Source: an uncultured SAR86 cluster bacterium (GTDB taxonomy: Bacteria; Pseudomonadota; Gammaproteobacteria; Magnimaribacterales; D2472). From it: a DNA stretch of 64,000 nt. The notes under the pieces were generated by a model. The model was not told the DNA's origin, made no database searches, and saw nothing but the letters and a program-made list of their open reading frames with translations. The position numbers were made by a program, and so were the translations under genes. Positions within the stretch are counted from its first letter, which is position 1. Each line of letters starts with the position of its first letter. This document shows positions 1 through 64,000 of this stretch, in pieces. The stretch lies in assembly GCA_902602595.1 (NCBI GenBank), contig CACKRJ010000004.1, positions 37,428-101,427 of the forward strand. The letters are read 5' to 3'.

Positions 1-55
1 AAGTTTTATAGAAACACTAATTCAAAATGGTGCCAAAGAAATTATTCAAGATTAA
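1..55 (+). CDS. hemC: Hydroxymethylbilane synthase, C-terminal end (partial)
   Basis: The frame is open from the window edge and ends at a TAA at 53-55, giving 17 residues that end in NGAKEIIQD. HemC proteins often end in a similar alanine/glycine-rich helix. The call rests mainly on context: the next gene starts at the very next base and looks like hemD, and hemC-hemD is the usual proteobacterial order. HemC polymerises porphobilinogen to hydroxymethylbilane in the cytoplasm. The fragment is too short for a confident call by itself. Confidence 0.5.
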   Translation, partial: SFIETLIQNGAKEIIQD

Positions 56-754
56 ATGATTGTAAACACTAGACCTGCGTATCTAAGCCAAAAAACTAAT
101 TCTTTGCTTGAAAAATCTCAGCAGAACTTTATTCATATACCCCTAACTAGAATCATAAAAACTGAGCCCTCCTTGCAAGCCTTGAATTATATAAATAATC
201 TAAAAGATTACGATGTTTTGATATTTACCAGCCAATCTGCGGTGACTTATGGCCAAAAGTTTTATCTAGATGAAATAGATGCCAATAAAAATATTCCAAT
301 TCTTGCAATTGGGCTTGCAACTCAAGAATCATTGCGAAAATTAAATCTTGCCTCATCAATTCCACCAACATTTAATTCTGCTGGTTTAGCAGATGTCATT
401 AGAAAAATAGGTTATAAAAAATGTTTAGTCTTTTGCGGTGAAAAGAATCCTCGCATTGCAGCCATGGCCGATGCAGATATCGATGTATTTCCTTGTTATG
501 CGTCCCATGATGAAATGAATATTGATGTTTCAAAAATCAGAAATAAAAATAAATTAGTAATCTTAGTCTATACGCATCAGAGCTTAAGAGTATTAATGAA
601 AGAATTGCTGGTTGATAAAAACCAAAAAATAGTCTTAATAGTTGCGTCGAAAAGAATAGAAGAATTAGCTAAGGGATATGGTTTTAGGAATATTATCTTA
701 GCAGAATCTCCTCATGATAAAGAGATGGTCAAAGCAGCTTTAGTAGAAATATGA
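56..754 (+). CDS. hemD: Uroporphyrinogen-III synthase
   Basis: The 232-residue cytoplasmic protein begins with a TRPAYLSQ segment typical of HemD N-termini. It has the two-lobed pattern of the family: DVLIFTSQSAV near residues 53-63 and KCLVFCGEKNPR near 122-133, where other HemD proteins carry a strand followed by a glycine-rich turn. HemD closes hydroxymethylbilane to uroporphyrinogen III, the branch point to heme. The ATG follows the preceding TAA with no gap, so translation is probably coupled to hemC. HemD is poorly conserved in sequence, so position supports the call as much as the residues do. The gene converges on rho with a 6-nt gap. Confidence 0.8.
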   Translation: MIVNTRPAYLSQKTNSLLEKSQQNFIHIPLTRIIKTEPSLQALNYINNLKDYDVLIFTSQSAVTYGQKFYLDEIDANKNIPILAIGLATQESLRKLNLASSIPPTFNSAGLADVIRKIGYKKCLVFCGEKNPRIAAMADADIDVFPCYASHDEMNIDVSKIRNKNKLVILVYTHQSLRVLMKELLVDKNQKIVLIVASKRIEELAKGYGFRNIILAESPHDKEMVKAALVEI

Positions 755-760
755 ACTAAA

Positions 761-2041
761 CTATTTCTTCTTTCCATTTCCATTACCACTTTTCATTGCG
801 CTGAAGAATTCATCATTTGTTTTAGAGGATTTTAATCTTTCGATTAAGAATTCTATTGCTTGTGAATCTTCCATATCATCAAGAATTTTTCTAAGAATAA
901 ACATTCTTTGGAGCTCTTCTGGGCTTGTTAAAAGATCCTCTCTCCTAGTGCCCGAGCGTCTTATATTAATTGCTGGATAAATTCTCTTTTCAGCTATTTT
1001 TCTTTCAAGATGAATCTCCATATTACCCGTACCCTTGAATTCCTCATAGATAACTTCGTCCATTTTAGAGCCAGTCTCAACCAGAGCAGTTGCAATAATA
1101 GTTAAACTTCCACCCTCCTCTAAATTCCTTGCAGCGCCAAAAAATCTTTTCGGTCTTTCAAGCGCATTTGAATCAACGCCGCCAGAAAGAATTTTTCCAG
1201 AAGCAGGCTGAACTGAATTATATGCTCTACCCAATCTAGTAATAGAGTCCAGCAAAATAACAACATCTTTTTTATGTTCAACAAGTCTTTTAGCTTTTTC
1301 AATAACCATATCTGCTACTTGCACATGTCTTGTTGGAGGTTCATCAAAAGTGCTTGCAACAACCTCACCCCTTACTGTTCTGGACATATCTGTGACTTCT
1401 TCAGGTCGTTCATCAATTAGCAATACTATTAATTCAACTTCTGGATTATTTTTAGTAATTGAATGAGCAATACTTTGGAGCATTAATGTTTTACCTGCTT
1501 TTGGCGGTGAAACAATTAATCCTCGCTGTCCTTTTCCAATGGGAGAAGCAAGATCAATTATTCTTGAAGAAAGATCTTCAGCAGACCCACTTCCTTGCTC
1601 AAGTGTTAAACGAGATGTTGGAAAAAGTGGTGTTAAATTTTCAAAAAGGATTTTCTTTTTGGTTTTTTCTGGAGCCTCTTTGTTTATTGTGTCTACGTAG
1701 ACCAAAGCAAAATATCTTTCGCTATCTTTTGGCGGTCTAATTTTTCCATTAATTTCATCTCCTTTTCTGAGGCTAAATTTTCTAACTTGACTTGGGGATA
1801 CATAAATATCATCCGGACCTGAACAATAAGATCCTTCAGGAGATCGTAAAAAACCGAATCCATCATTTAATATCTCTAAGACACCTCCGCCATAGATATC
1901 TACTCCTTCTTTAGCTTGTTTTTTAAATATACGAAAGATGATTTCTTGCTTCTTAAGCCTTCCAACATCCTCAATGCCAAGGTTTTCAGCTATATCCACC
2001 AATTCATTGATTGGTTTAGTTTTCATTTCAGTTAAATTCAT
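761..2041 (-). CDS. rho: Transcription termination factor Rho
   Basis: The 426-residue protein has the normal Rho length. It carries an N-terminal helical domain, a cold-shock-like RNA-binding domain (DGFGFL at 60-65), the ATPase P-loop PPKAGKT at 179-185 and the Rho-specific LLIDERPEE segment. The C-terminus ends in a short glycine/lysine tail. Rho is a hexameric RNA helicase that ends transcription at unstructured C-rich sites. It is the last gene of a minus-strand run, 104 nt after trxA, and that gap could hold its own promoter or leader. The trxA-rho neighbourhood is common in gammaproteobacteria. Confidence 0.98.
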
Positions 2042-2105
2042 ATATTTTTCTCTGGTTGTTTAGGGGTAAAAGATTGTAATTTGATAGGTAGCTATAAAGC
2101 TAAGA

Positions 2106-2129
2106 GGGAAAATGATAATTCCTTTTCCC
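2106..2129 (-). terminator. Possible stem-loop between trxA and rho
   Basis: A perfect 7-bp inverted repeat (GGGAAAA at 2106-2112, TTTTCCC at 2123-2129, 10-nt loop) lies 17 nt after the trxA stop and upstream of rho. The stem is AT-rich and no long U tract follows it on the minus strand. It could be a weak terminator, or part of the rho leader, which is autoregulated in other bacteria. Low confidence either way. Confidence 0.3.
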
Positions 2130-2145
2130 GTAAGATGCAAAATTT

Positions 2146-2472
2146 TTATACTTCTGTCGCTATAAAATCCTCCAATTGTTGCTTACTGATAGCGCCTATT
2201 TGAGTTGAGGTAACTTCACCATTTTTAAAGATTAATAGAGTGGGAATTGATCTAACGCCATATCTAACCGCTAAATCCTGATTGGTATCTACGTCCATTT
2301 TGCAAATCTTTATTGAGCCAACCATTAAATCGGCAACCTCTTCAACTGTGGGTGCGAGTTGTTTACATGGACCACACCATTCTGCCCAAAAATCAATTAA
2401 TACTGGTAAGTCTGATTCCAAAACTTCTTTATCAAAATTTTCAGATGTAATCTCTTTGACGTTGTCACTCAT
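2146..2472 (-). CDS. trxA: Thioredoxin
   Basis: The 108-residue protein matches the usual thioredoxin length and has the active-site WCGPC at 32-36. The cis-proline loop (RSIPTLLIFKNG) follows about 40 residues later. It reduces cytoplasmic disulfides and recycles ribonucleotide reductase. The start at 2472 gives a family-length protein beginning MSDNVKEIT and an ATGA overlap with the hemB stop. A longer upstream reading would add 24 residues that translate the end of hemB in another frame and is not credible. It is the penultimate gene of the minus-strand run. Confidence 0.96.
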   Translation of the reverse strand: MSDNVKEITSENFDKEVLESDLPVLIDFWAEWCGPCKQLAPTVEEVADLMVGSIKICKMDVDTNQDLAVRYGVRSIPTLLIFKNGEVTSTQIGAISKQQLEDFIATEV

Positions 2473-3461
2473 GAATTTAACTCCGATGCTATTTGCTTTG
2501 CCGCGTAGGTTAAGATTGCGTCTGCGCCAGCTCGTTTGCAACACAATAGTGATTCTAACATAACATCTTTATCTAGCCACCCCTTCTCTATACTTAACTG
2601 CAGCATTGAATATTCTCCACTCACTTGATAAACAAAAGTTGGGATTTGGAATTCAGATTTAATTGCATGAACCACATCAAGATATGCTGTGCCAGGTTTA
2701 ACCATAACAATATCCGCTCCCTCTTCTATGTCCATTGCTGTCTCATGGAGGGCCTCATCAAGGTTTGCAAAATTCATCTGATAAGTTTTCTTTGAAGCCT
2801 TGCCAAGATTTGCAGAGGATCCCACGGCTTCTCTAAACGGTCCATAAAAACTAGAAGCGTATTTAGCAGCATAAGATAATATTATTGTATCAACGAATCC
2901 GTTAGACTCTAAAGTATCTCGAATCATTCTCACTCTTCCGTCCATCATATCTGAGGGAGCAAGCACATCTGCTCCAGATTGAGCTAAAAGCAAAGCTTGG
3001 TCTTTAAGCAGTTCTAGAGTTTTATCATTATCTACTTTACCATCAAGCAAAACTCCATCATGCCCATGATCTGTGAAGGGATCTAGTGCAACATCAGCAA
3101 TCTTAATAACCTCTGGAAATTTTTTAGCCAAACCTCTTAACGCCATGCACACTATATTTTTATCATCAAAAGCATGAGAGCCTTTTTGATCTTTTTTGCT
3201 TGAATCAATTGCAGGAAAGATAGCAACAGATTTTATACCTTTTTTAATTAATTCTTCGGTTTCAGCATAAAGTGATTCTAAGCTGTGCCTAAATATTCCA
3301 GGCATAGATGGTATCTCAACTTTAGCCTCTGATTGATCAGCAATGAAAATTGGCTGAATCAAGTCATTGGTACTTATGTGATTTTCGGCAATAAGGTCTC
3401 TCAAATATCCTTTAGTTCGTGTTCTTCGAAGTCTTGATTGAGGAAAAGTTCTTTTAATCAT
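2469..3461 (-). CDS. hemB: Delta-aminolevulinic acid dehydratase (porphobilinogen synthase)
   Basis: The 330-residue enzyme condenses two 5-aminolevulinates to porphobilinogen. Both active-site lysines are visible: K200 in LSYAAKYASSFYGPFR and K255 in VMVKPGTAYLD. At 123-136 the metal-site segment reads DVALDPFTDHGHDG. The cysteines that bind catalytic zinc in other HemB proteins are replaced by alanine and aspartates, which is the pattern of the magnesium-type enzyme known from Pseudomonas. It lies 5 nt after ilvD and overlaps trxA by 4 nt. With hemC/hemD at the window start it belongs to the heme pathway. Confidence 0.97.
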   Translation of the reverse strand: MIKRTFPQSRLRRTRTKGYLRDLIAENHISTNDLIQPIFIADQSEAKVEIPSMPGIFRHSLESLYAETEELIKKGIKSVAIFPAIDSSKKDQKGSHAFDDKNIVCMALRGLAKKFPEVIKIADVALDPFTDHGHDGVLLDGKVDNDKTLELLKDQALLLAQSGADVLAPSDMMDGRVRMIRDTLESNGFVDTIILSYAAKYASSFYGPFREAVGSSANLGKASKKTYQMNFANLDEALHETAMDIEEGADIVMVKPGTAYLDVVHAIKSEFQIPTFVYQVSGEYSMLQLSIEKGWLDKDVMLESLLCCKRAGADAILTYAAKQIASELNS

Positions 3462-3466
3462 AAAAA

Positions 3467-5128
3467 TTAGTCAGTAATAGCGCCCTTTGATGCTGACTGA
3501 ACAGTTTTTTTGTATTTTGCCAGCACTCCACTTTTTGGGGACGAATTTGGATTTTTCCAGTTTTCTAATCTTCTTTTCATTTCATCGTCAGAAATATTAA
3601 GGGATAAAATATCTGCATTAGCGTCAATCGTGATTTCATCTCCATCTTCAATTAGAGCAATAGGTCCGCCCATCTCAGCCTCAGGACTAATATGCCCAAC
3701 CACGAAACCATGGGTCCCACCAGAGAATCTGCCATCAGTTATAAATGCAACTTTATCTCCTAGCCCTTGCCCCATAATTGCTGAAGTGGGTTTAAGCATT
3801 TCTCTCATTCCAGGGCCGCCTTTTGGGCCCTCAAATCTGATAACAACAACGTCACCCTCTTTTACTTTTTTCTCAAGAATCGCTGCCATGCCATCTTCCT
3901 CGGAATTAAAAACCTTTGCATTCCCTGTAAAGAAAGTACCTTCTTTACCTGTAATTTTTGCTACTGCTCCATCTGGAGCTAAGTTCCCGTAAAGCACTCT
4001 TAAATGGCTAGACTCTTTAACTGGCTCTAATATTGGAAGAATAATTTTTTGACCATCAGGATACGGCAACACCTCTTGAAGATTTTCTTGGACAGTTTTC
4101 CCAGTCACAGTTAGGCAATCTCCATGCAGCAACCCTTTTTCAAGCATCAACTTCATCATAGGGGCAATTCCACCAATGGCATTAAGTTCTGACATGAAGT
4201 GCGCTCCAAAAGGCTTAATGTCAGCCAAAACAGGGGTGACTTTTCCAATGCGCGTAAAATCATCTAAATCAAGATCAACACCAATAGAGTGAGCCATAGC
4301 AATTAGATGCAGCACTGCATTTGTTGATCCCCCTAAGGCAATCACAACTGCTATTGAATTCTCAAAAGCCTTTTTTGTCATGATATCACTAGGCTTGATA
4401 TCAAGGTCTAGTAAGTTTTTAATGGCAGCTCCGGCATCCTTACAATCTTGTTTTTTATTATTGGAAACTGCATCTTGACTGCTGCTCCCAGGCAAACTCA
4501 TCCCTAAAGCCTCGATGCTTGATGCCATGGTATTAGCGGTATACATGCCACCACAAGACCCAGGACCTTTAACTGAAACTTTCTCAAATGCTATAAGATC
4601 TTCCTCGCTGATACTACCTTTTGCATATTCACCAACTTTTTCACAAACAGTAACATAATCAGTATTTATAGAACTGGGTTGAATAGAGCCGCCATAAATA
4701 AATATTGAAGGTCTATTTAATCTTGCCAAGCCTATTAAGGCTCCTGGCATATTTTTGTCACACCCACCAATCGCTACTACTCCATCGTAGCCTAAGCACC
4801 CTACAACAGTCTCTATAGAATCAGCTATCACCTCTCTTGAGACCAATGAATATTTCATTCCTTGAGTTCCCATAGATATACCATCTGAAACTGTAATAGT
4901 ATTAAAAAGAACTCCCTTACAATCAGAAGCATCGATAGACTCTTCAACAAGATCTGCCAATTCATTTATATGCATATTGCATGGAGTGACTTTTGACCAA
5001 GTAGATGCAATGCCAACCAATGGTTTTGAAAAATCGGCAGTTTCAAAGCCAACGCCTCTAAGCATAGAACGCGAAGCAGCCTGATGTGGGCCATCGACCA
5101 AATCCTTTGAAAATTTTCTATTAGACAT
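3467..5128 (-). CDS. ilvD: Dihydroxy-acid dehydratase
   Basis: The 553-residue protein is full length. IlvD converts 2,3-dihydroxy-isovalerate (or -methylvalerate) to the 2-keto acid in valine, leucine and isoleucine synthesis, and feeds pantothenate synthesis. The Fe-S cluster cysteines are in [15 protein letters not shown] and [12 protein letters not shown], all intact. The C-terminal half has the conserved [15 protein letters not shown] and [11 protein letters not shown] segments. It sits between the ABC ATPase (2-nt gap) and hemB (5-nt gap), so it is probably co-transcribed with both although they share no pathway. Confidence 0.98.
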
Positions 5129-5130
5129 AA

Positions 5131-6729
5131 TTAAACAGTTGAATAGCGTAATGCAGCATTGAGAAGTTTATCAGTATAGTCTTCTTCTGGGTTTGAGAAA
5201 ACTTGTTTAGCTGGCCCAGACTCAACTATGAGTCCATTTTGCATAACAAATATATAGTCTGACATTGATCTAACCACTTTAAGATCATGACTTATAAATA
5301 AATATGTCAATTCATATTCTGTCTGAATATCTTTTAACAATTCTATAACCTGAATTTGAATTGATCGGTCTAATGCTGAAGTCGGTTCATCTAAAATCAT
5401 GAATGAAGGATTTAAAATGAGTGATCTTGCAATTGCAACTCGTTGCCTCTGTCCACCAGAAAACTCATGCGGATATTTAAATCTATCATCTGGATTAATC
5501 TTTACTGCCTTTAGACTCTCTGCAATGCGTTCATCCTTTTGTTGTGTAGTAAGATCAAAATGTACATCTAAACCTTCTCCAACTATTTCTCCCACAGTCA
5601 TTCGAGGTGAAAGAGAGCCATACGGATCTTGAAAAACAATCTGAATATCTTTTTTAGTTAACTTTAATTCCTTTGAATTTAATTGATCAAGATCGACACC
5701 ATTATAAGTAACTGAACCTTTATAATTAATTAATCCAGCCAAAGCTTTACCAAGGGTAGATTTACCAGAGCCAGATTCTCCAACCAATCCTATTGTTGAT
5801 TTTTGTGGGATAGAAAAATTAACATCTTTTACAGCATGGAAAAAATCCTTTCTAAAAAATGTTTTATTTGGCAAAGGATAAAAAATATTTAGATCCTTGA
5901 CTATAATCAAGGGAGCCTCTTCCTTTGAGGACTCTTGCTTTATTGATGGCTCAGAATTAATGAGTTTTTTTGTATATGCATGCTGTGGATTTAAAAATAC
6001 TGATTTTGTCTTACCCTGCTCTACAACATCTCCTTGTTTCATAACTGTAATAGTGTCTGAAAATTCCTCAATTAAGCCCAAGTCATGAGTAATAAATAAA
6101 ATAGACATTCCTACCTCATCCTTAAGCTTTGTCATTAAATCAAGTATTTGAGCCTGAATCGTTACATCTAGTGCTGTTGTTGGCTCATCGGCAATAAGTA
6201 ATTTTGGCTTATTCGCAAGAGCCATTGCGATCATAATTCTTTGACGCTGACCGCCTGAAAGCTCATGAGGATATGAAAAGAATCGTCTATCAACCTCAGG
6301 AATCTCAACAAGCTTCATCAAATTTTTTGCCTCTAATATAGCCTCCGATTTATCTTGTGCCTTATGCAATAGTATAGATTCAACAATTTGGCTACCAATT
6401 CTGTGATATGGATTTAATGAAGTCATGGGCTCTTGAAAAATCATTGAAATTTTATTTCCTCTGATCTTTCTCAGTGAGGTTTTATTAGCACTGAGGATTT
6501 CTTGTCCATCAAAAATAATCGAGGATTGCTCACTATATGAGGCCTTAGGTTCTGGTAGTAGGCGCATGATAGACATTGCTGTAACAGATTTGCCTGATCC
6601 AGACTCGCCAACTAGGCCAACAATTTGATTTTCGTTAATTGATAAATTTAAATTCTTAACAGCAGTGAATGCAGCTTCCCTAACTTGGAAAGTTATAGAT
6701 AAGTTAGAAATTTTAAGTAATGGTTTCAT
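5131..6729 (-). CDS. ABC transporter ATP-binding protein with two fused ATPase domains (peptide/nickel, YejF-like)
   Basis: The 532-residue protein holds two complete ATPase domains in tandem. The first has [11 protein letters not shown] (Walker A), [12 protein letters not shown] (signature) and [12 protein letters not shown] (Walker B). The second has [24 protein letters not shown] and [12 protein letters not shown] linker near residues 255-285 matches the segment that follows the first ATPase in oligopeptide/dipeptide importers. All catalytic motifs are intact. Proteins of this layout (YejF, DdpDF fusions) energise a two-permease peptide importer, but neither permeases nor a binding protein are in the window. 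It overlaps the esterase stop by one base (TAATG). Confidence 0.92.
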
Positions 6730-7745
6730 TATTTTAAAAAGTTTTTATATGTTTTCAGTAAATCTTTTGTAGCATCTTTTGCAGCTTTCAAAGCGGTCAT
6801 ATTAACAAAACCATGAATAAGATGGGGATAATGAACTTGTTGTACTTCATTTCCAATATTATCAAGAAGCCTGGCATACGCCTCTCCCTCATCACTCAAA
6901 GGATCAAAGCCCGCAGTAATTATTAAGGTTTTTGGAAGTCTTTCTTTTGGATCAATGGTCAAGTTAAATGCTGGATCATGAAGATTTTCACTTGAGCCCA
7001 TTAATTGCTCCCAAAACCAAATCATTGCTTTTTGACTTAAAAAAAATCCGCTATCAAAGTCAAACTGTGATTTGGAGTTGCATGAGGGGTCTGTCATTGG
7101 ATATATAAGGCATTGTGACAAAGGCAACTCAAATTTATTAATAGCTCTAAATGTTGAAAGTGATGCGGAAAGATGACCACCAGCGCTATCACCGCAAAGG
7201 CTAATTTCACTTATAGGCAAATTCAATTCTTTTCCAAGCCATTCAAGAGCAAAATTTGCATCTTGCAACGAAGATGGAAATTTATTTTCAGGTGCTAATC
7301 TGTAATCAAGTGAAAAAATATTTGTTCCAATTTCTGCAGCAAAAAATTGTAGTGCAGAGTCATGACTGTCTAGACCGCCCAATACATAACCGCCTCCATG
7401 AAAATATAAAATTGGCGAACTACTTGTAGTCCTGTCAGGGCAATACTCTCTGATCTTAAGGTGTCCAAATTCAGTTGATAATAAGTGATCTTTTATTTTA
7501 ATAGGCATGGCTGGTTTGGAGCTAAGCGGAAGTCCTTCTATCATAAATTCTCTTATTTCCTGGGCAGAATCAAAGGAGCTTGGATCATCCAAACCATCAA
7601 CTTGTAATGCTTGCAATCCTAAAAAAATTTGAGTTTGAAAATCGAGAATCTGATTATTGACAATGGTATCTTTTTGAAAAGTAAGACATCGCAATAACCA
7701 AACAGGAAGAGTAAAGAAAATTTTTAAAAATAATTTAATAGCCAT
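6729..7745 (-). CDS. Alpha/beta hydrolase, hormone-sensitive-lipase-type esterase
   Basis: The 338-residue protein belongs to the HSL (family IV) carboxylesterases. It has the oxyanion motif HGGGY at 116-120, the nucleophile elbow GDSAGG at 185-190 (S187), a late aspartate in DPLSDEGEAYA (D281/D285) and the histidine H311 in HLIHGF, so the triad is complete. The hydrophobic N-terminal 20 residues could be a membrane anchor but have no clear cleavage site. Such enzymes hydrolyse short-chain acyl esters; the natural substrate cannot be told. It is the first gene of the minus-strand run ending in rho, and its start lies 21 nt from the divergent dsbD-like gene. Confidence 0.87.
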   Translation of the reverse strand: MAIKLFLKIFFTLPVWLLRCLTFQKDTIVNNQILDFQTQIFLGLQALQVDGLDDPSSFDSAQEIREFMIEGLPLSSKPAMPIKIKDHLLSTEFGHLKIREYCPDRTTSSSPILYFHGGGYVLGGLDSHDSALQFFAAEIGTNIFSLDYRLAPENKFPSSLQDANFALEWLGKELNLPISEISLCGDSAGGHLSASLSTFRAINKFELPLSQCLIYPMTDPSCNSKSQFDFDSGFFLSQKAMIWFWEQLMGSSENLHDPAFNLTIDPKERLPKTLIITAGFDPLSDEGEAYARLLDNIGNEVQQVHYPHLIHGFVNMTALKAAKDATKDLLKTYKNFLK

Positions 7746-7766
7746 GGTTTCTTTTATAATGCTTCT

Positions 7767-8180
7767 ATGAATTACAGGATCTTATTATACTCATTTGTTT
7801 TTCTATCCGGATTTATATTTAGCAATATCCAGTTTGAACAAAAAGACATATTAAATGTTGATGAGGCCTTCATTGTGAGTGCATTAATTGAAGAGAATAA
7901 GATTCTTATATCTTGGGACATTAAGCCCGGATATTATCTATATAAAGAATCAATTTTAATCAAGGTAGGTGAAGATTATCTTAAGCATAAATACATACTT
8001 AAGAATGAATTAAAGATATCTGATGAGTTTTTTGGCGAGTCAGTTATTTTCAAAGGTGCTTTACAGGTTGAAGCTGAGCTATCAGATGTTAATCTAAGAA
8101 GGCTAAAGAGCATAAAGATAATTTATCAAGGTTGCGCTGAAGGAAAGTATTGTTATCCAAAAATGGTTAAAAGTATTTAA
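7767..8180 (+). CDS. Stand-alone DsbD N-terminal (alpha) domain protein
   Basis: The 137-residue protein has an N-terminal hydrophobic signal (about residues 4-19) and one immunoglobulin-like DsbD alpha domain. The signature PGYYLYK is at 54-60, and the redox pair C123/C129 lies in the context GCAEGKYCYP, matching the catalytic pair of E. coli DsbD alpha. Normal DsbD continues with eight membrane helices and a thioredoxin-like gamma domain. Here the frame stops 8 residues after C129 and aroQ begins 43 nt later, so those parts are absent. dsbD next to aroQ-accB-accC is a familiar order, so this looks like a reduced dsbD. An electron donor must be encoded elsewhere if it works. Confidence 0.82.
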   Translation: MNYRILLYSFVFLSGFIFSNIQFEQKDILNVDEAFIVSALIEENKILISWDIKPGYYLYKESILIKVGEDYLKHKYILKNELKISDEFFGESVIFKGALQVEAELSDVNLRRLKSIKIIYQGCAEGKYCYPKMVKSI

Positions 8181-8222
8181 AATCGTATAAATTCTGAGAA
8201 AAACACTATAAAATCTAGAAAA

Positions 8223-8663
8223 ATGAAAATATTAGTAATACATGGTCCAAATTTAAATTTGCTTGGTGTTCGAGAGCCTGAGGTTTATGGCTCAGTAACC
8301 ATGGAAGAAATTAATGAGGGTTTAGAAGAAAGAGCAAAGTCTCATGATATTGATTTTGAAGCCTTTCAAAGCAATGCTGAGCATGAGATTGTTACAAAGC
8401 TTCAAGATTCAATGAACCAAGTGGATTTCATAATAATTAATCCTGGAGCGCTAACTCATACCAGCATTGCAATTAGAGATTCACTTCTCGGGATTGGCGT
8501 TCCATTTTATGAGGTCCATATATCTAACATCTTTGCTAGAGAAGAGTTTAGACATAAATCCTATTTTTCTGATATTGCTGATGGTGTAATTTGTGGACTG
8601 GGAACTCAGGGATATGACCTGGCTCTTAGACATATTATTGATAACTATAAGGATAAGAGTTAA
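8223..8663 (+). CDS. aroQ: 3-Dehydroquinate dehydratase, type II
   Basis: The 146-residue protein has the type II signature: GPNLNLLGVREPEVYG near the N-terminus with the catalytic tyrosine, NPGALTHTSIAIRD in the middle and EVHISNIFAREEFR with the catalytic histidine. It dehydrates 3-dehydroquinate in the shikimate pathway as a cytoplasmic dodecamer. Its TAA shares a base with the accB ATG, so it is probably co-translated with the acetyl-CoA carboxylase genes, as in many gammaproteobacteria. aroK of the same pathway lies at 60385-60876. Confidence 0.98.
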   Translation: MKILVIHGPNLNLLGVREPEVYGSVTMEEINEGLEERAKSHDIDFEAFQSNAEHEIVTKLQDSMNQVDFIIINPGALTHTSIAIRDSLLGIGVPFYEVHISNIFAREEFRHKSYFSDIADGVICGLGTQGYDLALRHIIDNYKDKS

Positions 8664-9094
8664 TGGATATTAGAAAAATTAAAAAATTAATAGAGATGCT
8701 ACAAGATTCAGATTTAACTGAAATTGAAGTTCAAGAAGGCGAAGAGTCAGTAAGAATTGTGCGAAGCATCGCCCAACCAATCGAAGTTAAAACTACTTCA
8801 TCCTATCCTGCCTCAGTTAGCGCTTCTTCAGAAAATAACGAAGTCTTAGAAAATGAATCAGGATCACCAATTAAATCTCCTATTGTTGGAACTTTTTATA
8901 GAAGGCCTGCCCCAGACAAACCTCCTTTTGTTGACATTGGTAGCCATGTTAATGCTGGTGATGTTGTTTGTATTGTTGAGGCAATGAAGATGATGAATGA
9001 AATTAAATCAGAATTTACTGGCATAGTTGTAGCTATTCATGCTGAAGATGGCGAACCTGTCGAATTTGATCAATCTTTAATTGTCATAGGATAA
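8663..9094 (+). CDS. accB: Biotin carboxyl carrier protein of acetyl-CoA carboxylase
   Basis: The 143-residue protein has the AccB layout: a helical N-terminal segment, a serine/proline-rich linker (about 40-68) and a C-terminal biotinyl domain with EAMKMMNEI. The biotinylated lysine is K109. It carries biotin between the carboxylase AccC and the transferase AccAD in the first committed step of fatty-acid synthesis. Start and stop share single bases with the aroQ stop and accC start (TAATG at both junctions), which indicates coupled translation. Confidence 0.98.
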   Translation: MDIRKIKKLIEMLQDSDLTEIEVQEGEESVRIVRSIAQPIEVKTTSSYPASVSASSENNEVLENESGSPIKSPIVGTFYRRPAPDKPPFVDIGSHVNAGDVVCIVEAMKMMNEIKSEFTGIVVAIHAEDGEPVEFDQSLIVIG

Positions 9095-10437
9095 TGTCAA
9101 AAAAAATTCTAATTGCCAATCGAGGAGAGATTGCTCTGCGGGCTCTTAGAGCATGCAAAGAGCTAGATCTAAAAACAGTAGCAATATACTCATCAGGAGA
9201 TAAGGAACTCAAACACTTAAGACTGGCTGATGAAACTGTGTGCGTTGGACCGATTAGCCCTATTGAAAGTTATCTTAATATTCCTTCGATTCTTTCAGCT
9301 GCTGAACTTACAAGGTCAGATGCTATATATCCTGGCTATGGGTTTCTTGCAGAAGATGCTGATTTTGCCGAAAGATGTGAGGCTAGCGGATTTATATTCA
9401 TTGGCCCTTCTTCAGATGTTATTCGTCAAATGGGAGATAAAATTACTGCAAAATGTTTAGCCGAAGACTCAAATATTCCCATCGTACCTGGTTACAAGGA
9501 AGAAATACCTGAAACTGATAGGGAGATAAAAAAAGTAGCTGCAGAAGTTGGCTATCCAATGATAATTAAAGCATCTGCAGGGGGCGGTGGAAGAGGAATG
9601 AGAGTTGTCCGTGAAGAATCTGAATTGATTGGATCGCTTCAACTTACTAAGCAAGAGGCAAAGAATGCTTTTGGAAATGACACCATATATTTTGAAAAAT
9701 TTATTCAAAACCCTCGTCATATAGAAATTCAAATTGTTGCTGATGGAAAGGGAAATGTTATTCATCTTGGAACAAGAGATTGCAGTATGCAAAGAAGACA
9801 CCAGAAAATTATAGAAGAGGCTCCAGCTCTTAATATAGATAAAGAATCTCTAGAAACAACATTACAAGCTTGCTTAACATTATGTAAAAATATTCAGTAT
9901 TCTGGTGTTGGTACACTTGAGTTTCTATATGAAAATGGTGAATTTTATTTCATTGAAATGAATACTAGAATCCAAGTTGAGCACCCTGTTTCTGAGATGA
10001 TTACTGGCTTTGATATTGTTAAAGCTCAGTTGAAAATTGCTTTGGGAATGGAGCTAACTCTTGATCAAAATGAAATTATTTTCCGCGGACATGCAATGGA
10101 GTGCAGGATAAATGCAGAAGACCCAAAGACCTTTGTTCCTTCGCCTGGGGTTATCCATAAAATGCATCCCCCTGGTGGATTTGGGATTAGGTTTGATTCG
10201 CATATCTACTCAGGGTATATCGTACCTCCCCACTACGACTCACTACTTGCAAAAATTATTACAATTGCGAATACAAGGGAGTCTTGCATCAAAAGAATGT
10301 TAAGTGCTTTGGATGAGTTTTTTGTTGATGGTATTAACACCAATCACTCTTTGCATCAAAAACTCCTTCAAGATAAAACATTTTGCAAGAATGAACATGA
10401 TATTAACTATCTTGAAGGATCTTTCCTAGAAAAATGA
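9094..10437 (+). CDS. accC: Biotin carboxylase subunit of acetyl-CoA carboxylase
   Basis: The 447-residue protein matches AccC in length. It has ILIANRGEIALRALRAC at the N-terminus, the ATP-grasp glycine loop GGGGRGMRVV, the catalytic-site EMNTRIQVEHPVSE and the C-terminal carboxylase domain. It carboxylates biotin on AccB using ATP and bicarbonate. It follows accB directly and overlaps leuS by 4 nt (ATGA). In many gammaproteobacteria prmA follows accC; here leuS takes that place. Confidence 0.99.
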   Translation: MSKKILIANRGEIALRALRACKELDLKTVAIYSSGDKELKHLRLADETVCVGPISPIESYLNIPSILSAAELTRSDAIYPGYGFLAEDADFAERCEASGFIFIGPSSDVIRQMGDKITAKCLAEDSNIPIVPGYKEEIPETDREIKKVAAEVGYPMIIKASAGGGGRGMRVVREESELIGSLQLTKQEAKNAFGNDTIYFEKFIQNPRHIEIQIVADGKGNVIHLGTRDCSMQRRHQKIIEEAPALNIDKESLETTLQACLTLCKNIQYSGVGTLEFLYENGEFYFIEMNTRIQVEHPVSEMITGFDIVKAQLKIALGMELTLDQNEIIFRGHAMECRINAEDPKTFVPSPGVIHKMHPPGGFGIRFDSHIYSGYIVPPHYDSLLAKIITIANTRESCIKRMLSALDEFFVDGINTNHSLHQKLLQDKTFCKNEHDINYLEGSFLEK

Positions 10438-12839
10438 GTGCCAAAGAATATAATCCCGCTGAAATAGAAAATCTCATTCAGGAATTATGGAAGCAAAATA
10501 ATTCATACAAAGCTTCACCCTCAGAAACAAAAGAAAAATTTTATTGCCTTTCAATGTTTCCATACCCTTCTGGAAAATTGCATATGGGCCATGTTCGCAA
10601 TTATACGATTGGAGACGTTATTTCTAGATTTAAAAGAATGCAAGGCTTTAATGTTTTTCAGCCAATGGGATGGGATGCGTTTGGACTTCCAGCAGAGAAT
10701 GCGGCTATAAAAAATAAAGTTGATCCTCAAAGTTGGACTGAGCAGAATATTGAAAATATGAAGTCACAATTAGAAAGATTAGGCTTTAGCTATGATTGGT
10801 CGAAAGAGCTTAAAACTTGTGATCCTAATTATTTTAGATGGGAGCAAGAAATTTTTACCTTGCTTCATAAACAAGGTCTTGTATATAGAAAAAAATCCTT
10901 AGTTAATTGGGATCCTATTGATGAAACAGTTTTAGCAAATGAGCAAGTGATTGATGGAAAAGGATGGAGATCTGGAGCAACTGTTGAGCTCAAAGAAATT
11001 GATCAATGGTTTTTAAAGATTACTGATTATGCTGATGAATTGCTTTCATCAATTGAAAATTTAGATTGGCCAGAAAATGTAAAATCTATGCAAAAAAACT
11101 GGATTGGTAAGTCGTTTGGTTCAGAAATAAAATTTTCTTTAATTGGCGAAAATGAGTTAACTGCCTTTACAACAAGAATTGATACTATTTATGGGGTAAC
11201 TTATATAGCCATTTCTCCAAATCACCCTTTAGCCAAAAGTCTTGCAAATGAAAATCCAGAAATTAATGAATTCATAAAACAATGTAACGAAACTAAAATG
11301 GCAGAGGCTGATATGGCTATGGCAGAAAAGTTAGGGCTTAAAACAAATTTAAAGGTTCAACACCCTTTCTTAAACACCAACCTTGATGTGTGGATCGCAA
11401 ACTATGTTTTGATGGACTATGGAACTGGAGTAGTAATGGGTGTTCCTGCTCATGATGAAAGAGATTATGAATTTGCTCAAAAATACAATATTGAAATTAA
11501 AAAAGTTATTGAATGCGACGAATTGCCATCTCCAAAGAAAGGAACTCTTATTAATTCTGATAATTTTAACGGGCAGGAATCGGGTGAAGCAATTAATAAT
11601 ATTAACAACTACTTAGAAAAAAATGGTATTGGTAAAAGCATAGAAAATTTTAGATTAAGAGACTGGGGCGTAAGCAGACAGAGATTTTGGGGTTGCCCAA
11701 TACCTGTTATCTATGAGAATGGTGAACCTATTTTTTTAGAGAACAAAGACCTACCAGTAAAACTGCCTAAAATCGAAGAAGGAAAATCTCCCAAACCGTT
11801 AAGTCAGAATAAAGCTTTCTTTGAGTTAGGTCCCGGTAAAATCCGCGAAGTAGATACTTTTGATACTTTTGTAGATTCATCATGGTATTACGCAAGATTT
11901 ACAGCATCAGACAATAACGACAAAGCATTAGATGAAAGTTCAAAGTATTGGCTGCCTGTTGATTTGTATATTGGTGGGATTGAGCACGCTATATTGCATC
12001 TTCTTTATTCAAGATTCTTCCATAAGGCAATGAGGGATATGGGTCTGGTTGATGGCGACGAGCCTTTTAAAAAACTTCTTACACAGGGCATGGTACTAAA
12101 GGATGGTTACAAAATGTCAAAATCTAAAGGTAATACCGTGGACCCACAAAAGTTTATTGACCAATATGGAGCTGACACAATCAGACTTTATATGATGTTC
12201 ACCTCTCCACCAGAACAATCGCTGGAGTGGTCAGATACAGCAATTGAAGGCTCATACAGATTCCTCAAGCGTATATGGAATCTTTTATCAGAAAGAAAAC
12301 AATTTAATGAAAAGCAACCACATGAATTTACGAAACATGAGCTTGAGCTTCGTCAAAAAAGTCACAAAACTTTAAAAAAAGTTACTCATGACTATGCGGA
12401 ACGCAATTCATTTAATACAGCAATCGCATCAATAATGGAGTTATTGAATGCAGTTCCAGAGTCATTTAAAGCCAATGATGCAACCATAGCTCAAAGATTC
12501 TGTTTAGATGAGGTGATTAAATTTACATTAAAAATGTTATCACCAATTACTCCTCATATTAGTCTTTATTTATGGAAAGAATATACGGAATCTGATGGCG
12601 ATAATTTTGAAAATTCTTGGCCAGCCTATAATGAAGAGTTTCTTCAATTAGAAGATTTTCAACTCATTATTCAGGTCAATGGAAAAGTGCGAGGTAAAGA
12701 AAATGTATCTGTTGATATAGAGCAAGCTGAATTAGAGGTGCTAGCAAAGGAAAATAAAAATGTGAAAAAAATTCTAGCTAACCAACGCATAAAAAAGGTA
12801 ATCTATATAAAAGAAAAATTAATTAATTTTGTAATTTAA
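10434..12839 (+). CDS. leuS: Leucyl-tRNA synthetase
   Basis: The 801-residue protein is a bacterial class I LeuRS. The HIGH motif appears as PSGKLHMGHVRNYT near 46-59, followed by the CP1 editing domain with the TTRIDTIYG threonine-rich site, the KMSKS motif (YKMSKSKGNTVDP) and the anticodon-binding and C-terminal domains. It is shorter than E. coli LeuS (860), mainly through compact linkers, and no catalytic motif is missing. It opens the leuS-lptE-holA string but is joined upstream to accC by a 4-nt overlap, so the two operons appear merged. Confidence 0.98.
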   Translation: MSAKEYNPAEIENLIQELWKQNNSYKASPSETKEKFYCLSMFPYPSGKLHMGHVRNYTIGDVISRFKRMQGFNVFQPMGWDAFGLPAENAAIKNKVDPQSWTEQNIENMKSQLERLGFSYDWSKELKTCDPNYFRWEQEIFTLLHKQGLVYRKKSLVNWDPIDETVLANEQVIDGKGWRSGATVELKEIDQWFLKITDYADELLSSIENLDWPENVKSMQKNWIGKSFGSEIKFSLIGENELTAFTTRIDTIYGVTYIAISPNHPLAKSLANENPEINEFIKQCNETKMAEADMAMAEKLGLKTNLKVQHPFLNTNLDVWIANYVLMDYGTGVVMGVPAHDERDYEFAQKYNIEIKKVIECDELPSPKKGTLINSDNFNGQESGEAINNINNYLEKNGIGKSIENFRLRDWGVSRQRFWGCPIPVIYENGEPIFLENKDLPVKLPKIEEGKSPKPLSQNKAFFELGPGKIREVDTFDTFVDSSWYYARFTASDNNDKALDESSKYWLPVDLYIGGIEHAILHLLYSRFFHKAMRDMGLVDGDEPFKKLLTQGMVLKDGYKMSKSKGNTVDPQKFIDQYGADTIRLYMMFTSPPEQSLEWSDTAIEGSYRFLKRIWNLLSERKQFNEKQPHEFTKHELELRQKSHKTLKKVTHDYAERNSFNTAIASIMELLNAVPESFKANDATIAQRFCLDEVIKFTLKMLSPITPHISLYLWKEYTESDGDNFENSWPAYNEEFLQLEDFQLIIQVNGKVRGKENVSVDIEQAELEVLAKENKNVKKILANQRIKKVIYIKEKLINFVI

Positions 12840-13964
12840 ATGAACTACATCACTCCTTTCGACGACTATCCAATTCATCAAGCAATAGAACCTATTACTA
12901 TTCCCGGGCCCACTGATAGAAATTTTTACGACAGATATTTTTTTAATGGCATGGATCCCGATAATGAGTATATTTTTGAAATAGGCATAGCGCTCTATCC
13001 AAACAGACATGTGATGGATGCTCATTTCAGTATTTCTTACAAAGGCAAGCAATATTCTTTTCATGCCTCGCAGCGCCTTGATCAAAATAGAGTTCCGATC
13101 AACATTGGTCCTATGTGCCTAACGATTGATGAACCCATGAATGAACTTACATTCTCACTAAAAGACCCTGAGAACAAATTAAATTGTAATCTCAAATTCT
13201 CAGCTAATTCTGTTGCTCACCAAGAACCTCGATCGCTACTGATGGAGGGCACTAGAACAATTATGAATACCATTAGATTCACTCAACTAGGCAAATGGAC
13301 TGGTGAAATATCAACTGAAGCTGGAACACTTAATCCACAAGCAATTTATGGAATTAGAGATAGGTCATGGGGTGTCAGACCAGTGGGAGAGCCAGAAGGA
13401 GGAGCGCCTGGAATGCTCAACCAAGAACCTGGAGTTTATTGGTGTTGGGCTCCTGTCCACTTTAATGGATTCTGCACACAATTTGGAACATTTGAAGATA
13501 GGGATGGTAATACAACACAAATTTCTGGACATAAATTACCTTTATATGAAGATATATCTTCTGCTCCATCTGAAATTGAGGTTGAAACTATCCACTCTCT
13601 TCATCACTCTGTTAAATGGCAAAAAGGCTCACGTTGGGCAACTGGAGCAAATATATCAGGCATTCTAAAAAACAAAGAAAAGTTTGATCTTGAGCTAGAA
13701 ACAATCGGTCCAATATTCTTTTGCAAAGGCATTGGATATCAACATGATGAGTGGAAGCATGGTATTTGGAGAGGTGAAAGTGAAATAGGCTATGAGGTTT
13801 GGGATTTGTCTTCCATTGATCCTGGAGATTATACTTTTTTTCATACGCATCAAATTGCAAAAGCAACTTTAGGCTCGGAAAAAGGTATTGGAATGCTTGA
13901 GAACTTAGTTGTTGGAAGACATGACCCATCTGGCTTTGAAGACTTTTTTGATGGAGCAAAATAA
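12840..13964 (+). CDS. Conserved-looking protein of unknown function between leuS and lptE
   Basis: I do not recognise this 374-residue protein with certainty. It has no signal peptide or membrane segment. The sequence is rich in aromatic residues, beta-branched residues and glycine, as in beta-sandwich or lipocalin-like folds. It contains a striking GIRDRSWGVRPVGEPEGG segment (about residues 175-192), plus WGTF-like and FCKGIGYQH patches. The overall pattern recalls two-domain AttH/lipocalin-type proteins linked to lipid or isoprenoid chemistry, but that is only a resemblance. The ATG directly follows the leuS TAA, and its end overlaps lptE by 14 nt, so it sits inside a translationally coupled run. 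Confidence 0.8.
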   Translation: MNYITPFDDYPIHQAIEPITIPGPTDRNFYDRYFFNGMDPDNEYIFEIGIALYPNRHVMDAHFSISYKGKQYSFHASQRLDQNRVPINIGPMCLTIDEPMNELTFSLKDPENKLNCNLKFSANSVAHQEPRSLLMEGTRTIMNTIRFTQLGKWTGEISTEAGTLNPQAIYGIRDRSWGVRPVGEPEGGAPGMLNQEPGVYWCWAPVHFNGFCTQFGTFEDRDGNTTQISGHKLPLYEDISSAPSEIEVETIHSLHHSVKWQKGSRWATGANISGILKNKEKFDLELETIGPIFFCKGIGYQHDEWKHGIWRGESEIGYEVWDLSSIDPGDYTFFHTHQIAKATLGSEKGIGMLENLVVGRHDPSGFEDFFDGAK

Positions 13965-14415
13965 ATTTAATAAGTATTTTTTAATACTCATATCTTTTTT
14001 TTCAATCTATAGTTGTCAGCTTGATTGGATTGAAGAGCGTCAAATATCTCTAAATAAAATTGAATTTGGGTTAAATGTTAGAGATTCATTTCAACAAAAA
14101 TCATTAAAATATTTTTCTCAAAACCCATCTAATAATAATTACACCCTCAATGTATCCAATCTTCAATTTAAAAAGAAAAACTTTTACGGTGGCTCTGCTG
14201 CAAGGGCAAAACAGATAGAAATTGTTGGTCAGCTTGAATTTAGCTTCACCAAAATGGCATCTACCAAAAATGGCAAACTAGAAATTTCAGGCTGGATTCC
14301 AGTTAACGAAAATAATCCGCAAGCTGAAATGATGGCGCAGAGAAAAATTACTGAAGAATTAGAATTATTATTGCTTGAAGACCTCTTGAAGGAGTATTGG
14401 TTAATTGAAAGTTAA
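13951..14415 (+). CDS. lptE: Probable LPS-assembly lipoprotein LptE
   Basis: With the ATG at 13951 the protein has 154 residues, beginning MEQNKFNKYFLILISFFSIYSC. This is a lipoprotein signal with the lipobox IYSC, so the mature N-terminus would be a lipidated cysteine. Reading from further upstream would only add the end of the previous gene in another frame. LptE forms the outer-membrane LPS translocon with LptD. Sequence conservation in LptE is low, and the call rests on the lipoprotein signal, the length and the position between leuS and holA, which is the classical gammaproteobacterial order. It overlaps holA by 11 nt. Confidence 0.68.
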   Translation: MEQNKFNKYFLILISFFSIYSCQLDWIEERQISLNKIEFGLNVRDSFQQKSLKYFSQNPSNNNYTLNVSNLQFKKKNFYGGSAARAKQIEIVGQLEFSFTKMASTKNGKLEISGWIPVNENNPQAEMMAQRKITEELELLLLEDLLKEYWLIES

Positions 14416-15403
14416 TTTTCTAAATTTTACTGATCCCAAAGATCATCAATACTTTCTGCTAACAGGAGGAGAATTTATTCTGAAACAAGAGGTGGTTGAA
14501 AGAATCTTAAATAATTTAGAGAATAATGGGTTTAATGAAAAGGTATCGATATCACAAGATGACTTAGATAAATTGGAAGAAATTGTTTCAAGAAATATTG
14601 GAGGCTCTTTATTCCAAGAAAATCTAATTCTGCATATCAAACATAGCTCAGGAAAATTTCCTGAAAAAATAAAATCTCTTCTTGAAGATAACAATACCTT
14701 CAAATCTTCAAACATTGCATTGATTGTTGAGTCAAGTATTGAAAAAACACCAGCAAGCGGAGCATGGATTAAAAATTTTGATACTCATGGTCTCATTGTT
14801 AATTGCAGCAAATTAAAAATAATGGAAGAAAAAATATGGCTTAAAAGACAACTGAGCTTTTTGCCAAACGATTTGCTTCCAATCTTTGGAGGCTCAATTT
14901 CTCAAAATAATGAAGCAAATCTTTTGGGTCAAAAAAATGAAGTTGCCTTGCTGAAGCTTTTATTTTTAAGCCAAGATGAATCCACTGAAGCAAATACAGA
15001 TCATATAATCTTTGGATCTGGGATCAGCGCGTTTGAGCTTGAAGATTTATTAATTAATAGGAATTTTAAAAAAGCACTCATGACAATAAATTTCATGCGA
15101 GAGGATGATCGTCAAAACTCTTCTCCAATCATATGGATAATCGCTAAAGTGATTAATTCTTGTATAGAGTCACTTAAGAGTTCAAATAAGAAATCAGCAT
15201 TAATAAATAGTGGGGTATGGTCATCTAAAGTTAACCTCTATTTAAACTTAATCAAACAAGCAAAAGTAAATGAATTTCTGGGTTTAAATGACGAGATCCT
15301 AAAAATTGATTTAATAAATAAAGGCTTGATAAAGGCTGATAGTTGGGAGCAAATTGAAAGAGTTATTCTGAGGCTGCAAGATGTGACTGCATTGCAGAGT
15401 TAA
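14405..15403 (+). CDS. holA: DNA polymerase III delta subunit
   Basis: The 332-residue protein begins at a TTG at 14405 that overlaps the end of lptE. It has the HolA pattern: the early YFLLTGGEFILKQEVVERI segment, an ATPase-like but degenerate clamp-loader fold, LKRQLSFLPNDLLPIFGG in the lid region, and a helical C-terminal collar domain. Delta opens the beta sliding clamp within the clamp loader. HolA diverges strongly, so the placement after lptE supports the call. Its last 41 nt overlap the convergent aminotransferase gene. Confidence 0.85.
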   Translation: MKVNFLNFTDPKDHQYFLLTGGEFILKQEVVERILNNLENNGFNEKVSISQDDLDKLEEIVSRNIGGSLFQENLILHIKHSSGKFPEKIKSLLEDNNTFKSSNIALIVESSIEKTPASGAWIKNFDTHGLIVNCSKLKIMEEKIWLKRQLSFLPNDLLPIFGGSISQNNEANLLGQKNEVALLKLLFLSQDESTEANTDHIIFGSGISAFELEDLLINRNFKKALMTINFMREDDRQNSSPIIWIIAKVINSCIESLKSSNKKSALINSGVWSSKVNLYLNLIKQAKVNEFLGLNDEILKIDLINKGLIKADSWEQIERVILRLQDVTALQS

Positions 15404-16211
15404 ATAGTTCAGCTACATCCAGATAACCATCAAAATTTTCTTCAAATTTATATTCCGTTCCTATTAAGGCAGAGAGAGGCAAGATTCCTTTAGTCGAACT
15501 AGTCAACCATATGCAAGGAGATTCATTGAAATCTAAAATATCACAGCTTCCCTCTTTCACTGAATAGGGGGTACCCTTTAGTGCTTCGATTAAAATTGAT
15601 CTGGTTATACCAGGAAGAATATTTTCTGATAAGGCCGAGGTTCTAACTGAGCCTGAGGAATCAAAATAAAACACATTGCTTGACCCTGCTTCGGTCATGA
15701 AGCCATCTCTATGCATGACAATTTCTTGACAACCTAATGACTTTGCCTTATTCATTGCCAAAACATTGCTTAGCAAGGAAGTAGATTTGATATTACATTT
15801 ACCCCATCGATCATCGTCACACAACATAGCACTGATAGACGACGAAGGAAAACTTACAGGCATTGCATAACCAAATCTTTCTATCTCAAGATCATCTTGA
15901 TAGATATGAGATCTAACCATGTCTACTCCTCTTGAAATTTGATAATAAATATAACCATCTTGATTAATTAAGGTAGCAGCAAGTTTCTTAATATCATTAT
16001 TTACGCTATCAAAATCAACATTTAAGCTCATTAGATGAGAGCTTTGAATCATTCGATCAAAGTGCTCTTTAAAACACAAAGGTTTTCCAAAAAAATATGG
16101 GATAACTTCGTAAATACTGTCTGAAAAGGTATAAGCGCGAGATAAAGGCGAAACGGTGATTTTGTCCAACGTATTTAATTTTCCCTGATATATAGCAGGA
16201 ATATCAGTCAT
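15363..16211 (-). CDS. dat: D-amino-acid aminotransferase (fold-type IV PLP enzyme)
   Basis: The 282-residue protein is a class IV aminotransferase. It has PLSRAYTFSDSIYEVIPYF near the N-terminus, the PLP lysine in CNIKSTSLLSNVLA and the cofactor-binding GFMTEAGSSNVFYF segment. Members of this branch make D-alanine or D-glutamate for peptidoglycan, or act on branched-chain amino acids. Its position directly after dacA (8-nt overlap) in an elongation/peptidoglycan cluster favours D-alanine transaminase. In many gammaproteobacteria the next genes here are ybeD, lipB and lipA, none of which is present. It ends inside the 3' end of holA on the other strand. Confidence 0.88.
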   Translation of the reverse strand: MTDIPAIYQGKLNTLDKITVSPLSRAYTFSDSIYEVIPYFFGKPLCFKEHFDRMIQSSHLMSLNVDFDSVNNDIKKLAATLINQDGYIYYQISRGVDMVRSHIYQDDLEIERFGYAMPVSFPSSSISAMLCDDDRWGKCNIKSTSLLSNVLAMNKAKSLGCQEIVMHRDGFMTEAGSSNVFYFDSSGSVRTSALSENILPGITRSILIEALKGTPYSVKEGSCDILDFNESPCIWLTSSTKGILPLSALIGTEYKFEENFDGYLDVAELFNSAMQSHLAASE

Positions 16212-17361
16212 TCTGACCCATGGAAAAAATACTCATAATCCAAAAAACTATACGAGCCCATATTCTCCCAAAGAAACCTTTAGCTTCAACAGACTCAATG
16301 GCTATAAGCGGAACAGACAGAACGACTCTTTCATTAGACATGAATTCAATATCGCCTATCAAATCACCAGCAGAAACAGGAGCTTGAATATTATTCTTAA
16401 ACTTATAGTTTGCTTTGATATTCTTAAAATCTGATCGTGGCAAAGTTAAAAAGATATCCTCATTGGTTCCAAGGGCGACATCATCCATTTTACCACCCCA
16501 AACCTTAGCAAAAGTAATCTCTGAATCTTTTGCAATTAGTTTCTGAGTAGCAAAGAAACGAAACCCATACTCTAGGAGTCTCTGTGATGAAGTTAGTCTT
16601 TCATTTTCAGAAGAACTGCCTGCAACCACAGCTATTAACCTCATATCATTTCTCTTAGCGGAAGAAATTAAGCAATAACCAGCAGACTCAGTATGACCAG
16701 TTTTGACTCCATCAACAGTATCATCTCTCCATAAAAGCTTATTACGATTGAGCTGGCGAATACCACTAAAGGTAAATTCCTTTTCTTTATAGGTGGAATA
16801 ATGCTCAGGAAAATTACTAATCATTACTTTTGTTAAATGGGCTAAATCTCTGGCTGATGAGAAATGATTGGGGTCTGTCCAACCAACCGCATTTTGAAAT
16901 AAAGTATTACTTAGGCCTAATTCAGAGGCATAAGCATTCATAAAATCTACAAACCCCTCTTCTGAACCTGCAACATACTCAGCCATTGCTACGGTGGCAT
17001 CATTTCCAGATTGAATAACTATTCCAGATAAAAGATCACGAACTGAAACTCTTTTTCCTGCCTCAATAAACATCTTGGAGCCACCAGTTTTCCATGCTTT
17101 TTCGCTAATTAAAACTTTATCATCAAGGCTTATAGCTCCATTAGCTATCTGATCTGCAATAACATACCCACTCATCACTTTTGTCATACTCGCCGGAGAA
17201 ATTTGATTATCTGAATTAAATTCAGCTATGACAGTATTGGTATTTGCTTCAAGTAATATATAACTATCTAAATTTAATTTAGGTGGTTTGGGAACCATGG
17301 ACTGAGCAAGCCCGTCAATACAAAATGGAAGTATAAGGATAAGGTAAATTATTTTTTTCAT
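16204..17361 (-). CDS. dacA: D-alanyl-D-alanine carboxypeptidase (PBP5/6 family)
   Basis: The 385-residue low-molecular-weight penicillin-binding protein has a signal peptide ending near LAQSM and all three catalytic motifs: SMTK (SXXK) in ISPASMTKVMSG, SGN in IQSGNDATVA and KTG in GVKTGHTESAG. The C-terminal domain ends in an amphipathic helix (FGRIWARIVFWIMSIF), the usual inner-membrane anchor. It trims the terminal D-alanine from pentapeptides in the periplasm. The dacA position after rodA/mltB matches the conserved elongation cluster. Confidence 0.96.
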   Translation of the reverse strand: MKKIIYLILILPFCIDGLAQSMVPKPPKLNLDSYILLEANTNTVIAEFNSDNQISPASMTKVMSGYVIADQIANGAISLDDKVLISEKAWKTGGSKMFIEAGKRVSVRDLLSGIVIQSGNDATVAMAEYVAGSEEGFVDFMNAYASELGLSNTLFQNAVGWTDPNHFSSARDLAHLTKVMISNFPEHYSTYKEKEFTFSGIRQLNRNKLLWRDDTVDGVKTGHTESAGYCLISSAKRNDMRLIAVVAGSSSENERLTSSQRLLEYGFRFFATQKLIAKDSEITFAKVWGGKMDDVALGTNEDIFLTLPRSDFKNIKANYKFKNNIQAPVSAGDLIGDIEFMSNERVVLSVPLIAIESVEAKGFFGRIWARIVFWIMSIFSMGQND

Positions 17362-17368
17362 AATAGAG

Positions 17369-18400
17369 TTACTTGAATTCTAAGGATAAATCATACACGG
17401 CTTTTGCATAAAAATGACTGCGATTATATTTGGTAATCGCTATGAAATTATCATCGCCTATAAAATATAAATCTTTAGGTTTAGTTAATAGAATGGTTTC
17501 TCCAATTTTTATAAAATTTTTATCTTTAATATTATTAAGAGTCATGAGCTGCTCTAATTTAAGATCATTCGCAATTGCAATTGATAATAAGCTATCTCCT
17601 TCTTGTATAAGATATTCTGCCTGAAGGCCCTCAGCAAATTGGAGAGGAATATACTTACTTAGATTGCTTGGATGATTGTATGTTTTATTAACTGTATTGA
17701 TTACAACTTCTTGAACTATAACCCCATCTCTTTTCCAGCCATGTTTTTTGAGATAATTAGCAATGCTTGCTACTGAATCAGGCACTGAATTAAATAAGTC
17801 TGCATAGCCATCACCATCATAATCCAATGCATAAGCTCGATAGCTTGACGAAATAAACTGCCCATAACCCATAGCTCCTGCATATGACCCTTTCACTGAA
17901 TGAATATCTAGATTATTTTCTCTTGTAAGAATAAAGAACTGAATAAGCTCACTTTTAAAAAATTTTGACCGTCTAGGAAAATCAAATCCAAGAGTTGCTA
18001 GACTATCAAGCACCCTATAGCTGCCTTTAATTTTTCCATATCTTGTTTCTACCCCTAAAATGGAAGTAATAATTTCCCTAGGCACCCCAAACTCATTTTC
18101 TACTCGATCAAATAAAGCAGCATTGTCATTGATAAATTTTTTGCCATTTGCAATACGCTTCTCCTCTAAAAAAAGTTTTTTGTATCTATCCCATGTCCAA
18201 GTAAACTCAGCTGGAGATGACATTGATTCCAAAATTTGATCTTGCTTAATTGCGGTTTGAAGTATCTTAGTAACATAGTTTTGATCAAAGCCATGTTCCG
18301 ATACCAGTGTTTTAATAACATCCTGAGCTGCTGGATGCTTTGAATAATCAGCAAGAATAACATTTGAGAAAAAAATAAAGAGTATAAAAAGATATTTCAT
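17369..18400 (-). CDS. mltB: Membrane-bound lytic murein transglycosylase B with an inserted LysM-like domain
   Basis: The 343-residue protein has a signal peptide (to about LADYSKH) and an MltB catalytic domain with the catalytic glutamate in ILGVETRYG and the conserved GAMGYGQF and YDGDGYADLF segments. Between the catalytic part and the terminal YNRSHFYAKAV segment there is a LysM-like unit (LIQEGDSLLSIAIANDL ... IKIGETILL, about 258-303), which would bind glycan strands. MltB cleaves murein to 1,6-anhydro-muropeptides. The signal has no lipobox cysteine, so the protein may be soluble periplasmic rather than lipid-anchored. It overlaps rodA by 4 nt. Confidence 0.93.
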   Translation of the reverse strand: MKYLFILFIFFSNVILADYSKHPAAQDVIKTLVSEHGFDQNYVTKILQTAIKQDQILESMSSPAEFTWTWDRYKKLFLEEKRIANGKKFINDNAALFDRVENEFGVPREIITSILGVETRYGKIKGSYRVLDSLATLGFDFPRRSKFFKSELIQFFILTRENNLDIHSVKGSYAGAMGYGQFISSSYRAYALDYDGDGYADLFNSVPDSVASIANYLKKHGWKRDGVIVQEVVINTVNKTYNHPSNLSKYIPLQFAEGLQAEYLIQEGDSLLSIAIANDLKLEQLMTLNNIKDKNFIKIGETILLTKPKDLYFIGDDNFIAITKYNRSHFYAKAVYDLSLEFK

Positions 18401-19485
18401 TGAGGTAAAAATTTTTTATGTGTGCCCATTGAAACAATTATGCCAAAAGCAAAGAATAATGACATTAAAGATGATCCACCCTTGCTTATAAAAGGCAAAG
18501 GCATGCCAACAACTGGAAGAAGGCCAACTACCATGCATAAATTAATAATTAAATTTACTGCAAAAGTAAGACTCAGGCCCCCAATAACCAATCTGCAAAA
18601 TCTGTCTCGTGCACTTAATGCCAAATAAAAACATCTTAATAATATAAATAAATAGATCCCTATTAACAGCAACACCCCAAAAAATCCAAATTCCTCCCCA
18701 ATGACAGAAAAAATAAAATCAGTCTCTGTTTCTGGAAGAAAATTTAATTGTGTCTGCGACCCTTCACCAAAACCCTTGCCCAGCAACCCCCCCGAACCAA
18801 TTGCAACTTTTGATTGGATAATGTTCCAACTTGCCCCAAATGGATCCGAGCCTGGATCAAAGAATGTTGCAATCCTCTGACGTTGAAAAGGTTGCAAAAG
18901 AATATTCCAAATAAAAGGGGAGGAAATTATTAATAAAACAAAAGACCCGCCTATAAAAGTCCAGCTTAAACCTGATAGGAACAAAACAAATAATCCTGAG
19001 CAAGCAATAATTAATGCAGTTCCAAAATCTGGCTGACTAAAAACAATAAAAAAGCAACAAAAAATAATTATGAGGCTAATGATGATTTCTTTTCTTTGTA
19101 TAGGGAGTTTCTTATCGAATAAAAAATTTGCTAAAAAAATTGGTACTGCTAGTTTCAGCAACTCTGAAGATTGAAATGAAAATGGGCCAAGCCTAAGCCA
19201 TCTCTGAGCTCCATTAATTTCAGGGCCAAATAAATACGTAATTCCTAATAGTAACAATGAAAAAATTAAAAGTAACCCTGATGTCCTTCTAAATATGTCG
19301 GGGTCTGGCTGGCTAACTAAGATCATAATAATGAATCCAGCAACAACATAAACCATTTGTTTTAAAACAAGGCTTAAATCTAAATTTGAAGCAGAAAATA
19401 AAAAGAATAAGCCAAGGGAAGACAATAATAATAAGCTAAAAAATAAATAAGGATCGAAGTATATCTTTTGAAAATTTTTATTCAT
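18397..19485 (-). CDS. rodA: Rod-shape peptidoglycan glycosyltransferase RodA
   Basis: The 362-residue SEDS-family membrane protein has about ten hydrophobic helices. It shows family motifs such as GAQRWLRLGPFSFQSSELLKLA, DPFGASWNIIQSKVAIGSGG, GFGEGSQTQLNFLPETETDFIF and the C-terminal GMPLPFISKGGSSLM. RodA polymerises lipid II during elongation together with PBP2. It overlaps mrdA by 8 nt, the usual pairing. Confidence 0.97.
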   Translation of the reverse strand: MNKNFQKIYFDPYLFFSLLLLSSLGLFFLFSASNLDLSLVLKQMVYVVAGFIIMILVSQPDPDIFRRTSGLLLIFSLLLLGITYLFGPEINGAQRWLRLGPFSFQSSELLKLAVPIFLANFLFDKKLPIQRKEIIISLIIIFCCFFIVFSQPDFGTALIIACSGLFVLFLSGLSWTFIGGSFVLLIISSPFIWNILLQPFQRQRIATFFDPGSDPFGASWNIIQSKVAIGSGGLLGKGFGEGSQTQLNFLPETETDFIFSVIGEEFGFFGVLLLIGIYLFILLRCFYLALSARDRFCRLVIGGLSLTFAVNLIINLCMVVGLLPVVGMPLPFISKGGSSLMSLFFAFGIIVSMGTHKKFLPQ

Positions 19486-21313
19486 TAATCAGGCTCTTTA
19501 AAACTTCAATTGCTACCGGTCCAGCAACCGTTCCTCCGCTCTCTCCGTTCTCAATTACCACGGAAACTGCATATTTTGGATTAGGCATTGGGCCAAAAGC
19601 GATGATAATAGAATGATCCCTTAGCAACTCTGAGGTTCTTACCTCTAGATAAGCCTCCTTACTATCTAAACTAACGAGCTCTGCTGTTCCTGATTTTCCA
19701 GCTACTTGAAATTCTTTAAGATCACGAATGCTTCTAGCAGTTCCAAAATCACTCTCAATGACCCCAAGTAAAGCTTGATGCATTTTTCTCCAATCTGCAT
19801 CATTAAATCTTTCGTCTGGCCAGGTATTCAAAGATTTCTTTTGATCGTCTAAAGCAACAAGAGAGGGCTCAACAAATTGTCCTTTGGTAGCAAGTATAGA
19901 TGCATAGTTTGCTAATTGCATAGGGGTTGCAACTAAATAGCCTTGTCCAATACCCAAATTAACTGTGTCGCCCTTGACCCATCCTACATTCATGATGCTA
20001 TATTTCCATTCAGGAGTTGGAACAAATGCCTGATCTTCATCAAAACAATCTAGGCAAACTTTTTTTCCAAACCCGAAATTTGATAAATAATTAGATAATT
20101 CTGTAATGTCTGATTTATATGCAAGCGAGAAGAAGTAAGTATTTGAGCTGACCAGAAATGCTTTATGCATATTTACTTTCCCATGCCCCCCCTTAAGCCA
20201 CCCCCTAAATATTCTTCCTGTCTCGGGTAAGGTAAAAAATCCAGGGTCTTTAATCTCAAAATCCCAATTTACAATGTTATTTGATAATCCATACATGCCA
20301 ATTGCAGGCTTAATAGTTGATGCCGGTGGGTATCTTCCTTGCAGTGCTCTATTAAAAAAAGGTTTGTCAGGATCATCGATTAATGTCTGGAATTCATTTT
20401 CACTCATGCCATTTGAGAGCTTATTTATTGAGTATGCAGGAGAGCTGTATAAAACATTTATACCTCCAACATCTAAGTCTATGGCAACAACTGCACCTTT
20501 TCTATTTCCAAGAAATTTTGCTGCACTTTTTTGCGCATCAATATCTAAATGAGTATATAAATTATTACCTTTTTCAGGCTTCATAAATGACAATGGTTGA
20601 ACAAATTGCCCTCTCGCATTCATTTCATACACTCTTTTTCCATATCGGCCACTCAAATATTCGTCATATACTTCCTCTAAACCTGTACGCCCTTTGATTA
20701 GGCCATGCGCATAGACTAATTCTGAATCTTTCCAATGACTTCTAGGAATTTCAGGCGTTGAAATAAAATCATCATCTGTTCTATAGGTATACCCTAGAAC
20801 GTGCGAGAAAATATCTGGATAATCGCTAATTCTTCTATAGCGTTTTGCTATAAATGCATTTTGAAAATTGAAACTCCTTACATTAAATCTCGCAATTTCT
20901 TCATCAGATAGATCTTTTTTTAGAACCAGCTCCTTATTTACAAAAGCCTTCTCTTTTTGAAGCTTTTTATACTTTGATTTCTCAGCTTCAGAAAGATAAA
21001 TAACAGGTTGGATCTCTTCTAAAAAAGAATCTATATCTAAAATTAGATTAGGACGAGTAATTAAATCAAAAGTTGGTTCATTTTTAATGATGACTTTGCC
21101 GTCTCTATCAAAAATCTCGCCCCTTAGATACTGAACAGGAACTGAATAATTTTTATTTTTTAATGCAGCTAGCTGATAATCTGAGTAACCAGAAACTTGC
21201 AAAGAAAATACTTGAATAAGGACAGCTACTAGGCCCAGGGCAATTATACTGAAGAGTATAATCGCCCTTGAAGAAAAATTATTCTTCTCAATCTGTCTTT
21301 CTTCAAAAATCAT
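19478..21313 (-). CDS. mrdA: Penicillin-binding protein 2
   Basis: The 611-residue class B PBP has one N-terminal transmembrane helix (about 18-36), a pedestal/dimerisation domain with the RGEIFDRDG segment and a C-terminal transpeptidase domain. The catalytic motifs are intact: SXXK in PPASTIKPAIG, SXN in VSSNTYFFS and KSG in VAGKSGTAEL. It cross-links new peptidoglycan during elongation with RodA. It abuts rlmH upstream and overlaps rodA downstream. Confidence 0.97.
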   Translation of the reverse strand: MIFEERQIEKNNFSSRAIILFSIIALGLVAVLIQVFSLQVSGYSDYQLAALKNKNYSVPVQYLRGEIFDRDGKVIIKNEPTFDLITRPNLILDIDSFLEEIQPVIYLSEAEKSKYKKLQKEKAFVNKELVLKKDLSDEEIARFNVRSFNFQNAFIAKRYRRISDYPDIFSHVLGYTYRTDDDFISTPEIPRSHWKDSELVYAHGLIKGRTGLEEVYDEYLSGRYGKRVYEMNARGQFVQPLSFMKPEKGNNLYTHLDIDAQKSAAKFLGNRKGAVVAIDLDVGGINVLYSSPAYSINKLSNGMSENEFQTLIDDPDKPFFNRALQGRYPPASTIKPAIGMYGLSNNIVNWDFEIKDPGFFTLPETGRIFRGWLKGGHGKVNMHKAFLVSSNTYFFSLAYKSDITELSNYLSNFGFGKKVCLDCFDEDQAFVPTPEWKYSIMNVGWVKGDTVNLGIGQGYLVATPMQLANYASILATKGQFVEPSLVALDDQKKSLNTWPDERFNDADWRKMHQALLGVIESDFGTARSIRDLKEFQVAGKSGTAELVSLDSKEAYLEVRTSELLRDHSIIIAFGPMPNPKYAVSVVIENGESGGTVAGPVAIEVLKSLINE

Positions 21314-21777
21314 TATTTATGATATGGGTGATTTCTATGAATCGTGCTAGCTCTATAAATTTGTTCCATTAACAATATTTTAAAAAGTCTATGAGGAAAA
21401 GTTAATTCTGAAGCAGATAAAATTAATTGTGAATTTTTAAATAAGTTCTCAGATGCTCCATTGGCTCCACCTATAATAAAATTAATGTTTGTTCCCTGAT
21501 CAATTTGTTCTTGTAAAAGACTTGCAAAACCAAGGCTATTAATTTTTTGCCCTTGTCTATCCCATAAAATTACAAATGCATCTTGATCAACATTTTTTAA
21601 AATTTCTAAACCTTCTGCCTCTAAAATAGAATCTCTATCCAAAGATTTGGAAGAAAAAGGCTTTACCTCAACATCAGAAAATTTAAAATGATTAGGTAAT
21701 TGTTTAGAATAAAATTGTAAGGCCTTTTTCTCCCAATCAGACTGCTTATGGCTAATACTAATAAATTTGCATTTCAT
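21313..21777 (-). CDS. rlmH: 23S rRNA (pseudouridine1915-N3)-methyltransferase RlmH
   Basis: The 154-residue SPOUT methyltransferase has the cofactor knot motif FIIGGANGASENLF and the highly conserved tail YRASTIHRNHPYHK. It methylates pseudouridine 1915 in helix 69 of 23S rRNA on assembled 70S ribosomes. Start and stop share a base with rsfS and mrdA, which matches the gammaproteobacterial ybeB-ybeA-mrdA order. Confidence 0.97.
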   Translation of the reverse strand: MKCKFISISHKQSDWEKKALQFYSKQLPNHFKFSDVEVKPFSSKSLDRDSILEAEGLEILKNVDQDAFVILWDRQGQKINSLGFASLLQEQIDQGTNINFIIGGANGASENLFKNSQLILSASELTFPHRLFKILLMEQIYRASTIHRNHPYHK

Positions 21778-22115
21778 TATGCGGAAACAAGAGTCTTTTT
21801 ACCCCATAAACTTTCTAAATCATAAAATTCACGAGTTTCTTGTTGCATTATATTTACAATAACATCTCCACAATCTACCAAGATCCATTCTGAATCATCT
21901 TGACCCTCAACCCCAACTAAGTGATGCTTTTGTTGCTTAAGTGATTCAATTAATTTATTGGAAATAGCCTTTGCATTTCTTGAAGAAGACGCAGTAGCTA
22001 TGATAAACCAATCAGCAAAGGACGAGATATCCCTAATATCTAGCACGAGGATATTCTGAGCTTTTAAATCATCAAGTGCGGAGCAACAGATTGTTTTTAA
22101 ATCAAGAGTTTTCAT
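21777..22115 (-). CDS. rsfS: Ribosomal silencing factor RsfS
   Basis: The 112-residue protein carries the RsfS (DUF143) signature: VLDIRDISSFADWFIIATASSSRN, then EGQDDSEWILVDCGDVIVNIM and YDLESLWG. It binds uL14 and blocks subunit joining in starved cells. It heads the minus-strand elongation cluster. nadD, which normally lies just upstream, is absent here. The 159-nt region upstream (22116-22274) would hold its promoter and that of the divergent gene at 22275. Confidence 0.96.
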   Translation of the reverse strand: MKTLDLKTICCSALDDLKAQNILVLDIRDISSFADWFIIATASSSRNAKAISNKLIESLKQQKHHLVGVEGQDDSEWILVDCGDVIVNIMQQETREFYDLESLWGKKTLVSA

Positions 22116-22274
22116 AGCAGTGATTCACCATATGATGCATTTTGATATTGTTTAAATTTTTTTAATTTTACGTCCAAGCTTTAATAATCAGAATATCTAA
22201 CTTAAATGAATAAATCTATTAAATATTTCTAATTTATATATTCTTTAATCCAATCTTTTGATTAAGATATATAA

Positions 22275-22727
22275 ATGCATTTAATAAATTCTTCTTTTCT
22301 TTGGCTCTCTGATAATCCCGAAGTTTTAATAGGCTTAGGCATATCTTCGATTCTTATTTTTATAATAAGTATTTTAGGAATGAGTTGGTTTGTTGCTCAA
22401 ATACCTGAAGATTATTTTCTCTCATCACAAAGAAAACCATCAAAATGGCAAGAGCAAAAACCAATCCTAAGATTGGTACTGATATTTGGAAAAAATATAA
22501 TTGGGTTTACTCTAATCATTGGGGGTTTATTAATGCTAATTTTGCCCGGTCAAGGCTTGCTGACAATAGTTACAGGCTTGCTATTAATAAATTATCCAGG
22601 CAAATATAAATTAGAACAAAAACTTGTGGCAATGCCTTCAGTATTTAGGGCTTTAAATTGGATTAGAGTAAAAGCAAATAAACCCAGGCTTAGAAAAAAT
22701 ACTATCCAAGAACAAAGTAAAATATAA
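22275..22727 (+). CDS. Small membrane protein, PGPGW-type
   Basis: The 150-residue protein has two hydrophobic regions: about 13-41, and about 70-103, a hairpin around LPGQGLLTIVTGLLLINYPG. The second matches the PGPGW putative transmembrane family, where a glycine-proline turn joins two short helices and is followed by a basic amphipathic segment. The family has no established function. The gene stands alone, 43 nt before the NADPH oxidoreductase. Confidence 0.75.
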   Translation: MHLINSSFLWLSDNPEVLIGLGISSILIFIISILGMSWFVAQIPEDYFLSSQRKPSKWQEQKPILRLVLIFGKNIIGFTLIIGGLLMLILPGQGLLTIVTGLLLINYPGKYKLEQKLVAMPSVFRALNWIRVKANKPRLRKNTIQEQSKI

Positions 22728-22769
22728 GCATCTTAAAAATATATCAGAATTTAATATATCGGAGCAATT

Positions 22770-23777
22770 ATGGAAATTGAAAATAAAAAATGGGTTTTAA
22801 AAGAAAGACCTCAAGGTCTTGTTAAAGAATCTGATTTTGAGCTACTCACTGAAGTCCTTCCGGAAATAAAAGAAGGTGAGATTCTGCTTGAAAACATCTA
22901 TCTTTCATTTGATCCTACACAAAGAGGGTGGTTAAATGATATCCCTGGATATCTTCCTCCAGTGCAAATAGGTGAAGTTGTTCGATCAGGTGGCATAGGT
23001 CGAGTTATAGAATCCAAGAATTCTGAATATAAGGTTGGTGAATTAACTTTTGGTTTTGTGGGATGGCAAACTCACTGCGTGACAAAGCCTAATGCTGATG
23101 ACAGATTTAGAGTAATTCCTGATCTCCTCCCTATACCAACAATGTTAAATGTTTTGGGTTCAACCGGCATTACAGCTTACTATGGATTTATAGAGCTTGG
23201 AGATCCTAAACCAGGTGAGACAGTTTTGGTTTCAGGGGCTGCAGGTGCAACTGGCTCTGTGGTATCTCAAATAGCTAAACTCAAAGGATGTCATGTCATA
23301 GGAATAGCTGGTGGCAAAGAAAAATGTGACTGGCTTAAAGACGTTGGTGTTGATGATGTGATTGATTATAAAAATTCAAATGTTCATGAAGAATTACCTA
23401 AGATTGCCAAAAATGGAATTGATATATATTTTGATAATGTTGGTGGTGAGATATTAGAAACTGTTCTTAACTTGATAAATATAAATGCCCGTGTTCTTTT
23501 ATGCGGCGGGATTTCATCTGGCTATGATGCAACCAGACCTCCAGATGGACCAAATAATTTATTTTCCTTAATTATTAAGCGAGCAACAATGCAAGGATTT
23601 TTAGTTCTGGATTATTTACCTCGCTCACAACCGGCTCTAGAGGAAATTGCAACGTGGGTTATGGAGGGAAAACTCCAACATAGAGAGGATATTCAAGAGG
23701 GAATTGAAAATTGTCCACAAACTCTAAACAGGCTCTTTACTGGAAAAAATAAAGGCAAGCAATTGCTAAAAATTTAA
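22770..23777 (+). CDS. NADP-dependent medium-chain oxidoreductase (CurA/PTGR-like)
   Basis: The 335-residue zinc-independent MDR protein starts KWVLKERPQGLVKESDFEL, like the YncB/CurA and leukotriene B4 dehydrogenase group. It has SFDPTQRGWL and the nucleotide-binding LVSGAAGATGSVVSQIAKLKG (about 150-170). Members reduce the C=C bond of alpha,beta-unsaturated ketones and aldehydes with NADPH. There is a clear GGAG ribosome-binding site at 22761-22764. Its stop overlaps the stop of the convergent LON-domain gene by 4 nt. Confidence 0.92.
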   Translation: MEIENKKWVLKERPQGLVKESDFELLTEVLPEIKEGEILLENIYLSFDPTQRGWLNDIPGYLPPVQIGEVVRSGGIGRVIESKNSEYKVGELTFGFVGWQTHCVTKPNADDRFRVIPDLLPIPTMLNVLGSTGITAYYGFIELGDPKPGETVLVSGAAGATGSVVSQIAKLKGCHVIGIAGGKEKCDWLKDVGVDDVIDYKNSNVHEELPKIAKNGIDIYFDNVGGEILETVLNLININARVLLCGGISSGYDATRPPDGPNNLFSLIIKRATMQGFLVLDYLPRSQPALEEIATWVMEGKLQHREDIQEGIENCPQTLNRLFTGKNKGKQLLKI

Positions 23778-24373
23778 GCTGAGCTTTCTGAAATTTTATT
23801 GACTAATTTTGCAAGAATATTCATTCTTTGAGTTGCGTCAAAAGCTTCAAGCAAAGACTGTTTCTGCATAGGTGTAATAGGAATTAATCCTGCTAAATGA
23901 TAGCTGACGGATTCAGCAGATAAAAGATCAATTTCTAAGGGCAAAGATTTTACCTGCGGATGTTCTTTAAGCTGACTAAGAACATTGATCAACTCAGGGA
24001 ATTGAGCGAGGACTGCTTGATCATCTACAACTGGCTCTGTAATTGGAGATATAGATGCATAATGAAGTCCTGACTCAAGCTGCTCAACAGATTTAATAGA
24101 TACTTTTTGCGATCCTTTCACAGTGATCCCTAGCAGTCCATTAGGCAACTGGTTGAAGTCAATAATTTCTACAAAGGTTCCTTGAGACATAAAACTCTCA
24201 CCGGATTTATTATTTTTACTTAAAGTAATGACAAAGCCTGTATTAGTGCTCATGCAATTTTTTACCATAGAAAGATATCTAGGCTCGAAGATTTGGAGGG
24301 TTTGTATGGTTCCAGGCAAAACAACCAACCCTAAAGGGAAGACTGGAAGTTTATTTACTTTTGATGAGGTCAA
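23774..24373 (-). CDS. LON substrate-binding-domain protein
   Basis: The 199-residue protein consists only of a LON N-terminal-type domain: LPVFPLGLVVLPGTIQTLQIFEPRYLSMV at the start, and the helical tail with LAGLIPITPMQKQSLLEAFDATQRM. The ATPase and protease parts of Lon are absent. Single-domain LON proteins are common in proteobacteria and their role is not settled. It overlaps the 3' end of mpl by 23 nt on the same strand, so it is translated from within the mpl gene. Confidence 0.9.
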   Translation of the reverse strand: MTSSKVNKLPVFPLGLVVLPGTIQTLQIFEPRYLSMVKNCMSTNTGFVITLSKNNKSGESFMSQGTFVEIIDFNQLPNGLLGITVKGSQKVSIKSVEQLESGLHYASISPITEPVVDDQAVLAQFPELINVLSQLKEHPQVKSLPLEIDLLSAESVSYHLAGLIPITPMQKQSLLEAFDATQRMNILAKLVNKISESSA

Positions 24374-25652
24374 TGATTGGCTCCGATATTTTTTTGCTGT
24401 CTTTGTTACTCATTATTAATATAACATCAATATTATCTATGTCCTTTTTTAGATCTTCCAATAACAAATTAATAGAATCATACTCAAAGTCTTGATTTTT
24501 TTTGTTAGATAAATTTAACCAATAGACTTGCGCTAAACTCGAGGCGCTATTATACAATTCTAGTCCATGATGTCCCTGAGACATGGTATTTGAGGCAAGT
24601 TCTACAATGCCAACTATTTTTTTAGATGAAAAATGGTTGATAGCTGCCTCAGCTGTGTGAGATATTGCGGTAGGGTGATGCGCAAAATCATCAATGACTA
24701 TTTTTTCATTATGCTTGAATACTGTTTCAAATCTTCTCTTAACCCCCTTTGACTTTTGAAGAGCTGAAAAAGATTTCTCAGGATCAATACCATGAAGATA
24801 AGTTGTGTATATAGCCATTACTACATTATTTAAATTATGCTGGCCATGCATTGGCAGATCGCTCACATCAAACTTTTGACCCTTAAAATGAATAACCCCC
24901 TCCTTCTTTGAAAGCTTTATATTTTCTTCCCCACCAAGTTTATGTGTTTTTGACCAGCAACCCATCTCAATGAGACTCATAATATTTTCATCGCCGTCAT
25001 GAAAAAGTATATTTCCATTTGCGGGAACTGTTCTTATTGCATGGTGGAATTGCTTCAAGATATCTGACAAATCATCAAATATATCAGCATGATCAAATTC
25101 GATATTATTTATAATGAAAGTGTCTGGATGGTAATGAATAAATTTTGAGCGCTTATCAAAAAATGCTGAGTCATACTCATCGGATTCAATCACAAAAAAT
25201 TCTGATGTACCTAGGCGAGCAGAATTTTTAAATGAATCGCTTACGCCTCCAACTAAAAATCCCACATCAATTCCTTGAGCTTGAAATATTTCACAGATTA
25301 AAAATGATGTTGAAGTTTTTCCATGCGTTCCCGATACAGCAATCACTGTTCTATCTCGAATCATTTCGCCTAACATTTTAGGGCCAGAAGTATAATCAAG
25401 CTTTTGATTCAGAATATATTCAACACATGGATTGCCCCTGCTTAATGCATTACCTATGACATAAAGATCGGCAGAAGGTAAAGAAGATTCCTCATAACCT
25501 TTTATCATTTCCACACCTAGAGAATCTAACTGATCAGACATTGGTGGATAAAATTGTTTATCGCTTCCGGAAACTACGTGACCTTTTTCTACAAGAATTT
25601 GTGCAAGACCTCCCATAAAGGTGCCACAAATGCCTAATATATGAATTTTCAT
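24351..25652 (-). CDS. mpl: UDP-N-acetylmuramate:L-alanyl-gamma-D-glutamyl-meso-diaminopimelate ligase
   Basis: The 433-residue Mur-ligase-family protein starts MKIHILGICGTFMGGLAQ. I chose 25652 as start because this matches Mpl N-termini; 11 upstream residues are optional. It has the ATP-binding VSGTHGKTSTSFLICE, the Mpl-type EYDSAFFDKRSKFIHY segment, HGQHNLNN and the C-terminal DDFAHHPTAI. Mpl joins recycled tripeptide to UDP-MurNAc in murein recycling, which fits with the lytic transglycosylase and carboxypeptidase genes in this window. Confidence 0.96.
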   Translation of the reverse strand: MKIHILGICGTFMGGLAQILVEKGHVVSGSDKQFYPPMSDQLDSLGVEMIKGYEESSLPSADLYVIGNALSRGNPCVEYILNQKLDYTSGPKMLGEMIRDRTVIAVSGTHGKTSTSFLICEIFQAQGIDVGFLVGGVSDSFKNSARLGTSEFFVIESDEYDSAFFDKRSKFIHYHPDTFIINNIEFDHADIFDDLSDILKQFHHAIRTVPANGNILFHDGDENIMSLIEMGCWSKTHKLGGEENIKLSKKEGVIHFKGQKFDVSDLPMHGQHNLNNVVMAIYTTYLHGIDPEKSFSALQKSKGVKRRFETVFKHNEKIVIDDFAHHPTAISHTAEAAINHFSSKKIVGIVELASNTMSQGHHGLELYNSASSLAQVYWLNLSNKKNQDFEYDSINLLLEDLKKDIDNIDVILIMSNKDSKKISEPIIDLIKSK

Positions 25653-25712
25653 TTTTAAATATTTGTCGGTAACATTTGTTACCATAGACCAAATTAATTA
25701 ATTTATAAACCA

Positions 25713-26954
25713 ATGAAAAAAAATGCTTTTTACGCTCAATCCGGTGGTGTGACATCTGTAATAAATGCATCTGCAAGCGCGGTAATATTAGAAGCGAAAA
25801 AATCTTCAAAGATCGGAAAAGTTTATGCCGGCAAAAATGGGATCTTGGGAGCTTTAAGAGAAGAGTTAATAGATACCTCTAAAGAATCAAAAAAATTTAT
25901 TGAGAGCTTAAAATATCGGCCAGGTGGAGTTTTTGGTTCATGTAGATATAAATTAAAAAGTATCGAAGAGAATTTAAAAGAATACAAAAGATTAATTGAA
26001 GTTTTTCAAGCTCATGACATAGGTTATTTTTTTTATAATGGTGGAAATGATTCTGCTGACACTGCTTTAAAAATTTCTCAGATCAGCAATAAGCTTAACT
26101 ACCCTCTTCAATGCATAGCAATCCCTAAAACTGTTGACAATGATCTGGCTGTTACCGATTGCTGTCCAGGATTTGGATCGGTAGCTAAATATGTTGTTAC
26201 CTCTACTATTGAGGCTGCTCTTGATGTGGAATCAATGCATGAAAGCTCTACAAAGGTCTTTATACTTGAAGTTATGGGAAGACATGCTGGCTGGATCGCT
26301 GGATCAAGCTGCTTGGCCCAAGATAGCCATCCTGGCGCTCCTCATATAATTCTGCTTCCTGAAGTAAGCTTCAATCAAAAAAAATTCTTATCTAAGGTAA
26401 AAGATACGGTGAAAAAAAATGGATTTTGTGTGATTGTTGCTTCAGAAGGAATTAAAGATTCTACAGGAAAGTTTATTGCTGAATCAGAATCAAAAGATGC
26501 CTTTGGTCACAGTCAGCTTGGTGGTGTGGCACCTCGATTGGCAGATCTAGTTAACAGTAAATTAAAATTAAAAAATCATTGGGCTGTTGCAGACTATCTT
26601 CAAAGAAGCGCAAGTCATCTATCATCAGGTGTTGATAGAACTCAGGCTTATGAAGTTGGTAAAAAAGCAGTGCAATTTGCTGCAAATGGACAAAATGGTG
26701 TCATGCCTATAATTAAACGCAAAAGCTCAAAGCCATATAGGTGGGAGATTGTTTCTGCGCCTTTAACAAAAATTGCTAACGTTGAAAAGAAGCTACCAGC
26801 TGGGTTTATTACAAAGGATGGATTTGGGATGACAAAACGAGCTCGAAGGTATTTTCAACCTCTCGTTGAAGGTAAAACTGATGAACTAAAAAATATAAAT
26901 TATCAAGCTGGCAAAATGGAGATGGTGGCTAAAAAGTTAAAGGCCTGGAGATAA
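25713..26954 (+). CDS. pfp: Diphosphate-dependent phosphofructokinase
   Basis: The 413-residue PFK-family protein begins AFYAQSGGVTSVINASA. It has the phosphate-donor loop YNGGNDSADT, with aspartate where ATP-type enzymes have glycine, and IPKTVDNDL with the lysine typical of PPi-dependent enzymes. The substrate motif MGRHAGWIAG is intact. It interconverts fructose 6-phosphate and fructose 1,6-bisphosphate using pyrophosphate, reversibly. It is divergent from mpl across 60 nt, and its 3' end overlaps the DUF2244 gene by 18 nt. Confidence 0.93.
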   Translation: MKKNAFYAQSGGVTSVINASASAVILEAKKSSKIGKVYAGKNGILGALREELIDTSKESKKFIESLKYRPGGVFGSCRYKLKSIEENLKEYKRLIEVFQAHDIGYFFYNGGNDSADTALKISQISNKLNYPLQCIAIPKTVDNDLAVTDCCPGFGSVAKYVVTSTIEAALDVESMHESSTKVFILEVMGRHAGWIAGSSCLAQDSHPGAPHIILLPEVSFNQKKFLSKVKDTVKKNGFCVIVASEGIKDSTGKFIAESESKDAFGHSQLGGVAPRLADLVNSKLKLKNHWAVADYLQRSASHLSSGVDRTQAYEVGKKAVQFAANGQNGVMPIIKRKSSKPYRWEIVSAPLTKIANVEKKLPAGFITKDGFGMTKRARRYFQPLVEGKTDELKNINYQAGKMEMVAKKLKAWR

Positions 26955-27428
26955 TGCATTAAGTTTGCTTATGATTCTTGTCAATTCATTTTTAAGAATT
27001 AGCTTATCCTCTTCATTCAAGAACGAGCCAAAGTAAAACCGCTTTCCTTTGGATTGAAAGCAAAATTTTCGTGAATTGTGCTTATCAGTTTCAACTTCGA
27101 GGACAGCAAAACTTCTGAACTCTTCCCAGCTTTTTTCTTTGATTAGTCTACCCTTCTCTAATTTAATTTTTTCATTAGAGATATAAATGAACTCTTTTTG
27201 TTGGCTCCAACGAAAACTAATATAAAAACAAGTTAAAACAATAATGACTTCCAAGCCAGCAAAAGGAAGTATCAATGAAGCGCCCATAAATAAGAAAAAG
27301 ACTCCAATAGCTAAACAGATAAAAGTAATGCTTCCCAAAAAAAAGACTCGGCCCCACCCTCTTAATGAATAATTAGGGGTAATCTCTATTAAAAAATTAT
27401 TTTCTGTAGTTTCTTGAATCCTAATCAT
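26937..27428 (-). CDS. DUF2244 family membrane protein
   Basis: The start at 27428 gives a 163-residue protein beginning MIRIQETTENNFLIEITPNYSL, a normal DUF2244 start. It has two close transmembrane helices (about 27-70, with GASLILPFAGLEVIIVL) and a C-terminal soluble domain with ISNEKIKLEKG and FRSFAVLEVE. The family is uncharacterised; genes for it are often near cytochrome oxidase genes, which is not the case here. The start lies only 13 nt from the divergent argD start. Confidence 0.85.
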   Translation of the reverse strand: MIRIQETTENNFLIEITPNYSLRGWGRVFFLGSITFICLAIGVFFLFMGASLILPFAGLEVIIVLTCFYISFRWSQQKEFIYISNEKIKLEKGRLIKEKSWEEFRSFAVLEVETDKHNSRKFCFQSKGKRFYFGSFLNEEDKLILKNELTRIISKLNALSPGL

Positions 27429-27441
27429 ATTACAATGGTAT

Positions 27442-28641
27442 ATGGTCACAAGAATAGATTTCAACCAATACATGATGCCGACATACAAGCCGGCAGAATT
27501 CATTCCCTCAAAAGCAAAAGGATCTTTGCTTTGGGATAAAAAAAATAAAAAATATATAGACTTTGCCTCAGGGATTGCCGTATCAAGTCTAGGACACTGT
27601 CATCCTGCTTTAAATAAAGCACTGTCTGAACAATCAAAGAAAATTTGGCACTTATCAAACCTATTAACCAATGAACCAGCACTTAGACTGGCTAAAATTT
27701 TCTGCAAGCATACTTTTGCTGAAAAAGTTTTCTTTGCAAATTCTGGTGCTGAAGCTGTTGAAGGGGCAATAAAAACCGCTCGAAAATATGCTTACCTTAA
27801 TCATAGTAAAAGAAAAAATGAAATAGTTTCTTTCTCTGATGCATTTCACGGCCGCACAATGATGGCTATTGCTCTCAATGGATCAGATAGATTTATAGAA
27901 GGTTTTGGACCCATGCCTGAGGGTATCAAGCATCATCCATTTAATGATGAAAATAAGCTTGAAAAAGTAATTACTAAGAAAACTGCAGCTGTGATACTTG
28001 AACTTGTTCAAGGAGAAGCTGGAATTATTAAAGCAAAAAAAGGCTTTGTTCAAAAAATTAAAAAGTTATGCAAACAAAATAAAGCATTGCTAATAATTGA
28101 TGAAGTGCAATCAGGAGCTGGGAGAACGGGAACATTGTTTGCGTATGAGCAGTTTGGAGTAAAACCTGACATTTTGTGCTGTGCAAAAGGCATAGGTGGC
28201 GGAATTCCGATTGGTGCAATACTTACCTCTACAAAAATTGCTGAGTGCATGCAACTCGGCTCTCATGGATCAACTTTTGGGGGGAACCCACTTGCCTGTG
28301 CTGTCGCTGAACAAGTCATGATCATGTTATCCAAAAAATCACTACTTAATGGAGTTAAGAAAAAAGAAAAATTATTTTTAAATGAACTTAAAAAAATTAA
28401 TAAAGAATTTAAATGTTTTAGTGCGATCAGAAGCTCGGGATTGTGGATTGGGTGTAAATTAAATGCAACTGAAAACTTTAATTTAGATACTCTGATGAAA
28501 GCATGCTATGAAAAAGGGCTGATGATTTTAAAAGCTAATAATAATACTATTCGCATAGCGCCAAGCCTCATTATTGAGGATGAAATTATTATGAAAGGAC
28601 TTAAGATATTAAGGCAGGCTATTCAGGAGCAGCTTCGTTAG
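27442..28641 (+). CDS. argD: Acetylornithine aminotransferase
   Basis: The 399-residue class III PLP aminotransferase has the N-terminal [21 protein letters not shown] typical of ArgD, the PLP-phosphate motif [47 protein letters not shown] and the PLP lysine in [14 protein letters not shown]. It makes N-acetylornithine for arginine synthesis and can double as the DapC succinyl-diaminopimelate aminotransferase. The 27442 ATG is assumed; ATG at 27472 or 27475 would also fit the family. Its last 23 nt overlap the 3' end of parC. Confidence 0.93.
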
Positions 28642-30901
28642 ATTTTAAAATCTCTTCAAGCATAATCCTTCCATTATATCCTGTAGGCAATACTCGCCCT
28701 CTTTTTGCTCGCGAAGAAATATATTCCTCTAGCTCTTTTAAAGTCCACGTTTTACCACCAGTCTTCCCCTCATGATGAATATGGAGTTTGCTATCTTCTG
28801 CTAAACAGCATACATCCATCATGAATTCAGACTTTTCCTTAAAGGATTTAGTTGAAATGCTAATTAACTTATTGCCCTTGCCCTTTGGCAGCACAGGTAA
28901 TTCATCTATAGGAAAAATTAACATCTTGTTACTTACCTTTCCTTTGTTATCTTGCGAAGAGAAAGTTGCAGCAACATATTTATGATTTTCATTAATAGCG
29001 ACCGGAGAGATAACGATAGCTCCATCGGGAGTTTTCATGAATTGCTTACCTTTTTTTTGATTTGAGATTGCATTAGCAAGATTACTTATAAAACCAAATC
29101 CTGCTGAATTTGAAATTAGTATTTGAGATTCTTCAGATCCAATGGCGACACCTTCAAATGTAACACCTGATTCAGCCACAACTCTTCCAGTTAAGGGTTC
29201 CCCCATTCCTCTTGCGGATGGCAATGAATGAGCCGGTAATGAGAAAGCTTTGCCGCCAGAATCAAAAAAAACAGCAGTCTGATTATTTCTCCCTTGCGCA
29301 AAATGTTGAAGCATGTCATCCCCTCTATAAGTAAGAGTTCTTGGATCAATATCATGACCTTTGGCTGACCTTATCCAGCCAGCCTTTGAAAGAATTATGG
29401 TGACTGCTTCTGACGTAACAACTTCTTCTTCAGAGAATGCCTTAGCTTCTGAAGTTGATTCAATTGGAGAGTTTCTTTCGTCTCCAAAGTTTTCTTTGAT
29501 TTCTTTGAGTTCATTTTTAATATAAGTTTTTAACCTGGCTTTCGATTTGATAATTTTTTCTAGTTCAGATCTTTCGGCTTCCAGTGCATCTTTTTCTTCT
29601 TCAAGTTTTATTTGTTCCAACTTAGCTAACTGCCTTAAACGAATTTCTAAAATCGCATTTGTTTGTATCTCAGAAATCTTAAAAGCTTTCATTAATTCTT
29701 TCTTGGGATCATCGCTATTTCTTATAATATGAATGACTTTATCTAAGTCTAAATAAACAATTAATAAGCCTTCTAAAATATGAATTCTATCGTGAACTTG
29801 ATCCAATCTATGCTCAAGTTTTCTCATCACAGTTTGTTGTCTAAATTTAAGCCACTCAGTAATTAGATCTTTGAGGGCAAATACTCTTGGAGATCCTTTT
29901 AAGCTAATTAAATTCATGTTAGCTCGATAGTTTTTCTGCAAATCAGTGGTTGCAAAAAGATGATTCATGACTTCAGCTGGATCTATGCGGTTAGACTTTA
30001 AAGATATAACCAGCCTGACAGGTTCTTTATGGTCTCCCTCATCCCGTAAATCAACAACCATTGGAAGTTTTTTCTTTTGCATTTGATCGGCAATTTGTTC
30101 AAGAATTTTTGATCCAGAAGCTTGATGAGGTAAGGCCCTTACAACAATGTCATTACCCTCTGAATCCCAATGAGCCCTAATTTTAAATCCACCTCTTCCA
30201 GTTTCATAAATCTCTGCAAGTTCTTCAGGAGTCACAATTATTGGTGCTGGATTTGAAAAATCTGGACCTTTAATAAACTTTAATAAGTCTTTTGTAGCTG
30301 CCTTTGGATTATCCAAAACATGTATACATGCATCCAAAACTTCATTTATGTTATGCGATGGAATGTCAGTTGCCATACCAACAGCAATACCTGTTGTTCC
30401 ATTGAAAAGAATACTAGGTATCTTTGCAGGCAAAATTGTTGGCTCAAGCAGGGAGCCATCAAAATTAGGTTGCCAATCAACTGTTCCTAGCTTTAATTCA
30501 GAAAGCAGTAAATCAGCAAATCCGGTTAATTTTGATTCTGTATAGCGCATTGCAGCAAATGACTTAGGATCATCTTGAGTGCCCCAATTTCCTTGACCGT
30601 CTACAAGTGGGTATCGAAATGAAAAATTTTGCGCCATGAGAACCATAGCTTCATATGCTGCGCTGTCACCATGAGGATGGAATTTGCCAATTACATCTCC
30701 AACAGTTCTAGCAGACTTTTTATACTTTGAGCTAGCATTTAAACCTAGCTCACTCATTGCATAGAGAATTCTCCTTTGAACAGGTTTCATGCCATCTCCA
30801 ATGTGAGGGAGTGCGCGATCTAAGATGACATACATTGAGTAGTTAAGGTAAGACTCCTCTGCGTATTCCTTCAGGCTTATTGAGCTAAGATTCTTATCCA
30901 T
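28619..30901 (-). CDS. parC: DNA topoisomerase IV subunit A
   Basis: The 760-residue protein has ParC length. The N-terminus has [23 protein letters not shown], and the catalytic tyrosine is in [11 protein letters not shown]. The coiled-coil gate (about 430-475) and the beta-pinwheel domain follow. ParC lacks the long GyrA-box tail, which fits a decatenase rather than gyrase. It lies 2 nt after parE, so the heterotetramer genes are co-expressed. Confidence 0.97.
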
Positions 30902-30903
30902 AA

Positions 30904-32793
30904 TTAAACTGTTACTATTTTCCCTCTTTTCTCAAGCCACTCTTTTCTGGCTCCAGCATTTTTCTTAGAAAGCAATAGATCCATCATACTATTAACATTG
31001 TCAGTAGAGGTGATGGTAAGCTGAACCAATCTTCTTGTTTTAGGATCCATTACGGTTTCACGAAGCTGAGAGGGGTTCATCTCACCTAAGCCTTTAAATC
31101 TCTGGATATCTATTTTTGGTTTTCCTGGCTTTGTCTTTAGTTTTTTAACTATTGAATCCTTTTCATCTTCATCCAGGGCATAAAATACCTCTTTTGCACA
31201 ATCAATTCTAAAAAGTGGAGGCATGGCTACAAAAATATGACCAGCTTTGATTAATGGCTTGTAGTGTCGTAAAAATAGAGCGCATAACAATGTAGCAATG
31301 TGAAGACCATCTGAATCAGCATCAGCTAAAATACAAATTTTTCCATATCTCAAAGATTCAATATCTGGGCTCCCTGGATTAACTCCAATTGCTGTAGAAA
31401 TATCCTTTATTTCTGCAGATTTCATAATCTCATCACTCTCTAAATCCCAAGTATTCAAAATTTTTCCTCTAAGGGGCATGATTGCTTGAAATTTTCTTTC
31501 CCTTGATTGTTTCGCAGAGCCTCCAGCAGAGTCTCCTTCAACAAAAAATAACTCCGTCTCGTTAAGATCAGTGCTATTACAATCTGAAAGCTTTCCAGGC
31601 AGTGCAGGACCTTGAAATGTTTTCTTTCTATCAACCACTTTTGTTTCTTTGGTTCTTGCTTGGGCAGATGCAATAGCCAATTCAGCTATTTTTTCTCCTT
31701 CCTCTGTATGTTGGTTAAACCATATGCTAAGAATGTCTTTAGTCGTTGAGTTCACAAAAGCCTGATGGTCTTTTGAATCTAATCTCTCCTTTGTTTGACC
31801 TGCAAATTGAGGGTTCGTTAACTTTGAAGAAATAATGAAAGTGCTGTGTTGCACAACATCATCAGCAGTTATTTTTAAGCCTTTTGGAATTAAATTTCTG
31901 AACTCACAAAACTCTTTAACCGACTCCAATAAACCCGCTTTAAAACCATTCATATGAGATCCACCCTGAGCGGTTGGGATAAGATTGACATAAGATTCAT
32001 TCATGAGATTTTTTGCTGGCTTTGTAGACCAATTCAAGACAAAATCAAGAGCATTATCATCAGCCAGTTTGCTACAAGAAATTGATTCTTCGAGAAGCAA
32101 TTCAATATCACCAGAGGATTCAGATAAATATGAAATTAGCCCATTTTCATAATTCCAAGGAATCTTCTCATTCTTCTTCTCATCATAATATTCAATAGTT
32201 AAGCCTGGGCATAATACAGCTTTCGCTTTAAGCAGATGCTTCAAATTACTTTTATCAATCTTAATGCTCTCAAAGTATTGTGGATCAGGCACAAAGTTGA
32301 TTGAGGTTCCTGTATTTCTGGGACCTATATCTCCTACCTTTTTTAAATCTGAAGTTTTTTCACCCCCCTCAAAATTCATTTCAAACTTATGGCTGTCTCG
32401 TTTAATTTCTACAGATAAATTTTGTGAAAGAGCGTTTACTACAGAGACGCCTACGCCATGCAACCCTCCAGAAAAATTATAATCTTCACCAGAAAATTTT
32501 GCTCCAGCATGAAGTTTGCACATTATCAGCTCTACTCCAGAAACCTTATGTTCAGGATGAATATCTACTGGCATACCACGTCCATCATCAATGACAGAGA
32601 CGGCACCCTCTTTGTGGAGAGTAACTTTAATTTTAGAACAATGACCAGCTAAAGCCTCATCAATTGAGTTATCTAGGACTTCTTGAATAAGATGATTTGG
32701 GCAAGAGGTATCAGTATACATACCAGGTCTTTTTCGGACCGGATCTAAGCCTGATAGAACTTCTATCGACTCTGAATCATAATTTTTAGCCAA
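30904..32793 (-). CDS. parE: DNA topoisomerase IV subunit B
   Basis: The 629-residue GHKL ATPase subunit has [27 protein letters not shown] (ATP site), [19 protein letters not shown] and the [19 protein letters not shown] and [13 protein letters not shown] motifs. Together with ParC it decatenates daughter chromosomes. The ParE identity follows from length and pairing with parC. The 201-nt upstream region is shared with the divergent tolC. Confidence 0.97.
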
Positions 32794-32936
32794 TTATTAT
32801 TTCCTAATGCTAATAAACTTTTAACTAGTATTCTACTCTAACTAAATTGAAAGAAAGCTATTAATTTAAGAGATTTTAGGAGATTTTTTCACAATAGACT
32901 AAAATATTATAAATAGCATTTAAGTGTAAAGTGAAC

Positions 32937-32983
32937 TTGACATATCGACCCTAAAAGAGTTCTAATGTGTGCACTGTAAACAT
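32937..32983 (+). promoter_or_regulatory. tolC upstream region: -35-like TTGACA and near-palindromic operator
   Basis: A consensus -35 hexamer TTGACA is at 32937-32942. The matching -10 is unclear: only weak candidates occur 17-20 nt on. At 32965-32983, ending 12 nt before the tolC ATG, the 19-mer ATGTGTGCACTGTAAACAT matches the perfect palindrome at 52759-52777 in 16 of 19 positions. Its location between promoter and start is where a repressor would bind. The identity of the regulator is unknown, though this length of site fits TetR-type proteins. Confidence 0.5.
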
Positions 32984-32994
32984 TAAATTTTAAT

Positions 32995-34326
32995 ATGAAC
33001 AAAAAAATTCTAGCCACATCTTTGCTTGCCTTTAGCATTCAATCAGCTGCAGACAGCCTGCTAGATATTTATAACGATGCGTTAGAGAACGATCCTCAAT
33101 ATAAATCAGCAGAGTTTTCATATCTATCAGGTAAAGAAATTAAAGTACAAGGTCGTGCTGGCCTTCTCCCCAATATTTCTATTAATGCACAAACCAATTG
33201 GAATGAATATTATCAAAATGGCAATCTTCAAAACGAATACAACAACTTCAATTCATCTGCTAGATTAACTCAACCATTGATTAGGCTTGATTCATGGTTT
33301 AAATACAGACAATCTAAATTTTTGACTGATGCTGCAGAAGCTGATTTTGCATATTCACAGCAAGCGTTGATCGTAAGAACTGCGGAGCTTTATTTTAATG
33401 TATTGCGTGCTATTGATAACTTAAGTGCGGCTCGATCAGAAGAAAAAGCAATTAAAAAACAATTAGACCAAATTAGGCAAAGATATGAAGTCGGGCTTTC
33501 GGCTGTAACTGAAGTCCAAGAAGCAAAATTAGCTTTTGATCTAAGTGTTGCTTCAAGGACTAGAGTAGAGGGAGAGGTGTATACAGCTAAAGAATCTTTG
33601 AATGCGTTAATTGGCAGAGAAATTTTTTCCCTTGATGGTTTAGTCAATGACCTAAATGTTACAAATCCTGTTCCAGCTTCTAAGGAAGAATGGGCAAGAA
33701 AAGCTATTGAAAATAATTTCAGACTGAAAGCTGCAAATCTTAGAAAATTTGCATCTAAAAATAATGCTCGAAGCGTAGCATCTAATCATTTACCCAAGGT
33801 TGATATTGTGGGAGTTCAAACTGAATCAGAAACTAATCAATATTCTTTTGATGGCTTAAATACTGGAGGAGCATTCAATATTACTGTTCCTGACGAAACT
33901 CAGAGAGATACTTATAGCCTGCAACTATCCATGCCAATTTTTCAAGGCGGGGCTGTAATTTCCAGGACAAAGCAAGCATATGCTGAATCCAATAAATCAT
34001 CAGAAGATGCATTATTTACAGAAAGAAGTGTTATCCAAGATGTTAGGAGTCAATACTCAAATGTAGTTACATTGGTGGCAAATCTTCGAGCGCAAAAACA
34101 AGCGGTTGTATCAGCATCAAGTGCGCTTGAAGCAACACAAGTAGGATATGAGGTTGGAACTAGGAATATAGTAGATTTACTGCAAGCTGAAAAAAATCTT
34201 TACAGCGCCGAGAGAAATCTCTCAAATGCAAAATATGATTATTTAATCACTACTCTCCGCTTGCATTTAGCAGCTGGAACTCTAAGTCCTGAAAACCTTA
34301 TTGAAATAAATAACTTACTCGGATAA
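32995..34326 (+). CDS. tolC: TolC-family outer-membrane channel protein
   Basis: The 443-residue protein has a signal peptide (to about AADS), then the LLDIYNDALENDPQYKSAEF repeat start. It has the duplicated TolC helical repeats with ADFAYSQQALIVRTAELYFNVL and the C-terminal GYEVGTRNIVDLLQAEKNLYSAE segment. TolC trimers form the outer-membrane and periplasmic duct of efflux pumps and type I secretion. No pump genes are adjacent. It is divergent from parE, and mutM follows after 2 nt. Confidence 0.96.
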   Translation: MNKKILATSLLAFSIQSAADSLLDIYNDALENDPQYKSAEFSYLSGKEIKVQGRAGLLPNISINAQTNWNEYYQNGNLQNEYNNFNSSARLTQPLIRLDSWFKYRQSKFLTDAAEADFAYSQQALIVRTAELYFNVLRAIDNLSAARSEEKAIKKQLDQIRQRYEVGLSAVTEVQEAKLAFDLSVASRTRVEGEVYTAKESLNALIGREIFSLDGLVNDLNVTNPVPASKEEWARKAIENNFRLKAANLRKFASKNNARSVASNHLPKVDIVGVQTESETNQYSFDGLNTGGAFNITVPDETQRDTYSLQLSMPIFQGGAVISRTKQAYAESNKSSEDALFTERSVIQDVRSQYSNVVTLVANLRAQKQAVVSASSALEATQVGYEVGTRNIVDLLQAEKNLYSAERNLSNAKYDYLITTLRLHLAAGTLSPENLIEINNLLG

Positions 34327-34328
34327 GC

Positions 34329-35141
34329 ATGCCAGAATTGCCGGAGGTGGAAACCTCAGTTCAAGCAATTCAAGAGTTTGCAAATCAAAGCCTAGAGTCT
34401 ATCGAAATATATAATCCAAATCTTCGTTGGAAAGTCGATACTGCAGCTTTCAAAAAACTCCATGGATTTAAAGTCAGCAAAATTGATAGGAGAGCAAAAT
34501 ATATTCTTCTTCATATTGAACAATCACAAATTCTTATTCATCTTGGAATGACTGGGACACTCAGAATTGCTGATAAAAAATCTAACTTTTATAAAAAGCA
34601 TGATCATATTGAGCTTATTTTTCAGAATGGAAGATTGATTTTTAATGATCCAAGAAGATTTGGCTCCATGCATTATGTCACAGAGCCCAGCACCCACTTT
34701 TTATTAGAAAAGCTTGGTCCAGAACCTCTTTCGAAAGAATTTAATGGAGAGTATCTATTTCATAAAATAAAAAAATCTTTATCGCCAGTAAAAAATGCTC
34801 TCATGAATCAACAAAATGTTGTTGGGATAGGGAATATTTATTCAAATGAGATATTGTTTGATGCCAAAATTCGTCCTACAAGAAAAAGTAAAACACTTAC
34901 TAAGAAAGAATGTGAGGAGATTGCTGCATCTAGTAAAAAAATCTTAAAGCATGCTATTAATGCAGGAGGTACAACCCTTCAAGACTTCTATAAGCCTGAT
35001 GGAAATAAAGGGTATTTCAAAATAGACCTAGCTGTTTATGATCGTGCTAATAAAAAGTGCAAAAAATGCAAAAAAGAATTAATCAAAAGGATTATTCAAT
35101 CACAAAGAGCGACTTTTTATTGTCGCAAATGTCAGGCTTAG
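34329..35141 (+). CDS. mutM: Formamidopyrimidine-DNA glycosylase
   Basis: The 270-residue protein starts MPELPEVETSVQAI, giving the catalytic P2/E3 after methionine removal, and has the family lysine in HLGMTGTLRI. It also has the helix-two-turn-helix GIGNIYSNEILFDAKIRPTR and a C-terminal zinc finger (CKKC ... CRKC). It excises oxidised purines such as 8-oxoguanine and nicks the strand. It converges with coaD with a 4-nt overlap; mutM-coaD proximity is common in proteobacteria. Confidence 0.97.
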   Translation: MPELPEVETSVQAIQEFANQSLESIEIYNPNLRWKVDTAAFKKLHGFKVSKIDRRAKYILLHIEQSQILIHLGMTGTLRIADKKSNFYKKHDHIELIFQNGRLIFNDPRRFGSMHYVTEPSTHFLLEKLGPEPLSKEFNGEYLFHKIKKSLSPVKNALMNQQNVVGIGNIYSNEILFDAKIRPTRKSKTLTKKECEEIAASSKKILKHAINAGGTTLQDFYKPDGNKGYFKIDLAVYDRANKKCKKCKKELIKRIIQSQRATFYCRKCQA

Positions 35142-35620
35142 CCAGAGATCTTTTTTTGCAAGGCAGTTTTAACATTTGGAGAAACAAAACGAGAGACATC
35201 TCCACCAAATGTTGCAATTTCTTTTACAAGACTAGATGAAACATAGATTAAAGTATCCTTAGGAGTAAAGAAAATGCTTTCAATATCCGGTGCAAGACTT
35301 CTATTCATAGTCGCTAACTGGAATTCATATTCAAAATCAGCAACTGCTCTAAGGCCTCTGATAATTGCAATTGCATCATTATCTCTTGCAAGGTCTACTG
35401 TTAATTGCTGTGAATATCCTAATACTTCAATCTTTTCATTGTCTTTAAAGATTTCTGCAATTAGTTCAATTCTTTCCTCAACACTAAAAAGAGGATTTTT
35501 AGATTGGCTCTCAGCAACTCCAAGAATAACTTTATCAAATAAAGTAGCGGCTCTTTCAACAATATCAATATGCCCAAACGTAATTGGATCAAATGAACCT
35601 GGATAAATAGCAGTTTTCAT
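35138..35620 (-). CDS. coaD: Phosphopantetheine adenylyltransferase
   Basis: The 160-residue nucleotidyltransferase has AIYPGSFDPITFGHIDIVERA (HIGH-type motif), RGLRAVADFEYEFQLATMN and YVSSSLVKEIATFGGDVS. It makes dephospho-CoA from phosphopantetheine, the penultimate CoA step. The first CoA step is represented by the pantothenate kinase at 59552-60382. Confidence 0.97.
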   Translation of the reverse strand: MKTAIYPGSFDPITFGHIDIVERAATLFDKVILGVAESQSKNPLFSVEERIELIAEIFKDNEKIEVLGYSQQLTVDLARDNDAIAIIRGLRAVADFEYEFQLATMNRSLAPDIESIFFTPKDTLIYVSSSLVKEIATFGGDVSRFVSPNVKTALQKKISG

Positions 35621-35676
35621 AACCGAATGATACTAAACATTCGTAATTCGGCAAAATCTTAAAAAGATTATGTAAA

Positions 35677-35862
35677 ATGCAGAATATGAAGAAAGAAAAA
35701 ATTATTTACATACATAAATCAAGGTCGGAAAAAACAGATGTGCCAAGTGCTGTTGATGATGCTGCTAATGTAATGTCGAAACACCCTAGAAAAAGTAATA
35801 GAAAAGGAGATCAAAAATACAGTTTTCCAGAAATTGACTATGAGAAGCCACCCCATTACTAG
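35677..35862 (+). CDS. Small charged protein of unknown function
   Basis: The frame gives 61 residues (58 if translation starts at the second ATG, 35686, which gives MKKEKIIYIHKSRSEK). The protein is hydrophilic and lysine/serine-rich, with no signal or membrane segment and a proline-rich end YEKPPHY. It stands between coaD and a small membrane protein gene, with its own 56-nt upstream gap. I do not recognise it. No other gene occupies this strand or the opposite one, which argues for a real short gene, but coding is unproven. Confidence 0.45.
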   Translation: MQNMKKEKIIYIHKSRSEKTDVPSAVDDAANVMSKHPRKSNRKGDQKYSFPEIDYEKPPHY

Positions 35863-35890
35863 AGCTTTTTCTAATTACAAATAATTTCTG

Positions 35891-36283
35891 TTAGGCTTCT
35901 TTATTTGGGTCCCATATAACAAGATTTTTTGTCTTAAGTCTATTAACGAGTAACTTGTATCTCGACTGCTCATCTCTCCATTCTTTTATCCAATTTTCAC
36001 CATCTCTTTCAGCATCCACAAAAATAGCATTAGTGAAAGCTATTGGAATGATTATAGCTGCGTGGACAAAAATACTTGTTGGAATACTGTACCCAATATA
36101 TCCAAGCCAAAATATTGCTATTAATCCAAAAGATATACTCCAAATAGTAAACAAGACAAGCATAAAATAGGTTTGTAAACTAGGGTCTATATGTTTTAGT
36201 GGATTGAACCTAACATCCATTACGGCTCTCCAAGAGTCGACAATAAACATTACGAACCGTCTAAAAATATTCGGTTTTTTCAT
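35891..36283 (-). CDS. Two-helix membrane protein of unknown function
   Basis: The 130-residue protein has a basic N-terminus, two transmembrane helices (about 42-65 and 69-91) and a charged C-terminal tail with ERDGENWIKEWRDEQ. The layout recalls small 2TM-domain proteins, but I cannot assign a family. It lies 21 nt upstream of nothing but follows katG by 21 nt on the same strand, so it could be the distal gene of a katG transcript. Confidence 0.65.
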   Translation of the reverse strand: MKKPNIFRRFVMFIVDSWRAVMDVRFNPLKHIDPSLQTYFMLVLFTIWSISFGLIAIFWLGYIGYSIPTSIFVHAAIIIPIAFTNAIFVDAERDGENWIKEWRDEQSRYKLLVNRLKTKNLVIWDPNKEA

Positions 36284-36304
36284 AATTTAAATTGTTCTTA
36301 ATTA

Positions 36305-38579
<2,275 letters not shown>

Positions 38580-39476
38580 ATGTTAACTCTAAAACAAATA
38601 GATTATGCCCTTGCTGTTGGTAAAAACCTTCACTTTAAAAAGGCCGCAGATGAATGTTATGTCTCTCCTTCAACCCTTAGCAACGCAATTACTGAATTAG
38701 AAACACAACTTGGAGTAAAGATTTTTGAAAGAAACAATAAGAAAGTTATTGTTACAAGCCTTGGACAAGAAATCTTAGAAAAAGCTCAGCAGATTAGGCT
38801 AGAAGTTCAAAATATATATGAGTTAGTGCAAAATAAATCTAAAGGATTAAGCCATAATATATCCCTTGGCATCATTCCAACAATCAGTCCCTACTTTCTT
38901 CCATTAATTCTTCCAAAAATACAAAAAGAATTTCCTGATCTCAAGCTTAAAATTGAAGAAGGTCAATCAGTATTTCTTGCTAAAAAAGTTAGAGAAGGCG
39001 ATCTTGATATGGCGATACTTGCCTTGCCCTATGAATTAAATGGCTTAAGTAGTCTTAAATTTTGGGAAGAAGATTTTTATTGGGTTTCACACGATCAAAA
39101 TGAACTTGCTGGAAGAAGCGAGATCAAAGCATCAGAATTAGAGCAATCTCAATTGATGCTTCTTGAAGATGGTCATTGCTTGAAAGATCATATTTTGGAT
39201 GCATGCAATATCTCATCTTCCTCTAAATACTCTTTAAAAGCTTCAAGCTTGAATACATTAATTCAATTAGTCAAAGGAAAGATGGGGACAACACTGGTAC
39301 CTAAAATGGCTCTAAAGGAGCTAATTGGTAATAAAAAGGGGCTTGCAATTTCTCATCTTAATGAAGCAGGACCTCATAGAGAAATTGCATTAATTATTCG
39401 AGAAAATTATGCAGGCAAAGAGAGCGCAGAATTCTTAAGAAATTTTTTTGAGAAAACTCTAAAAGAGATAAGTTAA
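38580..39476 (+). CDS. oxyR: Hydrogen-peroxide-responsive LysR regulator OxyR
   Basis: The 298-residue LysR-type protein has an N-terminal winged helix-turn-helix (LKQIDYALAVGKNLHFKKAADECYVS) and a co-inducer domain. The redox cysteines are at C200 and C209 in the context LEDGHCLKDHILDAC. Spacing and context match C199/C208 of E. coli OxyR, so peroxide sensing by disulfide formation is expected. It is divergent from katG, the standard arrangement, and should activate katG under peroxide stress. Confidence 0.95.
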   Translation: MLTLKQIDYALAVGKNLHFKKAADECYVSPSTLSNAITELETQLGVKIFERNNKKVIVTSLGQEILEKAQQIRLEVQNIYELVQNKSKGLSHNISLGIIPTISPYFLPLILPKIQKEFPDLKLKIEEGQSVFLAKKVREGDLDMAILALPYELNGLSSLKFWEEDFYWVSHDQNELAGRSEIKASELEQSQLMLLEDGHCLKDHILDACNISSSSKYSLKASSLNTLIQLVKGKMGTTLVPKMALKELIGNKKGLAISHLNEAGPHREIALIIRENYAGKESAEFLRNFFEKTLKEIS

Positions 39477-39485
39477 AAAATTAAT

Positions 39486-39977
39486 CTATTCAGATTCAGG
39501 CAGTTCAGCCTTTTGAGAATCTAGAAATTCTGTTTTTTGCCATAGTAAATTAAATTTTCTATTAACAAACTTTACTTCCTCGCCCCTTCTCTCAAGCTTG
39601 TCTTCATAAATAATTCCCATGTCCATCTTTTTGCTCTGGCCGTCCTCAACAAACATATGACTAGCGATACAATAAGTTTTACCATTATAAATATCGCCAT
39701 CCCAGGTACCTTCAATATTTCCAATAAAATGCATTGTGCTGTCGTAAGTTGTGACCAAATAATTCATTGCTACCATAAACCCTTCAATGCCTTCAAGATC
39801 ATAACCTCCAGACATAGAAAAATCTGGCCACATAATAGAATCTAATTTATCAAAATTTCTTGAATCAATAATTTCAGCATACTGATAAATGACCTTCTTC
39901 GCTTCACTATTTATTTCCATGGTATTTGCTCCTAAAAAAATTGGACTAAATAAAATTAAAAAAAATATTTTTTTCAT
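39486..39977 (-). CDS. Secreted NTF2-like (SnoaL-type) protein
   Basis: The 163-residue protein has a signal peptide (to about LGANT) followed by an alpha+beta-barrel-like domain of about 130 residues. Features include KVIYQYAEIIDSRNFDKLDSIM and HFIGNIEGTWDGDIYNGKTYCIASHMF, the pattern of SnoaL-like NTF2 folds. Such domains range from binding proteins to dehydratases or isomerases, and no function can be assigned. It converges with oxyR (9-nt gap) and lies just after the LLM oxidoreductase gene on the same strand. Confidence 0.72.
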   Translation of the reverse strand: MKKIFFLILFSPIFLGANTMEINSEAKKVIYQYAEIIDSRNFDKLDSIMWPDFSMSGGYDLEGIEGFMVAMNYLVTTYDSTMHFIGNIEGTWDGDIYNGKTYCIASHMFVEDGQSKKMDMGIIYEDKLERRGEEVKFVNRKFNLLWQKTEFLDSQKAELPESE

Positions 39978-40010
39978 AAAACTGTTTCCCCTATATATTT
40001 AGTCTCATTC

Positions 40011-40898
40011 TTATTTACTTAAATCACTTATAGCATTTAAAACTGGCTTTATATCCTCTTTTGAGCGAACAAAATTAATTGGAAAAATTTCAATCTCTGT
40101 TAAGCCAGCTGCGATGGATTTTTCTGCTTGTTTTAAGGTCAGATCAAGATTAGGTACGCCTGAGCTATCTATTTGTGTAGGCAGTTGACCCCTGATTCTT
40201 AACTCTTTTTCATTTCTATTTTCTTTAAAAGCACTAGTTAAAAGCTCTTTTCCATTCGAGATAAATTCTGCATCAGTTTTAATTGGGATCCAACCATGAC
40301 CAATATTAGCTATCTTATTAGCTGTTTGTTTTGTCATCTTCAAACCAAAAAGCAAGGGCAAATCAGATCCCTGAAATGGTTGTGGTTGACACCATATGTC
40401 ATCAAATTGATATATATTTCCTTTGTGAGAAGCAGGACTATTTTTCCACAGTAATTGGCAAATTTCTAATGTCTCCCAGAAGATCTCAGATCTTTTTTCA
40501 AAGGGTACTCCTGCCGTATGATATTCCTCTTCTTGCCAGCCCATGCCTACACCCAATTCTAATCTGCCTTTTGAAATAGAGTCTAGCGTTGCGGCAGTTT
40601 TTGCCAACAATGCTGGATTCCTTAATGGGGCGATTAATACTGCTGTACCTAAGTGCAATTTTGAAGTGTGAGAGGCAATCATCGTTAAAACAGTTAAAGG
40701 CTCATACCATGGAGCCTCGGAAGGCAAAGGAAAACTACCGAAAGGATATTTATGGAGATTCTTGCCCATTACCACATGGTCAGTAAGGCTGATGCCATGA
40801 AATCCAAGTTCCTCAGCAGATTGAGAAATTTCTATATATGAATTTATATCCCCCTCATAAAAATTATGAAGTCCAAACAAACCAGCAATTAATTTCAT
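40011..40898 (-). CDS. Luciferase-like (LLM class) flavin/F420-dependent oxidoreductase
   Basis: The 295-residue TIM-barrel protein has the bacterial-luciferase-like pattern: SAEELGFHGISLTDHVV, LHLGTAVLIAPLRNPALLAKTAATLDSIS, and GRLELGVGMGWQEEEYHTAG followed by KRSEIFWETL. It resembles the subgroup usually labelled F420-dependent. Whether it uses F420 or FMN cannot be told, and no F420 genes are in the window. The substrate is unknown. Confidence 0.9.
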   Translation of the reverse strand: MKLIAGLFGLHNFYEGDINSYIEISQSAEELGFHGISLTDHVVMGKNLHKYPFGSFPLPSEAPWYEPLTVLTMIASHTSKLHLGTAVLIAPLRNPALLAKTAATLDSISKGRLELGVGMGWQEEEYHTAGVPFEKRSEIFWETLEICQLLWKNSPASHKGNIYQFDDIWCQPQPFQGSDLPLLFGLKMTKQTANKIANIGHGWIPIKTDAEFISNGKELLTSAFKENRNEKELRIRGQLPTQIDSSGVPNLDLTLKQAEKSIAAGLTEIEIFPINFVRSKEDIKPVLNAISDLSK

Positions 40899-40978
40899 TA
40901 TTATCTCTCCATTTTTAGGATCACATTAATTGTACGAATATTTTTATCCTAATGCACTTTCAATTCTAATATCTAAAT

Positions 40979-41692
40979 TCACATTATTAACAACAGAGCT
41001 AAAAATGATAGAAGCAGCTTTAAAAATATATTAAAACTATCATATGAGATTTTAGAGATTAATCTCTTGCCAATAACTGCGCCTGCATACCCCGCAATAG
41101 CCAAGATAAAAATAAAGAAAATATATTCTTTTAATGAGAAACTAAAAAAATAAATAAATAAGATAATTTTAATTGTGTGCTGAAAAATCATTACCGCACC
41201 ATGATTTGCTACTAATACTTCTGGAGATAGATTCTTTGTTCTCATGTAAGCTGTGACTAATGGTCCATTTGCTCCTATAAAAATTCCAGCAAAACCAGAA
41301 ATAAATCCACAGAACCAATCGTTCCGCATTACTGATAGAATAAAATTATCTAAAGGAGCCCAAGTAAAAAATAAAATAGTAGCGGCAATTAACCATATAA
41401 GTATTTCTTCTGAAAGATTGCCAAATAAAAGAATTCCTCCAAAAGCACCAAAGACAGTAGAAATTAAAATGTTTTGTATTAGGCTCCAATTAAAAAATTC
41501 TTTATATACAAATGTTCTCGATAAATTATTAGATAATTGAATAGCGCCGTGCAAAGGAATAAGGGTTCCTGGAGAAAATGATTGGGCCAATGCTACTAAC
41601 ATGATTAGTCCGCCTCCAACACTAAAAATAGAAGTTAGCAATGAAGTCAAAAATGACAGTAAAGTAAAAAAAGCAAAAATTTCTAATGACAT
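40979..41692 (-). CDS. TSUP-family (TauE/SafE) membrane permease
   Basis: The start at 41692 gives 237 residues beginning MSLEIFAFFTLLSFLTSLL. The protein has about eight hydrophobic helices and the two-half architecture of the family: SVGGGLIMLVAL early, and GFAGIFIGANGPLVTAYM in the second half. TSUP proteins export or import small organic or sulfur anions such as sulfite and sulfoacetate. The adjacent GH3 gene is divergent with a 42-nt gap, so a shared function is possible but unproven. Confidence 0.85.
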   Translation of the reverse strand: MSLEIFAFFTLLSFLTSLLTSIFSVGGGLIMLVALAQSFSPGTLIPLHGAIQLSNNLSRTFVYKEFFNWSLIQNILISTVFGAFGGILLFGNLSEEILIWLIAATILFFTWAPLDNFILSVMRNDWFCGFISGFAGIFIGANGPLVTAYMRTKNLSPEVLVANHGAVMIFQHTIKIILFIYFFSFSLKEYIFFIFILAIAGYAGAVIGKRLISKISYDSFNIFLKLLLSFLALLLIM

Positions 41693-41734
41693 GTAAGAGT
41701 GTGTTTTTAATAATAAAGGAATTAAGATTAACTC

Positions 41735-44179
41735 ATGACAAATATAGATCAAATAATAGATAAGCTAACTTTAAAAGAAAAAATTTCTCTATTAAGCGGT
41801 TTTAATTCTTGGTACACAAATAAAATTGAAGAAAAAAATGTTCCAAGTATAAAAATGTCAGATGGTCCTAATGGAGTTCGGGGGGACTCTAATTCAGGAA
41901 AGTCTTCCGCTTGTTTTCCTTGCGCAATCTCAATAGGCTCAACATGGGATCTTAAATTGATAAAAAATATTGGCATTGCTTTGGGTGAAGAAGCTATGGC
42001 AAAAGATGTAGATGTTCTCCTAGGCCCAACAATAAATATTCATAGACATCCTTTGGGGGGTAGACATTTTGAGAGTTTCTCTGAGGATCCATTTTTAAGT
42101 GGAAAAATTGCAATAAATTACGTCCAAGGCGTTCAATCGAAAAATGTAGCAGCTTGTTTAAAACATTTTGTTGGGAATGATACTGAATATGAGCGTCACT
42201 CCATAAGCTCAAATATAGATGAGCAAACTCTGAGAGAAATTTATTTATTGCCATTTGAAATGGGTATCAAAGAGGGTAATGCAAAAGTTGTAATGAGTGC
42301 ATACAATAAATTAAATAATATTTTTTGTAGTTCTCATCAAGAGCTGCTGATCAGCATCCTAAAAGAAGAATGGGATTTTGATGGGTATGTAGTTAGTGAT
42401 TGGGGAGCAGCACTTGAAACAGTTGAAAATGCAAATGGTGGCTTAGACCTTGAAATGCCTGGGCCTAGTAATGTTTGGGGCAAAGCATTGATTGAAGCTG
42501 TTGAAGCCAAAAAAGTTTCGGAAGAATTAATTAATGACAAGGTTAGAAGAATTTTAAGTGTTGCTGAATTCTCAAATCGCTTTCAAAAACCAGAAATAAA
42601 AAATGAAGAAGCCATAGATCAGCCTGAACATAGAGTACTGTTAAGAAAAGCGGCGGCTGATGGAATGGTTTTGCTGAAAAATGAAGGTTTACTGCCTCTG
42701 AAAAGAAACATTAAAAAATTAGCTGTTATTGGGCCTAATGCCAAAGAAGCTCAAATCATTGGTGGAGGAAGCGCAAGCCTAAGACCGCATTATCAAGTTC
42801 ACCCACTTGAAGCAGTAAATGAAAGACTGGGGCATGAAACGGATATTCTATATGCAAAGGGCTGTCATACCTATAAATACCTTCCAAAGATAGATGAAAA
42901 ACTTATGGGAGACAAAAATGGTTTCTTGGTGGAATATTTTAATGGAGATAAATTTGATGAAGGCCTAATTTTAGAAGAACGCCTTATTGGAAGTAAGTTT
43001 TGGGTTTTTGAAGGCTTTGCTAAAGATGTAATTTCAAAAGATAGACCAAATATCTCCGTAAAGTTTTCTTGTGACTATACGCCAGATATATCTGGCTCGC
43101 ATGAATTTGAAATTTTTGGCATTGGGCAATGTCGCTTGTTAATTGATGGAAATGAGCTAATTGATAATTGGTCTAGCACAGAACCAGGTGAGGCCTTTTT
43201 TACTTTTGGTTCTGCTGCAAAAAAGGGAGTTATGAATTTTCAAAAAGGTGAAACTTATAAAATTGAAGTTCAGTATCATTTTGAAGGAGGTTTTCCTGCA
43301 GTCTATATAGGTTGTCAAGCTCCTGATGAGGTCGATATATTTCAAGAGGCCATTGACGCAGCATCCAATGCAGATGAGGTTCTCTTAATAGTTGGAACTA
43401 ATTCAGACTGGGAAACAGAAGGAAATGATAGAGCTGACTTCAATTTGCCTGCAAATCAAAATAAATTAATCGAAGCAATACTGGAGGCCAATCAAAATAC
43501 TGTCATAGCTATAAATACAGGTTCTCCTGTTCAAATGCCATGGGCAAAGAAAGCAAACGCTATAGTTCAAACGTGGTTTGCGGGACAAGAATTTGGTAAT
43601 GCTTTGGTTGATATTTTATCTGGACAAGTAAACCCATCCGGTAAATTACCTACAACCTTCCCAGTAAAAATAGAAGATACTCCTGCATACAAAATATATC
43701 CAGGGATTGATTTGCAGATGAACTACGATGAAAAACTCCTGGTTGGGCATAGATGGTATCAAAGAAACTCAATCGAGCCATTATTTTGTTTTGGTCATGG
43801 ATTGTCATATACAAATTTTAATTATCAAAATCTAGAAGTTGCTACCGATGGTGATTTTAATGTCTCATGTAAATTTGATATTCAAAACATTGGAGATATT
43901 GCTGGATTAGAGACGGCTCAATGCTATGTAAGCTTTGTTGCCCCTCTTCCTCATGAGCCTCTTATGACTTTGCAGGGCTTTGTTAAAGAGGAAATAGGTG
44001 TAAATGAAATTAAAAAACTAGAAATTAAACTTGGGCCAAGAAATTTTTCCAATTGGTCAGTGGATACAAATACATGGCAAATAAGGGGGGGCACATATAA
44101 AATTCTCATTGGATCATCCTCAGAAAAGATCCTTTTAGAAGCTAGTATTAATTTAGAGCAAGCGCTTGAAGTTCTATAG
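41735..44179 (+). CDS. GH3 beta-glucosidase with PA14 insert
   Basis: The 814-residue glycoside hydrolase starts with the GH3 N-terminal domain (KMSDGPNGVRGD; CLKHFVGNDTEYERH). The nucleophile aspartate is D222 in YVVSDWGA. The GH3 C-terminal domain (GMVLLKNEGLLPL) is interrupted by a PA14-type carbohydrate-binding insert (about 390-530). A fibronectin III-like domain is at the end. No signal peptide is visible, so the enzyme probably acts on imported oligosaccharides in the cytoplasm, which fits the neighbouring sugar permease. Its 3' end overlaps the convergent fusion gene by 32 nt. Confidence 0.95.
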   Translation: MTNIDQIIDKLTLKEKISLLSGFNSWYTNKIEEKNVPSIKMSDGPNGVRGDSNSGKSSACFPCAISIGSTWDLKLIKNIGIALGEEAMAKDVDVLLGPTINIHRHPLGGRHFESFSEDPFLSGKIAINYVQGVQSKNVAACLKHFVGNDTEYERHSISSNIDEQTLREIYLLPFEMGIKEGNAKVVMSAYNKLNNIFCSSHQELLISILKEEWDFDGYVVSDWGAALETVENANGGLDLEMPGPSNVWGKALIEAVEAKKVSEELINDKVRRILSVAEFSNRFQKPEIKNEEAIDQPEHRVLLRKAAADGMVLLKNEGLLPLKRNIKKLAVIGPNAKEAQIIGGGSASLRPHYQVHPLEAVNERLGHETDILYAKGCHTYKYLPKIDEKLMGDKNGFLVEYFNGDKFDEGLILEERLIGSKFWVFEGFAKDVISKDRPNISVKFSCDYTPDISGSHEFEIFGIGQCRLLIDGNELIDNWSSTEPGEAFFTFGSAAKKGVMNFQKGETYKIEVQYHFEGGFPAVYIGCQAPDEVDIFQEAIDAASNADEVLLIVGTNSDWETEGNDRADFNLPANQNKLIEAILEANQNTVIAINTGSPVQMPWAKKANAIVQTWFAGQEFGNALVDILSGQVNPSGKLPTTFPVKIEDTPAYKIYPGIDLQMNYDEKLLVGHRWYQRNSIEPLFCFGHGLSYTNFNYQNLEVATDGDFNVSCKFDIQNIGDIAGLETAQCYVSFVAPLPHEPLMTLQGFVKEEIGVNEIKKLEIKLGPRNFSNWSVDTNTWQIRGGTYKILIGSSSEKILLEASINLEQALEVL

Positions 44180-46151
44180 GGGTTAATTTAAGTTGAGTGG
44201 CTTGAATGGAGCTGTTAGATTCAAAAATTGTTCTAGGTCCAATTATAGGAAAAATTAGTTCTGATTTTTGCAATACATAAGCTAAGGCAACTTGAATAGG
44301 CTGAACCTTCCTTTCTTTCGCTACCTCAAAACATACCTGCCTTCTTTTTAAATTTTTTTCATAATGCCAGACTCTCTTTTCTTCATCGAGTGTAGGATTT
44401 GAAAAGTGCTCATTCGACATAATTTCTTTTTTTTGGATAAAAAATCCTCTTGCTTGAGAAGACCATGGAAATAACATAATGCGCTCCTCAATGAGATATT
44501 TTAAATAATCATCATTAACACCAACACAACCTGGCCAAACGGGTTTAATCATCTCAGCTAAGCTAAAATTATTGCTAAGGACAGTGAAGGGTTCTTTTGC
44601 ATTTTTTATTGCATAATTTCTTGCTTCGGAAAATCTATCCATTTCCCAGTTTGAAGCACCTATTAAATTAACTAGACCCTCACTCTTTATTTCAGCCAAT
44701 GCATCAATAAATTCATCTACTGGAATATCTGGGTTATCTCTATGCAAACAAAAAATGTCAAGCCTTGAAATCTGTAGACGCTCTAAAGACTTAAGCAATT
44801 GCGGACGAATATACTTAGGCTCGCATTCTGGTGTATGGGCTCCTTTACCTAAGACTATTACATCTTCTTCAACTTTTCTTGCATTGATCCAGTTGCCAAG
44901 ATACTTGTCGCCCATTCCATGATTGTAAATAAAAGCAGTATCGAAAATTCGGCCACCAGATCCATAAAAATGATCAAACATAGTCAACGCATGAAGATCT
45001 GAAGTTTGATTATCACAACCTAATGCCAGCCTTGAGCCCGACTTACTCAAGCCAGGAAGATTATTGCTTTCTAGCTTAGATTTCTGAAATAGATATGCTT
45101 TTGATTGAAAAATGGGTGAGTTTTTAATTAGAACCTTAGGACAATCAATTTTCATTTCTTGTCGCCACTTATCTAACCAGAACATATTACTTTGAGTCTC
45201 AGCATGGCAAATAAACTTTGATTCAATTTTTGACTCTAAAATACATTGTGTAGCATGCTCTATCTCTCTAGTAAATAGACCAATGTCATCCATGAATTTA
45301 ATTTCTTTACTATCCTTGCCATCATGATAAAGATGAATAGATGAATTGCCTTCTTGAAACTGTCCACAATGCCATGGATCAGAAACTTTAATAGAATAAT
45401 TGCCGTTTGATATCACTAGGTTATTCGAAAGGTCCTCATTAATAGCGCAACTTATTTTTGCTTCAATTAGATCTGAAAAAATTAAATGCGCATGTGATTG
45501 AAGATCTACACCTCTCTCATCTAACTGACCAGTTGCTGAGAGGCTTTTTGGCTCTGCAAAAGTAAGGCCCTGTAATTGACCTGCTATTAATTTAGCCATT
45601 GTCAATGGATAACATCCAATATCTAGGATTGCGCCTCCGCCTAGCTCAGGGTTTCGAAGTCTGTGCGTTGCTGCAACATCAGCTTTAAACCCAAAAGAGG
45701 CCTCTATTATAATTTTTGATTTTACATCTGATAAAAAATTTAAATTATCTAAAATATTTCTTGTCTGAGGATGTGTTCTATACATAAAAGCTTCCATCAA
45801 GAAGACATTTTTGGCATTAGCAAGATCTAACAAAACCATGCTTTCATATGCATTCATTGTGAATGGCTTTTCACAAAGAACATGTTTTCCATTTTTAATT
45901 GCTTCTAATGCATAAAAAAAATGTTCGCTGTGAGGAGTTGCGATATAAATAGCATCTATTTCCTTGGAAGAAATAAAATTATCTAATTGATGATGAGCGC
46001 TAATATTAAACTTGTCAGCAAAAATATCTACCTTCTTAGGATTTCTCCCAAAGACGCTAATTAATTTAGAGTTTGTTGTAGCTTGTATAGAATAAGAAAA
46101 TGCATTGGCAATAGACCCAGAGCCAATTATCCCCCAATTAATTTGATGCAT
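44148..46151 (-). CDS. Fused Gfo/Idh/MocA oxidoreductase and aldo/keto reductase
   Basis: The 667-residue protein joins two redox enzymes in one frame. Residues 1 to about 335 form a Gfo/Idh/MocA domain: NAD(P) fold GIIGSGSIANAFS at 7-19, and CEKPFTMN with the conserved lysine. From about 370 an aldo/keto reductase domain follows: SRLALGCDNQTSD, FDTAFIYNHGMGDKYLG (D, Y), VIVLGKGAH (K) and FCLHRDNPD (H), so its catalytic tetrad is intact. Both halves could oxidise or reduce sugars or polyols. It overlaps the upstream permease gene by 14 nt and is probably co-translated with it. Confidence 0.9.
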   Translation of the reverse strand: MHQINWGIIGSGSIANAFSYSIQATTNSKLISVFGRNPKKVDIFADKFNISAHHQLDNFISSKEIDAIYIATPHSEHFFYALEAIKNGKHVLCEKPFTMNAYESMVLLDLANAKNVFLMEAFMYRTHPQTRNILDNLNFLSDVKSKIIIEASFGFKADVAATHRLRNPELGGGAILDIGCYPLTMAKLIAGQLQGLTFAEPKSLSATGQLDERGVDLQSHAHLIFSDLIEAKISCAINEDLSNNLVISNGNYSIKVSDPWHCGQFQEGNSSIHLYHDGKDSKEIKFMDDIGLFTREIEHATQCILESKIESKFICHAETQSNMFWLDKWRQEMKIDCPKVLIKNSPIFQSKAYLFQKSKLESNNLPGLSKSGSRLALGCDNQTSDLHALTMFDHFYGSGGRIFDTAFIYNHGMGDKYLGNWINARKVEEDVIVLGKGAHTPECEPKYIRPQLLKSLERLQISRLDIFCLHRDNPDIPVDEFIDALAEIKSEGLVNLIGASNWEMDRFSEARNYAIKNAKEPFTVLSNNFSLAEMIKPVWPGCVGVNDDYLKYLIEERIMLFPWSSQARGFFIQKKEIMSNEHFSNPTLDEEKRVWHYEKNLKRRQVCFEVAKERKVQPIQVALAYVLQKSELIFPIIGPRTIFESNSSIQATQLKLTPIELQALALN

Positions 46152-47496
46152 TGCCTAATTTTCTTTCCTCAATTTCATTTATTAACTGTTGATGAAAGCT
46201 CTTGTCTATTGGATAAAAATAAACTAATACAAAACTAATCAAAATTCCTGTTAAAGGTATCCAAGTCATAATGAATTTTAATTCAGCTAATGTTTCATCT
46301 GACTGAACTTCATTAGGCGCAAAACCAATTTGCGTTAATGCCATGCCCAACAAAATTGCTGCAAAGGCTATTGCGCCTTTTTGTGCAAAAGTCATGAAGC
46401 CATATAAAGAAGATTCTGTTCTAACTTTCGTTTTCCATTCTCCATATTCGATTGTATCTGGAAGCATTGACCAAAATAATACTCCAGTAGCGCCATTGCC
46501 AATCCCTATAAATCCTAATATAAGCAGTAATTCATTCAGAGAGGTAATTGGATAAAAGTAAAAAACTAAAAATCCTAATAACAATAATGCCATTGCGGCC
46601 ATCCATGAGTTTCTCTTTCCAATTTTTAATGCGGCATATGCCCAAAAAGGTATGGCTAAAAGAGCGGTTCCGCTGCTAACTCCTAAAATTAAACCTTGAT
46701 ATTCATGAAGATAAAGGGAGTATTTAACAAAATAGATTAAGTTGTTGTTAAACATGATAGAGGTAGATCCCAGTATTAAAATGGACCCAAACACAATCCA
46801 AAATGGATAATTCTTTGTAACTGATTTGGCTACCCTTGAAAAACTTGGAATCTCAGCTGGGCTAAATTTGAACTTCCTCTCTTTAACAAATCGAACAGTA
46901 ATGCTTAAAATGAGGATAGCTGTAAGACCACAAACCATTCCAAGAAAAATAAAGCCTAATGCTTCATCTCCTGCTCCAAACCATAAAATAATTGGAAATC
47001 CTAAAGCTGAAACTGAAAGAGTTCCAAAGGAAGCTCCTATCATTCTTGCAGTAGTTAGCTTAGTTCGCTCATCACTATCATCAGTTATTCTTGCGGTAAG
47101 AGAGGAATAAGGAACACTAACAATGGTAAAACAAGTTCTGTGAAGTAAATTAACTGTTAATAAAAAAATAAATAGCGTAATACCCTCAAATGGAGGAACC
47201 CAAAAAAGTAATACAAAAGAAAAAGCTAATGGAATTGCGCCATAAAAAATATAGGGTCTATAGCTTCCCATTTTAGTTCTTGTTCTTTCAGCAAGATAGC
47301 CCATAAATGGATCTGTTATAGCATCCCAGGCTATGCCTAGTGCATATATCCAGCCTGCTAGCAACGGGGTTATACCAACCACATCCGTATAGAAATACAA
47401 AAGGTATAAACCTACTCCACTCCAATATAAGCAAATTGCATAGTCTCCTATGCCATACGCTACTCTAACTTGATTGGGTATTGTGTTTGAGGTCAT
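46138..47496 (-). CDS. GPH-family (MelB-like) sugar:cation symporter
   Basis: The 452-residue protein has about twelve transmembrane helices. It has the glycoside-pentoside-hexuronide family N-terminus RVAYGIGDYAICLYWSGVGLYLLYFYTDVVGI, AWDAITDPFMGYLAERTRTKMGSYRPYI and VPYSSLTARITDDSDERTKL. Such carriers import glycosides with sodium or protons. Gene order (permease, fused oxidoreductase on the same strand, beta-glucosidase convergent) suggests uptake and breakdown of a beta-glucoside. The upstream 95-nt gap separates it from the divergent hydrolase. Confidence 0.93.
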   Translation of the reverse strand: MTSNTIPNQVRVAYGIGDYAICLYWSGVGLYLLYFYTDVVGITPLLAGWIYALGIAWDAITDPFMGYLAERTRTKMGSYRPYIFYGAIPLAFSFVLLFWVPPFEGITLFIFLLTVNLLHRTCFTIVSVPYSSLTARITDDSDERTKLTTARMIGASFGTLSVSALGFPIILWFGAGDEALGFIFLGMVCGLTAILILSITVRFVKERKFKFSPAEIPSFSRVAKSVTKNYPFWIVFGSILILGSTSIMFNNNLIYFVKYSLYLHEYQGLILGVSSGTALLAIPFWAYAALKIGKRNSWMAAMALLLLGFLVFYFYPITSLNELLLILGFIGIGNGATGVLFWSMLPDTIEYGEWKTKVRTESSLYGFMTFAQKGAIAFAAILLGMALTQIGFAPNEVQSDETLAELKFIMTWIPLTGILISFVLVYFYPIDKSFHQQLINEIEERKLGNASN

Positions 47497-47591
47497 AAAT
47501 ATCCATTGACTATAACAGCCTTAACTTCGGTTGGTAATATATGAAGAGTGCATTAGTATAAAAATATATCGGAGAAAGTGCTTAAAAATTT

Positions 47592-48506
47592 ATGAATTCA
47601 ACTGAGCAATATTCAGAAGGTTTCGTTGAAAATAACGGAGTAAAGATCTTTTACAGAGACTATGGTCCAGTAAATGGAGATCCAATTCTGATGGTACATG
47701 GTTTAGGGGCTCAACTAGTCCATTGGCCTCCTCATTTAATTAATTTTTTACAATCACATAATTTTAGGCCCATTACTTATGACAATAGAGATGTTGGTTT
47801 GTCCTCAAGATTTTCAGGCACGCCATCTTTTATATTGGATTACATTAAATATTTTTTGAGGCTTCCTATTAAGTCAGAATATACCATCGACGATATGGCA
47901 GATGATGGAATAAAACTGCTTGAAGCATTGAAAGTTGAGCAGGCTCATATTTTAGGAACCTCAATGGGCGGTATGATTGCTCAGATCATCTGCGCTCAAT
48001 ATCCAAAGAAAGTAAAATCATTCACCTTAATTGCATCGACAGCTTCAACTCCTAGCCCTATCAATGCTCCATCAAAACCAGTTAGAGAACTTATGATGGC
48101 AAGATCAAAAAACCCAAACGCATCGGCTGAGGATATAATTAAGAGAGAAATTAAAATTGTCTCCCTGATTGGTATGGAGGGTCGGATTGTTGATACTCCT
48201 GAATTTAGAGAAGAAACAATTAAAAACTTAAATCGTGCTAAAGATGGTTCAGGGTATGCGAGACAACTTTTGTCAATATTGGCTTCAAAAGACAGGTTAA
48301 AAAAAATACAGAAAATTGAAGCGCCGACTTTAATTATTCACGGCAAGCATGATCCCATGATTCATATTAAGAATGCTTATAAGATGCATAAATTAATACC
48401 ACGAAGCAAACTGAAAATTATTGAACAAATGAGGCATTTGATTGAGCCCGAGATTCTCCTTCAATTTGAAGACGACCTATTAGAACACTTGCGACTTGCC
48501 TCTTAA
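47592..48506 (+). CDS. Alpha/beta hydrolase
   Basis: The 304-residue protein has a canonical hydrolase fold: MVHGLGAQLVHWP (oxyanion loop), nucleophile elbow GTSMGGMIAQ, late aspartate in IHGKHDPMI and the histidine in MRHLIEPE. The substrate cannot be inferred. A GGAG at 47571-47574 lies too far (17 nt) from the ATG to be an ideal ribosome-binding site. It converges with the TerB-like gene, with 1 nt between the stops. Confidence 0.9.
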   Translation: MNSTEQYSEGFVENNGVKIFYRDYGPVNGDPILMVHGLGAQLVHWPPHLINFLQSHNFRPITYDNRDVGLSSRFSGTPSFILDYIKYFLRLPIKSEYTIDDMADDGIKLLEALKVEQAHILGTSMGGMIAQIICAQYPKKVKSFTLIASTASTPSPINAPSKPVRELMMARSKNPNASAEDIIKREIKIVSLIGMEGRIVDTPEFREETIKNLNRAKDGSGYARQLLSILASKDRLKKIQKIEAPTLIIHGKHDPMIHIKNAYKMHKLIPRSKLKIIEQMRHLIEPEILLQFEDDLLEHLRLAS

Positions 48507-48507
48507 T

Positions 48508-48927
48508 TTACCTTTGTATACTTAAAAGCTCTTCTTTGCTCATAAGCAACATTTCACCAATCTTCATGAAAAGAGAATTTTCATATTGGTCAACATGATC
48601 ATCAGATAAAATTACATCCCAGATATTGGAAAGTATTTCTATTTTCATTCTTTTTGTGCAATTGCTATTTATGATATTGATAAAAGGATTGAAAGACTCC
48701 TTATGGCTCGTCCAATCTTTTAACTCTTCAAATGCTTCAGAAAAATTGCCATTAGGATATAAATCTAAATAGAAATTTTTAATCTCATCTATTTCATTTT
48801 CATCTATTTTCCCATCCATACGAGCAATTTCAATCATTAAACATAAAACAGCAGATACGTGTGGTGGCATATCATCTGCACTTCCTGAAATTTCAGCAAA
48901 TAATTTTTTCTTGAAAATAGATAACAT
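48508..48927 (-). CDS. TerB-like protein
   Basis: The 139-residue all-helical protein has the TerB-type acidic repeat: VLCLMIEIARMDGKIDENEIDEI, then a second half with SDDHVDQYENSLFMKIGEML. In these proteins the paired acidic helices bind metal ions. TerB domains occur in tellurite-resistance clusters and in many stand-alone proteins of unclear role, and no other ter gene is nearby. Confidence 0.82.
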   Translation of the reverse strand: MLSIFKKKLFAEISGSADDMPPHVSAVLCLMIEIARMDGKIDENEIDEIKNFYLDLYPNGNFSEAFEELKDWTSHKESFNPFINIINSNCTKRMKIEILSNIWDVILSDDHVDQYENSLFMKIGEMLLMSKEELLSIQR

Positions 48928-49009
48928 AATTAAAGATAAGTAATATAGAAAATAACTATAGCAAGCTTTTTGTAGATTTAGCTAGAGTCCAAAACGTCAA
49001 ATTATTTTG

Positions 49010-49873
49010 CTAATCCCAAATACGCATGAGTCCTTCTTGGGCAGTTGATGCCACTAGTTTTCCTGATTTTGTATAAATTGATCCTCGAGAGAATCCTCTG
49101 GCATTTTGAGATATCGGACTGTGCATATGATGCAAAATCCAATTATTAAAATTAACTTTTCCATGAAACCACATCACATGGTCTAAGCTTGCGCTCTGAA
49201 ATTTCTTAGACATAAAATTAACTTCATGAGGATTTACTGCTGCTCCAAGCAGACCCATATCAGAAACATACAAAAGTAATGCCTGATGGATCCTTTCATC
49301 GGCTGGCAGTTTGCCTGTAGGTTTCATCCATGTGCTCCTGTATGGGGGCAGTTTTTCAGCTTTAAGCAAATCAACAGGCTCAACCTGTCTTGTTTCAATC
49401 TCTCTCTCCCTGAGCCACATTGGTAAATAATCTTTAGGTATTTTTGATTGCATATCTTTTCTGAGCTCTAAATCGCTTTTTAATTTTTCTGGCCCTTGAA
49501 TATTTGGCATTTTTATTTGGTGAGTAAGGCCCTTTTCTCTTTTTTGAAATGAGATAGAGCAACTGAAAATTGCTTCGCCATCTTGAATTGCATTTACTCT
49601 TCTTGTGGTAAAGCTTTTACCATCTCGAATTCGGTCTACTTCAAATATAATATTTTGTTTAAAGTCTCCCGGTCTAAGAAAATAAGAATGAAAAGAATGA
49701 ACCAATCTATCCTTTGCTACTGTTTGATAGCCTGCAATTAAACATTGCGCCATAATTTGACCGCCAAAAATTCTTTGGAAGCCGACACTTTGTCCGGTCC
49801 AAGAAAACAGATCTCTATCAATTCTAGTGAGGTTGAAAAGATCAAGGGTATTTTTTAGAGCTTTACTCATCAA
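49010..49873 (-). CDS. tesB: Acyl-CoA thioesterase II
   Basis: The 287-residue double-hotdog protein has GQSVGFQRIFGGQIMAQCLIAG and RLVHSFHSYFLRPGD at the N-terminus. In the second hotdog it has the catalytic aspartate in SLDHVMWFH and the glutamine in AQEGLMR. It hydrolyses medium- and long-chain acyl-CoA. Translation may start at the second ATG (49870). It is followed on the same strand by the TerB-like gene after 82 nt, and is divergent from cobS. Confidence 0.95.
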   Translation of the reverse strand: MMSKALKNTLDLFNLTRIDRDLFSWTGQSVGFQRIFGGQIMAQCLIAGYQTVAKDRLVHSFHSYFLRPGDFKQNIIFEVDRIRDGKSFTTRRVNAIQDGEAIFSCSISFQKREKGLTHQIKMPNIQGPEKLKSDLELRKDMQSKIPKDYLPMWLREREIETRQVEPVDLLKAEKLPPYRSTWMKPTGKLPADERIHQALLLYVSDMGLLGAAVNPHEVNFMSKKFQSASLDHVMWFHGKVNFNNWILHHMHSPISQNARGFSRGSIYTKSGKLVASTAQEGLMRIWD

Positions 49874-49910
49874 TTGTAAGGATTCATTAAATTAAAATTT
49901 ATCTTACAAT
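49873..49910. repeat. Inverted repeat in the tesB-cobS divergent region
   Basis: Perfect 8-bp arms ATTGTAAG (49873-49880) and CTTACAAT (49903-49910) flank a 22-nt AT-rich spacer. The arms are each followed by the direct repeat GATTCA-TAAA (49881-49890 and 49911-49920). The element abuts the tesB start, so it would fall in its leader or promoter. A regulatory role is a guess. Confidence 0.3.
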
Positions 49911-49982
49911 GATTCAATAAAAACTAGAACTTTATCCTCTCAAAAGTTAGCATAGTCATCGTACAAATTAAAAACATTTTTT

Positions 49983-50966
49983 ATGATAGATTCTGAAAGA
50001 ATAAACCTTCCTGAAAAGCCTGATCAAAAATTCAAAGTAAAAAAAATCTTTGGGATTGACTCTGACCATGAGGTCAAAGGTTTTAAAGAAAAAACTCAGT
50101 GGGTTCCAGAAATTGATGAATCGTATATCTTTGATAAAGATACCACTCTAGCAATTTTAGCTGGTTTTGAGCACGATCGAAGGGTAATGATTCAGGGATA
50201 TCATGGAACAGGTAAATCAACACATATTGAGCAAGTTGCTGCAAGGCTCAATTGGCCGTGCGTACGAATTAATCTTGATAGTCACATAAGCAGAATTGAC
50301 TTGCTTGGGAAAGATGCGATTGTATTAAAAGATGAAAAACAAATCACTGAATTCAAAGAAGGCATTTTACCCTGGTCCATTCAAAACCCAGTTGCGTTAG
50401 TTTTTGATGAATACGATGCAGGAAGGCCTGATGTTATGTTTGTAATTCAAAGGATACTCGAGGTAGATGGAAAATTAACCTTGCTCGATCAAAACCAAGT
50501 AATAACTCCTCATAATAGTTTTAGACTATTTGCTACAACTAATACTGTTGGCATGGGAGATGTTACTGGTCTTTACCATGGCACTCAACAAATCAATCAA
50601 GGCCAAATGGACAGATGGCATATTCTTTCCACCCTCAATTATTTAGAACGCACGCATGAACTAGATGTAGTAAAAGCAAAAGTGCCGCAATTGAAGTCTG
50701 CTAAAGACAAAGCTCTAATTAAAAGCATGATACAGCTTGCTGATTTAACTAGACAGGGCTTTATTAATGAGGATATTTCAACATTAATGTCGCCAAGGAC
50801 AGTTATAACTTGGGCACAAAACTATATTATTTTCAATGATATCAAGCACTCATTTAGATTAACATTTCTTAATAAGTGTGATGAAACAGAAAGGCCAATT
50901 GTGGCAGAATATTTTCAAAGATGTTTTGGAGAAGATCTTTTAGAAAGTCACAACCCTGAATCATAG
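49983..50966 (+). CDS. cobS: CobS-type AAA+ ATPase (cobaltochelatase small subunit-like)
   Basis: The 327-residue AAA+ protein matches CobS in length and motifs: FGIDSDHEVKGF and WVPEIDESYIFD at the N-terminus, Walker A GYHGTGKST at 72-80 and Walker B VFDEYD (FDEYD at 141-145). TNTVGMGDVTGLYHGT forms the sensor region. In aerobic B12 synthesis CobS works with CobT and CobN to insert cobalt. No CobN or other cob gene is in the window, so the substrate may differ. It is followed by cobT after 3 nt. Confidence 0.9.
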   Translation: MIDSERINLPEKPDQKFKVKKIFGIDSDHEVKGFKEKTQWVPEIDESYIFDKDTTLAILAGFEHDRRVMIQGYHGTGKSTHIEQVAARLNWPCVRINLDSHISRIDLLGKDAIVLKDEKQITEFKEGILPWSIQNPVALVFDEYDAGRPDVMFVIQRILEVDGKLTLLDQNQVITPHNSFRLFATTNTVGMGDVTGLYHGTQQINQGQMDRWHILSTLNYLERTHELDVVKAKVPQLKSAKDKALIKSMIQLADLTRQGFINEDISTLMSPRTVITWAQNYIIFNDIKHSFRLTFLNKCDETERPIVAEYFQRCFGEDLLESHNPES

Positions 50967-50969
50967 TTA

Positions 50970-52739
50970 ATGAGTTGGGTTAAGAATAGAGAAGAATTTA
51001 AGCAAGCTGTTCTTTCAACTGCTAGAGCTGTATCTAAAAATCCAGGTTTAGAAAGTACAACGCAAGGTTCTAGTCGCCCTCCTTCTTTGTCGCAAATATC
51101 ACTACAATATCCTCCAAGATCATCTTCAGAAGTCGATGCGTGGAGGGGTGAAGGGGATTTTCAAGCATTTTGGCAAACCTTTCACAAAGAATATTCTTCT
51201 TTGAAAATGCCAAAAATAGCTAGAGATTTTTTTGCAGAACTTGAACTTTGTAGAGTTGAAATGGTTGGAGGAAGAAAATTTCCAGGCGCCAAAATTAATT
51301 TAAATGCTTACCTCAATACTCTAGCAAAAAAGGCAGTTAATAATAAAGTGCCTGCATTCAACCCACTGGCTGCAAATCTTTGGTTAAAACAACTTAATGG
51401 AGAGAAATTAGATATTGATAGCAACAATATTGTCAATGCTTTTCTCTCCTCTATTCCAATAACCATTGATAAGGTAGGCAAAGAATTAATAAAAGCGCAA
51501 GACTCTCAAGAAGATTTTCAATCTATTGTCCTGGGTCTCATGAAAGATTTAGATTTAATGCATGAACCAGAAACAAAAGGTGAGGAAGAATCTTACGACA
51601 AAGATCCAGCACCAGAAAATCCTCAAGATTCTAATGACCAGCAACCAGAAACTGAGGAAGATACTCAGGAACAAATCATTGAATCAAAAGCAGAAGGTGA
51701 TGCTGATGAAGATACTGACATCCATGCAGAAGCTCAAGCTCCAATTGATTCAACATCTATTGATGAAGAGATAGATTTAACAAGAAATTTTAATGAAGAT
51801 TTAGATCAAGCATCTTATGAGGATTATAAAATTTTTACTTCTCAATTTGATGAAGTTATAAATGCAATTGAATTAGCGACTCCTGAAGAGTCTCAAAGAC
51901 TAAGATTTCAACTAGATCAATTGATTGCTCCTCATCAAACAACGATTGGAAAGTTGGCCAACAGATTACAAAGATTGCTTCAAGCCCAACAAAATAGAAG
52001 CTGGAATTACAATCTTGAAGAGGGTTTATTGGATACAGCGCAACTACATAGGGTAATTACTCGGCCAGGAGACCCACTGAGCTTTAAACAAGAAAGCGAG
52101 AGTAAGTTCAAGGATACTGTGGTTTCACTTTTAATAGACAGCTCAGGCTCAATGCGTGGTCGATCTATGAGCTTGGCAGCAATTTGTGGGGATATTATTG
52201 GAAGTACTCTTGAGAGATGTTATGTGAAAACAGAACTGCTTGGATTTACTACAAAGCACTGGAAAGGCGGTGACTCAAGAAAAGCATGGGTTAATCAAGG
52301 AAGTCCTTTAAATCCAGGTCGTTTAAATGATTTACGACACATTATTTTTAAGTCTGCAGATGACAATTTCAGAAAGGCTAGGAAAAGTTTTGGAATAATG
52401 TTGCGAGAAGGATTATTGAAAGAAAATTTAGATGGTGAGGCTTTAGCATGGGCGCATCAAAGATTAAGCAAACGCAATGAAGAAAGAAAAATATTAATAG
52501 TTATCTCAGATGGAGCACCGGTAGACGACAGCACTTTATCAACAAATCATAGTAATTTTCTTGACAATCACTTACGTGAAATTATTAATTCAATTGAAAC
52601 TCAAAGCAATGTAGAACTTCTTGCAATTGGTATTGGGCATGATGTAACCAAATATTACTCTAAATCAATCACTATAAATAGAGCAGAAGAATTAGCAGAA
52701 GCATTACTGGATAAACTAACTGAACTTTTCAATAATTAA
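50970..52739 (+). CDS. cobT: CobT-type VWA protein (cobaltochelatase subunit-like)
   Basis: The 589-residue protein has CobT architecture: an N-terminal helical domain, a highly acidic Glu/Asp/Gln-rich linker (about residues 195-265) and a C-terminal von Willebrand A domain. The metal-ion site DSSGS at 390-394 starts the latter, and [13 protein letters not shown] is also typical. CobT binds the CobS hexamer. The pair belongs to the wider MoxR-AAA+/VWA class that activates or loads metals into partner enzymes. After its stop there are 59 nt, including a palindrome, before the diiron protein. Confidence 0.92.
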
Positions 52740-52758
52740 AAAAAAGAATATAATTGTT

Positions 52759-52777
52759 ATGTTTACACCGTAAACAT
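52759..52777. promoter_or_regulatory. Perfect 8+3+8 palindrome upstream of the diiron gene
   Basis: ATGTTTAC-ACC-GTAAACAT is a perfect inverted repeat with a 3-nt centre. It lies 19 nt after the cobT stop and 21 nt before the ATG of the next gene. No U tract follows, so it is not a terminator. A near copy (16 of 19 identical) lies before tolC at 32965-32983. Length and symmetry fit a dimeric repressor of the TetR type, but no such regulator gene is in the window. Confidence 0.6.
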
Positions 52778-52798
52778 GTACCTACAAATAAGGAAAAA

Positions 52799-53920
52799 AT
52801 GAAAATAACAAAAGCAGATGGGCCACCGAAAGATATTTTAACATTTAATAATTTAGAGGTTGAAAACGAATTGAATCTTACTCCAGCCCAAGTAGAAGAT
52901 GTAGCGGAAATATTTAATACGCCATTAACTGGTGCCTATAACTGGGATTACACTGTTGCAGATAACAGAATCAAGAAACTTTATGAGCTTGGCAAAGAAT
53001 TAAATTGGAATGGTTCGATAGATCTAAACTGGGATTATAATCACCCTGCTGATGAAAGAATTATTCAAGCAGATGAAGATCTGCCTCATGAGACTCTTGA
53101 AGCTTATGAAAATTTAACTGAAGAAGAAAAGATCGAATTTGACCGCCATGATGCGGCCGAACTATTAAGTCAATTTCTCCATGGTGAACAAGGAGCGCTT
53201 CTTGTCGCCTCCCAGCTAACATCATGCGCACCTACTTATAACGCAAAATTATACGCTGCATCACAAACATTCGATGAAGCAAGACACGTTGAAGTATTCA
53301 ATAGATATCTTCAGGAAAAATTAGGCATGCACTACCCCATTAACAAAAATCTAAAATTATTATTAGATAAAATTCTTACAGATGAAAGATGGGATCTTAA
53401 GTTTATCGGAATGCAAATTGTTATAGAGGGGTTAGCTCTCGCAGCATTTCAGATGTTAAAGGGGCTATCTAAAGATCCGCTCTTAACTCAACTTCTTCAT
53501 TATGTAATTCGTGATGAAGCAAGGCATGTTACTTTTGGAATTAACTATCTAGAGGACTTTATAAAAACCTTAAGCCCTGAAGAGATTGAAGATAGAGCAG
53601 AGTTTGCATATGAAGCGTGTGTTATTTCAAGAGAGAGGCTCATTAATACAAAATCAATGCAAAAATACTTAAAAATGTCTGAGGATGAAGCTCGGGAATT
53701 TGCCTTATCAACTTCAGCTAATACAACTTTTAGAAACTTTTTATTCTCAAGAATTATGCCAAACCTTGCAAGAATTGGTCTACTTACGGATAAAGTGAGG
53801 CCAAAATTTGAAGCATTGGGACTGCTAGAGTATGAAGATGCTCCAGATGATTTTGAATGTAATTGGGATGAGCTTGAGAAACCTCTAGAAAAATTTGGTG
53901 AAATTCCTCAAGCCATCTAA
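52799..53920 (+). CDS. R2-like ferritin-fold diiron protein
   Basis: The ATG at 52799 follows an AAGGA ribosome-binding site and gives 373 residues. An upstream reading adding 15 residues would cross the palindrome. Ligands of a four-helix diiron site are all visible and evenly spaced: E130 (HGEQG), E160/H163 (DEARH), E210 (IEGLA) and E240/H243 (DEARH). This is the ribonucleotide-reductase R2/AurF-type E-ExxH-E-ExxH pattern. Such proteins are oxygenases, oxidases or desaturases; the substrate is unknown. No signal peptide is present. The end overlaps the next gene by 26 nt. Confidence 0.88.
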   Translation: MKITKADGPPKDILTFNNLEVENELNLTPAQVEDVAEIFNTPLTGAYNWDYTVADNRIKKLYELGKELNWNGSIDLNWDYNHPADERIIQADEDLPHETLEAYENLTEEEKIEFDRHDAAELLSQFLHGEQGALLVASQLTSCAPTYNAKLYAASQTFDEARHVEVFNRYLQEKLGMHYPINKNLKLLLDKILTDERWDLKFIGMQIVIEGLALAAFQMLKGLSKDPLLTQLLHYVIRDEARHVTFGINYLEDFIKTLSPEEIEDRAEFAYEACVISRERLINTKSMQKYLKMSEDEAREFALSTSANTTFRNFLFSRIMPNLARIGLLTDKVRPKFEALGLLEYEDAPDDFECNWDELEKPLEKFGEIPQAI

Positions 53921-55133
53921 ACAAGTCATTGTTGGGTTACTCTTTTTAAGTAGCTCGCTTTATTCTTCCGTTCAGATTGTTCAACCATCTGAAAATGCCT
54001 ATGAGAATATTCAAGAAGCACTAATATTAGCTGAGCCTGGTGATGTCATTAGACTCACATCTGGTGTATTTAATCTGCAAGACTCTCTATCACTTGATAT
54101 AGAAGGAGTTCAAATTGAGGGAGCAGGAATGGATCAAACGATTCTTAACTTTTCTGATCAACAAAGTGGTGCGCAGGGACTTAGCGTTACCTCAGATAAT
54201 GTAACCCTGCAAGATTTCTCAATACAAAATGCTAAAGGTGATGCAATTAAAGTCAAAGGCGTAACTAACATCAAATTTTTAAGAGTAAAGACCGAGTGGA
54301 CAAATGGTCCAAGCCCAGAAAACGGAGCCTACGGTCTATATCCAGTTGAATCAACTAATGTGCTAATTGATGGTTGTGTCGCAATAGGAGCATCAGATGC
54401 AGGAATCTATGTTGGACAATCAAAAAATATAATTGTTCGAAATAGTAGAGCAGAATTCAATGTTGCTGGAATTGAGATAGAAAACTCCTACTATGCAGAT
54501 GTTTTTAATAATGTTGCAACCAATAATACTGGCGGGATACTAGTCTTTGATTTGCCAGGCTTGCCTCAGCAAGGCGGTCATCATGTCAGAGTTTTCAATA
54601 ATCGCTCTGTTGGAAATAACACAGATAACTTTGCTCCAGAGGGAAATATAGTTGGTGAGGTACCAAGGGGTACAGGAATAATTATTCAAGCAAATTCAGA
54701 TGTAGAAATCTTTGATAATGAAATTGGTGATAATGATACTGTTAATATTGCAATTGTTACATATGGCAATGAAACAGATGATGAAACTTACTATCCTCAT
54801 CCAAAATCCATTCAAATTCATGGGAATAAGTTTGGTCCGACTGGTTATAACCCTGATACAAGCAAAGGAGAATTAGCGGAAATACTTTTTGAGCTTTCAG
54901 AAGGCAATATGCCTGATATTTTTTGGGATGGCTTAGTCCCGATTTCTCAAATGATTTTTGGGCAGCCTGAAGATGAAAAAATGATAATTAGTAACAACGG
55001 GGATGCTACTTTTCTTGCAATCAATCCTATTGGCTACATGGTGCCTTTTTTAGATCCTGCAACCCTAGACATTAATGAGTTTGATGGAGAAATCTTACCT
55101 CTAGCAAAAGTAGAGTTTGATGAGACGTTTTAA
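53895..55133 (+). CDS. Secreted parallel beta-helix repeat protein (TIGR03805-like)
   Basis: The start is TTG at 53895 or GTG at 53898 (no ATG fits), giving about 412 residues with a signal peptide (VIVGLLFLSSSLYSS). The rest is a right-handed beta-helix: repeated short strands with N-ladders, such as VLIDGCVAIGASDAGIYVGQ, NIIVRNSRAEFNVAGIEIEN and ADVFNNVATNNTGGILVF. This family is known to occur paired with the diheme cytochrome family found next door; the function of the pair is unknown. It overlaps the diiron gene (26 nt) and the cytochrome gene (14 nt). Confidence 0.9.
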   Translation: MVKFLKPSKQVIVGLLFLSSSLYSSVQIVQPSENAYENIQEALILAEPGDVIRLTSGVFNLQDSLSLDIEGVQIEGAGMDQTILNFSDQQSGAQGLSVTSDNVTLQDFSIQNAKGDAIKVKGVTNIKFLRVKTEWTNGPSPENGAYGLYPVESTNVLIDGCVAIGASDAGIYVGQSKNIIVRNSRAEFNVAGIEIENSYYADVFNNVATNNTGGILVFDLPGLPQQGGHHVRVFNNRSVGNNTDNFAPEGNIVGEVPRGTGIIIQANSDVEIFDNEIGDNDTVNIAIVTYGNETDDETYYPHPKSIQIHGNKFGPTGYNPDTSKGELAEILFELSEGNMPDIFWDGLVPISQMIFGQPEDEKMIISNNGDATFLAINPIGYMVPFLDPATLDINEFDGEILPLAKVEFDETF

Positions 55134-56157
55134 GAAATCTTTCTTTTTTGTTATTTCCTTGGTTCTTTTTTCATCTCAAGGACATTCAGCTAATACATTT
55201 AATTTAGAAGATTTTTCTAAAGCTCCTAAATTTTTATCTGAATTTGGTTTTTTTCAAGACATGCAAAACCAAATTCCCGCTGAGGATGTGCACCCCTATT
55301 CTCTTGTTAGTCCTTTATTCTCAGATCATACAGATAAACTTCGTTTTGTGTATGTTCCAGAAGGACAGAAACTGGGTTATGTAAAAGATAAGGTTTTTAT
55401 TTTTCCAGTTGGATCAACTTTAATTAAAACATTTGCCTACCTGAATAAAAATGGCCCATTGGAACAGCAGTTACTTGAAACTCGACTGTTAATTAATACT
55501 AATGAAGGCTGGAAAGCAATAAGTTATGTTTGGAACGAGGAACAAACCGATGCCAAAAGAGCAATAGCGGGAGCAACAATACCAACTACTTTCATAGACT
55601 CTCATGGGAATCTAGTTGGAGTTCGCTATCGAGCGCCCAATCAAAATCAATGCAAGGAATGTCATCAAGTTAATAAAGTCATGACACCTATCGGTCCCAA
55701 GGCAAGAAATATGGATAAGGATTTAAACTATCAATCAGGAGAAATGAATCAATTGCTTTATTGGGCAGCATTAGGGTGGATTGATCAAAAACTCGATTCA
55801 ACTCCAATTTCAAGTTATGCAGATGTGAATGCATCATTGAATGATCGAGCAAGAGCCTATCTTGATATTAATTGTGGGCATTGCCATATTCCTGGTGGCT
55901 CTGCAGATACCACAGGATTATATTTAAATTTTATTGAAGATAGTCAAGAGAAGCTGGGAATTTACAAAAAACCAGTAGCAGCAGGACGTGCAAGTGGCAA
56001 CTTAAAATATTCAATAGTTCCAGGTCATGCAGATGATTCAATCATGCTTTTTAGAATGGAATCATTGGATCCAGGAATCATGATGCCAGAATCAGGTCGT
56101 GCATTAGCAGACGAAGCTGGCATTAAGCTAATTAGAGATTGGATAAATAAGCTCTAG
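55120..56157 (+). CDS. Periplasmic diheme c-type cytochrome (SO2930/TIGR03806-like)
   Basis: The ATG at 55120 gives 345 residues (a TTG one codon earlier is possible). A signal peptide (FFFVISLVLFSSQGHSA) is followed by a domain with DVHPYSLVSPLFSDHTDKLRF, typical of the SO2930/HNE_0200 family. Two heme-binding CXXCH sites are intact: CKECH at 178-182 and CGHCH at 252-256. A methionine-rich segment near the end (GIMMPESGR) may supply an axial ligand. It is the regular partner of the beta-helix protein before it. Confidence 0.92.
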   Translation: MRRFKKSFFFVISLVLFSSQGHSANTFNLEDFSKAPKFLSEFGFFQDMQNQIPAEDVHPYSLVSPLFSDHTDKLRFVYVPEGQKLGYVKDKVFIFPVGSTLIKTFAYLNKNGPLEQQLLETRLLINTNEGWKAISYVWNEEQTDAKRAIAGATIPTTFIDSHGNLVGVRYRAPNQNQCKECHQVNKVMTPIGPKARNMDKDLNYQSGEMNQLLYWAALGWIDQKLDSTPISSYADVNASLNDRARAYLDINCGHCHIPGGSADTTGLYLNFIEDSQEKLGIYKKPVAAGRASGNLKYSIVPGHADDSIMLFRMESLDPGIMMPESGRALADEAGIKLIRDWINKL

Positions 56158-56220
56158 GCTTTAAATTTGTCTCTTAGGCCATAAGTAATTCATAATAACT
56201 AGATAAATTGGAGATTTTTT

Positions 56221-56961
56221 ATGTCTAAACACTCTGCATTGAATACCTTTGGGAGATCTGGGAATCCAGCCTTCACAAGAAATTTTGAAAACACTCAAGC
56301 TTTTTCTCAATCTGACCGTATGACGCTTGATGGAGCAGTAAATAAAACCGCTATCCTACTGGCATTATGTTTTGCGGGAGCTTTTGCAGGTTGGAATGTT
56401 CCGGTCTTGGCAATGCCCGGTTTAATTATAGGAACAATTCTTGCGTTTGTAACGATTTTTAGAAATCCTGCTAAAGCAGGATCCACTGCTCCATTTTATG
56501 CGGCCTTTGAGGGGATGGCTCTTGGTGGCATAACAGTCTTTGCAGAAATGCAATATCCTGGAATCGGCATTCAAGCTATTGGTCTGACATTTGGAATTCT
56601 TGCCTCTTTGTTATTTTGCTATAAAAGTGGAATTATTAAACCGACAGAAAATTTTAGATTAATGCTTTTTTCAGCAACTATGGGAATTTTCCTTTTATAC
56701 CTAGTTAGCTTCATTATGTCTTTTTTTGGTTCCGGGATAGGTTTCATTCACTCAAATGGATTGTTTGGAATTGGTTTCTCATTGTTTGTTGTTGGCATAG
56801 CAGCACTAAATCTTGTTTTAGATTTTGATTTTATAGAAGAAGGTGCTGAAAAAGGTCTGCCAAAATATATGGAATGGTATGGAGCTTTCTCACTTATGGT
56901 GACATTAGTTTGGCTTTACGTAGAAATACTGCGCTTACTTATGAAGCTCAGAAGCAGATAA
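56221..56961 (+). CDS. Bax inhibitor-1/YccA-type membrane protein
   Basis: The 246-residue protein has a soluble N-terminus of about 40 residues and seven predicted helices. It carries the family features APFYAAFEGMALGGI, and near the end NLVLDFDFIEEGAEKGLPKYMEWYGAFSLMVTLVWLYVEILRLL with the acidic residues of the BI-1 pore. Bacterial members behave as pH-sensitive calcium leak channels or protease regulators. The subfamily is that of soluble-tailed YetJ/YbhL-like proteins. One nucleotide separates it from the next small gene. Confidence 0.9.
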   Translation: MSKHSALNTFGRSGNPAFTRNFENTQAFSQSDRMTLDGAVNKTAILLALCFAGAFAGWNVPVLAMPGLIIGTILAFVTIFRNPAKAGSTAPFYAAFEGMALGGITVFAEMQYPGIGIQAIGLTFGILASLLFCYKSGIIKPTENFRLMLFSATMGIFLLYLVSFIMSFFGSGIGFIHSNGLFGIGFSLFVVGIAALNLVLDFDFIEEGAEKGLPKYMEWYGAFSLMVTLVWLYVEILRLLMKLRSR

Positions 56962-56962
56962 A

Positions 56963-57172
56963 ATGAATACTATCCTTTTTGGCATTCTTGCTATTTTGTC
57001 ACTCTTTATTTTTATGAACCTTGGTAAAATTAAAGCATCAAAGAAGCAAATGGATCGCGATGATCGCATCAATTGGGGAGGTAAACGAAGACCAAATGTT
57101 CAGCAAAACAGGGATGGGTCAAAAATTATTGAAGGCAGCGCAGAGGAAGTAAACGATGAAACAAAGAAGTAA
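56963..57172 (+). CDS. Small single-helix membrane protein
   Basis: The 69-residue protein has one N-terminal hydrophobic helix (residues 3-21) and then a basic, hydrophilic tail with DDRINWGGKRRPNVQ. I do not recognise a family. It starts 2 nt after the BI-1-like gene and overlaps the M1 peptidase by 17 nt, so it is likely translated as part of that run. Confidence 0.65.
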   Translation: MNTILFGILAILSLFIFMNLGKIKASKKQMDRDDRINWGGKRRPNVQQNRDGSKIIEGSAEEVNDETKK

Positions 57173-59546
57173 GTTTTTTTTTGTAATTTCTTTTTTGTTT
57201 CTCGGCAATTTCTCTTTTTCACAAATTGATCAATCAAAAGGTTCCTTCGAAGATAAATTCAGGCAATTAGATGAAGCTTTTCCTTCTCCAAATTTAAGCA
57301 GGCCTGCAACAGGTGAGCCTGGTCCAGATTACTGGCAACAAAGAGCTGACTATAAAATAAAAATTAAACTTGACGAAGTGACACGCAGTGTAAAGGGCTC
57401 AGAAGTTATAACCTATACAAATAACTCACCATTAAAATTAAATTATGTTTGGTTGCAACTTGACCAAAATATTTTTGAAAAGGGCTCGATTAATAATCTT
57501 ACTCGCCCTTGGTGGGGAGGAAATAAAAGCATAGATTTCTCAACGCTTAGAAGACAAAACTTTATGGACACCTTTGATGGGGGCTTTCAAGAGCTATCTA
57601 TTAAAGTTAATGGTATGGATGCTGAAATAAATATTGTTGGAACTCATGTTCGAATTAATCTAGTGGAGCCATTAATGACAGGCGAATCAACCAAGCTTGA
57701 AATTGAATGGGCATACTCTTTGGTAGAAGAGAATGCGGTAAGGGCTAGAAATGGATATGAATCATTTGAAGATGGTAATGATATTTTTTTACTGGCTCAA
57801 TGGTATCCAAGAATAACTGTTTTTAGCGATTATGAAGGTTGGCATAATAAAGAATTTATAGGCAATGGTGAATTCACCTTAGAGTTTGGAGATTTTGAGG
57901 TTGATATCACAGTTCCAGCTGATCATATAGTTGCAGCAACTGGCACACTGCAGAACCAAGATGATGTGCTAAATAGCAATCAAAAAAGACGGTTAAAGAA
58001 AGCAGAAAAATCATCTAAGCCTATGTTTATTGTTACTCCTGATGAAGCTTATGATAATGAGTTAGAAAAAAGCTCTGATTATAAGACTTGGTCCTTCAAG
58101 GCTGACAATGTTCGAGACTTTGCATGGGCAAGCTCCAGAAAATTTATTTGGGATGCAGCTGGCTTCAAACAAGACTCAACAGAAAATCCCTTGGTTATGG
58201 CGATGTCTTTTTATCCAAATGAGGGTGAGCCTTTATGGTCAAAATATTCAACTGAAGCTGTAATGCATACCATGGAAGTCTATTCAAAATATTCATTTGA
58301 CTACCCCTATCCAACTGCTCAAAGCGTGAATGGTCCAGTTGGTGGTATGGAATACCCTATGATTACTTTTAATGGCCCGAGGACTGAGTTGGAGGATGAT
58401 GGATCAAGAACATACTCTAGAAGCGAAAAAGAGTTTTTAATAGGAGTTGTCATTCATGAGATTGGGCATATTTATTTTCCAATGATTGTTAATTCTGATG
58501 AGAGACAATGGACTTGGATGGATGAGGGTCTCAATACATTTTTACAGTACTTAGCTGAGCAAGAATGGGATATTAACTACCGATCTGATAGAGGTGAGCC
58601 GAGATGGATCACGGACTATATGTCTAGTAGCTATCAGGTTCCTATAATGACTAATTCGGAATCATTATTACAGTTTGGAAATAATGCTTATGCAAAACCT
58701 GCAACGGCTCTTGTTTTGCTGCGTGAAACAATTCTAGGCAGAGAATTATTTGATCAAGCTTTTAGAGAATTTTCCGAACGCTGGAAATTTAAAAGACCGA
58801 CCCCTTATGATTTCTTTAGAACTATGGAAGAGGCTTCGGGAGTAGATTTAGATTGGTTCTGGAGAGGTTGGTTTTACAGCACGGACCATGTTGATATTGC
58901 TTTAGAGAACATTCACATTGCTTCATTGGATACACTCAATCCTCAGATTGATTTAGCAAAAGATCGAGTTGATTTTGAGAAAGAACCAGAAATTCTTCAT
59001 GACAATAGAAATGAGCAATCCGAAATTACAACACGAGTTGAAGCAAGGCCTGAGCTTCTAGATATTTACGATGAATATGATGAATTTACTCCTTCAGATA
59101 GAGAGATGAGAGATTATGAGGAAATTCTTGATGATCTATATGACAAAAATGATAGCGATCCAGAGTGGAAAAAGAAAGCATTGGTTGAAGCACTAGCAAA
59201 GGAAGAAGATTATTATATTTTTGAATTTAGAAATAAGGGTGGATTGATAATGCCAATCCCGCTAGAGCTTACATATGAAAATGGAGATAAAGAACTTATA
59301 AGAATTCCAGTTGAAATTTGGAGAAAAAATCCTAATAAAACACTTTGGTTAAAGAGATCTAAGGTCAAAATTACTCAGGCAGTTATTGATCCATATTGGG
59401 AAATTGGTGATACAGAAATTGAGAATAATTATTATCCTACCCGACTCATTCCAGCAAGATTAAAACCGCGTGCATCAAGAAGCAATCCAAAGAATTTAAT
59501 GCAGGACCTATTGAACAGAAATAAAAAAATTACATCTCATAACTAG
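57156..59546 (+). CDS. Secreted M1-family metallopeptidase
   Basis: The 796-residue protein has a signal peptide (FFFVISFLFLGNFSFSQ) and an M1 aminopeptidase core. The zinc site is HEIGH at 434-438 with E457, giving the HEXXH-x18-E spacing. The substrate motif reads GGMEYPM in place of GAMEN. The extended C-terminal part includes an acidic stretch (EYDEFTPSDREMRDYEEILDDLY). It should digest peptides in the periplasm or outside. It is the last gene of the BI-1-like run and lies 5 nt before the kinase gene. Confidence 0.93.
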   Translation: MKQRSKFFFVISFLFLGNFSFSQIDQSKGSFEDKFRQLDEAFPSPNLSRPATGEPGPDYWQQRADYKIKIKLDEVTRSVKGSEVITYTNNSPLKLNYVWLQLDQNIFEKGSINNLTRPWWGGNKSIDFSTLRRQNFMDTFDGGFQELSIKVNGMDAEINIVGTHVRINLVEPLMTGESTKLEIEWAYSLVEENAVRARNGYESFEDGNDIFLLAQWYPRITVFSDYEGWHNKEFIGNGEFTLEFGDFEVDITVPADHIVAATGTLQNQDDVLNSNQKRRLKKAEKSSKPMFIVTPDEAYDNELEKSSDYKTWSFKADNVRDFAWASSRKFIWDAAGFKQDSTENPLVMAMSFYPNEGEPLWSKYSTEAVMHTMEVYSKYSFDYPYPTAQSVNGPVGGMEYPMITFNGPRTELEDDGSRTYSRSEKEFLIGVVIHEIGHIYFPMIVNSDERQWTWMDEGLNTFLQYLAEQEWDINYRSDRGEPRWITDYMSSSYQVPIMTNSESLLQFGNNAYAKPATALVLLRETILGRELFDQAFREFSERWKFKRPTPYDFFRTMEEASGVDLDWFWRGWFYSTDHVDIALENIHIASLDTLNPQIDLAKDRVDFEKEPEILHDNRNEQSEITTRVEARPELLDIYDEYDEFTPSDREMRDYEEILDDLYDKNDSDPEWKKKALVEALAKEEDYYIFEFRNKGGLIMPIPLELTYENGDKELIRIPVEIWRKNPNKTLWLKRSKVKITQAVIDPYWEIGDTEIENNYYPTRLIPARLKPRASRSNPKNLMQDLLNRNKKITSHN

Positions 59547-59551
59547 GTAGA

Positions 59552-60382
59552 ATGTACGTTGCAATAGATTTCGGCATATCTAATACTGATTTAGCAATTT
59601 CTGATAAAGGCAATATTGCATTCCATAGCATTCCGACAAAATCTACTAAAATAAACTCCGATACCATCAAACATTTATTCATAAAGCATAAAATTGACAC
59701 ATCAAGTGTGAAGAAAATTGGAGTTACTGGTGGCAAATCGTCAGATCTAGATGACTCACTAGATAAAATAAAAATTGAAAAAATTAATGAGATTGAAGCA
59801 ATTGGTTTAGGTGCAAAAAAACTCTATAACATTAAAGATGAATCCACTCTTGTAGTAAGTGCTGGCACAGGAACAGCTTGTGTTCATATTCAAGGTAATA
59901 ATTTTAATCATTTGGGTGGTATTGCGGTTGGCGGTGGAATGCTTGAGGGTCTTGGTTCGCTGCTTTTTAAAAACTCAAATGGTCTTGAGATTAATGAATT
60001 TGCAAACCAAGGTTCCAGAGCTGAACTGGATTTATTGATTGGAGATGTAGTAAATAAAATAGGTAATCTCTCACCCGATATTACTGCTGTTAACTTTGGT
60101 CAAGCAAAGAATTCATCGGCGGATACCATGGAAAATACTGCCGCAGCATTATGCAATATGGTTGGAGAGGTTATTGGAACAGTAGCCTATTTAAATGCAT
60201 TATTAGTGGGATCGGATAAGGTATGCTTCATAGGTAGAACCTCCTATCTTTCTGAAGTTATTGATGGGGTCAATCAAAGATTAGAACTAGCTGGGATAAA
60301 AGGACAATACAGTCAAAACCGGGAATATGGCAATGTCATCGGAGTGCTAGAAAGCATCAAAACAGACTTATCAGGACATTAA
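59552..60382 (+). CDS. coaW: Type II pantothenate kinase
   Basis: The 276-residue ASKHA-fold kinase resembles the staphylococcal/eukaryotic type II PanK. It has MYVAIDFGISNTDLAI (phosphate loop), VVSAGTGTACVHIQG, HLGGIAVGGGMLEGLGSLL and, near the C-terminus, CFIGRTSYLSEVI. Type II enzymes phosphorylate pantothenate and are less subject to CoA feedback than CoaA. Most proteobacteria use CoaA or CoaX, so this choice is notable. It converges with aroK, 2 nt apart. Confidence 0.85.
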   Translation: MYVAIDFGISNTDLAISDKGNIAFHSIPTKSTKINSDTIKHLFIKHKIDTSSVKKIGVTGGKSSDLDDSLDKIKIEKINEIEAIGLGAKKLYNIKDESTLVVSAGTGTACVHIQGNNFNHLGGIAVGGGMLEGLGSLLFKNSNGLEINEFANQGSRAELDLLIGDVVNKIGNLSPDITAVNFGQAKNSSADTMENTAAALCNMVGEVIGTVAYLNALLVGSDKVCFIGRTSYLSEVIDGVNQRLELAGIKGQYSQNREYGNVIGVLESIKTDLSGH

Positions 60383-60384
60383 AC

Positions 60385-60876
60385 CTAGAGTAATTCTACG
60401 ATTTTAGAAACACAAGAGTGCAAATCTCTGGTATTGCTGACTATGTGATGACCATATTTCTTATACAATTCTTGCCTTTCTTCAAAAGCATCTTCAATAG
60501 ATTGACTTGGAGCTTTTGCGAAACCTCTATCAAGAAAACTTGGCACCCTATCTAAAATTTGGCCAAAGGGGACATCTAAAAATATTACTGTTGAATATTG
60601 CTGAATATGATTCATTGCTTCATGACTGTAAACTGCACTTCCACCAGTTGAGAGAATGGTCTCATTTAAGTGAAGTCTTTTAAGAACTAAATTCTCAATT
60701 TTTCTCAGTTTCATATAGCCCTCATCATCAAGAATTTTTTGTAAACTTTTTCCATGCTGCTCTTCAATTAAAGTATCGCTATCAATGAATCTAAAATTTA
60801 GTATCTTTGCAAGCTCTTTGCCTACAGTGGACTTGCCAGCTCCAGCCATTCCTATGAGTGAAATAGATTTTTTCAA
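60385..60876 (-). CDS. aroK: Shikimate kinase
   Basis: The 163-residue P-loop kinase has GMAGAGKSTVGKELA (Walker A, 9-23), the shikimate-binding DSDTLIEEQHGKSLQKI with the conserved aspartate, ILSTGGSAVYS and FLDVPFGQILDR. It phosphorylates shikimate at O3. aroB, its usual neighbour, is absent. The DUF2721 gene lies 3 nt upstream on the same strand. Confidence 0.93.
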   Translation of the reverse strand: MKKSISLIGMAGAGKSTVGKELAKILNFRFIDSDTLIEEQHGKSLQKILDDEGYMKLRKIENLVLKRLHLNETILSTGGSAVYSHEAMNHIQQYSTVIFLDVPFGQILDRVPSFLDRGFAKAPSQSIEDAFEERQELYKKYGHHIVSNTRDLHSCVSKIVELL

Positions 60877-60879
60877 GAT

Positions 60880-61356
60880 TTATTTTCCTTTATCTTCAAG
60901 ATATTTAGCAATGATTGATTCGGTCGCCAGAAGATTTTTTCTGGAAGTCTTTGTAGCAAATAAAATTTCAAAAATTAAAAAAATTAAAGCAAGTATTAAA
61001 CATGCCATACAAAGAATAAAGGCTAATGAAATAAAATTATCTAGCAAAATTTGATAGATGCCTCCAACAAATAATGAGCCAATGACAATACAAACAATTA
61101 AACCACTTAGGGTACAAAAGAAAAGTGCAGTATTAATAAATCTAGTTCGTAAAATTAATCTTTTACGATTTGATAAGATTATTTCTTGATCTTTATGGCT
61201 AACTCTTGATAGATAAGTTTGAAGATATCTTAGTCTATCAATAATTCTTCCAAGTCTCCCTGTCATAACATTCATCAATGCGCCTATACCAGCTAATAAA
61301 AAAACTGGAGTTACTGCTGACTGCATGATTTCTGAAATAGATAGATATTCTGACAT
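60880..61356 (-). CDS. DUF2721 membrane protein
   Basis: The 158-residue protein begins with ISEIMQSAVTPVFLLAGIGALMNVMTGRLGRIIDRLR, the DUF2721 signature. It continues through a charged segment and then a pair of hydrophobic helices (about 70-92 and 100-130). Function is unknown. It appears to be co-transcribed with aroK. Confidence 0.88.
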   Translation of the reverse strand: MSEYLSISEIMQSAVTPVFLLAGIGALMNVMTGRLGRIIDRLRYLQTYLSRVSHKDQEIILSNRKRLILRTRFINTALFFCTLSGLIVCIVIGSLFVGGIYQILLDNFISLAFILCMACLILALIFLIFEILFATKTSRKNLLATESIIAKYLEDKGK

Positions 61357-61414
61357 TACTATTACAAATTAGAGGTATTATTTATTAAGCAAATTGTAAT
61401 CTTTTATATCAAAT

Positions 61415-62308
61415 ATGAAAAAAATATTTTTATTATTAATTTTATTCCCATTTATTTTAAGCGCATCAACTAAATTAATTGTTCTAGGTTCAGGCACGCC
61501 AAATCCAGATCCTGCAAGAAACGGCTCAGCTTATGCCGTAATTGTTAATAATCAAGCATACTTGATTGATTTTGGTCCTGGGGTTATAAGAAATGCTGCA
61601 GCTCTCTCCCCTGAATGGGGTGGAGATATAAAAGAAATGTCAGTAAAAAACCTAGAGTATGCCTTTTTAACTCATATACACTCTGATCATTCTGCGGGTT
61701 TGACCGACCTATTACTCACTCCATGGGTTATGGGAAGAAATACAAAATTAAAATTATTTGGTCCACTTGGATTAGATAAAATGGCAAAGTCTATTCTTAT
61801 AGCTTTTGAAGATGATATAAATTATAGAATTCATGGAACTCAACCATCAAATAAAATAGGTTATCAATTCGAATTTCAGCTTATTTCTGAAGGTATAGTT
61901 TTTAAAGATAAAAATGTTACTGTTGAAGCTTTTAAGGTTCCACATGGAAGCTTTGACGATGCATATGGATTTAGATTTACTTCTGAAGATAAAGTCATAG
62001 TATTCTCGGGTGACACTGGGCCATCAAAAATACTTGAAGAATTTGCAAATGGAGCAGACATACTTGTTCATGAAGTATATTCGCATGCAGGGTTTTTAGA
62101 AAAGACCAAAGAATGGCAAAAATATCATCAAGGACACCATACCTCTACATTCGAAGTTGGCGAGATAGCATCTCGAGCCAGACCAAAACTCTTACTTCTA
62201 TCTCATATACTTTTTTGGGGATCTACCCCTGAAGAAATTCTCAAAGAAACAAGAACAACTTATGATGGTGAAATAAAAATCGCTAAAGATTTAATGATTA
62301 TAGAATAA
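61415..62308 (+). CDS. Secreted metallo-beta-lactamase-fold hydrolase
   Basis: The 297-residue protein has a signal peptide (MKKIFLLLILFPFILSAS). The MBL metal site HxHxDH is THIHSDH at H97-H102. Further ligands lie in VPHGSFD, FSGDTGPSK and a late LSHILFWG. The layout is close to RNase Z/arylsulfatase-type MBL proteins, but the export signal argues against tRNA processing. The substrate is unknown. It ends one base before the tRNA gene on the other strand. Confidence 0.88.
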   Translation: MKKIFLLLILFPFILSASTKLIVLGSGTPNPDPARNGSAYAVIVNNQAYLIDFGPGVIRNAAALSPEWGGDIKEMSVKNLEYAFLTHIHSDHSAGLTDLLLTPWVMGRNTKLKLFGPLGLDKMAKSILIAFEDDINYRIHGTQPSNKIGYQFEFQLISEGIVFKDKNVTVEAFKVPHGSFDDAYGFRFTSEDKVIVFSGDTGPSKILEEFANGADILVHEVYSHAGFLEKTKEWQKYHQGHHTSTFEVGEIASRARPKLLLLSHILFWGSTPEEILKETRTTYDGEIKIAKDLMIIE

Positions 62309-62384
62309 TGGTGGAGCTACGCGGGATCGAACCGCGGACCCCCTGCTTGCAAAGCAGGTGCTCTCCCAGCTGAGCTATAGCCCC
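62309..62384 (-). tRNA. tRNA-Ala (anticodon UGC)
   Basis: Read on the minus strand, 76 nt fold as a full cloverleaf: acceptor GGGGCTA pairing with TAGCTCC, a D arm GCTCAGCTGGGAGAGC, anticodon stem CCTGC/GCAGG around loop TTTGCAA, and a TTCGATC-type T loop. The 3' CCA is encoded. The anticodon TGC reads alanine codons. It is a single tRNA, not inside an rRNA operon in this window. Confidence 0.97.
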
Positions 62385-62397
62385 ACACGAGGGAATA

Positions 62398-62425
62398 ATT
62401 GTACAAGATATCTTTTCCAGTGCAA
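62398..62425 (-). promoter_or_regulatory. Sigma-70-type promoter of tRNA-Ala
   Basis: On the minus strand TTGCAC (62420-62425) and TACAAT (62398-62403) are 16 nt apart. Transcription would start near 62391, about 7 nt before the tRNA. A C-rich segment (CCCTCG) follows the -10 box, as in stringently controlled stable-RNA promoters. Confidence 0.65.
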
Positions 62426-62569
62426 CAAACTATTTTTTTACTATTAGGGCCTCGCAAGGGGTTAATAAAGCCCAAAACTTGAAATATATTAAACTTAGGA
62501 GTACTAATAAATTCAAACTTGGGAGTTTGGGGAAAGAAAATTAACATTTTTTCTCATTATCAACCCCTC

Positions 62570-62680
62570 TTGAGTTAGGTTCCTCAAAGGAGGCTACCGT
62601 AAACCCTGTGTTCGTCTTAGGGAACATGTATGAAGGGTTCAGGGAGTAAAGCTACCACAACTTTGTATTGGTAGCCTCCT
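62570..62680 (-). other. Structured element just downstream of the TonB receptor gene
   Basis: Starting 12 nt after the receptor stop (minus strand), three nested stems are visible. The outer one is 11 bp, AGGAGGCTACC/GGTAGCCTCCT (62588-62598 with 62670-62680). Inside are 6 bp AACCCT/AGGGTT (62602-62607 with 62634-62639) and 5 bp TGTTC/GAACA (62609-62613 with 62622-62626). A rival 7-bp hairpin, GCTACCA/TGGTAGC (62651-62657 with 62669-62675), shares bases with the outer stem. A small hairpin TTGAG/CTCAA (62570-62574 with 62583-62587) follows. It may end or protect the receptor mRNA, or be an RNA in its own right. Confidence 0.6.
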
Positions 62681-62692
62681 ATGAGAAATTTA

Positions 62693-64000
62693 TTAAAACT
62701 TATAACTAAATCCTACTTTAAAGGTTCTAGGTTTTTGTGATCTAGCGCCCTCAGATGGAGCTCTTGATATAATGTCAGCATCATCAGTCACATTTTCAAT
62801 GATTGCATAAATATCGACAGAATCGTTAAGAGCTTTTCTCAAGTTTAAATCAATAATTGTGTGAGCATGGATCTTGTTATAAGTTCCACATGCTGCTAAT
62901 GAGCACGAACTGCCGACATCTATTATTCTCATGTTTCCGCTTAAGCCATTATCTGTAATAAAACCTGCAACCAATGACATTGAAGAGCTTGGAATATATG
63001 GCAGATCATCACCTGCTGCAACTTTACCGAAGTAATCGCTGTCTGAGCTATTATTAAAAGTAGCGTCAGTAGATGTATATGATAAAGCTACAGGATAACT
63101 TACTCCGTTGCCTTCAAATACCCAGGAACCACTGAACTCTAGGCCTTCTACATCAGCAGAACCGCCGCTAAAGACAGCAGACTCATCAGGATTACAAGCA
63201 GCGCCACTCACAAGAGTACACTCAGCTGCAAGATTTGAATATTCACTAGAAAAATAGAAAATTTCAACATCTCCAGCACCATCAGAATACCTTATACCAA
63301 GCTCAGTATTATCAGCTTCTTCAGGGTCTGCTCCAAACATAGGAGTCATACCTTCGTGGAACCCTGCAACTAAAGTAAGATTCTCATTTACTTCATATGT
63401 GGCACCAAAACTTTGAGTTGTATGATCATTTTCAGCAAAGGTATCTCTATTGTCAGCTTCACCTGTTCTGACCAATGTTAAATTTGGTCCTGCGCGATCC
63501 GACCATCTTCTGTGACGTTGATCATAGTCCTCAGATCTGTAACCTATGGTTACATCTAATCTTCCAAAATCCATAGTATCTTGTAGGTAAAATGAAGTTG
63601 CACTAGATTCTCTTAATCTGTTATTACTATTATTTAAGCCAATATAACCATACAAAGGAGACAAAGAACCATCTGCAGCTTGATCTGCGTATTCGTGAGC
63701 CTGAACTCTACTCTCTGAATCTTCCATATCTCTGTAGCCTAAGGTGAGATCATGAATGCCCAATGTTGTATTGATGGTAAATTGATAGCCTTCGTTGGTG
63801 TAGTATCTGTTGTTATGTTTGTACTCAATTTCAACTGGAAGCTTGCCATCAAGAATTGCCTGAGCATTTGCACTGCCATTATTAGCATCTCTGATTAACT
63901 CATTAATATCATCCTGCTCACCATGCTCTTTGTCATTATTGAAGTCACTAACTTTAAACCAATCTCTGTAATAGTCATTTTGCCAAGATGTGAGTGTCAC
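62693..64000 (-). CDS. TonB-dependent outer-membrane receptor, C-terminal part (partial)
   Basis: The 435 residues read to the window edge and are the 3' part of a larger gene. They show outer-membrane beta-barrel repeats with alternating aromatic strands. The typical receptor tail is present: NVTDDADIISRAPSEGARSQ, then PRTFKVGFSYKF with the terminal phenylalanine. A loop with two cysteines (ECTLVSGAACNPDE) is probably extracellular. The plug domain and TonB box lie outside the window, so the ligand (siderophore, vitamin or glycan) cannot be inferred. Confidence 0.93.
   Translation of the reverse strand: MTLTSWQNDYYRDWFKVSDFNNDKEHGEQDDINELIRDANNGSANAQAILDGKLPVEIEYKHNNRYYTNEGYQFTINTTLGIHDLTLGYRDMEDSESRVQAHEYADQAADGSLSPLYGYIGLNNSNNRLRESSATSFYLQDTMDFGRLDVTIGYRSEDYDQRHRRWSDRAGPNLTLVRTGEADNRDTFAENDHTTQSFGATYEVNENLTLVAGFHEGMTPMFGADPEEADNTELGIRYSDGAGDVEIFYFSSEYSNLAAECTLVSGAACNPDESAVFSGGSADVEGLEFSGSWVFEGNGVSYPVALSYTSTDATFNNSSDSDYFGKVAAGDDLPYIPSSSMSLVAGFITDNGLSGNMRIIDVGSSCSLAACGTYNKIHAHTIIDLNLRKALNDSVDIYAIIENVTDDADIISRAPSEGARSQKPRTFKVGFSYKF

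What the first reader, a model, noticed from the sequence alone, without database searches (positions are those of the whole stretch)
52759..52777. The same 19-bp operator-like palindrome precedes the diiron gene and tolC
ATGTTTACACCGTAAACAT at 52759-52777 is a perfect 8+3+8 palindrome 21 nt before the diiron ATG. The site at 32965-32983, 12 nt before the tolC ATG, matches in 16 of 19 positions with the right half-site identical (GTAAACAT). Two such sites in short leaders, 20 kb apart, suggest one dimeric repressor (TetR-like length) controlling an outer-membrane efflux channel and the diiron enzyme. That would fit response to a toxic or lipid-like compound.
Basis: partly seen in the sequence, partly recalled or inferred. 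Interest (0 to 1): 0.62.

Follow-up and report, generated by a model that had tools for sequence, protein, structure and literature searches.

The report
TetR efflux regulon in SAR86 bacteria
The two matching DNA palindromes look like real binding sites for a repressor gene lying just outside the window, which in this abundant, mostly uncultured marine group (SAR86) appears to control a drug-type efflux pump, its outer-membrane channel, a small secreted protein and an iron-enzyme operon together.

Summary
The 19-bp palindrome occurs at only four promoters in the 1.35-Mb SAR86 genome: the diiron gene, tolC, a divergent tetR / RND-efflux (MFP-RND) promoter 2.9 kb before the window starts, and a gene for a small secreted PAN/apple-domain protein. 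The tetR and PAN promoters carry two tandem sites each. Nearly every relative with this TetR has the paired sites at its own promoter. The tolC site (36 of 41 genomes of the family) and the diiron site (23 genomes) are strongly conserved against diverged flanks (95% identity inside the diiron site, 41-45% beside it). TetR paralogs with a different recognition helix carry correspondingly different operators (ACT-AGT instead of ACA-TGT centre). Best explanation: an autoregulated TetR repressor sits over the -10/+1 region of its own, the pump, tolC, PAN-protein and diiron-operon promoters, and a small hydrophobic ligand releases it. The DNA-level regulon is well supported; repression, ligand and diiron chemistry are inferred. 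It is a new member of a known kind (compare V. cholerae AtrR, RND pump and tolC). The diiron operon and the PAN protein are the unusual regulon members.

The parts
52759..52777 (.). operator of the diiron operon, ATGTTTACACCGTAAACAT
   Evidence: conserved at the same place in 23 genomes
52726..52754 (+). predicted sigma-70 promoter TTTTCA-N17-TATAAT of the diiron operon; the operator starts 4 nt after the -10, so it covers the likely +1
   Evidence: consensus match only; similar -10 at the same place in most genus leaders
52799..53920 (+). AurF-like (PF11583) diiron protein, 373 aa, with an invariant E130 / E160xxH163 / E210 / E240xxH243 ligand set
53895..55133 (+). parallel beta-helix (NosD-like) protein overlapping the diiron stop; presumed same operon
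   Evidence: order conserved in the family
55117..56157 (+). SO2930-family diheme c-type cytochrome (TIGR03806); presumed same operon
32965..32983 (.). operator of tolC, ATGTGTGCACTGTAAACAT
   Evidence: 36 of 41 family genomes
32938..32967 (+). probable tolC promoter TTGACA-N18-TCTAAT whose -10 overlaps the start of the operator
   Evidence: read; TTGACA and T(C/T)TAAT conserved in most genus leaders. Not returned by the scanner, which requires A at -10 position 2
32995..34326 (+). tolC, outer-membrane efflux channel (OEP PF02321, TIGR01844)

Best explanation
The palindrome is the operator of one autoregulated TetR-family repressor (198 aa, TetR_N + TetR_C_33), encoded 2.3 kb before the window starts (G000:C4:34525-35118). 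Its dimers bind two tandem sites between tetR and the divergent MFP-RND pump operon, and single or paired sites at unlinked promoters: tolC (the pump's missing outer-membrane channel), an AurF-like diiron / beta-helix / diheme-cytochrome operon, and a secreted PAN-domain protein. Bound over the -10/+1 region, it blocks RNA polymerase; a small, probably hydrophobic or aromatic ligand of the pump releases it, so that the tripartite pump, the PAN protein and the diiron operon are made together. Shown here: sites, positions, conservation, co-occurrence and co-variation with the regulator. Inferred: binding itself, repression, ligand, and that the diiron enzyme modifies the same compound.
For: Only four promoters in the genome carry the site, one of them tetR's own. 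All 29 readable tetR leaders in genus and family have two tandem copies 27-31 bp apart. tolC site: 20/20 genus genomes with tolC and 36/41 in the family, plus 2 genomes of another SAR86 family; it stays with tolC when the divergent neighbour changes from parE to thiC. Diiron site: 95% pairwise identity against 45% and 41% in the flanks; tolC site 92% against 61% and 64%. By my tally 132 of 138 sites (up to 1 mismatch) in 48 family genomes lie before tetR or a paralog, tolC, the diiron gene, the PAN-protein gene or a second MFP operon (against 23, 29, 33, 38, 57, 58). TetR presence and sites co-occur: 44/46 versus 5/34, Fisher p = 2e-14 (counts taken). Paralogs with helix S-TTAFYRHF have ACT-N-AGT operators, those with S-QTAPYRHF have ACA-N-TGT. 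In SAR92 relatives tetR, MFP, RND and tolC form one cluster. The sites overlap predicted promoters.
Against: No binding or expression data. Genomes are related, so p-values overstate independence. The genome is 82.8% complete, so other sites or TetRs may be missing. The diiron site is absent in one subclade and some genera, so it is not an obligatory member. G040 keeps a tolC site but no TetR was found there (87% complete). G036 and G043 have the TetR but no site at up to 1 mismatch. In SAR92, tolC next to tetR lacks its own site.
Confidence: 0.87

Rival explanations
1. The sites belong to the TetR, but it activates (or both activates and represses) some targets, for example the diiron operon, instead of repressing them.
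For: A few TetR-family proteins activate (own knowledge); the PAN and tetR leaders have two sites at different distances from the start.
Against: The diiron and tolC operators lie at or just downstream of the -10 element, over the likely +1, a repressing position.
Confidence: 0.06
2. A different, unlinked regulator shares or owns the motif, and the TetR gene is only one of its targets.
For: Regulators other than TetR were not excluded one by one; G040 keeps a tolC site without a detected TetR.
Against: Sites track TetR presence, the operator changes with the TetR recognition helix in paralogs, and similar palindromes stand before this TetR clade as far as Chloroflexi.
Confidence: 0.04
3. The diiron site is a chance or decaying copy without function; only tolC and the pump are regulated.
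For: The site is missing from a subclade of the genus, from the tested g9 genomes and from G032.
Against: Perfect or near-perfect palindrome kept in 23 genomes close to the start codon, while the flanks diverge to about 40-45% identity.
Confidence: 0.03

Closest known systems
Vibrio cholerae AtrR (VCA0767) with vexRAB and tolC (PMC10805010)
   Same: A TetR-family negative regulator whose loss raises an unlinked RND operon and the unlinked tolC together; read.
   Different: AtrR is not reported next to the pump; the words binding site, palindrome and EMSA do not occur in that paper; VexR is needed in addition; no diiron operon or PAN protein was seen in the passages read. Sequence relationship to AtrR not tested here.
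Locally encoded TetR repressors of RND pumps (AcrR, MtrR, TtgR type; own knowledge)
   Same: Divergent or adjacent TetR gene controlling MFP-RND, palindromic operator over the promoter, expected ligand release.
   Different: NCBIfam matches to AcrR and MtrR are far below cut-off (21.9 of 271 and 36.1 of 280 bits); here tolC and non-efflux operons carry the same operator.
RefZ of Bacillus (NF037937)
   Same: Best NCBIfam match of the TetR, over its N-terminal half (37.8 bits); RefZ also binds nearly palindromic sites (PMC6657595).
   Different: Far below the 180-bit cut-off; RefZ acts in septum placement, not efflux control.

Membership tests
TetR family transcriptional regulator | N-terminal TetR_N helix-turn-helix | tested here: met
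   PF00440, 31.4 bits against cut-off 24
TetR family transcriptional regulator | C-terminal ligand/dimerisation domain of a known TetR class | tested here: met
   PF13305 TetR_C_33, 32.7 bits against 26.8
TetR family transcriptional regulator | palindromic operator in its own promoter | tested here: met
   two tandem 19-bp sites, conserved in all readable relatives' leaders
TetR family transcriptional regulator | binds the operator and is released by a ligand | not testable with these tools
   needs purified protein
Tripartite RND efflux system | MFP + RND permease + outer-membrane channel | tested here: met
   RND_mfp TIGR01730 160.9 bits, cut-off 94.9; RND permease hits (291 bits, below the subfamily cut-offs); TolC TIGR01844 299 bits, cut-off 225. 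That the three work together is inferred from the shared operator and the SAR92 gene cluster
AurF-like diiron oxygenase (PF11583) | family profile above gathering score | tested here: met
   48 bits against 29.6
AurF-like diiron oxygenase (PF11583) | E / ExxH / E / ExxH metal ligands | tested here: met
   E130, E160, H163, E210, E240, H243 invariant
AurF-like diiron oxygenase (PF11583) | N-oxygenase activity | not testable with these tools
   the fold search gave only weak matches to R2-like oxidases, aldehyde-deformylating oxygenase and VlmB (E above 0.001, low-confidence model), so the reaction is open
PAN/apple domain (90-aa regulon protein) | PAN profile and fold | tested here: met
   PAN_1 matched by 16 of 20 orthologs at E up to 10 (best 5e-7) though not by the home protein itself; model pLDDT 85, Foldseek hits are mostly apple/PAN domains
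PAN/apple domain (90-aa regulon protein) | ligand binding (sugar, lipid or protein) | not tested
   none

The most novel reading that the evidence does not exclude
In SAR86 one TetR senses a natural hydrophobic compound (for example a steroid or aromatic, which SAR86 genomes are predicted to use, PMC11582366) and runs a combined 'modify and export' programme: the diiron / beta-helix / diheme-cytochrome operon oxidises it, a periplasmic PAN protein binds it, and the RND-TolC pump removes it.
Probability: 0.25. Interest if true: 0.6.

Novelty: new member of a known kind. Interest (0 to 1): 0.42.

Why it matters
SAR86 is among the most abundant surface-ocean bacteria and, with one reported isolate (PMC11582366), its gene regulation is little charted; I found no described SAR86 TetR regulon in the papers searched. 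A sequence-defined regulator, operator and target set gives a directly testable handle: the TetR can be used as a biosensor to find the compound that triggers it, and the co-regulation ties an uncharacterised diiron / diheme-cytochrome operon and a bacterial PAN-domain protein to efflux. The match between recognition helix and operator in paralogs is also a clean test case for predicting TetR specificity.

Tried and rejected
Degenerate pattern at 3 mismatches genome-wide: 68 hits against 109 for the reversed control, so background. C1:444262 (2 mismatches): inside a 598-aa ORF, treated as chance. Rhodanese as the regulated gene at C3:93953: rejected as the main target because the site stays with the 90-aa PAN gene when the neighbour changes. 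Natural loss of TetR with decay of sites inside genus g9 looked promising, but G040 retains a tolC site, so inconclusive. Literature searches for the motif letters gave nothing relevant. Fold search of the diiron model: model mean pLDDT 62, matches E above 0.001, no substrate hint.

Full report
OBSERVATION. The palindrome at 52759-52777 and its 16/19 copy at 32965-32983 are as described. Within the window no other place comes within 3 mismatches, and shuffles predict 0.01. A weight matrix trained on 46 distinct sites from other genomes' loci finds the same two places and nothing else.

WHERE THE WINDOW COMES FROM. The host genome (G000, 1.35 Mb, 21 contigs, 82.8% complete; window = C4:37428-101427) is a SAR86-cluster gammaproteobacterium: the best named TetR relatives are SAR86 genomes, and the 268,570-base contig of SAR86E (AMWX01000002.1) has the same length as the TetR contig of same-genus genome G024. 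SAR86 is now the order Magnimaribacterales with four families (PMC11582366).

GENOME SCAN. With up to 3 mismatches of the 19-mer there are four places. With ATGTTNACANNGTNAACAT and up to 2 mismatches there are seven: six lie in the same four promoters, the seventh is inside a gene. The four promoters are (a) the diiron gene; (b) tolC; (c) C4:34466 and 34497, between a divergent TetR gene and an MFP-RND operon (followed by a cupin and a TauD-like gene) just outside the window; (d) C3:93953 and 93989, between a 90-aa secreted protein and a rhodanese gene.

REGULATOR. The TetR has TetR_N and TetR_C_33 domains. All 29 readable orthologous leaders in its genus and family carry two tandem sites 27-31 bp apart. 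Similar palindromes stand before members of this TetR clade in SAR92, Pseudomonadales, Massilia and, as ATCTTGACANTGTCAAGAT, Chloroflexi. TetR paralogs in G007 and G060 with recognition helix S-TTAFYRHF carry sites with ACT-N-AGT centres; those with S-QTAPYRHF carry ACA-N-TGT (a third paralog with S-NNAFYRHF carries mixed centres). This is the strongest sequence evidence that the TetR itself reads the motif.

CONSERVATION OF THE TWO WINDOW SITES. tolC: the site is present in 20/20 genus genomes with a tolC and 36/41 genomes of the family, and in G049 and G076 of another SAR86 family, even though the divergent neighbour changes from parE to thiC (these two gene names are my reading of the sequences, no profile was run); in the two g10 genomes the site is also near the thiC-like gene, so there the target is ambiguous. 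Diiron: 23 genomes in at least five genera. Mean pairwise identity is 0.95 in the diiron site against 0.45 and 0.41 in the 25-nt flanks, and 0.92 against 0.61 and 0.64 for tolC. In the family, 132 of 138 sites with up to 1 mismatch (my tally) lie before tetR or a paralog, tolC, the diiron gene, the PAN-protein gene or a second MFP-RND operon. TetR and sites co-occur (44/46 against 5/34; p = 2e-14, not corrected for relatedness).

PROMOTER GEOMETRY. The diiron operator begins 4 nt after a TATAAT with TTTTCA 17 bp upstream. The tolC operator overlaps the end of a T(C/T)TAAT element 18 bp after a conserved TTGACA. For MFP, TTGACA lies inside the second operator, TATACT between the two, and the first operator downstream. 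This is the geometry of steric repression. These promoters are consensus matches, not mapped.

TARGETS. MFP, RND and TolC make a complete tripartite pump; in SAR92 relatives the tetR, MFP, RND and tolC genes lie in one cluster, which supports that they work together, although tolC there lacks its own site. The diiron protein is AurF-like with a full E/ExxH/E/ExxH ligand set and is followed by an overlapping beta-helix gene and an SO2930-type diheme cytochrome, an order kept in nearly all family members examined. The 90-aa protein is a secreted PAN/apple domain. Hence a regulon of efflux plus a periplasmic binding-type protein plus an oxidative operon.

COMPARISON. V. cholerae AtrR is the nearest reported analogue: a TetR whose loss raises an RND operon and the unlinked tolC (PMC10805010). 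Homology to AtrR was not tested. The SAR86 system works like known TetR-RND repressors and meets the sequence criteria of the TetR family; ligand release and binding were not testable. The co-regulated diiron operon and PAN protein are the unfamiliar part.

CONCLUSION. The finding is a well-supported, new, but conventional TetR efflux regulon in an important uncultured group; the inducer and the diiron chemistry are open.

Noticed in passing
L068, L069, L070 (diiron leaders of G021, G003, G004): Where the subclade has lost the TetR operator, three genomes carry another inverted repeat, CTCAC-N6-GTGAG, at the same place before the diiron ATG; possibly a regulator swap.
   Followed up: no
G000:C3:93635-93904 (L006:8633-8905): A 90-aa secreted PAN/apple-domain protein family that diverges fast (28-80% identity) but in most genomes keeps one or two operators, pairs being 29-43 bp apart.
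   Followed up: partly
L161, L165, L174, L177: In G023, G027 and two genomes of another SAR86 family the same operator stands before a second MFP-type gene.
   Followed up: partly
G000:C5:23453-24454: A second AurF-like diiron paralog (62% identical) exists in the genome; some relatives hold three copies.
   Followed up: no
L005:6993-8365: A cupin gene and a TauD-like dioxygenase gene follow the RND gene closely on the same strand and may belong to the pump operon.
   Followed up: no
window 49983-52739: CobS/CobT-like genes directly precede the diiron operon; the CobT neighbour is kept throughout the family members examined.
   Followed up: partly
L173 1974-7915: G007 has two extra TetR paralogs, each with its own tandem operators of altered centre, next to an esterase-like gene and an unidentified gene.
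   Followed up: partly
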